From Tomocerus qinae (taxonomy: Eukaryota > Arthropoda > Collembola > Entomobryomorpha > Tomoceridae), in NCBI GenBank assembly GCA_020055645.1, contig CM034547.1, forward strand, positions 8,541,280 through 8,605,279: DNA of 64,000 nt, written 5' to 3'. The notes beneath the pieces are model-generated. The model was not told the DNA's origin, ran no database searches, and saw only the letters and a list, made by a program, of their open reading frames with translations. Every line of letters begins with the position of its first letter. Position 1 is the stretch's first letter. The translations under genes and the position numbers were made by a program. This document shows, one piece after another, positions 1 through 64,000 of the stretch.

Positions 1-3000
1 ATATCCGTTCCTTTCAGAGAGCTTTTCTAATTTTTTGCTGTGGTTTTCGTTCCTTTGCGTTTGCTTCTTTCTCATTCTCAGGTATTCTATGATTCTACTT
101 ATTTCGGCTATCACTATGTCTTGTAACTTGTATGTATGCTTATTTGTGTGTGTGTGTGTACCTATACTTATACATAATAATACATGCTGCATACCTATTG
201 GCTTAAGGGAATGTTCTGTAAGACAGGTACCTAGTATTACTTAGGTATTACAACAACGGTGGGTAGTATGAGTATGTAATGTAGTGATTCTATGCGAAGT
301 TTCAGTACTTATCTGCATAGTATAAATATGTATCATACATGTACAAATGAATATGGAGCCCCTAGTATCTATGTAAGTGTAAAAGCAAGAAGGTGGTATT
401 TATCTATCTATATAAGGAAAGGTAGACTAAATGTATGTACTATAAGTATACATTTTGGCATGGGTTAGTAATATCATGAAAAATATAATATTGTATTTTT
501 TGTAGTGCTGCTAAATATGTAGTGCATAATAAAAATATGCACACTTCACTGTACTGATCTTCAAAATCTTCAATAGTAGTCGATAGTCTAAAGTGTACTT
601 TACTTTGGTTCCAAATGCCAGATGCAGTATAAGATGCCTAATGCCTCCCTGCACCCAGCATACAAAAGAACTAGGTAGGTAGCTTACTGACATGACAGTA
701 CAGACACAATACGTGTATCTTTGCATAGTGAAACATAAAACGTCCAGAGATCTATCATAATATACTTGGATAAGTGTACATCCTGTAAGAAAAATAAAAT
801 TTTCCCATTAAGGCAAGCAAAACATTAAAATTCTTAGTTTGTTTTATTAAACTAGTATTAAAATTAAAATCACTAAATGTATCATTTACACTGTCCACTG
901 CCTCCACTGTCTATAAATTATCAGGAGGTTTTGGTACAATCGTACAATTTTAAACTTTCGAGAACATCTTGATTGTACTTACTATCATATGACATTATGG
1001 CCATTAGAGTGAGGAAATGCCAATTTTACATCATGAGTAGTAAAGTAAAAAATTAAGTTGAGTTCGTGAGTCTAGCCGGTTGTGGTTTTGGTAGTGCTAA
1101 ACTTTGGAATTTTGCTTCCAGTGTGTATCCGTTTACTCAGTATTATTATTATTTAGTACCTGTGTCTGTACCTACATGAATTCATTCATTAATGTATCTT
1201 CAAATATATTGTTCATATGACTTTTTGGCGTTTTTATAGAAAACATTACTGTTTGATTGTCTTGGTTGTTATCTTGTAGTAGTAGTGTACTTGATCCTTT
1301 GCGCTGATGCTGATACACTGACTAGATGATTTTAGTGTTGGCACTTGACATATGATGCCGGTTGTACATGCTGTTTATAGAGTCTTGTCTTGTCTTAAGT
1401 TGAAGGTCTTATTGAAATGCTATTGTATGTGTAAGAAAATTGTTTGTAGTGGTGAATTTATAATGGTAAAGCGAATAAGGATTAAGTGTTAAGTATCTAC
1501 ATACTGTTATACTTTTGTTAGTTCAGTACCCTTACTCCCTATACTTTCACTTCATAATTTGCAAATGGAGAAAATAATATTACCAAAGAAATGTTGTTTA
1601 AATGGTAAAACCTTTTATTTTTGATTCAGTTTATTATAAACTATTTTCTTTCTATGTATTCATACACATTTTGCATATCGTTGTTTTGGTCCTATACGTG
1701 TAGGACTTCCACAGCTATATATTATAAGTAACCAGTAGTAGATACATAATATACATAAGATACGCAAGTTTTGTTGAATGTGTTATTTATATTTTAGAGC
1801 AAAGAGACGATTAAGTTCTATTCTAGAATGACTTTCTGTTCCTGAATGTTGTATGTACAGATACTGCTACTTTTATGCATCGCATCTATCCTATTATTAT
1901 ATTGAAATGTTGGTTTGTGAGGTGTAGCTTTAAAAATAGCTGTTGTTTGATCTCGAGACATTCTTAAATTCACATAAAATGTCCACAAATAAATACCATA
2001 TTTGCCACAGGTTGGCCCTGTATAGAGTGAATGTTTTTCGTTTCATATGTAAAAGACTCGGTACTCCATAGTCCATAATACGAATTTTGACAACATGCCA
2101 GACACCAGATCTAGGGGTACCTATAATAATATACCTTATACCTATTTATTATGTGTATGTTTGTAGACTAGACTGGGGTTATGTTTGGTATGATTTGCAT
2201 TATTATCTGTTTGTACACTTAAGTTATGTTTCGTTTGAAAGAAAATACTCATTCTTCAATTGTGTAAACATCTTTGTGGCTATTGTTTATCGGTAGAAGA
2301 ATTATTTTTAAGCTTTGATTTTGTCGTTTGTAATATTATATAATGTATATAGTAAATGTAAACAATTATAATATTATGATGGTTAAATTAAGTTAGTAAG
2401 TACATTGCCAAAGTTTTACACTTCAATTTGGAAGCAAAAGCAAGTACAAGTGGAAAGCCTTCATTTTCAAATAGCCGATTCGGGAAATGCGAAAAATAAA
2501 TGTTTGAATTTCTTGACGGGGAAAGTCATAACGATTATGTTTAATTTGTAGCATAAGCGTATGGCTTTTCCCCTTGAGATTTTCGATTGTTCAACTACGT
2601 TGTTCTTCGTTCCACACAACAACGAACGATGAAAGAATATCCTTTACAAATTAGAATGAAATGTAAATTCCAATTACCTAAATCCTACAAGTCCGTCTGA
2701 ATGTTTTGATTCATTTCTGGATATACTACATGTAAGGTTTGGGAAAGTTTAGAACACCTAAGATAGGATATCGCATCGCTTAGTACTGGTTACTTTGACA
2801 CTCTTTACTTGTACCCTTAAAAACCTTTGCCATCCTATTCTATCGTGTCGATTTCCATTCAATGTCAGTGGTTGGTATCTATTCGCGCCATTCTAAATCT
2901 ATTTAATGCTTAATATTACTGAGATAGATACATTTATGTGCCAACTTCATCATAATTTCAGTCAGAATTTGAAATTATAATTCCGTGGAAAACCCATAAT

Positions 3001-3230
3001 TGATTTCAATGCTTTTCTTACCTTACTTATTTGATAAAGACCGGTTGGTACACTCCACTCCTGTCTTAAAAGGAATGCCTAAGATATTTAGGAATAATTA
3101 TGTAAGAAGTGTGTCTTATTAGTTTTTGTCTTGGGAATTTGACCACACAAATGGAAAAATGAATCATTAATTATTAATTTAACAATATTGAGTTGAGTGA
3201 AGTCGAAAATGAGAAATTTTTGATGTACAG
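1..3230. other. Non-coding 5' flank or 5' intron of kismet
   Basis: AT-rich sequence without a convincing coding exon; the short open frames here have no recognisable content. A short (TG)n run lies near 148-160. The stretch ends in a possible splice acceptor (gatgtacag at 3222-3230), so at least the right-hand part may be an intron between an upstream 5' UTR exon and the exon carrying the kismet start. I could not identify a promoter. Confidence 0.5.
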
Positions 3231-3480
3231 GTAACAAAAGAATGGCGAAATGTAGCGAACAATGATGTTAGTATCGGATCAGAGTCCAATCGAAGTAAAG
3301 AGTGATCAGGATTCTTCTGTGTCCGTATTGGAAGTCAGGTGTGCCAAGTTGAGTCCGAGTTCGCAAGTCTCCACAAGTTCAGTAAGGAAATCGCCGGAGC
3401 CTGTTCCGTGTCGCCGCCTCCGATCGCCGGAAACGTGAGAAAGTAGCAAAATGCGAATCTACAAGTAGTTCCCAGGAGGT
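3231..3480 (+). other. kis: Probable 5' UTR exon sequence of kismet
   Basis: This is the leader directly before the kismet start codon, bounded on the left by a possible acceptor at 3229-3230. It is clearly less AT-rich than the DNA to its left. In the kismet frame a TAG stop lies just upstream of the ATG at 3481, so 3481 is the most upstream in-frame start in this exon. It contains an upstream ORF at 3262-3438, listed separately. Confidence 0.45.
3262..3438 (+). CDS. 58-codon upstream ORF in the kismet leader
   Basis: Two adjacent ATGs (3262 and 3265) open a frame of 58 codons that stops at TGA 3436-3438, 42 bases before the kismet ATG and in another frame. The peptide starts MMLVSDQSPIEVKSD and is rich in Ser, Pro and charged residues, unlike a random AT-rich ORF. 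Its last codons contain a good donor match (AC|GTGAGA at 3435), so it could instead be an alternative N-terminal coding exon. Joining at that donor (phase 2) would keep frame only with phase-2 exons such as the one at 7315. I do not recognise the peptide; its function as a translational regulator is inference. Confidence 0.35.
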   Translation: MMLVSDQSPIEVKSDQDSSVSVLEVRCAKLSPSSQVSTSSVRKSPEPVPCRRLRSPET

Positions 3481-6400
3481 ATGGAAAACTACGATTTATT
3501 CGGCGATGACTTGGGAAGTGGAATGCTGGATGGTTTGGCAGACTTAGGGACGAGCGACAGCTTCAGCGGTAGCTCTCAGACTCAGTCGAACTCTTCCCAG
3601 AGATCGGCGGGCGGCGTAGAGAGCGTGATGCAGAGTTTCAACAGTCAACCGCCCAGCTACACGCAGATCGGTCAAGGGATGACTCCACCATCTAAAATGG
3701 CATCCGGACCCGGGGGATATCCCGACTATACGAATCAGTACGGTCAGTACCCGTCCAGTTCCCAGCCGACTCTTGGGAGCTACGGGACGCCTCCGGGCGG
3801 GACACCCTCCCGCCCTATGGCAGGCTACCCTCCTTACCATCAACCATCCAACGTGGCCAGTCCCAGCATTCAGCATTATCAGGATTACTCCGTACAAAGT
3901 CAGGGGATGATGAGACCTGGGGGTGGGGGTCCACCTCCGCCCACGCAGCAACCGCACGCTCCGCCTCCTCCGCGAATGGTCAGTCCAGCTCCGCCTCCGC
4001 ACTCTCAACAACAATTCGGGGCGTACCGAACACCAGGGCAAGACCCTATGTATGTCCAACAAATGCAAAGATGGAACGAGCAGCAGAGCTATGGATCCAC
4101 GTTGCCTCATCATTACCCTCCAAATGCGGCCACGGCCTACCGTCAACCTCACGCTTACCCCTCAAATCTTCCGCGACCACCACAACCTCAGCAGTTGAGT
4201 CAGCAGCAACCTCCAACTCCCCAACAACAGCAACAACAACAGCAGCAGCAGCAACAACAACAGCAACAACAACAACAACCTCAGCAGCAGCAACAACAAC
4301 AACAGCAACAGCCCCCGCAAAGCTCTCAGCACAACATTCCGTACATGGCGCGGCCGCAGGGGCCGACGCCGGTCATGTCACAACCGCAATATGCGCAGAA
4401 TATGTATCCTAATGCAAATACACAGTACTCAGACTACCATCACGCTTCTTCTGCGGTGGGGAGACTGGGGAGTGGGCCTGTGGGTCCCACTGCCACGCCC
4501 TCGTACCCCGCCACCCACCACAGTCAGCAATACAGTATGCCTACAGCCCAGCATAATCAATATGGGAATCAGTATGGACAGTATTATCCAGGACAAGTTC
4601 AAGCGGCACAGGGGATGACGAGTGGAGGTCCGCCTTCGACGTCGAACCCGATGTCGACGCCTTACCCTGGCTCTTACGCGGGCCCTACCGGAGTACCCGT
4701 CAATGTTAACTCTCCGGTTCCTAACGGAAGTCCTAGTTATAGACCCGGCTATGCTCAACTTCCTCAATTGTCGCCACGACTTCCGAATGCGTCTCCGAGA
4801 CCTCCGGCACCGTCACCTAGGCCTCCGGCGGCGACGACGCCAACGATACCTGCGTCACCCGTACAAACATTACAGAGTCTCTCACAGAGTGCCGGGCCCA
4901 ATTCCACGGGTCCACAACCCCCACCCCCGCAACCAAACCCTCAACCCAGTAGTTTACAGCAATTAGAGCAGATGGTTATGCCTCATGTGAATAAAAATTC
5001 TCCGTCACCGAAACCTCATAGTATGCCTGGCGGCGGGGTTATGAGTCCGATGAGTGGGCCCAAAACACCAATGTCCATGCCAATGTCTCCCAGCATCAGC
5101 GGGCCCAAGACGCCGATGTCTCCGACTCAATGGCAAACACCTCCGATCCGCCCCAGCCAGCCTCCTGTATCTAAATCTTTTCATCAGCAACAACAGCAAA
5201 ATAATAGTCCCGGAAACTTGATGTCACACATTCCTGGGCATAGCGGGTTGCCACATTCTCCGTTGACACCTCACTCTTCAAACCTCGATAATACCCTTTC
5301 CAGTATTGTGCGAGCCCAAGAGGCAGACTTGGAGCTAAGCAGTCTAAGTGCAACGATGGACACGTCCACTCCCGAATGTCCAGTACCACCTTCGAGAGAA
5401 GAAAACAGTATGTTGAGCAAACCGCCCACGCCGGCCCCACCTCCTCAAAACTCGAATAGTCTGAGCAACGAGCTGAGTTCCCTCAGCTCCTTGTCTTCTT
5501 CTCTGGCGGTCGGGGAGGAGTCATCACACAGCACAAACACTCACGACTCCACAGTAGATAATCTCAACTCGAATCAATCAGGTGGCCAGGGATCGATGTC
5601 AGGAGCCTCGTCGTCCATGCAGCTAGACGACTCTCGTTATTCAGTCATTAATTCTTTAAACGAATCTCCGATGGGCAATGACAACAGTATGTCGCTGTCT
5701 TCCTCCATGGACAATTCTCAAGTGAATCAGCAACAACCGCCCACATCTTGTGACTCCTCCGGCTCCATGGTCAACTCTGTCGGGAGCAACTCCATGACTT
5801 CTCTAGGAAATAGTAATTCGAATACTCCGCAGCACAGTATGAGTTCTGGCAACGCCTTCTCTTCCGTAATGGGGATGAGTCCGCAAGTGGCCAACTCGTC
5901 GTCAATGTCCACACCTTCACCTGCTTCCCAGCAACAAGGTCTCCCCCAAGTCAACTCACAGCCAGGAGGACCTATGCAAAATCAGAACCAGAACAACTCA
6001 GCAATGAACTCCATGTCGGGTGGAAATATGATGAGTGGTTACGGCACTCCCAACTCCATGCCTCCTCAAGGACCACAGCAGAATTCGGGCTATCCAAACA
6101 ATGCCATGAATGTCAATGCTTCATCTAGTTCTGGAATGAGACAGCCGAATATGATGCAGCCTCCACACCAGTACCAACAGCCCAGGTTCCCGGGAAGTGT
6201 GGATGGACCAAACACAGGACAACCGTCTCAGCAACAACCCTATATGGGCAATTACCATGCAGGTAATGTTCGTCCGGATATGTATCCTGGAAGCCAATAC
6301 CAACCAGGTGGTGTTCATCCCAGTTCAATGGGTGGCATTCGGCCCCCACCGGGACCTTCTCAATATCCACCCATCGGTCATGGTGGACCTCCTCCACAAA

Positions 6401-9400
6401 TACCACCTCATATGGCCACACCTGGAACTCCAGATCGCTATCAATTTGAAATTCATCAACTTCAACAACAAATTCAGCATATGTACTCTTTGCCACCGTC
6501 TCAGCAAACCCAAATTCAGGTATTCGTTAATCTCATTAAAACGTTAAGTTATAGTACTATCTATTGTTAGAAGAAGAATTTTGTTAAGTTTTTGTCTATG
6601 AGATTTTTAATTATTTTTTATTATTATTCGCTTAGATCAACGAATTGCAGGAGAGATTGCGAAGTTTGCAACAACAACAGCAACAAGCAATGCCTCCTGG
6701 TAGCTCTCAATATGGTATGCAGCCTCCAATGGGTTCTGTGCCAAATCAGCCTGGAGGACCTATGTACGGACAGCAAAGCTCTATGCCCATGCCCCAGGTA
6801 ATGCAATGTAGCTATATTGTCACCTAAATAATGTATATGTGCTGTGGTGGGATAGGGAAGGCCAAGTATAAAATGTTTGAGTGTAATTTACGTTGATTTG
6901 ATGGTGATATCGGGTATGGAAGAGAGATTATAGAATATTACGGAGACTGATATTGATTTTTGTGTTGAACGTAGGGAATGCCTATGGATGTGCTCCCTGG
7001 AGACATGTTGGATGAGCCCGTAGGGAAATCTAAGAAGAAGAAAGAGAGAAAGCCTAGGGAAAATAAAGGTGGAGGTAAAGGGAAGAAGGGGAAAGAGTCA
7101 AAAGACTTGAGCGGGCTGGCTGGGAACTTAGGGCAACCTACGTCTAATTTTTCTGCACCTGGTCCGATGCCGCACGAAGTATACGAATTCCAAGATGTAC
7201 CTCCGGAAGTTCCTGAGAAGAAACCTAAAAAGCCTAGGTACTGCTTCTGCTAAGGAATGAAATATTATTTATTATGAAAGATTAATTTATGATATTGTAT
7301 TTTGGCTGTGGTAGGAAACCTAGAGAGCAAAAATCTCCAAAGGAAAAGAAAGCCAAAGAACCCAAGCCGGTGAAAGAAAAAACTCCTAAAAGGTAAAATG
7401 TTTCACAATTTGTTGATCCCGACCCTTCAATTGTCAGTTAAATTGAAATCACCACATCGTAAGATAAACTAGCAGTAATAATAATGATTTTACTAGATCG
7501 AGAAAGAAAAAGCCGGCGGTAGAACCTCCCCCGAGCAGCGTCGAGAATCAAAACTCTTCGCAGTTCGGTGAAAGTCTTTTAGAAGGAGACACAACAGGCC
7601 CACCCGGTCTTTTAGACGATACAATTGAATCGGATCAAAAAAACGGGATTGGTGCTGCTGGTATCACAGCAGCTGAAGGAGGCCCCTCTGTGCCCACTAG
7701 CGGAGGGGAAGGTGATACCAGCACCCAAGATGGCACAAACACTGAAGCCATGTCCACAGGACCTCTTCCTGCCCCAGAGCTTGCAACACCCGAAAAGCCC
7801 AAAAAGAAGAAATCAGCAAAGCTAAAGTCTAGCTCAAGCAAAAAACGACCTTCTAAGTACGATTTCCATTTTCTCTTTGTCATAGTCTTCTTCTCTGCTT
7901 CTCTTTCTTCCTCTTCATCAATATTAAAGCCAAAACTAAATATAATTGCAAGTATCAAGAAGTACAGATTAGAGTTTTTAAAACCTTTCCTTTTTTAATA
8001 TAATATTGCGTGTGATATTTCAGGACTTTATTAGCTTTGTCGAAGAAGAAGAAAAGGAAGAGGAGCGACTCCGAAGGATCCGATATGGATGCTACACCAC
8101 CTCCTTCACCCCCACCTGAAGATGACAATTCAAACGTATGTAAATATAAATGGTCTCGTGTTAGTGCTTAGCGTTGAGATTGATTTGAGTTTCTAATTAG
8201 TGTGGTTATGTACTATGTATACAGAAACGAAGATCAGCTCGAAATACAAAACGAAAAAAATATGTTGATGATATCGATCTGGCCATCTCCGATGATGACT
8301 TGCTTCTTCCGAATAAAGAGACCTTGAAAGCTATTGAAGCGGCCAAGGCAGCTTCTGTGGCTGATGCTGTTGCCGCAGGAATTCCAACTGAGGGTGATGC
8401 TGCAACGGCGCCGGTTGCTGAAGTGAAAGCTCCAGAAACTCCGGCAAAACCACCACCTAAATCAAAGTCAAAGAAAAAGGAACCAAAAGAAGAACCAATG
8501 AAAGAACTTCTTTCAAATAAACCTAATTTTGTATTTGTGGTAAGTTATATTATTTTCGATTTAACAAAAACAAATTGCAAATGTGTCACAATAAATGAAA
8601 ACTTTTTTTATAGAATCCTGCGGAAGAGGACACAATGATTATACAGCATATACTTTCCATGCGAATGGGTAAAAGAGAAGTCGTGTTTGATTCATCAGAC
8701 GATGAAGATGAGACGAAAGAAGATGCCAATAAAGAAAATGCGGAATCTAAAGAAACAAATGAGCAGTCCAAAGAAAATGAAAAACCTAAGGATGTTGAAG
8801 AATATAAGCATCAAGAAGGAATGATCAATCCAGAAACGGGAGAAATTGAAAAAATTGAAGATGAAGAAGACAAAGAAAAAATAGAAGTCAAACCTGAAGA
8901 ACCAAATGCTCCAACTGGCGACACTGAAACCACCGAAAAAGTGCCAGATTCTGAGGAGAGTAAAAGTGAAGAGGTGAAAAACAAAGAAACCGAAGATGAA
9001 AGCAAACCTGATGTTGAGGACAAGGAAAAAACGGAGCCTTCCTCAACTGACGTTGAAATGACTGAAGCCAAATCTGAAACTGACAATAAAGTTGAGTCTT
9101 CTGCAGAAGAAATTAAACCAATGGATATTGATGACAAAGAAAATTCTCAGGTAGTCATAAAGCCCATAGAAGGAGAAAGTAAGGAAGCTGTAGCTGAGGA
9201 AAACAAAGCAGAAATTTTGGGGGCAGTGGATGATAAATTGAAAGACTGTGAAGTAGAAAATAAAACCGACGGAGATAATGAAAGTGTCCTAAATGAAAAT
9301 GAGGAGAAAGATGTTGAAAAGAAAGAAGAAAAAGATGCGGAATCGACGGAAATTAAAGAACAAAAAGACGGGGAAACTGGAGAAAATGAAGAAGTTAAAG

Positions 9401-12400
9401 AGCAAAAGGAAGGAAAGAATGAAGAGAGCGGGGAAATTAAAGAAAAGGAAGGGGGGAATAAGGATAAGGAGGCAAAGAAAAAGAAAGTGAAACGGGAACC
9501 TGAAGTAATCGAAGTTGAAGAATTTTACGTCAAGTACAAAAGTTTTTCCTATTTACATTGTGAATGGAAAACTGAGGAGGAGCTTTTAAAAGGCGACAAG
9601 AGAGCAACCCCAAAAATCAAACGCTTTAAACAAAAACTGAATCAAAATTCGAATATTTTTGAATTCTTAGAAGAAGAGCCTTTTAATCCGGATTTTACCG
9701 AAGTAGACCGAATTCTGGATATGAGCGAAGTGAAAGATCCTTCTACTGGGAATGTAACGAGAAACTATTTGGTGAAATGGAGATCTCTACCTTACGACGA
9801 ATCGACGTGGGAGCTTCACGATGATATCGACCCAGCGAAGCTTGTCCAGTTCCATAAGTTTTACAAACCACCACCGAAAGATCAATGGAAAGTCAAGAAG
9901 CGGCCTAAAGCAGGAGAATGGGTGAAATTAGAACAAAGTCCTGTTTACTGCAACGGCAACACACTGCGCGAGTACCAACTGGAAGGGCTTAATTGGCTTT
10001 CCTTCTCATGGTTTAATCATCGTAATTGTATCCTCGCCGATGAAATGGGTACGTAGCCTAACTACATACAATACATATACTGATAATGATGCACTTTAAT
10101 AATGATTTCCGGTTTATTTTTTTGACTTTCGAGCATTTGGGTACATTACTATAGATTTCTTGTGACATTTAATTATTTTCAGGTCTGGGAAAGACAATCC
10201 AGTCATTAACGTTCGTTGAATCCGTGCACCGGTATGGTATTCGAGGTCCATTTTTGGTCATCGCTCCTCTCTCTACGGTTCCTAATTGGCAACGAGAATT
10301 TGAAACGTGGACTGATCTCAATATAGTTGTATATCATGGCTCTGTTGCAAGTAGAAACATGATACAAGAGTACGAACTTTTCTACAGACACCCCGATAAT
10401 CCTCAGATGAATATAAAAGACGTGTACAAATTTAATGTTCTCATTACAACCTTTGAAATTGTGCTGACTGACGTGATGGACCTAAAGGACTTCCCCTGGC
10501 GACTTTGCGTCATCGACGAGGCACATCGATTAAAAAATAAAAACTGTAAACTGTTGGAAGGTCTTCGCATGTTAAATTTAGAGCATAGAGTTCTTTTGAG
10601 TGGAACTCCGCTCCAGAACAATGTCAACGAATTGTTTTCCCTTCTCAACTTCCTGGAACCTGCTCAATTCAGCTCCGATGAGAATTTTACAAAAGAATTC
10701 GGCGAGCTGAAGACAGACACTCAAGTTCAAAAACTCCAGGCAATTTTGAAACCAATGATGCTGCGGCGACTGAAGGAGGATGTTGAGAAATCCATCGCTC
10801 CTAAGCAGGAAACTATTATCGAAGTAGAATTGACAAACATGCAGAAAAAGTATTACCGAGCCATTTTAGAGAAGAACTTTAGCTTTCTGAGCAAAGGAAC
10901 GAATTCTTCAAATATCCCTAATTTAATGAACACCATGATGGAACTCAGAAAATGTTGTATTCACCCTTATTTGCTGAATGGAGCGGAAGACCAAATCCAA
11001 TTGGACTACCGTCAAAGTTTTAATGTTACTTCTGACGATCCTGATCTGTACTACAAAGCTTTAGTCACTTCATCTGGTAAAATGGTATTGGTGGACAAAC
11101 TACTGCCTAAATTAAAAGCAAATGGACATCGTGTACTCATATTTAGTCAAATGGTGCGGTGTCTCGATATTCTTGAAGATTATTTGATATATCGGAAATA
11201 TCCGTACGAAAGATTAGATGGTCGCATCAGAGGACCAGTTAGACAGGCCGCTATAGACAGATTCAGTAAACCTGACTCCGATAGATTTGTGTTTCTACTT
11301 TGTACGAAAGCTGGTGGTTTGGGCATCAACTTGACTGCTGCTGACACAGTCATCATCTACGACTCGGATTGGAATCCTCAGAATGATCTTCAAGCACAGG
11401 CTCGGTGTCATCGTATCGGCCAAGCTAAAATGGTTGAAGTGTACCGTCTCATTTGCCGAAACACATACGAAAGGGAAATGTTCGACCGAGCTTCACTGAA
11501 ATTAGGGCTTGACAAGGCAGTTCTCCAAAGTATGAACACGAGTCAAATTAGTGGAGGACAGAAAGCAGATCCAAATGCCACAGCCTCCAAACAACTTTCC
11601 AAAAAAGAAGTCGAGGATTTACTAAAGAGAGGTGCTTACGGTGCTCTCATGGACGAGGACAATGCCGGAGATAAATTCTGCGAAGAAGATATTGACTGCA
11701 TATTGCAAAGAAGAACTCAAGTCATAACTTTAGAAACTGGGGAGAAAGGTTCCACTTTCTCTAAGGCTAGTTTTGCAGCTTCTGGGAACAGAGAGGATAT
11801 TAACATTGATGATCCTGACTTCTGGAAGAAATGGGCGAGAAAAGCAGAAATTGATGTCAACGAAGACGGAGAAAAAGTTGACGTATGTTGTATTTTCCGT
11901 TTCCAGCTTCCTCCTGTCGATGGTACTTAAACTGACACTAATTTTATAATTAAAATTGTATATTTAGAATGAGTTGGTAATTCACGAACCAAGACGAAGA
12001 ACCCAAATCAAACGCTATGGACACGACGAAGGTGTTATGGATATATCTGAATTGGAAAGTTCCTCAGAGTCAGATGACGAAGGAGGTCCGGGAGAAAGAA
12101 CGCGTGGACGAGGAAGAAGAGGTCGAGGTCCAGGAAAACAACCTCGTAGAACTCGACGTAATGTTGATGAAGATTACCATGCTGACGATGGAGTTGTTGA
12201 ATATGGCAGGTGGTCCAGGAGCGAATGTTACAAAATTGAAAAAGGTCTTCTTACATTTGGGTATGTTTTTTTATAAATTAGGTTTTTGACAACTTCTTTG
12301 TCCCCGTATTGAACTAACATGTTAACTGCTTTGTAAATGATGATCAGCCATGCTAATACTGAATGTAAACTCTTGTAGTTTGCATTATGCGTTAAATTAC

Positions 12401-15400
12401 TTCTTCTCACTACTGAAACTTCCCAAATATATTCTCAGTCAAATGAAGTGAATTAATATTAAAGTGAGGGTAATAATTCGTTTTTTGTTGCTATATTAGG
12501 TGGAGTCGATGGGACGAAATTCTTACTCAAGGACAATTTAGAAAAGGATGGCATGATCAAAATATTGAAGATGCTTCGCGTGTCATCGTAAGAAATTTCA
12601 TTTTAATGAATTTGTATTTGCCAAATTTTGTTTTTATAATAAAAACTTGTGTTTTCCAGCTCCTTCACTGTGTTAAAAATTTCAAAGGAGACGAAAAGGT
12701 CAAATCGTTTGTACAAGACCTTATATGCCCTGTAGAGAATGGAACAAAAATTACAAGGAATCACTCAGGTAAAACCAAAATCTGAATTTTGAATTGAATT
12801 AGATGTTACGTTGGTGGTTTAAATTTTATCAATGTTTATTATTCAGGTCTAGCAAATCCAGTTTCCCGTGGAGGTCGAAAGAGCAAAAAGGAGAAAAAGG
12901 CATCAAAACAAGAAAAATTCCCTGAAAACGAGGATTGGCTCAAAGACGAGAAATACGACGGGGATGTACATTTAGATGGGAACTACAAAAAGCATTTAAC
13001 TAAGCATGCCAACAAGTAAGTCTTTCAAAGTATAAAATGATAATCTTGTAATAATATTATTAATAATCTTTAATTAATATTAAATTAATATTTATTTTTA
13101 GGGTCCTTCTACGGATTCGAATGCTGTATTATATCAAGCAAGAGATCATTGGGGAGTTTGCTTCCAAGATTAAAGAAGGTGTTCCATACACTGAGTTGAA
13201 AGTGTGTCCATCAACACTAATAGTCGACTCGGGTCCAGTAGAATGGTGGGATCGTGAGGCAGATGCATCTTTACTGATAGGGACATATAAACATGGCTAT
13301 GAACGTTACAACATGATGAGAATGGATCCATTGCTTTGTTTTCTCCATCGCTGTGGCCCCCCAGACGGTTCTGCAGTTCTTGCTGAAATATCCTGTGAAG
13401 TGTAAGTTTAGTTTTTAAATACTTAGATGAAAATACAGGTTCAATTTCGATTTGCCGATGAAGTATTATGTTACTTCTGAGGACTTAAATAAATGTCATT
13501 CTAATATTTCAGTAATGAAGAAGAGTTGGAGAAAGCTGTCGCCGGTGAAGAAATGGAAGTTGACGATGAAAGTAACAGCAATTTAGAAAGCGCTTGTGCA
13601 CCCAACGTAGATACTTCCAATGAAAATTCGTTGTCTAAAGATACCCCAGTGGCTACACCTGTCGCAGCCGGTGAACTGGACAAAAAGTCAGAAGATACCG
13701 AAACTTTCGAAGGTATTGTCCAATCTAAAGAGGATGTTGAAGAAAAAGACACTAATCCCGATACTAATGAAATCACGGAGAAGGAAGAAATTTCTGAAGC
13801 TGTGAAAGTTGAAAAGGCTGCTACAGAAGCTGAGAAAATGGTCACAGATGATGTTGAAGCAATTATCACGGAAAATAAAGAAAACAATACCAAAAAAGAA
13901 AGTGATCCTAAAGATTTGCAAAAAGAACCAGGCGAAAACGAAAAGAAAACTGAGATTGAAGCTAAACCAGAAGGCGAAGCTACAGAAAATAAGGATTCTG
14001 AAGAATCGGTAAAAATTGACGCTGAACCCATGGATCTGGACAAGTTAGATACGGCTGAAATTAAAATTGAGCCTGGGAGAAATATAACTGACGATGAAGA
14101 ATCTAAAATTGTAGATGAAGAAATGAAGGATGACAATAAGGATCAAGTTGAAACTGCTGAAAATATTGGACAAGAGATCAAACAAGAGGTTGACGCAGAA
14201 AAGTCTGAAAGCGTTGAGAGCGAGAAAGCAGAAGCGTTGGAAAAAGTTGAAAACTCTGATGCTACAGTAAGCAGTACAACAGATGTCAAAATCAAAACGG
14301 AAATCCCTGAACCTGGAAAACCTGTGGAAGGGGCTGGGCCTGAAGAAGAAAATGTAATGTACTGGCCTACTGTATCTGACTTGAATACTCGTCTCAGAAA
14401 ACTGATAACTTCTTTTCAAAGAAATTTCAAAAAGGAAGAAATCCGAAACGCGCAGAAGGCTAAGGTATTTGTTTTTATCCATTTGTTTTTATTGTGGGAA
14501 CGGAATGGAAATTTATATGTATTTGATTCTAATTAAGATGCTTCGCCTTGTGTCACAGAGAATGGAAAGAAAAGAGAAAATTGAGCAAATTGTTAGGGAA
14601 AGAGAACGACAAAAACTGGAAGTATATCAAAAAAGGTGGTCGAAGAAAGAGGAGTCTGACTTTTATCGTGCGGTGTCTACATTTGGTATTCAGTACAGCA
14701 GTTTCAACTGTAGAAAGGAAAATATTTATGACTGGTCAAAATTCCGTGCATTGTCACGATTAGATAAAAAGTTTGATGAGACGCTTACTGAATATTTTAA
14801 AGCCTTCTTTGCCATGTGCAAAAGAATCTGTGGGAAGAAGCTAAGCGCACAAGAAGGTAAGGTCTACATTGAAAATCGAAACAAACATTAATTATGCATT
14901 GATTTTATTACTACATATAAGGGTAAACTAACATCTTTGTTTCTTTACTTTCATTTGACATTGCCGCGTCCCCTTGTTTTCTGGAATAGAATTTGGTGAG
15001 GAGAGACTCTAATTGCAATTTACACCCATCTTAATGTTCATTATTCGTTAAATCTTTATTAATCGTGGAATGTTTCATCCAGATTTAATTCAAGTTCCCG
15101 TTGATCCTCTTCCGGAAGAGCGAGCTCGGAGAACTTTAGAACGTATTGAACTACTAAACAAAATACGCGAGGAAATCATCAGTCATCCTTATCTGGACGA
15201 CAGACTCCGATTATGTCAGCCGTCTCTTGACATGCCTGAATGGTGGATTCCCGGCAAACACGACAAAGATCTACTATTTGGAGCTGCTCGGTACGTTTTT
15301 ATTTAGATTTTTTTCTTGTCTCGTCGGCTTTTAGATTTATAACAATTAATTTGTATTCCAGTCTGAATTTTATAAATGAGTGAATTTTAACAGACATGGA

Positions 15401-18400
15401 CTTGGACGAACGGATTTGTTTTATCTAAATGATCCAGAGCTGTCATTCCGCGAGATTCTTCGGCGTCACATTGCTGGAGAGCCTTTGTTAAATGCTTCCG
15501 AGAGATATGGCTACAAAAGCATGAAAGCAGAACAAGAAGAGATAAAGAAAAGGCGTTCGGATTTTGTTGATATTGAAATCAAAGATATTAAGCAGGAACG
15601 AGAACAACTACGGAAGAAGAGAGACGCTGAAGAGCTTGAAAAGGGAAAGGCAGCTATCGCTCAATTGGAAAAACTTCTATCCGAGAAGAAAGCCAATGCC
15701 GCCGAAAAAGAGAAACGAGAGCGAGAAAGAAAAGCTTTAGAAGAGGCTGAATCCAAAGCTAAAGAAGCGGTAGAGGAGGCGAAAGAAAAGACTTTAGCTG
15801 ACCTATTAGAAAAATTAGAGAAATCATCAGAAAATTGTGCTGAAGAAACTGAAGCGATAAACCTTGAAGTGGATAAAAAGAAAAATGAGGATGCTGAAAT
15901 AGACAAAGATGTTAGTGATATAAATGGGAAATCTGAAGAGACAGCAGAAGAGGGAACAGTCAAAGAAGGTGAAGAGAAGTCCAATAGCGATGAGACTCCA
16001 ACGGAAAAGGATTCCGAAAAGACCGTTGAAACAATTATCGAATCGACGAATGAAGAAAAGCCTACTAAAGATGTTTGTGAGAAACTCGAGTCGACAGAAG
16101 ATGAAAATAACAGTATTTCTAACAAGGTTGTGATTAAAGAGGAACCCAAAGATGTTCAGGAGAAGGAATCTACTGATCCTCCAAAAGTTGTTGAGAATGA
16201 AGAGGAAGTAAAAGAAACAGAAACTCCTGAAAAGGCAAGTGAAGAGATTGAAAAGGGAGAGGAAGAAGAGAAGTCAGTAGATGATAGAGAACATAAAAAA
16301 GTAGAAGAAAGACCTGAGACAAGTGAGAGTCCCAAGAAAATAGTTGGCAATGAACCATCAAAGGAGGAGGAGAGTGAAAAAGAGAAGGTTAAAGAAGCAA
16401 GTCCAGAAAAGGAAGTAGAACTTCCCGCTTCAAAAGCTGCAGACGCTATTTCTGTTGACAAGGAAGAGAATAAGATGGAAATTAAAGAAGAAAAGATTTC
16501 AGAGCATTACACTAAGGAAGCTTTCGAGAAGATGTTGATCGGAAGTGACGATGAGCGAATCGCAGCGTTCTTGAAGAAGCGAACGGAAGAGATCGAAAAT
16601 GATTACAAAAACCGTCTTTTGACGGAAAGTCAAGCTGCAGCGGATTTGGCTCGCTCCAGGCTCGGAGACGACGAGTCGAAAACGAGTTCCTCTTCGGAGA
16701 TGAACGAAGTGCAGGTGGAGATCAAGGATGAGTTCAAGATCACGATCAAACTACCGGCGGAGAAAATGAATCGAGTGGAGGTGCAGGTAAAAGGGTCGCC
16801 AAAGTTCTCAGTGCCCGACCTACCGGCGCCTTCCGCACCTTTGTCTGTTCTACAGCCTTCGTTAGCCCAAGCGGTTCAAGGAGGCGACGACTCGAAAGGT
16901 AATCCTTCGAAACTGACTTTGTCCGATATATTAACTGGTGGAGACAGTAATAATATCGAAGGTTTGGGCAATCTGTTGAATCAAGTGAATCCGATTCGGT
17001 GGCCGAGGGACAAAGCCATTCAAATCCGGCTGGAGCACATAGTGCACGCGATCGAGAAAAACGAGTGGCCAGTCTCGCGATTCTTCAGTTCCGCCGGAGT
17101 GGCCGACATCTTCGAGTACACGCCAACGGGAACTCCGGACCCGTCTGCAGGAACGGGAGCTTCCATGAGGGATACGCCTACGCCCATCTCCGAGTGCTCC
17201 GACCTGGCCCCACCTGAAGATCTCATTATGAGTCTTCCGACGCAAACTCCAAATCTCAATCACACTCCGTCTGGTGCTTCTGGAGGTAACTTACCACCCA
17301 TGTCAAGTTCTATGACTTCTGTCTCCAGCTCTGGGCCTCATCAGGGCCCTTCTTCAGGTTCAATGTCCTCTCTGTCCCAAGGACCTTCCGGACTATCGTC
17401 GAGTCTAGTGTCCAGTCTCAGTTCCGCCCTAGCGGGTTCCGGGCCAAATAGCGAGCGAGGAGGTTCCGGACCAGGCTCTGGACTCAACCTAGGTCCTAAC
17501 GCCAATTCTATGTCCATGTCGTCTCTTCCGACGCTAAATGTACCCAGTGGAATACCACCACCTCCTATTCCTGGCTCTGGTGGCAGAAGAGGGAGGAGAC
17601 GACGCATTGCCATCGACGTCGAAACGGAACGGGCTAAGCTTCAAGCTTTACTTAACCATAGTATCCACCCACCGAACAACATGATGCCTCACGTGCCATC
17701 CCCAAGGCTTTCTCCCTTGGTTCAGCAGTCCCTCGAGCGTCGTGCGCAACAACAACAGCAACAACAGGCTAATAACAATAACCAATCAGAAAAGAACGAA
17801 AGCGAAAACGACAATGTCCATCAGAAAGCGCCGGGTGGTGGGCGAGAGTCACAGAATCAAAGACAACGGCAGAACCAAAGCCCGAGTCAGAATCAGCGCT
17901 CGAGGAGCAACACGCCGAACCGAGTGCCCGCCTCTCAATCCAGAAAATTCGAACCTCCTCCTCCTGCTCACCAGCATCACCCTTCCGTCGCCTCCCTTCT
18001 TCGTTCCTCCCACCAACCAAACATCCAGCACAATATACCGCCTTTACAATCTCCACAGCAGAATTTCACGTCTCAGTCGCAGTCTTCCTCCCTGGACTTG
18101 AGTATTAAGTCGAACAATTTGACCAATTCTGTCGCCGCTGCCGCTATGTCCGCCCTATCTTCTTTGAGTAGTGTCACGGTTACACCTGTTACGCTTAATT
18201 CACCACCCAGTAACCACAAAAATACAAATAATAACTCGAGTAACAGCGGCAGCTCCGCCCCGATGGATTTGTCAGCTGGGTAAGTTTTACAAAATTTACT
18301 AGAACAACTGCGTCTGGATTGTTTTATAAGGTGTGCAATTAATATTTCTTATCTTTCAGTATGTCGAAAAGACAGCGTAGGGAAAGTCCGAGCATGTTCA

Positions 18401-21400
18401 ACCCTCGCAGAGAAGAAAAGGAGCGGGAAAGAAGAGCCCCAGCACCGCCACCTCCTACGGAACCTGAAATTTCTGGGCCTAAACCAGCAAAACAATCAAA
18501 ACTGGAAAATATGTTAGACAAACTTAGAAAACGGAAGGTAATTTCAAGGAAATGAAATTCATAGTCCCATAATTGTTTTTTTAATTTGAATCTTAACGGT
18601 GGTAAAATGTGTTTCAAATTCAGATGGGAGATTCAGATCCATTACCTCCTCCTCCAGCAGACAAAGATAAGAAACGAAAGAAATTGGACGAAATTGTTTT
18701 CGGGTTGTCAGCTAACAAAGGATCACCTGGATCTTCGATTTTTGACCGACCTGCTCCACCTAAGCAAAGTTCAGCACCTCCACGGGGAAGTGGTCGGGCA
18801 AGTGCGTCTCCTCTTTCCAACTTGCACTCTCCACCCACATCTGCTCATCAACAACCTCCAACCTCTTCTCCCAAAGATCATCACAACAATCCTATGGCTC
18901 AAAATATATTTTCTAACCCTCTGCTGAGTGCCACCCTCTCTCTGTTCAATTCGGCTGCAGGAAAGGAATTCAGTCGGCTAGCTGCTGCAGGAGCGGCGGG
19001 CCATTCTCAAAATCCTTCGTCTCTCCTCAATGCCAACAAAAAAGACTCAAGTCCTCGTGGTAAGTCATTTGCTTCTTTTTTGTTTCTTTATCAAAGCTGG
19101 TAGCAGCTACTGTTGAGATATCTGTCTAGTAGTTTGAATGAACGTAAATCCCCCCGTGTTCGTATTTGTCCCTATTTTTTTGGCCGTTTGTCTTGAATAT
19201 TATATTCCGTAGTTTTCTTTTTCTCCAAGGATTTTTGACACGAGACTAGAGAATCCAATTAGCATTTGAATTGTTCAGAGCAATGGATTGTATTTTTTTG
19301 TCAAATCCTTCCTCTCAATGTGTAGTTCTGACTCAGTTCCAAGTCCCCAGCCATGCCAGAATTATTAGTTAGTCGTAGTTTGCTATGCAGACCACTGATG
19401 ATTTGTGCCTTAAGCAAGAACGTCTGTGCATGACTATTTTAGGAGCAGCGCCAATGCCGGCTCCATCTCATTTATCAGAAATGCCCAAATGTGATTTAAG
19501 TCGATTGGCAGAGCTTGCAGTGCCCAAGTTTGACTTATTTTCTCATGATGCAAAAGTTAACAAGTGGCTGGCTGAGCATGCTAATTTGACGCCGGAGCGG
19601 CCCGTTACCCCTGAATTCATGGACGGGAGACGAAGAAGGAGACCCAGAGTCGACCCCATGCTTCTCGATTGGAGCAAGTTGACTGGAGACGAAAATGTTA
19701 CCGTTGTCAACAGGATTACTGGCAAAAAGGTAAGAAAAGTTGATTTCCGATAATTTTCGAGCACATTAATTATATGACGGGAGTTGATCATAAGTATTCT
19801 GTTACCTTATTCAGATCACGGGACCAAAAGCTCCACAGCTAAGGATACTCTCTCAGTGGCTTAACGAGAACCCCCTTTACGACGTGGATCCCCGGTGGGC
19901 AGATTTGGTGCGAGAAAAAGGCAATCTTCCTCAAGATTTACAACGGCGAATCTCTGGGGAGAAAAAGAAGGGACCTGGCAGGCCACCGTTGCTGACTAGT
20001 CCGCCACCGAATCCGACAACTGTAGGTGGGAGTACTCCAACTATCCCTACCTCTGCTGCCAACGCCTATTCCTCTCTCGGAGCCTTTTCTCAACTCCCTG
20101 GTAGGTGGAAAATATCTTTAGTCAAGATTGTAATTGGGATGTCAATACTGGTATAATAATATTAGTGTTTGGATTTCTAAGATTATTGTACATGGTTAAC
20201 AGGTTTATCTGGACTGAATCCAAATCTTCTTGCAAGTCTTCCACTTGGCTCGCTAGATCCAAAGAATCCTTTGTTCATGCCGTTTGGTGGGTTAGGATCT
20301 TTAGGAAATTTGGGTTCTTTGGGTAACTTGGGAAATCTGGGGAATCTGAATAGTTTAAGTAGCCTAGGGCTGACGAATCCTCTCTTTGGCTTCGGACTTC
20401 CAAATATGGGCATGGGGTCCGATATGCCAGGCATGTCCGGGGTGGGAGAGAGTAGCGGTAATAGTAAGCAAAGTTCTAAAGACATGGCCCATTCTTCTGG
20501 TGCACAACACTCAACATCCGCCTCGACTAACAAAAAGGAGGAGAAGAGTAGTAAGAAGTCGTCGTCCGCTGCATCTGCGTCTCAAAATATGCTCTCGAGT
20601 GCTTTGCCGTTCCTGTTTCCGAATCCGGGACTGATGTACAATCCTTTAGGACTGGGCTCGTTTCCTTTGGGTGCTGGGATGACGCCGCCATTCAGCAATC
20701 TTGGGCAAGGCTCTCTGGTGAACGGGATGGGCGGCAACGCGGGCAACAAGAAGTCATCGACAACAACAAGTAAGAGTGGGACGAGTCCCTTGAGTTCCGC
20801 CGGCCTCTCTGGTTTGAACATTCCGTCTTTTTCTAAGAAAGACGTACCCAGCGGGGTAGCAGCGGCTCTGCGGACCAAGAATCCAGCCAATCTAGCTCCG
20901 GGACCAACCAATCAGCCCGTCGTCAATCCAGACGACTCTGATGACGAGAGTTTGCACAGTCTGATGGGTAACCACGCTGATGACCTCCCTGATGATGATT
21001 CCCCGCAGGACGAGCATACGGAAAGAATTGTACTTAAAGGTAAATTTTAAAATTACTCTTCAAAATAATATTTGGAGTAAATTTGTGAACATTTCCGAAG
21101 ATTTGTACTCATTATTGATGATTTCGTACGATTGAACGTAATTAGAGAGTAAAGAACTGGAGAAGGAAATGGCAGCACAGAAGATGGAGACACGACGGGA
21201 GAAACGTGAACGAATGAGGGAACGTCCTTCATCGTCGAATAATCCTTCGGAATCCCATCGTGAGCGAGATCGTGAGCGCGACTCACACCGAGGCCTTACA
21301 GCGGCCGAACGACAACTGCTAATGGTTAAGAAAAAAGAAAGATTGGCTAAAGAAGAGCCTCCGTCACTGCCATTCCGTGATTCTGGTAGAACTACTCGAA

Positions 21401-21513
21401 GATCAACTGCTGCTGCTGCGAGTAGAAGCCGTCTCGAAGAGGCTGTTAATAAAATGCGAGAGGCTACCGAGTCTCTTGGTTCTTATACGGAGCATAATTC
21501 AGGGAAACGTTAA
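3481..21513 (+). CDS. kis: Kismet, CHD7/8/9-type ATP-dependent chromatin remodeller
   Basis: Nuclear SNF2-family nucleosome remodeller of CHD subfamily III. Exons: 3481-6519, 6636-6797, 6975-7237, 7315-7392, 7497-7856, 8024-8135, 8225-8539, 8614-10048, 10183-11882, 11968-12260, 12500-12587, 12660-12768, 12847-13015, 13102-13401, 13513-14464, 14559-14856, 15083-15290, 15394-18279, 18360-18537, 18624-19059, 19443-19729, 19815-20100, 20203-21039, 21146-21513. All junctions are GT-AG and phase-consistent; total 5,052 residues, about the size of fly kismet. Residues 1-1150 are Gln/Pro/Ser/Met-rich. Split chromodomain 1 is at about 1452-1465 plus 1742-1800, and chromodomain 2 at about 1802-1860. 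The helicase has GLGKT near 1922, DEAH at 2033-2036, and QARCHRIGQ near 2326. A SANT/SLIDE-like region spans about 2560-3225. BRK-type repeats lie near 4485-4590, followed by a GPGRPP AT-hook-like motif. Family assignment is very secure; exact small exons are less so. Confidence 0.96.
4195..4316 (+). repeat. kis: Poly-glutamine tract of kismet
   Basis: Mixed CAA/CAG runs encode two long Gln stretches separated by one Pro, inside the Gln/Pro-rich N-terminal exon. The mix of CAA and CAG interrupts pure triplet repeats, which usually slows length change. A shorter Gln run occurs near 5185-5200 and another in the exon beginning at 6636. Confidence 0.9.
8680..9505 (+). other. kis: Acidic insert splitting kismet chromodomain 1
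   Basis: Residues about 1466-1740, inside the exon 8614-10048, are almost wholly Glu, Lys, Asp, Ser and Thr. They fall between the first strand of chromodomain 1 ([14 protein letters not shown]) and its core ([16 protein letters not shown]). In fly kismet and human CHD7 as I remember them, this loop is only tens of residues. No splice sites interrupt the frame, so it looks translated rather than intronic. The insert holds a PMDID motif and a VKRE sumoylation-type site at its end. Confidence 0.8.
13520..14350 (+). other. kis: Second acidic low-complexity segment of kismet
   Basis: Residues about 2812-3085 in exon 13513-14464 are Glu/Lys/Asp-rich, between the conserved SANT-side block ending [11 protein letters not shown] and the conserved [16 protein letters not shown] block. 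It contains EPMDLD and three sumoylation-type motifs (IKIE, IKQE, IKTE). Length is similar to the first insert. Confidence 0.75.
15540..16490 (+). other. kis: Charged coiled-coil-like and acidic segment of kismet
   Basis: Residues about 3340-3660 in exon 15394-18279 start with an alternating Lys/Glu stretch typical of a long charged helix, then turn strongly acidic. The segment follows the conserved [10 protein letters not shown] block and precedes the conserved [15 protein letters not shown] block. It contains an IKEE sumoylation-type motif near 16133. Confidence 0.7.
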
Positions 21514-23670
21514 AAACCATTAGGCTAGTTACTAAATATATAAATATATATATAAATATATAAATAGTACACTGAATCATGATACAAAGATAGTTGTCGA
21601 AATCGAAAATGTCTGCTACGTCCCCTCCACGATTTTTACTAACTCACTCCCTTCTCACTCTGTGACTTACCCATATAGCTACTACACTCTCTGTGAACTA
21701 ACTTATCTGAAAAGAAAAAGTTTTGCTGCTGCTCGCTACAGATACGATCACACAGCTTTGGAATACCTAATCTCTTATTAGCACTTTGATGTGCGGAGGA
21801 CTTTTAAAATGACATTGTGTGGTTCTTTAGCTGAGGAAGATGGGCGATGTTATAGTTTTGATAGCTCGCTCTTGCACTGCTGCACAACTCCAAATACTTT
21901 TTACTACTCCCATGAAGCGTTGTGGTGTCAAACTGAACTGACCAACCGGAACCAGGACAAATGTCAACTGATTAAAATTCTCGTGAGTTATTTGTTCAAA
22001 TGGTTCAGTTGACTTGACTCGTTTGTTTTTAATATAAATAAATATAGATAATGTTAGGATCTAACTGTAAGTACATAGAAGATGGCTTGATGTAAAAGTG
22101 AATATACAAATGTTGTTTTGTCACATCTGTATATAATTATTAGAAATATTTCTTTAAATTCTCTAATTATTGAATTACACGTTATACTATAATAGTGAGA
22201 TATTGTGTATTGTAAATGTACGTAACTAGTTAGGAGTTTGGAACTACATAATGATTATATTATATTATGCATAATACTGTGGATAGTGTAAGTTGCTACT
22301 AGCTAAGTGTAAGTTAAGAGTATAGTAGAGATTTAGGCTCTTTGTCATGTCATTTGTAACTTTTTTGAAAGATTGATCTTTGATGTAAACGAAACGATAC
22401 ACTACAAATACTAAAAATGTTTTATGAACTAAGAGAGCATAATAAATAAGTCCGTATAAGGCAAGGCTACTGTTCAGTGCAAGAATGTAGTGTAGAGACA
22501 TAAAGAATAAGCTAGAGAATAGTATTATTACAAATAACTCACTATTAGCATTTGAAACTATTTAACTAGATAGACTTGAAAAATAAATTGACAACACGAC
22601 TTGACTCTAGTAGTAGAATTTGTACAAGAGAAATATTATTATGCATATTATTAAACTGTCTATAACTACATATACACTACAATAACTATAAACTATCGTG
22701 TACCTATACCCGTAAAAATAACAACAACCGTAAATACATACACACATAATAACAAATTATTTAAAACCTGAATTTTATGGACAAAGTGGTATTGTATAAG
22801 AGTAAAAATAAGTCGTATCTACCCTTAACCTAAAGTAACGTAACCATCAAATTATAAATAGGAGAGACGAGAACGGTAGTGTATATGTATATACAATATG
22901 ATGATCATGATCAGGTACATACTTATTAGTTTGTGTTAGAAAACTGTAGAAGACCCAAAAACAGACAAAAGAGCCAGGCCACACTTATTATAGGGGACGT
23001 ATGTGCGAAAGAGGAGACTAGAGCGTTTCTAATATGTATTTGTGTGTATGTGTGTTGATTGATTAGTTGGACTATTGATTGTAGTGAGAGTTAATAGTGA
23101 TGTGTTAATGGCAGACGACGCCTTTTTATGTATTAATTATTACTTATAACTGTTATTACTATTATTATTATTATTATATTTCCTTTTTGTTACAACTTGT
23201 TCCCATGAACTTCAACATGGTCTATTTATAATCTTAGCACTTGTTCAGACAAACTAAAGTACTGTTGTATGATGTCATCGTGATAGTGTACTGTATTCTA
23301 CTGTACTAATTATGCTATTATGACCTTTATATCCATTATTCAATGTGTAAGAATATATGTACGTGCAGATTAAGGGGGAGGGGAGAGGGAACGTCGTAGT
23401 AGAACAGGGGAAAGCAGGCAGTTCAGTCAGATCATTGTTTCTTGCTCGCCTTCCCCTCCCTTCCCTTGTTCTACTCATCCTCTCTCTCTCCCGTCCCCTC
23501 TTCCTGTCCACCAAAATTATTAATTATTATTACCCCTCAAGGTAATAGTAATATTCACCAGAAGTATCTTACTTATTACTGAGGCGTATCGTTGATGACA
23601 AATGAATATGTATTGTGTACATTTGCATCGTGAAGGTGTGTGTAGGGAAATAAATTCATTACCATATTCA
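21514..23670 (+). other. kis: Kismet 3' UTR with three candidate poly(A) signals
   Basis: No coding content follows the TAA. AATAAA hexamers are at 22037-22042, 22582-22587 and 23649-23654. The last is followed within about 40 bases by a T/GT-rich stretch, as expected for a real cleavage site. Two exact Pumilio-type elements (TGTANATA) are at 22128-22135 and 22886-22893. An (ATT)n run lies near 23155-23177. The 2.1-kb length depends on use of the last signal, which is inferred. Confidence 0.55.
23649..23654 (+). terminator. Distal poly(A) signal, probably of kismet
   Basis: AATAAA with a downstream T-rich and GT-containing stretch (ctctttgtgtatg, about 23679-23691). It is the last + strand signal before the oppositely oriented channel gene. 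Confidence 0.45.
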
Positions 23671-23702
23671 GATTAGCCCCTCTTTGTGTATGCTCCGAAT
23701 AT

Positions 23703-23773
23703 TTTATTTTTCATTTTTGCTATTAGTAAATCTCATTTTATATCGTGTTTCTATTCTTTCACATCATTTTATT
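23703..23773 (-). terminator. Candidate poly(A) signals of the TASK channel gene
   Basis: On the minus strand AATAAA occurs at 23703-23708 and 23768-23773, about 210-280 bases past the channel stop codon. The two genes therefore end within about 100 bases of each other or overlap. Confidence 0.4.
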
Positions 23774-23980
23774 CATACCCTATTATTTCTAGTATTTTCA
23801 TCATACATTTTTCTATGCACGCAGCATAATACAATTGTACAGAGAGGTATACATACTTTGAACATTCATAGTTATAATATACTCGGGTTTGACACACGTT
23901 AGGTTCTGGTAGGAAAATTAGGCTTAAAAGCGATTTGTAAACTATTTGTATAGTTCTAATTTTGTGAAAGATTACATATA

Positions 23981-27076
<3,096 letters not shown>

Positions 27077-27490
27077 TTACAACGTGATCTCATGAAATTC
27101 GTAAGCTCCAATTAATCCCACAACAGCCACAATTCCCACGCAGGCTGTGGACTGGAATAGAAGTGAGGAGTCTTGGAATCCTGGAACACCCAGTCTCCTC
27201 ACGCTCTCACTTTCCTCGAAAGATACAATTGGAATTGATAGGGCCGTGGTGATACTTAGCTTAGAATATTTTATGCAAGAATCAAGTCTGTTCGTCTGTT
27301 GATTGACAGTTGCGGCCTGCAATGAAAACGAAGATATTGCAGTCGCAAGTTGAGGTTGAAAATGGTCAAAGCACCTGGGAAGAGCCTCTGTCGGCAAACT
27401 GCATAAACGGAATGCGTGGATGCTACCATCATAATAATTTGCATTCAGAGGTGAATCTCCAGAGATGATGATGCAAATTGATTGTTCCAT
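27077..27490 (-). CDS. Unassigned 137-residue ORF with hydrophobic C terminus
   Basis: An uninterrupted frame from ATG to TAA lies between the divergent TASK and importin genes. Its composition is balanced, not the Phe/Ile/Tyr/Asn mix of random AT-rich frames. The last 25 residues contain ACVGIVAVVGLIGAY, which could be a tail anchor. The interval is less AT-rich than its surroundings, which also makes a chance ORF more likely. I do not recognise the protein. It could be a small single-exon gene, one exon of a longer minus-strand gene, or chance. Confidence 0.28.
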   Translation of the reverse strand: MEQSICIIISGDSPLNANYYDGSIHAFRLCSLPTEALPRCFDHFQPQLATAISSFSLQAATVNQQTNRLDSCIKYSKLSITTALSIPIVSFEESESVRRLGVPGFQDSSLLFQSTACVGIVAVVGLIGAYEFHEITL

Positions 27491-28378
27491 CTTCTATACC
27501 ATCTTTTCTTTATGATTGCGAAGCCGATACCTACACACAATAAAAAAATATGAACATTCATGTGATCATGCCATAATGGCTTATCTGACTGACTGATATT
27601 ATGATTTATATCCTTGAAGATAAGCCTTGAGTTCGTTGATTCTTATAATTCGGAGCTATTGAAATATGACATCTTGCATTGATATAGGAATTTATTAAGG
27701 ATTTATTGGATATTTCATCAAGTCTCCGTTGTATATCAAAGCAGGCAGGTCTTTGAAAAATGATGAATACGAAGAAATGACGAACAATAGCGGAACGGGA
27801 CGGACAGGGACGGACGGAAGTGCGGGTGAGAAGAGAAGATGAGTCAAAGTCTTGGGAAAGTGTTTGAAAATTGGGCGGGAGGAAGTGACAAATGGACGTC
27901 AACGGTCATTTTACTCCACCTCTTTAGCCGGTAACCCGAATACAATAGAACCTTCAACAGTCCGCACGGACGACGGCTCTCTTCCTTTATGCAAGCAATT
28001 CGCTCAGACACTCATACATAGCTAGGTACACTCACTCAGCTACTCACTACATTGCCATTATTGCATTGATTCCTCTATATCTCTTCGTATTCAGTTCGTT
28101 CATCATCGTAGTAGTCGTTCCTCGTACGTTACGTATTCAATTTATTCATTTCTTTCGATTAGGTTATCAATTCTCTCTCCGACAGTTTCGAAATTCTGCG
28201 ACCAATTTTATGCACAGTGTACTACTAACGGATAGAATTTTATTTTCAGTGTCGCTGGACATTAAAACAGTCAGCAAGTGATTGCGATTTAGGTAGAGTA
28301 TTTTCAGCCTATCTTATACAGGCTAGGCAAAAATAACCTTTAGGATCTTGACATTTTGGTAGGCGCCAAACCGAAAAA
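27491..28378 (+). promoter_or_regulatory. Probable importin-beta promoter and 5' UTR
   Basis: Less AT-rich stretch just before the importin ATG, with GGGACGGACAG-type blocks at 27797-27822. A pyrimidine-rich acceptor (tattttcag, ending 28249) lies about 130 bases before the ATG, so a 5' UTR intron is possible. The initiation site and any shared bidirectional function toward the minus-strand genes are inferred from position only. Confidence 0.35.
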
Positions 28379-31300
28379 ATGAACGCCGATTCGACAACAC
28401 AACAGCTAATTATAATTTTGGAAAAAACTGTTTCTCCAGGTAATTTATAACTGCTATAATATGTAATTATCAATAATCTATCAATTATTACTTAAATATA
28501 TAGATGTTTAAAACATTAGATGTTCGTTTTTGAACAATGCATTGTATTCAGAATTGGTGATTGGGTAAGGTAATGTAATGTGGAATGTAATTATGAATTA
28601 ATTGTAATATCAAACATTTCTTCCAAGCAATCAAATGTTGTTGCTTTAAGCTTAAGCAAATAAATTATGCTCACTGACTGGTGCAACAATTTCTAGTCAT
28701 CAATCTTTATAACGTCATATTATATAATCGCTATTTAATACTTCACTTTAACATTTAATATTTAATTCTATAATATAATAATATATTGTAAATTATTATT
28801 AGGCTAATATGCTTCTAAAGTAAAATTTAAAAATCCTCTTCAACTTTTTAATCGATAATAAGTGATAAGGTCATTTCTCTGATTTTTAGCTATATATGAA
28901 CTGGAAAAATTAATTTCCTAGTAAATGTTTATGAAAATTAACATTTTTAGATTACGTTTACAGTTTAAAATCATTAACTTTAAGTTGATTACCTGTGGTT
29001 CGTCTATTTGACATTTGAACGACAATCAAATGTGTAAAGCCTAATTAAAATCAATATAATATGATGTAATCATTATTTTTTTTGTTTTTAGATCAAAATG
29101 AACTTACGACGGCGCAAAATTTTTTGGAGCAAGCAGCTCAATCTGATTTTGTAAGTCTCATTGTCTGCCCTTGCCTATGATATTAATTTAACATATATTA
29201 ATAATAGCCTATAACTGGCAATGAAGATAATCTAATCTATTTTATTTTATTTTTATAGCCTCGATACATCCGCAGTTTATCGGAAGTATTGGCATGTGCA
29301 GGTTTAAGTCCTGTAGCTCGTATGGCCTCTGGCCTACAGCTGAAAAATTTATTGACGTCCAAAGATAGCACTATCAAGCAACAATATCAAAGTAGATGGC
29401 TTACTCTTGAAGTAGAAATTCGAAATTATGTCAAAAAGAATGTAAGTTAAGCAGTGTCAATTTATGACCTTGGTAATTCTGACTATGAAAAGTTGAAATT
29501 AATTTCAACAATTTATTAACTAGGTTTTAGCCGCATTGGGGACAGAAACGGCCAGACCCAGTTCTGCTGCTCAATGTGTAGCATATATAGCCGTAACAGA
29601 ACTGAATGTTGGGCAATGGCCGGATGTGATTGCCATGTTAGTAAGCAATGTAACTGGAGGAGCTAATAATGGTATTAACCCTGAGCTTCTTAAGGAAGCA
29701 TCACTAGAAGCCATAGGATATATCTGTGCCGAAATAGTAAGTAAATTCAATTCACCCTTCAATCTAAATGTGTACCGTTTTTATTAATTAGCCGTTGACA
29801 TTACAGGATCCAGAAATCCTCACAACCCAAAGTAATCAAATCTTGACTGCTATTGTACATGGAATGAAGCGGGATGAGCCTTCAAATCGTGTTCGTTTGG
29901 CTGCAACAAATGCTCTTCTCAATTCTCTGGAGTTTACTAAATCCAACTTTGACAACGAAGTAAGTACAATGTTCGATTTTAGAATATCAATAAATTGTTA
30001 AATGGTATTAATAATTTAAAGTTGTTGTGTTTAAGGTGGTTAAATGATAATTAATTTATATTTTGAGCATTTGAACAGTAAGTTCTGTTAGTAACTATTG
30101 TTTTTTTTCTTTACAGACTGAGAGACATTATATTATGCAAGTTGTTTGTGAAGCAACTCAAATTACAGATACTCAGGTCAAAGTAGCAGCCCTTCAATGT
30201 TTAGTCAAGATTATGTCTTTGTATTATCAACACATGGAATTTTACATGAATCAAGCTCTGTTTGCAATTACAATGGAAGCAATGAAATCTGATGTTGATG
30301 AAGTCGCTTTACAGGGTATTGAGTTCTGGTCTAACGTTTGCGATGAGGAAGTCGACTTAGCCATTGAAGCCAGTGAGGCCAGTGAATTAGGTAGGCCTCC
30401 ACAGCGGACATCACGATTCTATGCCAAAGGAGCCCTGCAGTACTTAGTTCCTCTACTTATACAAACCCTCACGAAGCAGGTAGCATAACTAGCATATTTT
30501 ATTTTTTATTAATGTTAGTTAGTACCCAATTCCTGTCAAATGGCAAGAGTAATATTATGGTTAATATTTTCTAGGAAATAAATGATGACGATGATGACTG
30601 GAATCCTTGCAAAGCCGCTGGAGTATGTCTCATGCTTCTAGCAAATTGCTGTGAAGATGACATCATCCAACATGTTATACCGTTTGTCCAAGCTAATATT
30701 GAGCATGAAAACTGGCGATTTAGGGATGCCGCCGTTATGGCCTTTGGATGTATAATGGAAGGTAGAATTATATTTTATTCTTTTTGACTGTTTTATGATT
30801 ATTTTTGAGTAATTGACTAGTTAGTACTATTTATTAATACTAAATTACTCTAATAATTTTTTTTTAATTTTCTCTTCATTTTCCTTAATTTTCAGGCCCT
30901 GAACCTCAAACAATGAAGCCACTAGCAGAACAGTCACTTCAGACCTTGATTGCACTGATGAAAGATGTGAACGTAGTTGTAAGAGACACTACAGCCTGGG
31001 CACTTGGAAGAATTTGTGAAGTTGTTTCAGAAGCTGCATTAACCAATACTTATCTCCAGCCTTTGCTTGAAGCTTTGGTGACTGCTCTTCAAGCTGAACC
31101 CAGAGTAGCAGCTAATGCATGTTGGGCTCTTAGCAGTCTGGCCGAAGCCGCTTATGAAACTGCTTCGGAGGGAATGCACAATGATGCATCAGAGCCAGAA
31201 ACTTATTGCTTATCGTCATATTTCCGACCTATTGTAGAAAAACTTCTTACGACAACAGATAGACAAGATGGTAATCAAGCAAATCTCCGTCCTGCTGCAT

Positions 31301-32890
31301 ATGAAGCTTTGATGGAGATGATTAAAAACTCTCCTAGAGATTGCTACGAAACGGTGCAACACACAACTCTTGTCATTTTGGAGAGACTTCGTACCGTACT
31401 GGTCTTGGAAAATCAGGGATCTGGTGATCGAAATCAATATAATGAGTTACAAAGTTCCTTATGCGCTACACTGCAGAGTGTTTTACGCAAAGGTAAACTA
31501 ATTGCACTGAATTTCTACAACTTTTCAACAAAAGTTTATTCGTATCGGTGTTATAATGTTCTTCAATTGAATTTGTATATTTAGTAACCCCTCAAGACGC
31601 ACCTAAGATTTCCGATGCGGTTATGGAGGCTTTATTGCAAATGTTAAGTGGTCCTGGTGGACGATCCGGTGGTGTTCAAGAAGATGCTCTTATGGCCATA
31701 TCAACATTGACTGAAGTCATGGGAGAAGGTTTTATCAAGTACATGGACTCATTCAGACCTTTCCTGGTGGTTGGTCTTCAAAACATTACTGAACATACCG
31801 TAAGTAACTGTGTGAAAAATTAAACGTCTATTATCGAATGCGAACAGGTTTGAAGTTTATGGTATTTTTTTATTTAGGTTTGTTCTGCTGCTGTAGGAGT
31901 AAGTGGCGACATTTGCCGGGCTCTAGGGGTCAAATCAGTTCCTTATTGCGATGACATCATGGGTCTCCTTCTACAAAACTTGGGGGTATCTATCAATATA
32001 ATAGTTTGATGGAAATTGTTTCAACTTGCTTGGTATATAACTGTGTTAATTCTTGTTGTGGCATCTAATTTCAGAACGCAAATGTGCATCGGTCAGTCAA
32101 ACCTCAGATTTTGTCTGTATTGGGAGACGTAGCTCTTGCCATTGGTACAGAATTTAAGAAATATTTAGATGTCGTTCTTCAAACCTTGATGCAAGCGTCC
32201 CAGGCACAAGTTGACAGGGTAAATTCTGTTTAATGTTTGTTATATTATGATAGTATTGTCGTATTGTAGTGTAGAAAATAGTCTGCAATATTACTTTAGG
32301 TAAGGGGACTACTAATTACGTTTTGTTCACTTTTTTTAGAATGACTACGAAATGATTGACTACCTGTGTGATCTAAGAGAAGGGGTGCTTGAAGCGTATA
32401 CCGGTATTGTCCAAGGGCTAAGAGGTGAAGCCCAGAGTACAGGAGTGTCGGGTGGGCCAGCCACTCCAGATTTAGCGTTGATTGAGCCACATCTGAACCA
32501 TATGATTCAATTTATATGTGAAGTTGCCAGAGATAATGAAAAGTCTGATGGTAATATCGCTGCTAGTGCCGGTCTCATTGGGTAAGCAGTTAGGGCGAAT
32601 GCCAGTTTTGTCATTGGCATTGCACATTGATATTATTTTGTAGATATCGCTTAACCGGATAAGGCATCTTAAAACATTTAATGCATCAGATTTTGTCGTT
32701 AAACTATTTTAGTGATCTCTTGGTTGGCTACGGAGCCAGACTTCTTCAATATCTGGATAATGAGCTAATCAACGAACTCCTAACGCAAGGTCGGCGTTCT
32801 AAAACTAGCAAGACCAAAATGTTGGCGACTTGGGCCACAAAGGAAATGCGAAAATTGAAAAATCAAACGTCGGCTGCTGCCAGTTGGTAA
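28379..32890 (+). CDS. Fs(2)Ket: Importin subunit beta-1 (karyopherin beta 1, fly Ketel)
   Basis: Nuclear import receptor that binds importin alpha, Ran-GTP and nucleoporins and carries cargo through the nuclear pore. Exons: 28379-28439, 29092-29150, 29259-29441, 29524-29736, 29807-29959, 30117-30479, 30575-30761, 30896-31492, 31585-31799, 31878-31985, 32075-32218, 32340-32581, 32713-32890. All are GT-AG and phase-consistent; 900 residues against 876 in human. The N-terminal IBN region ([10 protein letters not shown], then GLQLKNLL) is followed by HEAT repeats throughout. The acidic loop [16 protein letters not shown] is at about 345-360 and contacts the importin-alpha IBB domain. Conserved blocks include [43 protein letters not shown] and [10 protein letters not shown]. 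The start has a good AT-rich context. Intron 1 (28440-29091) is the only long one. The stop codon lies inside a strong donor match (TTG|GTAAGTG). Confidence 0.97.
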
Positions 32891-35400
32891 GTGTGTGCTT
32901 TGTGTTGATTATCGTGTACTTACACTTGTTGTAAGTTACTTTGTTACATGGGTATTAATTTTTTTTGTCTAGTGAGACGAGTGTACTTAGGTAATTGGAA
33001 TTTGGAATGACATTGTGATAATGTTTTTGTGATACTAGAGTAAGAATGGGAACTGTCCCAAGCAACAAAATCAGACATCAGAGTTACTTCTACAACCTAC
33101 TTAAAGTTTTTCTTGATCTGATCTTTACTTTACTCTGTTTAACTTTAAAACTGAACTTTTGCTTCTTAAACCTGGAATGTTTACTTAATTTTTTTTCGGC
33201 CACAAAGCTCTTTGATATGTATCTGTATTTTAGTTTGAATGAATGGTATGGGAGAGATGGTGAGAAAGAATTGCCGATAATATGGATGTTACATATCATA
33301 TCCAAGTTTGCTATTATAATGTAAAATGTAGTATATCGACAAAGATCTTTAAGCAATCGTAAGTTCCCTATCAGTTGCGTTGTAATCTGACCGTAACCGA
33401 TTTTTTTACAAATGTTGATGAGTGAAGAATGAATAGTGCCTAAAAGAATGTGATAGTGTATTCTACAAAATATTATCGTTAAGAAGCAAAATCGACAGGC
33501 TAATTGAGATTAAAAGACTTACGCTTGTGATTGTATTTTAAACGTTTTGTTTCTCAAAAAATAAGAAAGGGAAAGGAATATTTTTAGATCTTAATGGGAG
33601 AGATAGCAGCAGGAGCCCTTTGATTTGGTCCATCAGAGACTGATATGAATAGGCCCCCCTTAATTACTTAGTTTTAAGTGTGGTGTTGTTTGCGATGTGA
33701 TGTGTTGGTTTGTGAATTGAATGACTGACGTATGGGTATGGTAACTTCCTTGCAGATGAGATATTGTTGTGGAATGAAGGAAGGAGCGTTGATTGGACGG
33801 TTGGAGCGCTGATGATGATGAGTGGAGTGCAAGGACGGAATGAGTGATGATTACGCGTGAGAGTCGTCTTCAATCAATTATCACATATTATACAAAAACA
33901 CAACAGAACAGACAGACTTGACACACAATTACATTTACATTTATATACGCAAAGAGATGTGAACGTTTTTCGTGCGACTATTTCTACTCTAATAGGAGTC
34001 CAAGTCCTTATGGGTATTTAGTTTTACAAAACACCCTTGAAAAACTGGAAGGCATGATACACAACAATACCTAGACATATTTACCTCTAAACATATTAAA
34101 ATTAAATATTTAGACATAGTTAACAGTGATGTCGTGAACTCACTTTAAACACATTATATATCTACCTATACTGCACAATAAAGTAAATACTGGATAGAGT
34201 GCAGTAGAGGAAGTCATTGTACTCACACACCATTTAAATATTACACGTATTAAAGTAGCTTAAGTAAGCATTTAATCACAATTAAAAGTAGTCTAGTGAA
34301 GCTACAATAAGTGCTGGTAGGCCATAGTTTACGAAATTTATGAATCTTTAACTATCATCACACAAGTATAAATGTGACAAAAATGATTGTGTTGTACTGT
34401 ATTGATGTTGGTAATTTTCTGCTGTGCTATATACTATATATTATTAGCTATTATACTTATGATTATAATAACATAGTTTGTAAAGTAACCGACTGCAAAT
34501 ATAGAGTTAGTAGATTTGATTGACTTACAGTGAGGGAATGATGTGTAATGTATGTATACCACACTACTACTACTATTACGATATATACTTAGTTAAGGCT
34601 AATAAAATATAAATTAATGGTAACTACTCTAAATATCTACATTACACATATACATACATACTGAAGTAGTTTGTTAAAATTATTTTTTATGAATGAGCGT
34701 GTTTACGTTGGAAATGTTTGTCGCGCTCCGACCTGAAATCCTGAAATAGAAGTACCAATAAAATAATGTTTGATGAGAAAAATGTTGACTGGACGTGGTG
34801 GGATTGTTTCCGCAGATCCTGCATTGAATGTCTGTGTGTACCATATGATGATTATTATTTCTTTGAAAGTCTAGCTCTCTTACAGCTTCATTTCTTTTTT
34901 GATCCTTTGCATTTTTATTTCTGTAGGATGAGCATTCTGACTGAGCATACTCATTTTATTTGCGTTGCGCTTACTTTTATTCATTTACATACATTCCTTC
35001 TATAGCTATTTTATTATTGCCATTTTGTGGATTGGCACTTGGAACTTACCTGTGGTTTTCCTATAATATCTTTGCACATATTATACGGTTTGGTTGAACT
35101 CTACTATACTTACTCATACTACTATTACTACTACTGCAAATTCTTACCACTTGACTGTCTATGGACAAAATGGACCTATCTTTAAACCCATTGGTAAACC
35201 GAAAGGTAATACTCCGCAAAAACAGATTTCACAACTCTGTTTTGAAGGATATCAATATTTGTATCTGGCTACTGCCCATTTCCTTTACACGAACAAATTT
35301 GAGGTGATATCGACATTTATGTACATCTATAAAACGTGCCAAAATGCTAACAATGCATATATTGAACGGTAAGTGCTTAATTGTCTATATCTACTAAGCT
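32891..35400 (+). other. Downstream of importin beta: probable 3' UTR and flank
   Basis: No recognisable coding exon. Candidate poly(A) hexamers on the + strand are ATTAAA at 33509-33514 and AATAAA at 34177-34182, with more further right. A 92-codon frame at 35094-35372 ends close to a donor-like GTAAGT but has no recognisable content or paired acceptor. Confidence 0.4.
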
Positions 35401-38400
35401 AGCTTAATAGGGAAAAGCAAACGAGACATCACATGCTTAAATCGCATAAGTTTTGCATACAAGGAACTGATACTGATCTAGTAGTAGTATGCCATTTCCT
35501 AAAGTAAAAAAGGCGCACAAGGATTAGCATGCAAGCAAAGTATAAACACCCTCTACTCTAATTAGTAACATTTGTGATTCACGATAATATAAGTACTAGT
35601 TTTGAGGGTATAGTAACATAGCAAATTGTCATATCATGTAGCTTTGATATATGATTTGGTTTTGAGCACTGTTTGTTGTACTCTGTCAATGAGTTATGTG
35701 AATAAAAATTGAATTAATTGTCGATCAAGGCAAGAAAGACACTGGGGAAGGTAGAAGGCCACGTTAGATTCAGAAAGGTTGTGATGTGGTTGTAATTTGT
35801 AACTTGTGATTTAGCTAGTTCTGGCTATGTCTACTATACACGATGTAATGTATTCATACTTGTAGTGCATGACTATTATAGAGCAGAAGGAACAAAAGCG
35901 AAAACTAGAATGGACTCCACCCTGCCCCCGCCGGTCTGGCGTGGCTTTGTCCTTTCTTAAGATCTGCGTAATAATAGCTAGTTCTCTGTGTCCTAGTCCT
36001 ATCTCAAATAATAATGATCATTATTCATTGCTCTGCATTCCACAGGTTAATTATTCAATTGGAAGTCCGCAGTTACTTCCAGCATTTCAACCTTAAGTAA
36101 CTAATTGTGTAAGTGCATGCCAAATATGTAATATCATAATACTACTATTTGTATATCACTACAACAAGAAGGTGTTTATATAGACATTTTATTGATCACA
36201 ATTTTATAAGTTCGGATACTATAATAGTCCTCAGTTGTGTCTGCAATTAACTAAAAAATTGACCATTTCTTTAGTATCTCATTCTGTTATGCGTAATAAG
36301 CTGAAATAGACACTGGATCTGGTTAGTTTTGTTTTGCCGGCATTCTTTTGCAGAATTGAGATATTTTTTATTGTCCTTAGTTTTATTTGTAGCAATGAAC
36401 GTGAAGTAGCCCTGTTTAATATTGAAGACCAGGGCTAAGGTATAGGTAGGATAGACAGAAGTCGACACTAGACAGGTACAAGCGAAAGATGTAGTCTGAC
36501 TGTTCTTTATAGACAAGGTGCTAGAAAAGTATTTTTATGGCTGATTAGTATTCCGCAATTCATTGGGAACAAAGACGAAATAGGTACTTAGGCTAGAGAG
36601 AGTAAAAAATAAAAATGGATCTTTGTGCACCAACGTCAGCAAAGAGCTCGGGTTAACATGAAAGAAGGAAGGAGAGCATAAAAACTTGGCGAATCTTACG
36701 ATACTCAAGATCAGGACAAATTCAATGTGTCTAGTGTAACAGATGCACCTACTAATTATTCAACCTACTTCTATATGTCATTGAATCCAGTTCGATACCT
36801 ATATTTATATGTGATGGGGAGTGCCAACAAGGAAGGAACTGTACGTTCTAGTCCTTACTGCTTATGCTAAGAGAGTCAGCCCAAAGTACAATTTTATATT
36901 TATGTAGAAGTCCTTACTATTGTTTATACGGAGAATAGCATATCTGTAGACAAGTTTTATTTTTGTGGTTACATTTTAGTAATCTACTTTTTTCATATTA
37001 AATTAGAGCATACTTTCTGTCAATATTGTATTTTTTTCGACATCATTATTTTATGCGCATACCAAATTACAATAGAATTACTCAATAGAATGTCCTATAT
37101 ATCCTATCTCCATTCAAATTACTTTTTGTGTAGTAACATTTTTCACCAATTATTTGCTTGCATAAATCTGAAATACTAAGGTCCATTCTTTGATGATCAT
37201 CTTTCTTGATTGAGACTCGAGGCTAAGATGTTAATATTACTAGTATTTAATATAGTCATCAATTGCAGTGTTTTTCCTGTTATCCATCGTATCTTCTTTT
37301 TTAATGTGAACTTTTCTACATTATTTTTAAAGATTACAATTTTCAGGAAAAACTGCATACGTTTTTAAAAATAGGAAAAAATTGCAAAGCTAAACAGTTT
37401 TCTGTTTTTCTTTTCGTTGTCTCCTCACTCATTCTTTGAACTCGTTTCAGTTTAGAATCTTTCAATTCAAACAATTTAATGATCTTTGGATGTGAACTAT
37501 CTTTTGCTATGCTTACTCATGACATGGCTCATGAATATATTCAGGTTTAAGTCTGTTTAGGTCTGTTGCATATTGCATACAGGTGTAATTGAATATAGGT
37601 TTAAGGTGCATGGTTGTTTTACTGATCCTATATAGCTCTTGTCAGGTTTTACAAAAGTTTTACGATTTGTCGTTTCATGGTTATAGATATGTCTCCTGGT
37701 ATTCAGGTTTGTTACTTAACATAAGTGAAAATGCAGGTAGATTGTGATGTACTGAGCAGAAAGAATTAGTGAAGAAGATTCTGTAGGAGGAATTAGATGA
37801 GATCTGTGGCCTTGCAAGGTCTTTTCCCTGTAGAATGCCACATGCCAAGTAGAAAAGCAGGCTTTTTCTTCTGGTATTTTTGCTACTAGCCTGTTTTGTT
37901 ATCGAGTTGCAGGAGTTGAACTAGTTGGACTCGAGTGGCTACTCTCGTGTTGTTCTTCCGAATATTTCCTGTGTGTAATAAATGTTACAAAGCATGCACA
38001 GAGCAATAACATGCATTCGCAATCCCATGAAAACTTAATCCTCCCTTTGTGCACAAGGTTTATTAACTTCACTCACTGCCTATTATACAGCAACTCGCTT
38101 CGTTCGGATGAAAAGATGAGCTAGGGAATGTTTTCAACGTACTTGTCCATGCCGTTAGAACTATTTTGTATGTGAAGATGCTCAGAAAGCATAAAAACGC
38201 AGATTAGGCAAGGAATAGGAATTACTCACTAAACTTGACTGAAAGTAAGAATTATATTACATAACAGGAATTAACATATCTAAAGAATTCCTAATCCTCA
38301 CTAAATAAACGTTGGAGCCCTAATGAAGTCTCTGTGGCTAGATTAGTACATTCAATGCCAGTCAGTGCGTAAACGTAAGAATCTGCATTGTGCTTTTTTC

Positions 38401-40290
38401 AAGTAAAAAATCACATTCTTCTTTTATTCGAATAGAAAAATGTCTTTTGTGAAGGAAAAGAAAATGCCATTGGCTGCACTCGGCATTATTCTCGCTATTT
38501 CACAGATTGACTGACGTGGCGAATCCTAATTCACTTTCTACCTCTTTAGATCATAATAATGCACATAGTAGGGATTGTTTGATTGATGCGATGAAAAACG
38601 ATAGTTCTGATTGCACAAAAGCCCCTTAAGTATCACGGCATTCTTAACTAATCCCAGTGTAATAGATACCCATTGTATTTAAAATTGCTTTTTTGCAACT
38701 TTTTACCTACAAAGTTGAGATTTGGACATTGCCTATCCTTTTCTTGCCTCTGCGTGTGGAAACGGAGTGGACACTTACAAAACATGTGCATAATCCCATG
38801 ATCTAATTCTGATAAAATGTTTAATAGTTGTGAGATTCCTCTCTCCTGGTAGTATAGTTAAATGTAAATATAATCTCATCCTTATCATCATTATGTTATA
38901 AGGTAAGTGATTTACACTTACTGTACTGATACGTTGTACTACTAAACTACTAACGTAATATCTATCAAATATAGTCATTTTTCCATCTAGCAGAGCTCTA
39001 TTAATTTTTAAACTCTTATTTATTTAATGAACACATTATTGGTACGTATGAAAACTTTAACCAATTTTGTTAATAATTTAATGTATTCAATAATGTACCC
39101 CAACGCATACCCTCATGTACTAAAGTATGATATTAAGCACTAACTAAGCTATGTGTCTTCAAAATTTGGATGCCCTAACTTCTTGCGCCCAGTGTCAAAT
39201 ATTCACTTGTAATAATGTGCTCTTATACGGTACTCCCCTTTAGCACGTGAAGATATACGAATCGGTATTTACAGATGCAAACAGATGTCTACATATATTA
39301 TTAGAAGGTGAAATTATAGTTTTGAAAAACTAACTAATAGGTTCATGTTTACTTTGAGTTTGAGAATGCTGTGTTACGCAATAATTATTTTGCTATAAAC
39401 TCTTGCCTCATTTACCTCCACTAATTTATTCCCAATATGTTATTAATCGTAGCATACCTACTAATCATTCATTCGCCTTTAGAATGTACTCTTAATGAAG
39501 AATTGATCCATTTACCTAAACTTTATTGCCAGCATATAGACAGACGTAAGTAGTAATTATAATAATGCACACTGCAGTCAAATTAACTTGCATATTCATA
39601 AGAGTTGCAGTAATGATATAATATGCACTATATGGCACGTTGTATTTAGATCAGTGTCTGTACCTATTGCAATTCTCAATGTCTTACAATGTATCTAAGC
39701 AATTGAAGGAATGTTGTGTTTCGTGTACTACATAGTACTAACATCATAAATGGCTTTATAAAATAAGTTTAAAGAACTCTATAACAATTAGTTATTTATT
39801 TGAATATGCACATTAGGTGTATACAAGAAATAGAAGTAACAATGTGAAAAGGACAGGAGAAACAAAGACTCTAAAGTAAGATTGATGGTCGACGGTGCTA
39901 GTTGTATAAATCGAAGAGAGGAAAATACATTTAGCAAGTGGTCAGCTGTGTGTGTCAAGCCTGTGTCTGTTTCTCTCCTCTACTGATCTATTCTTAAACC
40001 TTAATCTGATTGAAATTCATTGGAATTAGAACTACGGCAGTGTGATTATGATTTCCTTTTGAGATGAAATAGATTGCTTGCATTATTTCTGTCTCTTTAT
40101 ATGGATCAGGTTGAATGAATGTACAAAGCTGGTACAAAATGTATCTGCAACTATTCACTACTCACACTACATGATGTACATAACTCTGTTAATTACAATC
40201 AGAATAGCCAACTGTTGCAAAACCACTAATGTAATTGATTGTAGGCTACCTTTTGAATTCTGATGAAACAATCTTACATAGACATAGTAC
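35401..40290. other. AT-rich intergenic DNA, no gene seen
   Basis: Stops are frequent in all six frames and I found no RNA gene or clear repeat. One small patch that is less AT-rich lies near 35895-35950. Confidence 0.45.
40282..40290 (+). repeat. Left target-site duplication of the foldback element
   Basis: ACATAGTAC, identical to 40870-40878 on the far side of the element. Confidence 0.8.
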
Positions 40291-40869
40291 GGTATCATTA
40301 GATTTCCTCCCCGTTGAGGTTTCCTCCCAGCTTAGATCTCCTCCCAGTTAGACTACCTCCCGTTAGATTTCCTCCCTGTTAGACCTCCTCCCGTTAGACT
40401 ACCTCCCCTTTAGACTACCTCCCGACACGCAAAATATAAGGTAACGACAGAATGAATTTCGAAACATCAAAATGTTAGCTAAGGAAAGAACTAGGGTAAG
40501 GAAAAATGGTCACTACTACTAATTACTTAATAATAATATGTATCGTAATTATTAGTAGTGTGCAGAGTGGCCAAGCGGGCAGGCTTTGTTAACAAAAGGA
40601 CATATTATGTATTACTAACTACTCAAGGCGATAAATTAACCTTGTCTGTTGTTATCATCCCATACACCCACGTCTCAAGTTACTAAGTTTTGATGTTTCG
40701 ATTTTCATTCTGTCGTTACTTTATATTTTTTGTATCGGGAGGTAGTCTGACGGGGAGGTAGTCTAACGGGAGGAGGTCTAACAGGGAGGAAATCTAACGG
40801 GAGGTAGTCTAACTGGGAGGAGATCTAAGCTGGGAGGAAACCTCAACGGGGAGGAGATCTAAGGTAACC
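40291..40869. mobile_element. Foldback (long terminal inverted repeat) transposon, non-autonomous
   Basis: A 579-base element. The left arm 40291-40472 and right arm 40688-40869 (182 bases each) are reverse complements with roughly a dozen mismatches by eye. Ends read GGTATCATTAGAT and, on the other strand, GGTTACCTTAGAT. Each arm contains about eight short tandem units built around TTAGACTACCTCCC. The direct repeat ACATAGTAC flanks it exactly at 40282-40290 and 40870-40878, a perfect 9-base target-site duplication. Long arms with internal tandem units plus 9-base duplications are typical of Foldback and Mutator-like non-autonomous elements. There is no ORF for a transposase in the 215-base centre, so it would depend on an enzyme encoded elsewhere. 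Arm similarity suggests fairly recent movement or gene conversion. Confidence 0.88.
40511..40560. repeat. Small inverted repeat nested in the foldback centre
   Basis: CACTACTACTAATTAC (40511-40526) and GTAATTATTAGTAGTG (40545-40560) are reverse complements with one mismatch, separated by 18 bases. Confidence 0.8.
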
Positions 40870-40878
40870 ACATAGTAC
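40870..40878 (+). repeat. Right target-site duplication of the foldback element
   Basis: ACATAGTAC, identical to 40282-40290; both copies abut the terminal GGT of the inverted arms. Confidence 0.8.
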
Positions 40879-42600
40879 ATAGGTAATATTAAACTCATAA
40901 AATAATATTGAGCATTTTTGATAAATATTGTATAGATAAATGCATGTAGAACGGAGGACTGCTAAATCTTAATAGGTAGAGTGTCTGACTCGAGTCTCCA
41001 CTTATGATTTTAGTATATGCACTTTCATACTACCTAAATAATGCATTTAATTAATGTTTATTAAAGTTGAGTTGTGTTGGTTGATAAGAATTAAGAATTT
41101 ACTTTTTACAAGTTGTAGAAAATGTAATTGGCCCTTTTGATTTCACCCAGTAACATTAGGAGAGACCATCATCTGGCTCATAGGACCTGGGTCTTACTCT
41201 ATCTGTAAAAGAAATCACAATGTACTCAATTCCCTAATTAACATTAATATTAAAAATACATGAGCATATGTTATAAACTCGAGATGTTTAAATCTGTATC
41301 AAAGTACCATTCTAATTCTAACAAAGTAAACTAACATACTAGTATTGTTATTGTAAGAACATTACTAAACTATTATGACATGAAAATCATGTTTTGATTG
41401 TCGAGATTAGAACAGAATGTTTATAATTGTATGTGGTTTTGTATAATGCATAGTATGTGGTATAGTACAAGAGTTATTCGTAAGGAGATTGTTCAATAAT
41501 ATAAAGCAAGTACTTTTCATACATATCATCTTGTGTTGGTCCTACTTGAAGGATTAACTTCCTAGAAAATCTCTCTTGTATAAGAAATTAAATGGAACAA
41601 ACAAGACTGGAGAAAGATGCATAGTGATGGTAAAGGAACCACAAAAGTAGAAAATTGGCCTTAATTTTATGGGATACTTCAAAATATGAGATGAGCAGAT
41701 GGAATAGTAGAATGACATGCACTTTGTGAGCAAATCAACTTGACGTGAATAGTTAGATACCTAATATTAAGTAGGTACTGTCTTTTATTTCAAGAAAGAG
41801 TACATTCATGCGGTCTGCACTTATTTATAGATTGAAGATACAATAGATTTGTAAAAGCATATTATTAGAGGCTGGAGGTGTTCAGGATTCTTGATTCGTG
41901 TTCGCCTGACTCATCAGATAAGTATCGTTTAGTCAGAATATCTCTTTACTCTTTTCGGCTTCATTTCCCCTTGCAATCTCATAAACTATCGGAATCGTAT
42001 TCCATTTTAGAACTATCGCATTTATACTCTTCCCAGTAACGTACATATATGGCTAGACCCTTGAGACTAGTTATACGGAAACATACAATTTTTTATACAT
42101 ATTTTATTACAATATAAAATCAATTGTCTTGAGTCTCATGAAGAACGAAACCCAAAAAATATTTAAGTAATCTGTTCCCTACAATTTATGTTACACAATT
42201 TGAGAAAAGCTGCCCGACTATAGTTGAATTTGTAAGTATAACAAAATTAGTAAATTCGGTTAAAATTCAATTGCTTCCTTTATATTTTATGTCAGATCAT
42301 GTGGACCATCATCGTCTCAACTCTTATTTTCTGTAGTCCTTTAGATTACGTTGTTAGCATTAAATGGCTTTCAAATAGTATTTAGAGTGGTCAAATCTTA
42401 TTATCTGACGAACTTGAAAGTAATGTTTAGTGAGTGGATAATGATATGAATATTGAGATGGATGTACAACATTGTGGAGCTGAGATCGACGAGTAAATGT
42501 AGCAAAATAGTGCTGACTTATTAAGAATTTAGTGTAAAGAAAAGGAAAGGGAAGGTGTGTACATGAGATAGTAAGGAATGAATGTTGAGAAGACAAGACA
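40879..42600. other. AT-rich intergenic DNA, no gene seen
   Basis: No coding exon, RNA gene or repeat could be supported on either strand. Confidence 0.4.
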
Positions 42601-43760
42601 CGTTTGTATCAGCCTCGTCGTTTATACTTTACAAACGTCTTAGGAGTATTGTAGTGGTATATCAAAAAAGGTGAGTGAATGGTGTACATCAGTTTAAAGG
42701 AGTATTTGTAGTGTATAAGACTTGGTATATGTAGGTATATAAGTATTTAGTAAGTAGTGTGACTTGAGTCGTCTTGTCAATAGATACTTTAGGATAGTAG
42801 GCCTGCAGAGGGTACATGAGTTGGGGATAGAGAGTGTCTGTCTTGCGTGTATTTGTGGTTGGTGTACCCTGCCGGAGGGTTGTTTCTTGTTGGCCACTGC
42901 TCCTCAGTCGACTCTCTTGCAAATGCATTTCTTTCTATAGGGAGTCGTAAAGTTGTAGTAAGAAGTCAGTCAGTTAGGTAGACTCGTGGGCCTTCCCTTA
43001 CCTCCGTTTCTATTGCACATAACAATAGGTGTATAGTCTGTAGCATGGCATGGCAGACAAGGCAACTGCAAGAATACAGTCAGTGACTCAAGAGGCCTTC
43101 TACCTGTCCCAGGCCGCTGACCATCTCTCTTCACTTCCACAACAAACAAAATCTCCTGAGATTTCAATATTCGAGATATACAGTGCCAGTTGTTTCATTT
43201 TGTGGCGTTTAGTCTGACTTATTGTTGATTATTCATCCTTCTCGCCAATTTTATCTCCTTGGATAGATTGGTGCGTATCGGATTGAGTTTCTGTGTGACT
43301 ATGCAAGATAATCATGGCTACTATTACTAGAGGATTTAATAGTGACGATTTGACTTGAATTTGGATTTGACCCTTATAAATATCCTACAGGGCACCGTTT
43401 TCCTTTTCACTGAAATAAGATTCACGATTCCCAACCAACTGTATTATTAATTGAGTTGAATACACACCCACTTGTTGGTTGACCAACGTGTTTTCTGTGA
43501 GTGAGTATCCCATCCATCCAACTTCTTGCATAGCATTAATTTTAATGGTGAAGTTCGTGTGAATTTCTGCAAGAGAATCGGAAGGCTCAATTAGCATAGA
43601 AAGTCGGGCAGCAGGAGAAATCTGCACTTGAGTGAGTCTGTGTCTAAGTTTCTACTCTGCACACGTTCCTCGCCTTCTCCGTCTACACGCCACATACGTT
43701 TATATCCTGCATTGTTCATTTACTGTTTACATAGAATCTCTCGTTAATTTCCAATTTCAA
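42601..43760. other. Less AT-rich island, possible distal promoter or first exon
   Basis: This interval is less AT-rich than its surroundings and carries several overlapping 65-80 codon frames on the minus strand, none recognisable. At its right end a clean donor-like CAA|GTAAGTG sits at 43760-43761 on the + strand. It could be an upstream untranslated exon of the chitin synthase gene, but nothing in the window proves this. Confidence 0.2.
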
Positions 43761-46700
43761 GTAAGTGCCTTATTTATTACATGCTCCCCTACATTACACT
43801 AGATCATGTATTGTGTGGTTGCTTTCCGTACTTCCTTCCTTTTTCTCAATAATAACAAGTCCTTGCTATAAATTTACCCAATTTGTCTGCTCGAGTTTTC
43901 ATGCTCACTTAAGTATCTACGATTTGTTTAGTTCAACTGATTGCTCTTAATTCTTTAGATCACCTCCCCTACAGCTAATACTGTGTATAGGTACTCCAGA
44001 CTTGATTTACAATTTTTTAATCATAGAATAAATAAATGCTGCATTCACTCTACGTAGTATATATACTTTAGGACCGGAAGTCTCTCTCTCCTTTGATTTG
44101 GTCTAGTCTTTAAAGAAAAGGCTAACCAAAGCCAACTTTTAGATTTATCGTATATATTCCATTGTATTCTACATCCTCTTAAGGTATTTTTACTCCTTTT
44201 CTCACCTTCCCATGTCTATAGCTTCAAGCTCCACTATTATTATCTGTTTTTCTATTGTATACTTTAACTACCACGCACTAAGCTTGAGACCTACTGCACA
44301 TACGCGTATGTACTTTCAGTTATAAGGCTAAATACAAATAAAATGTAGGAATATTATATTGTCAATTACAATTACAGGTATACTGTATTTAAGCTCAAAA
44401 ATTATAATGGTGGCCATATAAATACATCTCATATCTAAATGACTACATGCTACCTGTTGCTTGTTAACAATTTTAGCTTCATATGCGGATCTTTATCATA
44501 ACCAGTAGTACAGTCAAGAAAATAGGATATCAATTTTAAAACAGCGTCAACGTCCATTTAATTAGCTTTGATTTTAGACTTCTATACAGTACCCAAGTAC
44601 ATTGCATTAAATAGTAGGTAGTTATTTAATAACGTGAGCACTTACCATGCAATGTAAAAGTTTTTCTTCTACTTGTGCTATATATTCTATTGATATGACA
44701 TTATTTTATAGAAATATGACAGCTTAGCTCACGTACTGCTATTATTGTATAATTTTACGTTGTTTAGTACTCTTTGCTAAAGTAGGTTTCTATCTGAGCA
44801 TATGTGCACTTTTTTCCATTTATATACTTTCTATAGGATTAAAACTTCAACTTGTCAGCGTCACTGAAGTGAAGGAGTCAAGTCAAGTGGAAATAATAGA
44901 ATTAACAGTTACTTGTCTATAAAAGCTGTACATGCATATTCGCATATTTTGTGAACAATTACTACTTTTGCACATTTTATGCGATTATGTTTCTTGTGAT
45001 ATCAAGAGTTAGGTACCTACGTACTGGTCTCGCCGAAATTTTATAGCATTTCAATACTTCCATCAAATTATAATGCGCTTGTGATGTTATTAGGAGATTT
45101 TTTGACTCCTTAAGTATAATCGAGCTATAATTAGTGTCATGCCTTCATGTTTTTTCATTCTCAATTTTCAAATAAAATTCGCAGCCTCATTAATTCACTT
45201 CGTTTGATGGATGTATTTTTACAGACGTGGGTTGTTTGATTTGGCAAAAACGTCTTTAGACGATTAGATCATGAATTTACTATTTCTCAGGTGCAAGGCA
45301 TTTAGTTTGGAATTTGTACACGCATTAAACGTAACAAACATTGTAAATATACCGTTAAAGATGCTAAAACTGTTTAGTGTGTAGATTGATAGTGAATGGT
45401 AAACAGAGAGATGCGACATTGAGAGATGATCTCACATGTCAGTCACACTAATAATTACACGAGTCTAAACATTGCATTTTAGTATACACAAGTCAAGAAA
45501 TGTAGTTGGTAGGTATTTTCTGTTTTCTTATAGTTAATACAGATAGTACTGCATGGAACGAACGGAGTGACCTGTTTTGTTTTGATGTGTTCATGAAAAA
45601 GTTTAGGTACTTTTTGTGTAGCTTGGCTTACATTACTACTACATCTAGTACATTGCATTTTTCTTTAGCCCCATACTCACTCGTATGGATTTAATATAAG
45701 AAACATCTTTATTAGTAGTCTGACTATGTATACACCTTGTAGTTATAGTACTTAGTTGAATATAGAATGTATAACATTCAATTCAGGATCACCTCACCCA
45801 ATAAAAAATAACACTCTTTGCCATAAACTTAGTAAAGGTAAACCACGTAAACTAGAAACTCGGTCGAGATGAAAACGCTCATTCTAAAGATCATCATCAT
45901 CATCATCATGTGTAGTGCGGTGGAATTGTTTCAGTCATACTCATACATTCAATTAGATAAAGATTCAATGTATGTACCTACTTAATTACAATTACGTTTG
46001 CGGCATACACGCATTGAGAGCGAATGGAAATAGATCTTTACTGTTTTTTGGATTACATATTTAATATTAGTATTAGTTTGAACTTTATCTCAAAATCATC
46101 AACTAAATTGACTTTGTACTATCAATACCAAGATTGCCTCAATTATATCAAGTTATTATGTTGTTATGATTGGCTTACTGCTTTTATTATTAGTTCTAGA
46201 TTAGGTGTGGATTTTAACAAATCGTCACTACATAGCAGAGATTAGTAAAATACTATTCGTACAGGGATTTTCCACCTGAGATTATTGTAGAATACAATAT
46301 TAATTGGCTAACCATTTAAAAGAGAGTGGCAATAGTATTGGCATCTGAAATTAATACATACATAGTGTTGAATTAAAATTCAGGGGCTAATTTTATTAGT
46401 TTTGTTCAATTAGGTTGGTACTTTAGTAATTGTCGTCGCAGCTGACATTGAGTCATTCAGATGTACGTATTTGGTGTCAAATAATGCATATGGATGATGA
46501 TTTTAAGAAATGTGAATGAGAAATAAGATTCACCTGACAAGATGCATTGAGTATGAATATTTGATTGGTATTCATTCCTTTGTCGTTGGATTGTGCACGT
46601 TTGTTGGTTACGTTTCTTGTGTCTTGGTAATTCAGAGTTAGTCATTGTTGCAAAGATTTCCACACCACATCTGCTGCCTATCATATAGTATTGTCGTGTA

Positions 46701-49700
46701 TCTCGCTGAATGCAATTTCGTTGTCTGTTGTACAGAATAATATTCCTGTGGATTGCACACTACTCAGGCAATATAGAACATTTTTTCATAGAAGAACAAG
46801 ATTCTTGATTGCTGTCCTGTCCATGTCCTCTATTTATTTACATAGTTATATCCATCTAAGTAGTAGCTGTTGACATTAGTAATAGTAGGAGTATTATAGT
46901 AATGCGTACAGATATCAAAACGAGAGCAGTAAGGCAGAATGAGTAAATAAATGACAAGCCACAGTGTGTTTATAATAAATTATGTGCTCTTTCGTTGATT
47001 TATATGAGAATTGAAGATAAGGGATATGTAAGGCTACAGGCAGAACTAGTTACACACATTCTATTATAATATGGACATGTTAATAATCATCATTTTCATG
47101 CATTTTTAGCGTGTTACATACTACAGTGAAATGTATCTCTCTTTAGAATCGCTTTACTTCACACTCACTCCCAACAGAAGCCAACAAATATTTGAGAGGA
47201 GTCAGACCACATCCTCATCTCATCTTCAGTCAGATTTAGTTCATTCATAACTTAACTAACCACGGACTGATGTTGATTTCATGTTGGAGTGATGTGATGT
47301 GATGCTTAACGTTTGCCTCACATTTCATCCTGTATTACTTTACCTGTTGCATGATATCAAAGCGTGCCACGATCAAATTATCATATCATTAAATACTCTA
47401 CTTAAAAAATAATTTTAATATTATTAGCAACATAGTAAAGTAGGTATTTAGGTATATAGGTATATTTTAATCAAGGTAAGTAATATGCACAAAAGAATCT
47501 TAAGTAGTTCTAGGCAAGCCTTTTATCTTTCAATTTAAGTAATTTATTTAAATGTTAGTTTACTTTGATTTATATCCGCTTTAATTGCCAGTTAATGTTT
47601 TCCAATTTTTCTGTGTTATATCTACTAAGTAGTTCTTATCTCTACTTGAATCAAATTATAGATATATATGGATGAGGTTATAATATAGCGTTGCACTTGC
47701 ATTTGGAAAATGAGACTTGAAAAACTTCTATTAGTGTAAACAAGGTTTGCAGAGGAAAAATTTCTTATTTATAAATAAATGCATCCTGATTTGGAAAAAT
47801 GAGAGAAATTAAGAATGTTGTTACTATGTAGGTACCTTTATCCACTTAATGATCAGTTTGGCTTGGATTTCAAAGAACAAGCAAGAATTATTAAATGTAA
47901 AGACCCACATATGTGCGTACTTTGGATAATAAATATCTATAAATACCATTTCTGTATGTCATGCATCGTGCATGCGGTGAAAATGTGACAAAATGTATTT
48001 ACGAGGATGTCCATAGATATATTTAAATGCAGGTAATATTCAATAGGCTCATCACGATCAAGCTGAGCAACTTGTGAACCCTTAATTTGAGGTGTTCGAC
48101 AAAGGTGGGACCAAGTCACAATCCTCCCAACTTTCTTTAACACCATTTCTTACTTATTTCATCAAAAGTACGTACGTCAGTTGTCGGACTGGCTTTCTGT
48201 ACCCACTAAATTCCTCGAATGGCTCCTTACATCTTAAATTTCAGGAAATGTACAAGAATCTATATTACTATATCTAAACTCAGTATTGTCTAATAGAGTC
48301 TGTAAGAATGTATTGTTAATGTACGCAATAGAAACAACTTTGGTATGACTTAAGTGGGACTTTCCATTTAAAATAGCCCAATATGTATATTCTTTGGACT
48401 GTATTAAGGTAAAGTGAAGGTGTATCATCTCTGATTATCATACATATCCAAGGAAATGCTAAAGTAAGGCAAGGTCAGTCATGATCCGGTTCCTTAATGT
48501 ATTTATTTCTATACGGATATTATATAGAGTATGGTTGCTTTTGTTGTATTCAATTCAAGCTAAAGCTATTATGCTTACAAAGTTCGAGGGAAATTGAAAG
48601 CTTGAAAACCGGCATGGGGTTTTTGTGAAACTTTCCGTTGTGCTTTGTTAAATGTTGAGTCCTAAAAATACGAATTTTATTAGAGTGGATTTTTGGTAAG
48701 ACTCGTTTGAGTAAAACTGGTTTAATTATTATAGTCGAAGAAGAGTCGTTGTTCCATAAACAAAATGAATTGTGAAAAGTCGTTAAAAGTTACACATGTA
48801 CGAAATAGTGAATTTACTCCGTACAATTATTACAAGAGGATGAAATGACATGTTAATTCTTACACATCTTTCACATGAGTTAGTGATATACAAGTCCAAC
48901 TTACGTGCAATTAGTAAATATTGCAATGAGTAGTAGAATGAATGAGTTGAAGTAATAACAAATAAATGTACATAGAGCACATTCACATAATCAACGTCTG
49001 CATGAAGCAATCGTATTTACAAAGAGTATAGTATAGCAGGGCAGAATAAATACATTAAAAGTATAGAGTTGCTCAAAAGCCATTGCTCCGTGTTGAGAAT
49101 GCAAGTTAAGTTTAATAGCTTGAGGAGAGAAGAATGCTCCCATCATACAGGCCAAAGGTAAATATAGGAGAGGAGACTGGTTAACAATGTGCATAATATC
49201 TGTTGGTAATAAACAGAGACAGTAAGTAGAGTATGGGAAAATAGGCCACAGCAGAACAGTGGAATCTTGTCTTAAATATCATAATGGCTCAGAGGTGCAT
49301 TACTACAGCCAGCCAAGGCAAATCATTACCCTTTACTTCATGCACTGTATTGTATTTACCTACCTCTCCTCCTCACCTGTAATTATTATAATGCGTGTAC
49401 CTACATCGAGTTTAAATATAAAATATAGCAAGGCAACATTAATCGCTTATCTGTCGCATTGTTGAATTGTCTTTGCTAATTACAACGATACGCATTATTG
49501 TGCTTTTATTACTGTAAGATTAATTACTCCGGCACTTGAAGCAATAACCCTTGAAAGGGCAATAATATTTATTTATGAGATTTTCTTTGTTATTAACATT
49601 TTCGAATTTTCTAATTGCTCTGCTATCGTTCACGTAAGATACTTTTCATTTCCCCTACTTTCTTGAGATTCAGTGGAAATGTGACTCGTGCAATTTATGC

Positions 49701-52700
49701 ACTTTTACATCTCGTGTAGTAGATAACGCATTATCTATGCATTATTACATTTCTTACAGAATTGATATGGAAATCAATTAATTCCTGCTTACCAACTATT
49801 ATTTATCTCATTATTACACCTACAGAAGAATGTGTATCCTTATTTCATCTGACAGGGCATGCAATTCTCATTAAAACCACTTTTATTATTATTGTAAACT
49901 ATGCAATTGCAGAGAACAGATACGAGAGAAATTAAAAAAGGAATTAGAAACGCTATAATTAATGTGGACAACTTAACATGCTGCAAATAAATATCTAAAA
50001 CATACATACCTGAGAATTTAGAAGATATGTTATTCTATCTGTTTGTAAGTGCTACAAAATAGTTACATGATCACTAAACGAATCGCTAGAAAACATAAAT
50101 CCACAAACAATAAATATAATTGAAACACTTAATATAGGCGTGGCAAAACATTTCTTTCAATCATTGATATCTTTTCTGATTTCTATACTGCAAGTTCACA
50201 ACAAGTAAATACTTTTACTTACATAATTTTACTACCAACATGCCAACATTATTGTGAAAAATACAAAAAAAAAACTATGCAAAATGCAATTATACATTTT
50301 TACTCATGCTCAATTTCATAAATTGCAAAAGATAAATATTAATTAAATAGATCCGGCTGATTTCAATTGTAACTCTCAAAAATATGCAATTTCTTACAGG
50401 ATGTGAATAATCTTGGTGTTATTTTCTTCTGTTTAGCCATTGTATTATACAATTTCTACTTGTACAGTTTCAATTTTCATTTTGTTGGCTTAGGCTTCTC
50501 TGTGGCATTAAAGACATAATATCTCTGAATATTAACCATTCTCTATTGTTAAGATTGTTATATAGATATAGGTATATAGTAAATGACGTTGAATAGAACA
50601 GCTGCGACTCCGACTCCTCAATTGCTCTTCTATTGTCACTCATTTCTAGTCTGACTGGTCAAATCTATTCCACGCTAACAGACAGAATAGAATGGTCTAC
50701 AGAAATGAGTTCCCTTTCACTTTCTTGAAAAATGCTCGACTCTCCTCTTTTCGTATCGTCGTCTTAACGTTAGCGACGCTGCAGAAGGATTACCTATAAA
50801 GGTGATGTAAATTATCTATGTTAAAGGTACTTTTGCTTCACTTGTATGTCTACAACTCTTGTCATTATGTATACCCTAGACATCTTATCCACATAACTCA
50901 GTTTATTCATGCGAATTTATTACGGACTTTAGTTTATTAGTTATATAGGATATTGCTGAATGAATCACTTTGGATTACATACCTATATATCTTGTATAGG
51001 AGAATTGTCCATAGTCTATATACCTATATAGACACACTATTTAATATTCAGTATTTGCACCATATGTGTGAAGGTACACGTATGAATGGAAATTCTCATG
51101 CCAATGGATATTATAATGCCAGTATTTATAGTTCATGTTCAACCAACATGCTATGTGTACTAGTAATTTGCATCATATGTGCAGATAGTAAATTACCCTC
51201 TTCCTTTGCAACATTGCATTTTAAGTCGCACGGGACGAATATAAAAATATAAATATGCTTCTTTTGTTCTTGCAATCAAATTGTAGTAAATGCTTTAATA
51301 GTATTTAAGGTATTGAATTCCGTAGAGTGTCTATTGAACTTTTCTATTTATTGGTCTGTATATAGAACGAAGTAATTGAACAGCAATAATCTTGTGTAGA
51401 GGCTGAATTAGATTGTGTTTGTCTATGCACAAGTTTTCCTTTGATTTGATGTGATGTATTACATCGCTTTTCACTAACACACTTGTACTGTATAGTAATA
51501 AGCAGATAAAAGTCGGATAATCTTACTTTTTAAGTCACATCTCTTCCTCAAATTATCGCTAACCTGTGCTAGTTAACTCGACTTATGTAGAATGAGGCTT
51601 TAATAGTGTTACTAAATAGCTGCCGCAGAGGAATTAACTTTATTACTACAATACTGAATTAAGACTGTACCATATGCTAATTCTACAAACCTACATATAT
51701 AATTAGCAATCATTTCATGTGTATTTTACAAACGTGGTTATAGAATAAGCAGAGTGACAGGATTTATGATATGAATTGTCTAGGAAGGGGATTAGATTAG
51801 AAATAAGCGTAACATCATAACTTTCTAGAAAAGTAATAATTTTTAGAATTTATTTAGATTCGGCTACTTATCTGCATTGTTAGAAAATTCATGTGTAGAG
51901 AGTGTCGTGCATGTATTCTGTATAGAAAATATTATGTGATTACGAATTGTAATGATGCGAGATAAAAAAGGAGAAATAAGATTGTATGTAGTTTTTGTGT
52001 GATTAACAGGTATTAGTTGTGATCACATCAAATTTGTCGCCTTCCTGTAATTGAGTATTAAATCATAAAGGTATACTGATGCCTTTTAGACAGGTTGTTG
52101 TGATGAGATGTGACTGCACGTGTATCTGTATTAGCGAACAACAAAATCTTCCTCGTTATTTCTTCTATTATGATTGTTAGCGGTTTTTTGTTTGCAATGC
52201 GGCAGTTTGAAAGTATATGAAGAGAGAAAATTGAAAAGGATCTCATAAATTGGGACAGTTGTAGATAGACACAGAAATGTCGGTAGTATGTGAAGCTTAG
52301 ATATAAATAAAGTGTATGCATCTAATTTGCATGTAGCCACAAATTCGTGGGGTTTCTACTGTATAATAAGGGTATAGAAAGTTTTTGGTTAGATATTTAT
52401 TGGGAGCCCTAAAAAATCCGTTGGTAAATTAAGAAATTAGCTTTATAGAAATTGTAAGACTTAAGGAATGCATAAGAAGCGTTTTTGGACATGATTATAA
52501 CGTAATCATTAATTTAATGTTCTATAATCGTGTTATAATATAACTAATGGCTGAATTAACTTAGGTATTTCTGCTGTGGCCTTGCTTCTGTCCCTGTCTT
52601 ATTAAGAAATTACGTGTACTATTCAGTGTACATAGAGAAACGTGAGAAGCACAAGCAAAACCCATTCTAATATCATGACGACAATAAATTGTTGTGTAAC

Positions 52701-55700
52701 AATGCATGCACTATTACAGATAGCTCTGTATACATAAGAATGTACAATCCCATTCGGCTAACTCACATAACATCACTACAATCAATTGTTACAACCAAAT
52801 ACATAGTGCACCACATAACGCGATATAATTAGGCGTGTACACCCAATATCATACACAACTGCATATAGCTCTATTCTATCTGTCCAAAAGATATACCAAA
52901 CTATATATTCTTAAATTACCTCGGAAGTCATTTCGCCCACAAGAAAAAACGGGAGCGCTGCGTCGAAGAATTCGCAACTGATTCACTACTGAACTAAATA
53001 ATAGCCAAGTGGGCGAACAGAAACTGCCATTAAAAAATTAAATGAGCCACTACTACATCAGCATTATGTCTCATGGCTGGCACATGGACAGGGCTAAACA
53101 GTAAACACCTGAAAATACATGCACACATCCCAGAAGAAGGAATTCCTCAACACAATTGAGATTCGACTTTTTTAGCGTATAGTTTTCTTAAAGTAACCTG
53201 GCCTAGGTACCAGTTTAAAAAATGAGACATTTTCTTACGTGCATTTCAATTATAAGGGGAATGGCTAAAAGGTTGTAGTATCTGCTTATATTGGAACAAA
53301 GTTGATTTTGGATCGCGAAACAATAGAGGAAGGTCATCTACTACATTGTTATCCGATCTTATTATTTTCTGCTTGATATTGGCACAGTTTGCTGCTTAAG
53401 ACTCATTCAGGTACCCTTTTTCCATTACATTTACAATAAGATGTAATAGCCCGAACTGATAAATTGAATGTACGTTAACCAAACTTGATATTAAATTCGA
53501 TCATCGATCAGGCATGTTGATTGTGCAATTTAATGTATTTACTTCTCTCTGTCTGGTACTACCTACTATGATACAATTTAATGTAGGTAGAATACTGTAT
53601 ACATTGAGAGAAGTTTATATTCACTAAATAAATGGCTTGCTGGGGCTGTCCCTTCTGACCAGGTGTACACAAGTTGTACTAAGATTTCTTTTTTCTCTCG
53701 CATGTACAAACCCAGATTTTGATATATTGTTTTATATGATATATTTTCATTATTCTAACTGTCTCAACTTTTGTAGGTTTTCATAACTCATTGTCTGGGA
53801 TGGGATTAGTAATAGGACAGCAGAATTAATTCTGATAATACTATGCACAGCATAAGCTAATATTCCCTAAGGTATCCCATAAAATTCTAGGTACACAATT
53901 ATTAGCAATAATAATTAAAACAAATATACGCCCGATGGAAGTGGTCAGTAATATACTTTCTACTAACATTAAGCAAGGTTATCACGTGCTGTCTTAACAT
54001 GCTTAAAACTGAAAAAGTGAATAATAGGGAAGAAATCAGCTGCTTTAACATTTTCTATTTTCCGTACTTTGAAATAAATTACTAGCTTGGAAACCCAGTA
54101 AGGATTGAAATCTAACCATACAGTATTTCATGATGAATTCTGAGAGTGAAATTAAACGTTTTCGGCGTTACAAACTCATTTTTCAACGGAATCTTCAATC
54201 TAAATTTTAGCCCAATTTCAAAATAGCCCAAATGACAAAACGTAGAAATGACAGCTATAAAAATGTTCCATTTTTGTCAAGTTATTTTTGTATTACTGTT
54301 CTTTTGGTTATTTGAGCACATAGTATGATTTATATTTCTTTTGGATGTCGAGTTCTGTGGAGGTATAATATGTCGATGAGGAAATCTGAGTGAGCATATA
54401 AAGACAGTGACCAGATTGCCGCAACTGTAGTACCCAATTGTGGTAACTTGTTGTATGTCACTATCACTGTTAGTATTACCATAATCTACCATTCCATCAT
54501 CCACCTACTATCCAGCCAGACGACGATTAAGTGCCAATGCTAGTATGAATATATTGAATAGAAGAATGACTTTCAATCTCTGAATCTTTGTCCTCATCTA
54601 CTTAATGAAAAATGGTAAGCAGATGCAAAATTCCTAGCAGGCCCATGCTAGCTAAATTGTGCTGCAGACAATCAACCAAGAATATTCTGAATACAAGACT
54701 CAATTAGGCGTGGTTACTTTCCCATTGCACTGCATTCCCTAATTCCTGTTATGAATACTCAAAACTGATAGCATTTATAATGCAGATAGGTTAGTTCACA
54801 TTCTTATATATCTTTTTTGAGACCATACTCTGCAGTTTGTGCATTGCATGTATTTTATTAAATACAATACAGACAAAACTACGTACAATATTGATATGGC
54901 ATAAGGCTAAGTATGGAAATACCTTAATTTATGACAGACCATCCCCGTATATTTTGTAACCTATAGGTATATCACTATAATAATAGCATATAATATGTAT
55001 ACAGGAAATATTCCAGATATATCAGCTAATCAACTACTCATAATATGCATAATAAATACTACTACTACATGCATGTACTTTACTGTACTCTGCTGGATTA
55101 ACGAAAGAATATGCCCGTCTTTGTAACATGAGTATAAGAATTTTAAATTGAAACTGTATACAGACGTGCGAGATACATATACAGATTAATAACTGTAGTG
55201 TAGTAGATACCTGTAATGCTATACGGCACCTTGATTTCTTGCTCACATTACTACTAAGTAAAACAGCTTTGTGTTACTTTTACTTACTTTTGCTTTTTAC
55301 CACCAGCCGAACATTGTACTACTTTGTAAAATGGAGGTACTTACATTACAAGTTGTTACGTATGTTTTGTAACAGTAACCGCTGCACCATAAGATTTTAT
55401 GTTTTAATTTCCGTTTAATGTTGTGGTTTCTGTCCTTTAGTATTAGTGTTACATTATTTGCTACTTTATTGTCTTAAAATAGATTAAGGGAATGAGAATG
55501 CCATAATTGTATACATGTGGGCAATATCTAGGTACCCACTAATAATCACAGAAGGCAAAAGAATCATGATAAGCATGTAGGTAAATTAAATCTCTTTATG
55601 AGAGAGCGAAAATTGTAGGCGTAATTCTAGAATATGAAGTCATCAATTTGACAGAGCGCAAATTAACTCAAAGCATCGCCAGGTAAAGATAAAGCTGATT

Positions 55701-55784
55701 AGAAATGTTAGAAAAAACAAAGCTTTGAGAGGATTCTATAAGAATGTCAGTAAGGTGCGTCGAATTAGCTGAATGAAAATGATA
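43761..55784. other. Long AT-rich intergenic or intronic DNA
   Basis: About 12 kb with no recognisable exon. It holds an (ATC)n microsatellite at about 45892-45909, an imperfect hairpin at 50639-50709, and a 9-base inverted repeat (TTCGCCCAC, 52932-52940 with 53009-53017). It may be a 5' intron of chitin synthase. Confidence 0.4.
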
Positions 55785-56070
55785 ATTATAATATACTAGT
55801 GAACCCAGCTAAGGGGCAAATCTAGCACTCAAGAGAAATTCAGCAGGCCACCCATCCCAGTAATAAAAACAATTTCGAAAACACCCCATTAGGTTATTAT
55901 GTTACCTTTGTAAATACAAAGTATATTTAAATTAATATACTTTTATAGTGAACCCAGCTAAGCGGGGCAAACCTAGCACTCAAGAGAATTTCAGTAGGCC
56001 ACCCATCACAACAATAAAAACAATTCCAAAAAAATAATCGGTATTTCCCTACAGTTATTATGTTAATCAA
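55785..56070 (+). repeat. 149-base tandem repeat, about two copies
   Basis: The block TAGTGAACCCAGCTAAG begins at 55797 and again at 55946. The similarity continues through CTAGCACTCAAGAGAA, AGGCCACCCATC and AATAAAAACAATT to TTATTATGTTA. Copies differ by scattered substitutions and small indels. It may be a local satellite or a fragment of a dispersed transposon; no ORF is visible. Confidence 0.8.
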
Positions 56071-58700
56071 AAATGTTATTCAATTCTACATAAAAGGTGT
56101 TCAAACTGGTAGAAAGAAATCTAGGGGACAGTAAAAGTAACACCAGGTCTATTAAAAAATGCTAAATAAGTTTGTCGATATATTGTAGCAGTCGAGTCGT
56201 CTGGTGACTTCGACTATCAAATTAGCCCTTAACTTTTTTTGGCAAACTTAAAACTTCTTCGAGAATACTGATCTTAGGATGACAAAATTGGACTCCCAAA
56301 TCGCAGAAAAACCTGGTTGAGGTGTGGTATTCTGCGTTTATTCATATTCATCTCCAATTTCGAGATATTAAGGTTTTAATTCGCAATACCTCGAAATTAG
56401 TAAATAGTAGTCATAGATACTTCCCAATCACCTGCACTTGAGCTTTATTTATGGAATTCCCTGTATTTTGAAAAACCCATGTTTACAAAATGTCCCCTTT
56501 GCTAAATCAATTCCACTCAATCACCAATAATCAACTTAAGTAAATTTCTACATCCTAGTATTGTTATTCTCATGTTATAATGTTTTATGAAACAACTCAT
56601 TACGTTGGTTTAGAGGAAATGTATGAGTATGCGCATTTTGCTTTTAAGGAACCTGTATATATTACGTGTGCAGTTGTTGGGGGAGTAGGCACCCAAAAGT
56701 GTTACAGTCAGCACTTGCGATTTCCGTTAAACATTGGCGAGGGGGTTTTGCTTTACGTAATATATCCACGTTCCCTAGGATCTCCTACCACACATACATA
56801 GAGACATAGATAGGTTGGTACATGCCCCTATGCATTGTTCGGTGGTTTAGAGAAACTGAGCATGTGCATTTTGATTTTCGGAACACCCTACCAACCGTAC
56901 ATACATAGATAGATAGACACGTAAATTTTATCGATTCTGTGATTATATATATGGATAATTTGATTGTTTATGTAAATTGTGATAATTGTATAGGCAGTAA
57001 TCAGGGTTGCATTTTTAATTCATTCTGTTACCAAATAAATGTTTTGTATATCATGTGTAATGGCTTTAAAATATGCCGATAGGCTAAATGTTTTCCTCTA
57101 TTGTCTATTTAAATTCACAAGTTTTGATTTAGTGAACAATTGTACAAGAAATGCTGAGAGAACATTAATAATTGACCCTACGACTGAAAATGGTCATGTA
57201 TACCTGTACAGTGTGTGCCATTTGTAGTGCTTATAGGTACATAGTTTATAAGAATGTGTACCAAATATAATAAGTATTTAAGACAATGTTCACCACCTTG
57301 AATGAAATGCCTTCAAAAATTCAAAATAACCATCAGCTCTGATTTGCATATGGACAGTCGGTCGAAGTTATTGTTATTGCCTCGTTCCCTGTTAAATAGT
57401 TATTAAGTATTGGCAATCTACAGATTATAAGATTCTATTACCTACTACTAGTCCATGCATTTGCGTTGATAGCAGATCGCACCAAGCAATGCCTAAACAA
57501 TAGTCATGTATAGCTCCTTATTGTTGTTGTGATATAACACATGTCCATGCCCTTTTAGATTGTAGGCGAACGAACAAGTTTACATTAAATGTTTATACTT
57601 TTAAGTAAAGTCACCTAAGCATTGTGCTACTTATCTTTCTTTGCATTGAATAGTATAAATACTTTTACATGCCATTATGATGCATTTACATTGCAACTGA
57701 CCACATTGCAGTCCACGCAGTCCAGCCAACAGTGTCCACTCTATCCCAGCCCAATTGCATCAAAGCCTATCATTCCCATCACAAAATACGAGAGATATAA
57801 ACATTCACTTCGTCTTCTTGTATTTCTTGGCCTAATGATCTTGGCTTGGAAATTATTGGCAATCCAGTCGGCGTTACTTGCTTTTATTAGACCTGCACCA
57901 CTCAACCAAATGGCTAACAAACACTATGCAAAAATGCCCTAAGAGTTTTGCTTATTTACTTACAAATTGTACTATTTTCCCCATTACTCTGCATAATTTA
58001 AACACATACGACTATCTATTTCAACGAACTTACCCTATAGTAGTTATCTTACTATCTAGGATAGTACTCCTCACGATACTATCAAAAAATATTGATGTTA
58101 TTTACAAGTATACAGTATGACATGTACATCATGTGTGAACACACACGAAGTAAAGTACCTATACGGCATGATAACTTGAAGACTGGTTGAATGTTCACTA
58201 TTTCAACACTCATTTTACTTTTAGTATGTGACAAATCTGTGCAAGGTATAGCAGTCATTTGCATGAATGAAATGCACATTTCATTTAGATTTATATACCT
58301 TCACCTAACAGATTGATCAGTATTGCTTACTTATTTCTCTATTTAATTTAGAACAAGTCAGAATACTATTGCATATAAGTTTTTTTTTACTTATTAACTC
58401 TTATCATTTAATTGAACTTAGTTAAACTATATTTTCTATTATTAAAACGGAATTTTAAAATCTCTTCGGTTAGTGGGATTCAAAATTTTAGTGTTGCAGT
58501 GTCTTTTGACTATGCCTAATGGCTACATTTAATTTATAATATGATAGTGCAATCAATCGAAAAGTTTTGAAAGCGGAAACGCCATATTTGGTGATTAGGT
58601 TTGAATATAAAAGGTGGTACCTAAACTCTTACGTCTTTATTAGACATTTTTGATGGCAATATCGACAAATAAATAATCTCTGATTTTTTTATGTTTACAG
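56071..58700. other. Intergenic DNA with repeat-like fragments
   Basis: Apart from the small inverted repeat, the stretch has two similar GATA-type runs near 56785-56815 and 56900-56925, each following a similar block (GAGCATGTGCATTTTG-like), which suggests a degraded duplicated repeat. A 106-codon + strand frame at 57622-57942 contains a hydrophobic segment but is not recognisable. Confidence 0.4.
56356..56398. repeat. 14-base inverted repeat
   Basis: AATTTCGAGATATT (56356-56369) and AATACCTCGAAATT (56385-56398) pair with one mismatch across a 15-base spacer. Confidence 0.7.
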
Positions 58701-58780
58701 GGAGAGTCGGGAAGTAGAAGAGCTGAACAAGCACAAAAGCAACATGAACGTTGCTCCAAATCTGAGGTCTCACCTCTCAT
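58701..58780 (+). other. Candidate 5' UTR exon of chitin synthase
   Basis: Eighty bases bounded by a good acceptor (atgtttacag) and a perfect donor (gtaagt). Two frames are open across it, so it could be coding, but joined to the exon at 61198 every frame soon closes before the chitin synthase ATG. It holds an ATG at 58744 opening a 12-codon frame (MNVAPNLRSHLS). Assignment to this gene rests on strand and position. Confidence 0.45.
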
Positions 58781-61197
58781 GTAAGTTCCATACATTTAAT
58801 TTATATTCAGCCATGCCTTACTAGTTTGAAATATCTATAAGTTAAGCTACGGTATATGCAAGCTTATTCTTTAGGCTCAATAATGATGTATCAATGTATC
58901 CAATAATTTTCAACCGAATGTCAATAGATACCCCAGAGTATTCCTTGTTTGGCCATCATTTACATTTTGGTACTGAGTGTGGGCTTGGAAAAAGTCTTCG
59001 ATAATTCAACCCACGATGAATAAATTATTATTATTTGTATTGCAGTGCTAGGGCTCATCTTCTTTTATACGTAATAATGAATACAATTAGGTATGTAGTA
59101 CCTACTCATTTTCTACTTATTAAGTAAGCAGTTGAATCCAGCAAAAAATAGTCAGAAGTATTTGATGCTCATTAAATTTTAATTGCCGAAAATGCTAAGC
59201 GAAAGGAACATGCAATACATTCTACGTAGTCAGGAGTGTCCCTATAAGACTTAGTTCCAAGTTCAGACTTGGTTGTAATTATTCGATTTAGAAAAGTGTT
59301 AAGAATTCAGGGATGGTAGAGTAACCCTCTCGCTATTATATTACCAACATATTATTTTTGTATTCTTTTCTGTGTTAGAGCTTTTATACATGTTTGTTAA
59401 GTAAAGCAAGATAAAATGGATTAATTCTACAAGCATGTCAATATGCTAAAAGAATTTTAATATATTTTGCACTTGAACAAAAGAGATTTGAAATCTCAAT
59501 GAGATAAAGATTAGTTGAGTAGTTGGTGGTAATATTTATGCATAGAATTTATCGAATTGAATGTCTAGCAGGAGATTGTGGTGCAGAAGTTTTTTATGTT
59601 TATTTCCCTACTATTGCTTTTCAATGTTTATCTTTATTGTTACAAGAAAAGAGTTATGTTACAGAGTATTTAATTTTATGTTTCGGCTGAGAGATACACT
59701 AAGTCTGAGTGGAGTGCGGCTAACTCAGTTTTGGATTCGCTTGCTTAGCAAGAAACTGGGCCATGCGAATCGTACGAGTGGAACCTTTTTGGCCCACTTT
59801 CCTTATTTTAGCTAAACGAAAATCTTTATTGTGTCTGTCTATGTCCGACGGACGTTTGTACTGAAGCACTATATAGTAGCATATCTATTAAGTGTGGAGA
59901 GTACCTTCAATTTTATTCCTTCCAACAACAACTGAGTGTGTCGTAGTACTAAATTGCTAATTCATTTTAAAGCAAGGTAAAGGATAAAGTCTAAACATTC
60001 ACGTGTAAGAAAAATGGAATTGAACTCGAGGTGTAGTAGTGTAAAATAGAGATTACAATAAAACTCAATCTGCACACTCTAATATACGAACACATTCAAT
60101 GCCCCTTGAGCCAAGCTAAAAAGTCAAATCACAAGTATGGCTTTCAGGTGTATTACTACTATATGCATATTGCACTACATAATATTCTAAGTAATACTAA
60201 CAGTAGACAAAGGCATACTTATCATTCGCAGATTAGAGAGTGGTGGAGTCTATGTATCTTTAATCAAAAGGCTGAGGCAGTGTCTACCACTCATCTACAG
60301 AGAAAAACTCATGTCGACTGACAATGATTACTACAGATGACAGATACTAAACAACAGAACACTACATGCTATAATAATGCTTTATTTTATATAAGTAATG
60401 CACTAGAGTACAAGCAGTAAATTTAATAGCCCCCTAAAGAAAAAGATACGAGACATTCTCTCGTTTTTATTCCTTCTCAGTCACTGACTTGAATATTATG
60501 ATGTGGTGGGATAGTTATGTCGTCAGTGATGAGGGTTGACAAAATGACAGAAGAACCACATTAATTTATATTCATAGGACAATTTTATTTTCAAAGATAT
60601 CATTAAATGAATTATTTTAATAAAATCTCAAATATTCTAGAGATGTACAATTTTGTTAGCTATAGTTAGCTGCCTGAGGTATGAGGCTGTCCTGTGGAAA
60701 CTCAAAAGACATTTATTTTTCAATGTTACTTACTCTTGGAATTTGCATGAATGATCTTGGGACTGTTGGCTGAGTTTTGCTAGAATTCAATGATCTCGTT
60801 TATATGTTTCGTTGATTTGCCGTAAGCGACAGCTGAAATGGAAGAGGACAGCCTCTTACTTTAATGCATTTGTTAATTCTTACATGCAGATTGCTTTGAA
60901 TTGTATATTTTTGCTTGCTTCATTTTCTATATTGCCTCTCATCTAACGATGATTATTAATAACAATTCTCAAGGCAAAGAGATCTAATGCAATGGGTTGA
61001 CCGACATAAATATAACGATACAGATTTTATGATTACCAATTCGTTTATAATCACTATTATTAATTATAATGTGTGTACAGGTAAATTATTGTAGCACTCT
61101 AAGTGCTTTAGTACGTGTAGTAATGCTTATTTAAGGCAGCGAAGGCCAAATTATTCTTCTGTTGACAAATGTAAAGGTTAATTTTTTTTTATTTCAG
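58781..61197 (+). other. Probable 5' intron of chitin synthase
   Basis: AT-rich, starting GTAAGT and ending atttcag. The 84-codon frame at 59561-59815 and the 71-codon frame at 60106-60321 are unrecognisable and look like chance. The TGTCTGTCTATGTCCGACGGAC stretch near 59834 resembles sequence often seen in dispersed repeats, but no element boundary could be found. Confidence 0.4.
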
Positions 61198-61288
61198 AGA
61201 GCAAAACTTTATACATTTCATACTACCTTTACCATATCACAATAAGAGGACTAAAGACTGATTCAGAAGTTAGAAATAAACCATCAAA
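61198..61288 (+). other. kkv: 5' UTR immediately before the chitin synthase ATG
   Basis: Follows a strong acceptor with a long T tract (61180-61197). If the exon at 58701-58780 is joined here, the small upstream frame that begins at 58744 meets a TAG formed exactly at the splice junction. Confidence 0.5.
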
Positions 61289-63950
61289 ATGCCGTCAATG
61301 AGACTAGAAGCGTCGGATCCTGAGTATAGCGATGATGAGACAACTCCGTTGGCTCATCATGACACCTACGCAGGAAGGTAAACCAAAACATCTTTAAAAT
61401 AATATTTTGGTTAACGTAGAATTGCATCTTGCTCATCAAAAGTCATTCCTTTGTGTGGGAGCATGTTGTAAGAAAAAAGAAAATCTATAATATTGTGGTT
61501 ATTATGCATATATTTTATACCAAACTGTAATACTTCTATTAATGGCGCTTTTCTTATACAAAAAAATAAAGAAGATGCATTGCGAGTAAAAGTTGTCTCA
61601 TTTATTATTGCTACTATAAGAAGTGTTGCAGTGTGAAATGAATGAATGCGGATGTTGAATGCAGATTTGTAATGGTTTTATTTTTATGTTTCATGACAGT
61701 CATAAGAATGTGGAGACAAAGAATTGGGATGTGTTCCGAAATCTTCCTCCTGAGACAGAAAGTGAGTCTGTAGAAGACCAGGTGTGCTATTTGTTTGTCA
61801 TCCGGAGTCTTAAAGTAAGCAAAGTGTTAAATGTTAAATCAACATCCTTGTTATATTTACCTTTTTATATGTTTGTCGATTTTGTTTAGCTTCAATGCAG
61901 ACTATAGTATCAATATAATACTAAAGAGTGTCTTCAATCCAGGATGAATAGGAGAGAGAGTTATGAATACAACCGTTGCATTGAATTATAGAGATGAAAA
62001 TTAAAAATAGAGATGATCCACCATGAAATCCTTTGAGTGTCAGATTTCTTTATGGACACTTTAAGTTAGTTACATTAGGAGTCAGTGGAAAAGTGAATGA
62101 CCATTGTGAGACAATAGAGATTGGGAGGTCCACCAAATAAATATATCACAGTCTTTTCCTTTTCATTTATCTTATGATATTCATGTGCACAGTATATTAA
62201 ACCATATGAAAATGGTCGAAAGAAAAAAAACCAATGTCTTGGAAAATGATTCACTGATTCAGAAGATAAAAGGCGGAAAATATTTGGTTGTCCGGTTAAA
62301 ATGTCTTAAGAAATAGATATATACGACGAACTTATGAAACATTATATGGTATAATAGTCTAAGTAATAGCATCAATAAGAGTGTCTTGTCATTTGTTTGT
62401 GTGTGATATGATTGATCATCCTTTTGTTTCGTTCCTTATGATGTAATAGATTCTGGCGTATGTTATCACATTCGCTGCTGTGCTAGTGGGAGCCGTTCTT
62501 GCCAAAGGTAGTTTATTGTTGATGACTTCACAGCTGGAGCCGGATCGTCACGTCCCATTTTGCAATAAAAAATATGGTATATGCATATGTCTATAACGAT
62601 ACATTTTTAATTGTGATAAATGGTACGGATTTTGTAATTAATACCTTCCTAAACGATTTCATCATTGCTGTAATGTAATTTGTATCCTCCTAGGTCGGGA
62701 CAAAAAATTTGAAGCATCAATTTCAGAAGTAGAAAGAATCTCTTGGACATGGGCGATTCTTTTTGTTTTCATTGTACCCGAAATCGGGAGTTTTATACGC
62801 TCTCTTCGTATATGTGTCTTCAAAGCGTGGCGACGACCTACTACTATGGAGTTTGTGATACCTTTATTTTTCGAGGTACGGAATATTTAGTCATATGTTT
62901 TTAAACGATTCAATTCAATTGTCTCATGTGAAAATATTTTTATGTTTAGACTTGTCATTCCATTGGATTGGCGCTATTTGTTTTCACCGTTTTGCCATCG
63001 GTGAGCGTTATTAAAGCTGTAATGCTCACTAATTGCGTCTGCCTTATTCCAGCCATTTTCGGTTTGTGACAACAATTTTCTTTAATTATGTGAGATTAAT
63101 TAAAAATTGATTTCACTCTAATAATCGTGTTTATCTGTTTAGGAATGTTATCTCGCTACCCTGAACGAGAGAACAGAGCTAAATGGTTGCTTAAATGCTC
63201 AATTGATCTATTGGCCATCTTATTTCAAATCAGTGGACTCGTTCTGTGGCCATTGTTTTCATCTGAGAACACGACTCGACCGTGGTTGCTCCCAATATCC
63301 GCTGTTTTAATTTCTTGCGGCTGGTGGGAAAATTATGTTGACAGCTCGTCTCCCTTCGGTAAAACGCTTTCACTTTTTATGTAGCCGAAGGTTATCATTT
63401 ACAATATGTAGAGCTTCCTCTATATAACATGCTTATCAACGCTCAATCAATCATTTGAGTCATAACTACTGTGAAGCATGAAGTGTTTACATTTTGTATA
63501 GAAGTTCATTGTTATTTGCTTTCGTTACAGGACCTATAAGGGCTTTAGGCAAAATGAGAAAAAACTTGGTAGTAACGCGATATTTCAGCTACGTTTTCAT
63601 ATCCATTTGGAAGATGTTGATGTTTTTCTCCGCTATGGTCTTCTCCGTGTGGATTGCCGGGGGAAATGTTTCCAATTTGTTTAACAAATTCTCAGAATCT
63701 TATAGAAGCCATAGAATAAATGTGACCGAGGTAAGAGTTCAATTTTTGAAAAGTAAATTATCTTGGAAATTCAGGTGATTTAATAAGAATTTTCTACTTT
63801 TTCAGATACGTGCCCCAGAACTAGGAATATTGCCTGACATCCCTGGATCGAATTTACTACAAGATATTATTCCAGAAACCTCAAACGCATCTACAATCCA
63901 GCAAATAATAATCCTTCAGATCTTTGCTGCGTACATAACATATATTTTTG
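61289..63950 (+). CDS. kkv: Chitin synthase, N-terminal part (gene runs off the window)
   Basis: Membrane family-2 glycosyltransferase that polymerises UDP-GlcNAc into chitin. Exons: 61289-61377, 61700-61814, 62450-62576, 62694-62875, 62950-63061, 63143-63358, 63531-63730, 63806-63950, all GT-AG and in phase, giving 395 codons of roughly 1,550 expected. The acidic N terminus DPEYSDDETTPLAHHDTY, then NWDVFRNLPP, then ILAYVITFAAVLVGAVLAKG and TSQLEPDRHVPFCNKKYG match insect chitin synthases. Further blocks are IVPEIGSFIRSLR, GWWENYVDSSSPFGPIRALG and RYFSYVFISIWKM. About eight membrane segments are visible, near residues 69-93, 127-150, 166-190, 193-210, 226-246, 256-272, 301-322 and 378-395. 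The catalytic EDR/QRRRW region lies beyond the edge. CHS1 (kkv) is favoured over CHS2, but the visible part does not decide it. Confidence 0.92.
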
Positions 63951-64000
63951 GTAAGCTACGAAAATATTTGCAATATCAATTAATTTTCTCTAAAGGTTGC
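63951..64000 (+). other. kkv: Start of the next chitin synthase intron
   Basis: Begins with donor GTAAGCT directly after the phase-1 end of the eighth coding exon and continues to the window edge. Confidence 0.7.

Follow-up and report, generated by a model that had tools for sequence, protein, structure and literature searches.

The window analysed here is a stretch of 64,000 nucleotides from contig CM034547.1 of the Tomocerus qinae assembly. A precursor of mir-965, which has an arthropod range, lies in it and adjoins a large chromodomain-helicase-like gene, presumably kismet-like. Positions 40291–40869 (plus strand) are occupied by a complete non-autonomous foldback element of 579 bp, whose termini are common to other copies of a family designated F1. 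Direct reading shows a target-site duplication, ACATAGTAC, on each side of the element (40282–40290 and 40870–40878); the two copies match perfectly, as stated in a first-pass annotation made from the letters of the window.

The inverted arms at 40298–40472 (plus) and 40688–40862 (minus) are 175 bp long and 94.9% identical (blastn, E 5e-74); these arms, with one sub-match inside them, were the sole inverted repeat detected by blastn in the window at E ≤ 1e-6. The left arm starts with eight CTCCC units (40298–40424) and continues into a non-repeated inner arm; the right arm includes an inner-arm box (40695–40715) and eight CTCCC units (40736–40862). The units follow in identical order in both arms at a spacing of 15–16 bp (tandem period 15–16, or 31 as a dimer, ∼8 copies per arm), in agreement with the about eight CCTCCC-centred units per arm noted in the first pass. 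Two structural traits are thus present in the window element: arms longer than 100 bp after the terminal cap, a trait of Mutator-like elements (MULEs), and arms built from short subterminal tandem repeats, a trait of Muta/Phantom type-2 Foldback elements. The arms had been described as 182 bases long; the inner 175 bp are indeed inverted, but the outermost seven bases at each end are not. These caps, GGTATCA at 40291–40297 (plus) and GGTTACC, reading inward, at 40863–40869 (minus; read directly and from the alignment of copies), show no inverted symmetry with one another; the arms become symmetric past base 7.

The same asymmetry is seen in other members of the family. In 15 of 26 aligned F1 copies the best arm alignment starts exactly past base seven on both sides; in one copy (L009) the arms are symmetric already from base 3–4, and in the other ten the start is shifted, mostly by repeat units. 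The number of units differs among F1 copies and often also from one arm to the other within a copy. The core between the arms of the window element (40473–40687, plus strand; coordinates from the blastn alignment of the arms) carries a 27-bp motif at 40560–40586 (plus), GTGCAGAGTGGCCAAGCGGGCAGGCTT. Folded as single-stranded DNA, the whole element has a minimum free energy of −216.7 kcal/mol versus −59.3 ± 4.7 for 100 shuffled sequences.

We searched a genome of 334 Mb in 115 contigs. Among the best 40 of 227 candidate places, which were scored in a DNA search with the window element, eight belong to a sister family, F2 (L028, L030, L033–L036, L038 and L040), and one (L032) to a family F5. The F1 terminus pattern with at most two mismatches matched 64 ends in the genome, versus 6 for the reversed pattern; at up to three mismatches the counts were 218 and 70, with many of the listed three-mismatch matches belonging, by eye, to one other repeat. 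The F1 termini collapse to 44 elements, and the family is multicopy, as had been predicted. Four of the 44 elements are situated on the largest contig (C1) versus 18.5 expected by length (P 1.7e-6, uncorrected).

Fifty-seven loci (L001–L040 and L071–L087) were read. With end pairing at four mismatches a candidate pair of ends was present in 31 of them and no pair in 26; two loci (L007 and L018), whose sole pairs were internal-looking or implausible, were excluded, leaving 29 two-ended copies. Perfect duplications flank 15 of these, 9 bp long in ten copies and 8 bp in five, while pairing of left and right flanks from different copies gave 0 perfect duplications in 812 comparisons. The remaining 14 copies have imperfect flanks (7/8 matching bases in three, 7/9 in one, 6/8 in one and weaker matches in nine). 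A target duplication of 8–10 bp, mostly 9, which is another MULE trait, is therefore present in F1; the 9-base duplication given in the first-pass annotation is the commoner form among the perfect ones, and the family as a whole makes 9 or 8. Copies end at the same bases and carry duplications of their own, as expected of a transposon.

Two copies at different sites with different duplications (L002 and L003) have a single mismatch in 588 bases, so the spread of F1 must be recent, as the first pass had supposed; another such pair (L013 and L016) has six mismatches in 580. F1 is a real, recently spread, multicopy transposon family with sharp ends. A search for empty sites with 15 joined flank sequences found none spanned elsewhere among the best 40 of 177 candidates; the many matches to the right flank of one copy (L021) extend leftward past the junction by two bases at most.

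The longest open frame across the 29 F1 copies has 88 codons. No coding capacity was seen, which bears out the description of the element as short and non-autonomous. We looked for a CTCCC-armed element carrying a MULE gene in the 57 loci of the F1 search, in 30 of the 59 genomic loci matching the MULE transposase profile PF10551 and in a copy located through the inner-arm box, and found none; the longer, arm-sharing, MULE-encoding copies that the first pass had proposed to seek did not turn up among the loci read. In 13 of the 15 terminus loci inspected over 720 bp (L072–L078, L080, L081, L083–L085 and L087) a partner end was absent. Partnerless ends were read ∼1.1 kb inward, with the end at C4:9282641 left aside. 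Ten of these 13 loci yielded a longest frame of at least 80 codons and three (L074, L076 and L077) had no frame of that length; Pfam identified no transposase in the ten frames. The sole Pfam match was a TrAA12-like domain (E 1.7e-9) at L080, where a lone arm is situated just upstream of the frame; the frame looks like that of a secreted host protein. At another of these loci (L078) the CTCCC arm is followed, by eye, by a tandem satellite with a period of ∼21–22 bp.

Some of the PF10551 loci themselves provide close structural parallels in this genome. Most of the 30 fetched loci had no detectable ends. Inverted ends together with 8- or 9-bp duplications were found in seven (L042, L045, L047, L049, L051, L052 and L070) by a scan with a tolerance of 14 bases at each end, so that chance matches occur; short-repeat duplications in L069 and in two loci of another superfamily, Merlin (L089 and L094), were discounted as such. 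Three of the seven (L045, L047 and L049) have caps GGTTNNN/GGTATNC and perfect 8-bp duplications, and L042 has caps GGTTCCA/GGTGTAC and a 9-bp duplication; L050 has the same ends as L045 without a duplication. These five loci have 21–22-bp tandem units in both arms, whereas L051, L052 and L070 have different caps and lack tandem arrays in both arms. L042, L045, L047 and L049 resemble F1 in a GGTT... cap paired with GGTAT... or GGTGT..., in tandem arms and in 8- or 9-bp duplications, with the likeness of the caps amounting to 4–5 bases each and noticed post hoc. They differ from F1 in the length of the units (21–22 bp versus 15–16 bp), in arm sequence and in having MULE transposase domains. Caps, arm plan and duplication length together support the Foldback or Mutator-like affinity that the first pass had given to the element.

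The resemblance is one of plan. The F1 terminus was absent from the 30 of 59 PF10551 loci, read with ∼1.5 kb on each side, and neither CCTCCC nor GGGAGG occurred more than once per locus. When 93 open frames taken from those 30 loci were compared with the 29 F1 elements by tblastn, no match reached E ≤ 0.01, and the window element matched the fetched MULE loci only through 40 bp at its core motif (L046), other matches having E of 0.16 or worse. The MULE loci L046 and L096 have only these ∼40 bp around the motif in common with F1, neither arms nor caps being visible there. L096 encodes a 489-aa FLYWCH and MULE frame without stops (L096:2390–3859), and no inverted ends were recognisable in 7.5 kb; this is possibly a gene adopted by the host.

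A different source of transposase was suggested by a copy of 9.3 kb. The inner-arm box occurs at 316 places with at most one mismatch, versus none for the reversed pattern, and among the 100 places listed were those that led to this copy at C2:36.477–36.486 Mb, with its ends in L097 and L098. It has CTCCC arms and an 8-bp duplication, GTCATTTT, and between the arms are two matches to PF20700 (E 7.6e-13 and 2.9e-26), a ‘Mutator-like’ transposase that might be taken to move F1, as well as exonuclease-like exons (RNase_T, E 0.007, below the cut-off). We rejected the gene and the exons as the copy's own, as they are part of another element nested twice. When 3000 bp of the coding DNA were used as a query, 39 places among the best 40 of 83, its own included, matched bases 1–3000 or 1–2999 at 96–100%, one of them 4.3 kb away inside the same 9.3-kb copy. 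In 40 of 40 other places listed the similarity stops at L098 bases 400–409, short of the arm. When 109 PF20700 places were set against the listed places of the inner-arm box, the terminus and the core motif, only two fell between arms, both in this copy. Because its coding DNA belongs to a separate element, the 9.3-kb copy is read as a foldback element with insertions. The nested transposon (L099 and L098:1–401; C2:36.478–36.486 Mb) is high-copy and ∼4.3 kb long, judged by the spacing of its tandem copies; in this copy its PF20700 transposase has stops, and the exonuclease-like exons are convergent to it. Its outer ends lie, by eye, at TTAA, whereas the 8- or 9-bp duplications of F1 follow no TTAA rule. 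Movement of F1 by the PF20700 transposase is thus scarcely credible.

Duplications of 8–9 bp and ends starting with GG could also indicate a non-autonomous element of the Merlin superfamily, which is represented in the genome by 19 matches to PF12762; eight of these loci were fetched as a control. (Four of the 19 matches are on a single contig, C7, which we guess to be that of a bacterial symbiont.) Four loci (L090, L091, L094 and L095) do have GG ends and 8-bp duplications at long arms. Their caps, GGAACA or GGAACAT with GGCTAA, symmetric past ∼5–7 bases, are nevertheless unlike GGTATCA/GGTTACC, so that the F1 ends are not of the type seen in these four loci. The long arms of the four lack short tandem units, while those of F1 are tandem, and all four duplications found in the eight loci read out of 19 are 8 bp long, compared with 9 bp in ten of the 15 perfect F1 duplications. 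We regard a Merlin origin as very unlikely. An affiliation with the P superfamily, where Galileo is a long-armed foldback element, or with foldbacks of the hAT type, whose target duplications are 8 bp, is very improbable: two-thirds of the perfect F1 duplications (10/15) are of 9 bp, and the F1 caps do not resemble the CA... or CAG... ends of these groups.

F1 thus very probably belongs to the Mutator (MULE) superfamily, as a non-autonomous DNA transposon whose ends are of the type-2 foldback kind. By analogy, its plan fits a Mutator-type element of the Phantom/Muta-like kind in the structural features tested, F1 being known without a transposase of its own. We infer that a PF10551 MULE transposase moves F1 and that the CTCCC units would be its binding sites. 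In the mechanism that we propose, a MULE transposase from another element would bind the repeated CTCCC units of the arms, make its cuts at the two caps, GGTATCA and GGTTACC, and insert the element into a staggered 8- or 9-bp cut, the fill-in of which would give the flanking duplication. Exchange from arm to arm, through hairpin pairing or gene conversion, would keep the unit order equal in the two arms. Such exchange is the likely cause of the equal order in the window copy; unit number varies among copies and arms, yet the window arms share one order.

Relatives of F1 retain part of this structure. Besides F2 (the L028 group) and F5 (L032), we recognised F3 (L097/L098) and F4 (L100, one arm read). 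The ends of F2 are GAATACG/GGTATCAGC, and L028 has, by eye, an 8-bp duplication, GAGGAAGT. The arm units differ among F1–F5 yet CTCCC is retained, the F5 units being more degenerate; a core is common to F1, F2 and F4. The 27-bp motif of the core was found at 58 places in the genome with at most three mismatches and at none for the reversed pattern. It is present in eight of the 29 F1 copies and missing from 21, and also from L032, L097 and L098. Identity of the motif is 93–96% among F1, F2, F4 and MULE locus L096, where it is located ∼530 bp beyond the intact FLYWCH-MULE frame. In the 40 bases on either side, identity between families is 77–86% upstream and 52% downstream, and 28–47% against L096; L018 compared with F1, F2 and F4 gave 85–88% for the motif and 78–86% upstream (ungapped). 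All of these rows were picked by at most five mismatches to the motif, a choice that favours high values.

In its letters the motif looks like a tRNA D arm or A box. A tRNA gene at this position was rejected, as no tRNA was reported by ARAGORN (bacterial settings) or Rfam. One could combine both observations and suppose that the units of F1–F5 have changed except for CTCCC at 15–16-bp spacing, in both arms together where both were read, as if transposase binding fixed CTCCC and exchange between arms spread the rest, and that the motif is a functional internal element, serving as a Pol III A box or as a binding site. We consider this joint reading unlikely, because 21 of 29 F1 copies lack the motif and the compared rows were picked by likeness to it.

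Searches of the open-access literature by sequence word and by topic, with Repbase and Dfam outside their scope, found no description of F1; a match to one of three sequence words, in a paper on a cyanobacterium, was taken as chance. As far as this literature shows, F1 is so far undescribed and ordinary in kind. It changes no general view; with it, the MULEs of arthropods gain a foldback family that spread recently. Caps, unit spacing and 8- or 9-bp duplications can here be compared within a single genome between elements that carry a transposase and non-autonomous ones, and F1 with the MULEs of its host offers natural material for studying how tandem-repeat ends are read by a transposase.

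Several known systems share this design. FB elements of Drosophila, classed as MULE-NOF, have long tandem-repeat arms and 9-bp duplications, as does F1, the likeness being one of description only. Muta1, a MULE of Aedes aegypti, makes duplications of 8 or 9 bp, and each of its 145-bp arms contains nine 12-bp repeats separated by 3–4-bp spacers; the authors of its report classed it as a type-2 Foldback element. Muta5 of the same mosquito has nine 15-bp repeats per arm (PMC5225508). According to the same text, nine tandem repeats and a short motif at the terminus form the arms of both (145–151 bp), both have non-autonomous derivatives with a variable number of units, and such repeats occur in 10 of the 12 long-arm families of that study (PMC5225508). 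Another report places the Muta elements in the Phantom group and expects many more arthropod MULEs (PMC6446971). Judged from these texts, Muta1 and Muta5 resemble F1 in their 8- or 9-bp duplications and in arms where tandem repeats follow a short terminal motif. The likeness is of plan and not of arm sequence, and their transposase gene is known, while none was found for F1. A further match is with Tm1 of Meloidogyne root-knot nematodes, a Phantom-like Mutator/Foldback family which has asymmetric 7-bp ends (caps CGGTTAA/CCTACCC), 9-bp duplications, 13–15-bp tandem units in variable number, MITE-like members and, in the core of some members, an RNA-like motif, the histone hairpin (PMC3169594). 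F1 has likewise asymmetric 7-bp ends, 9-bp duplications, short tandem units and an RNA-like core motif in some copies; it differs in host, in the sequence of caps and unit, and in a motif resembling the tRNA D arm instead of the histone hairpin.
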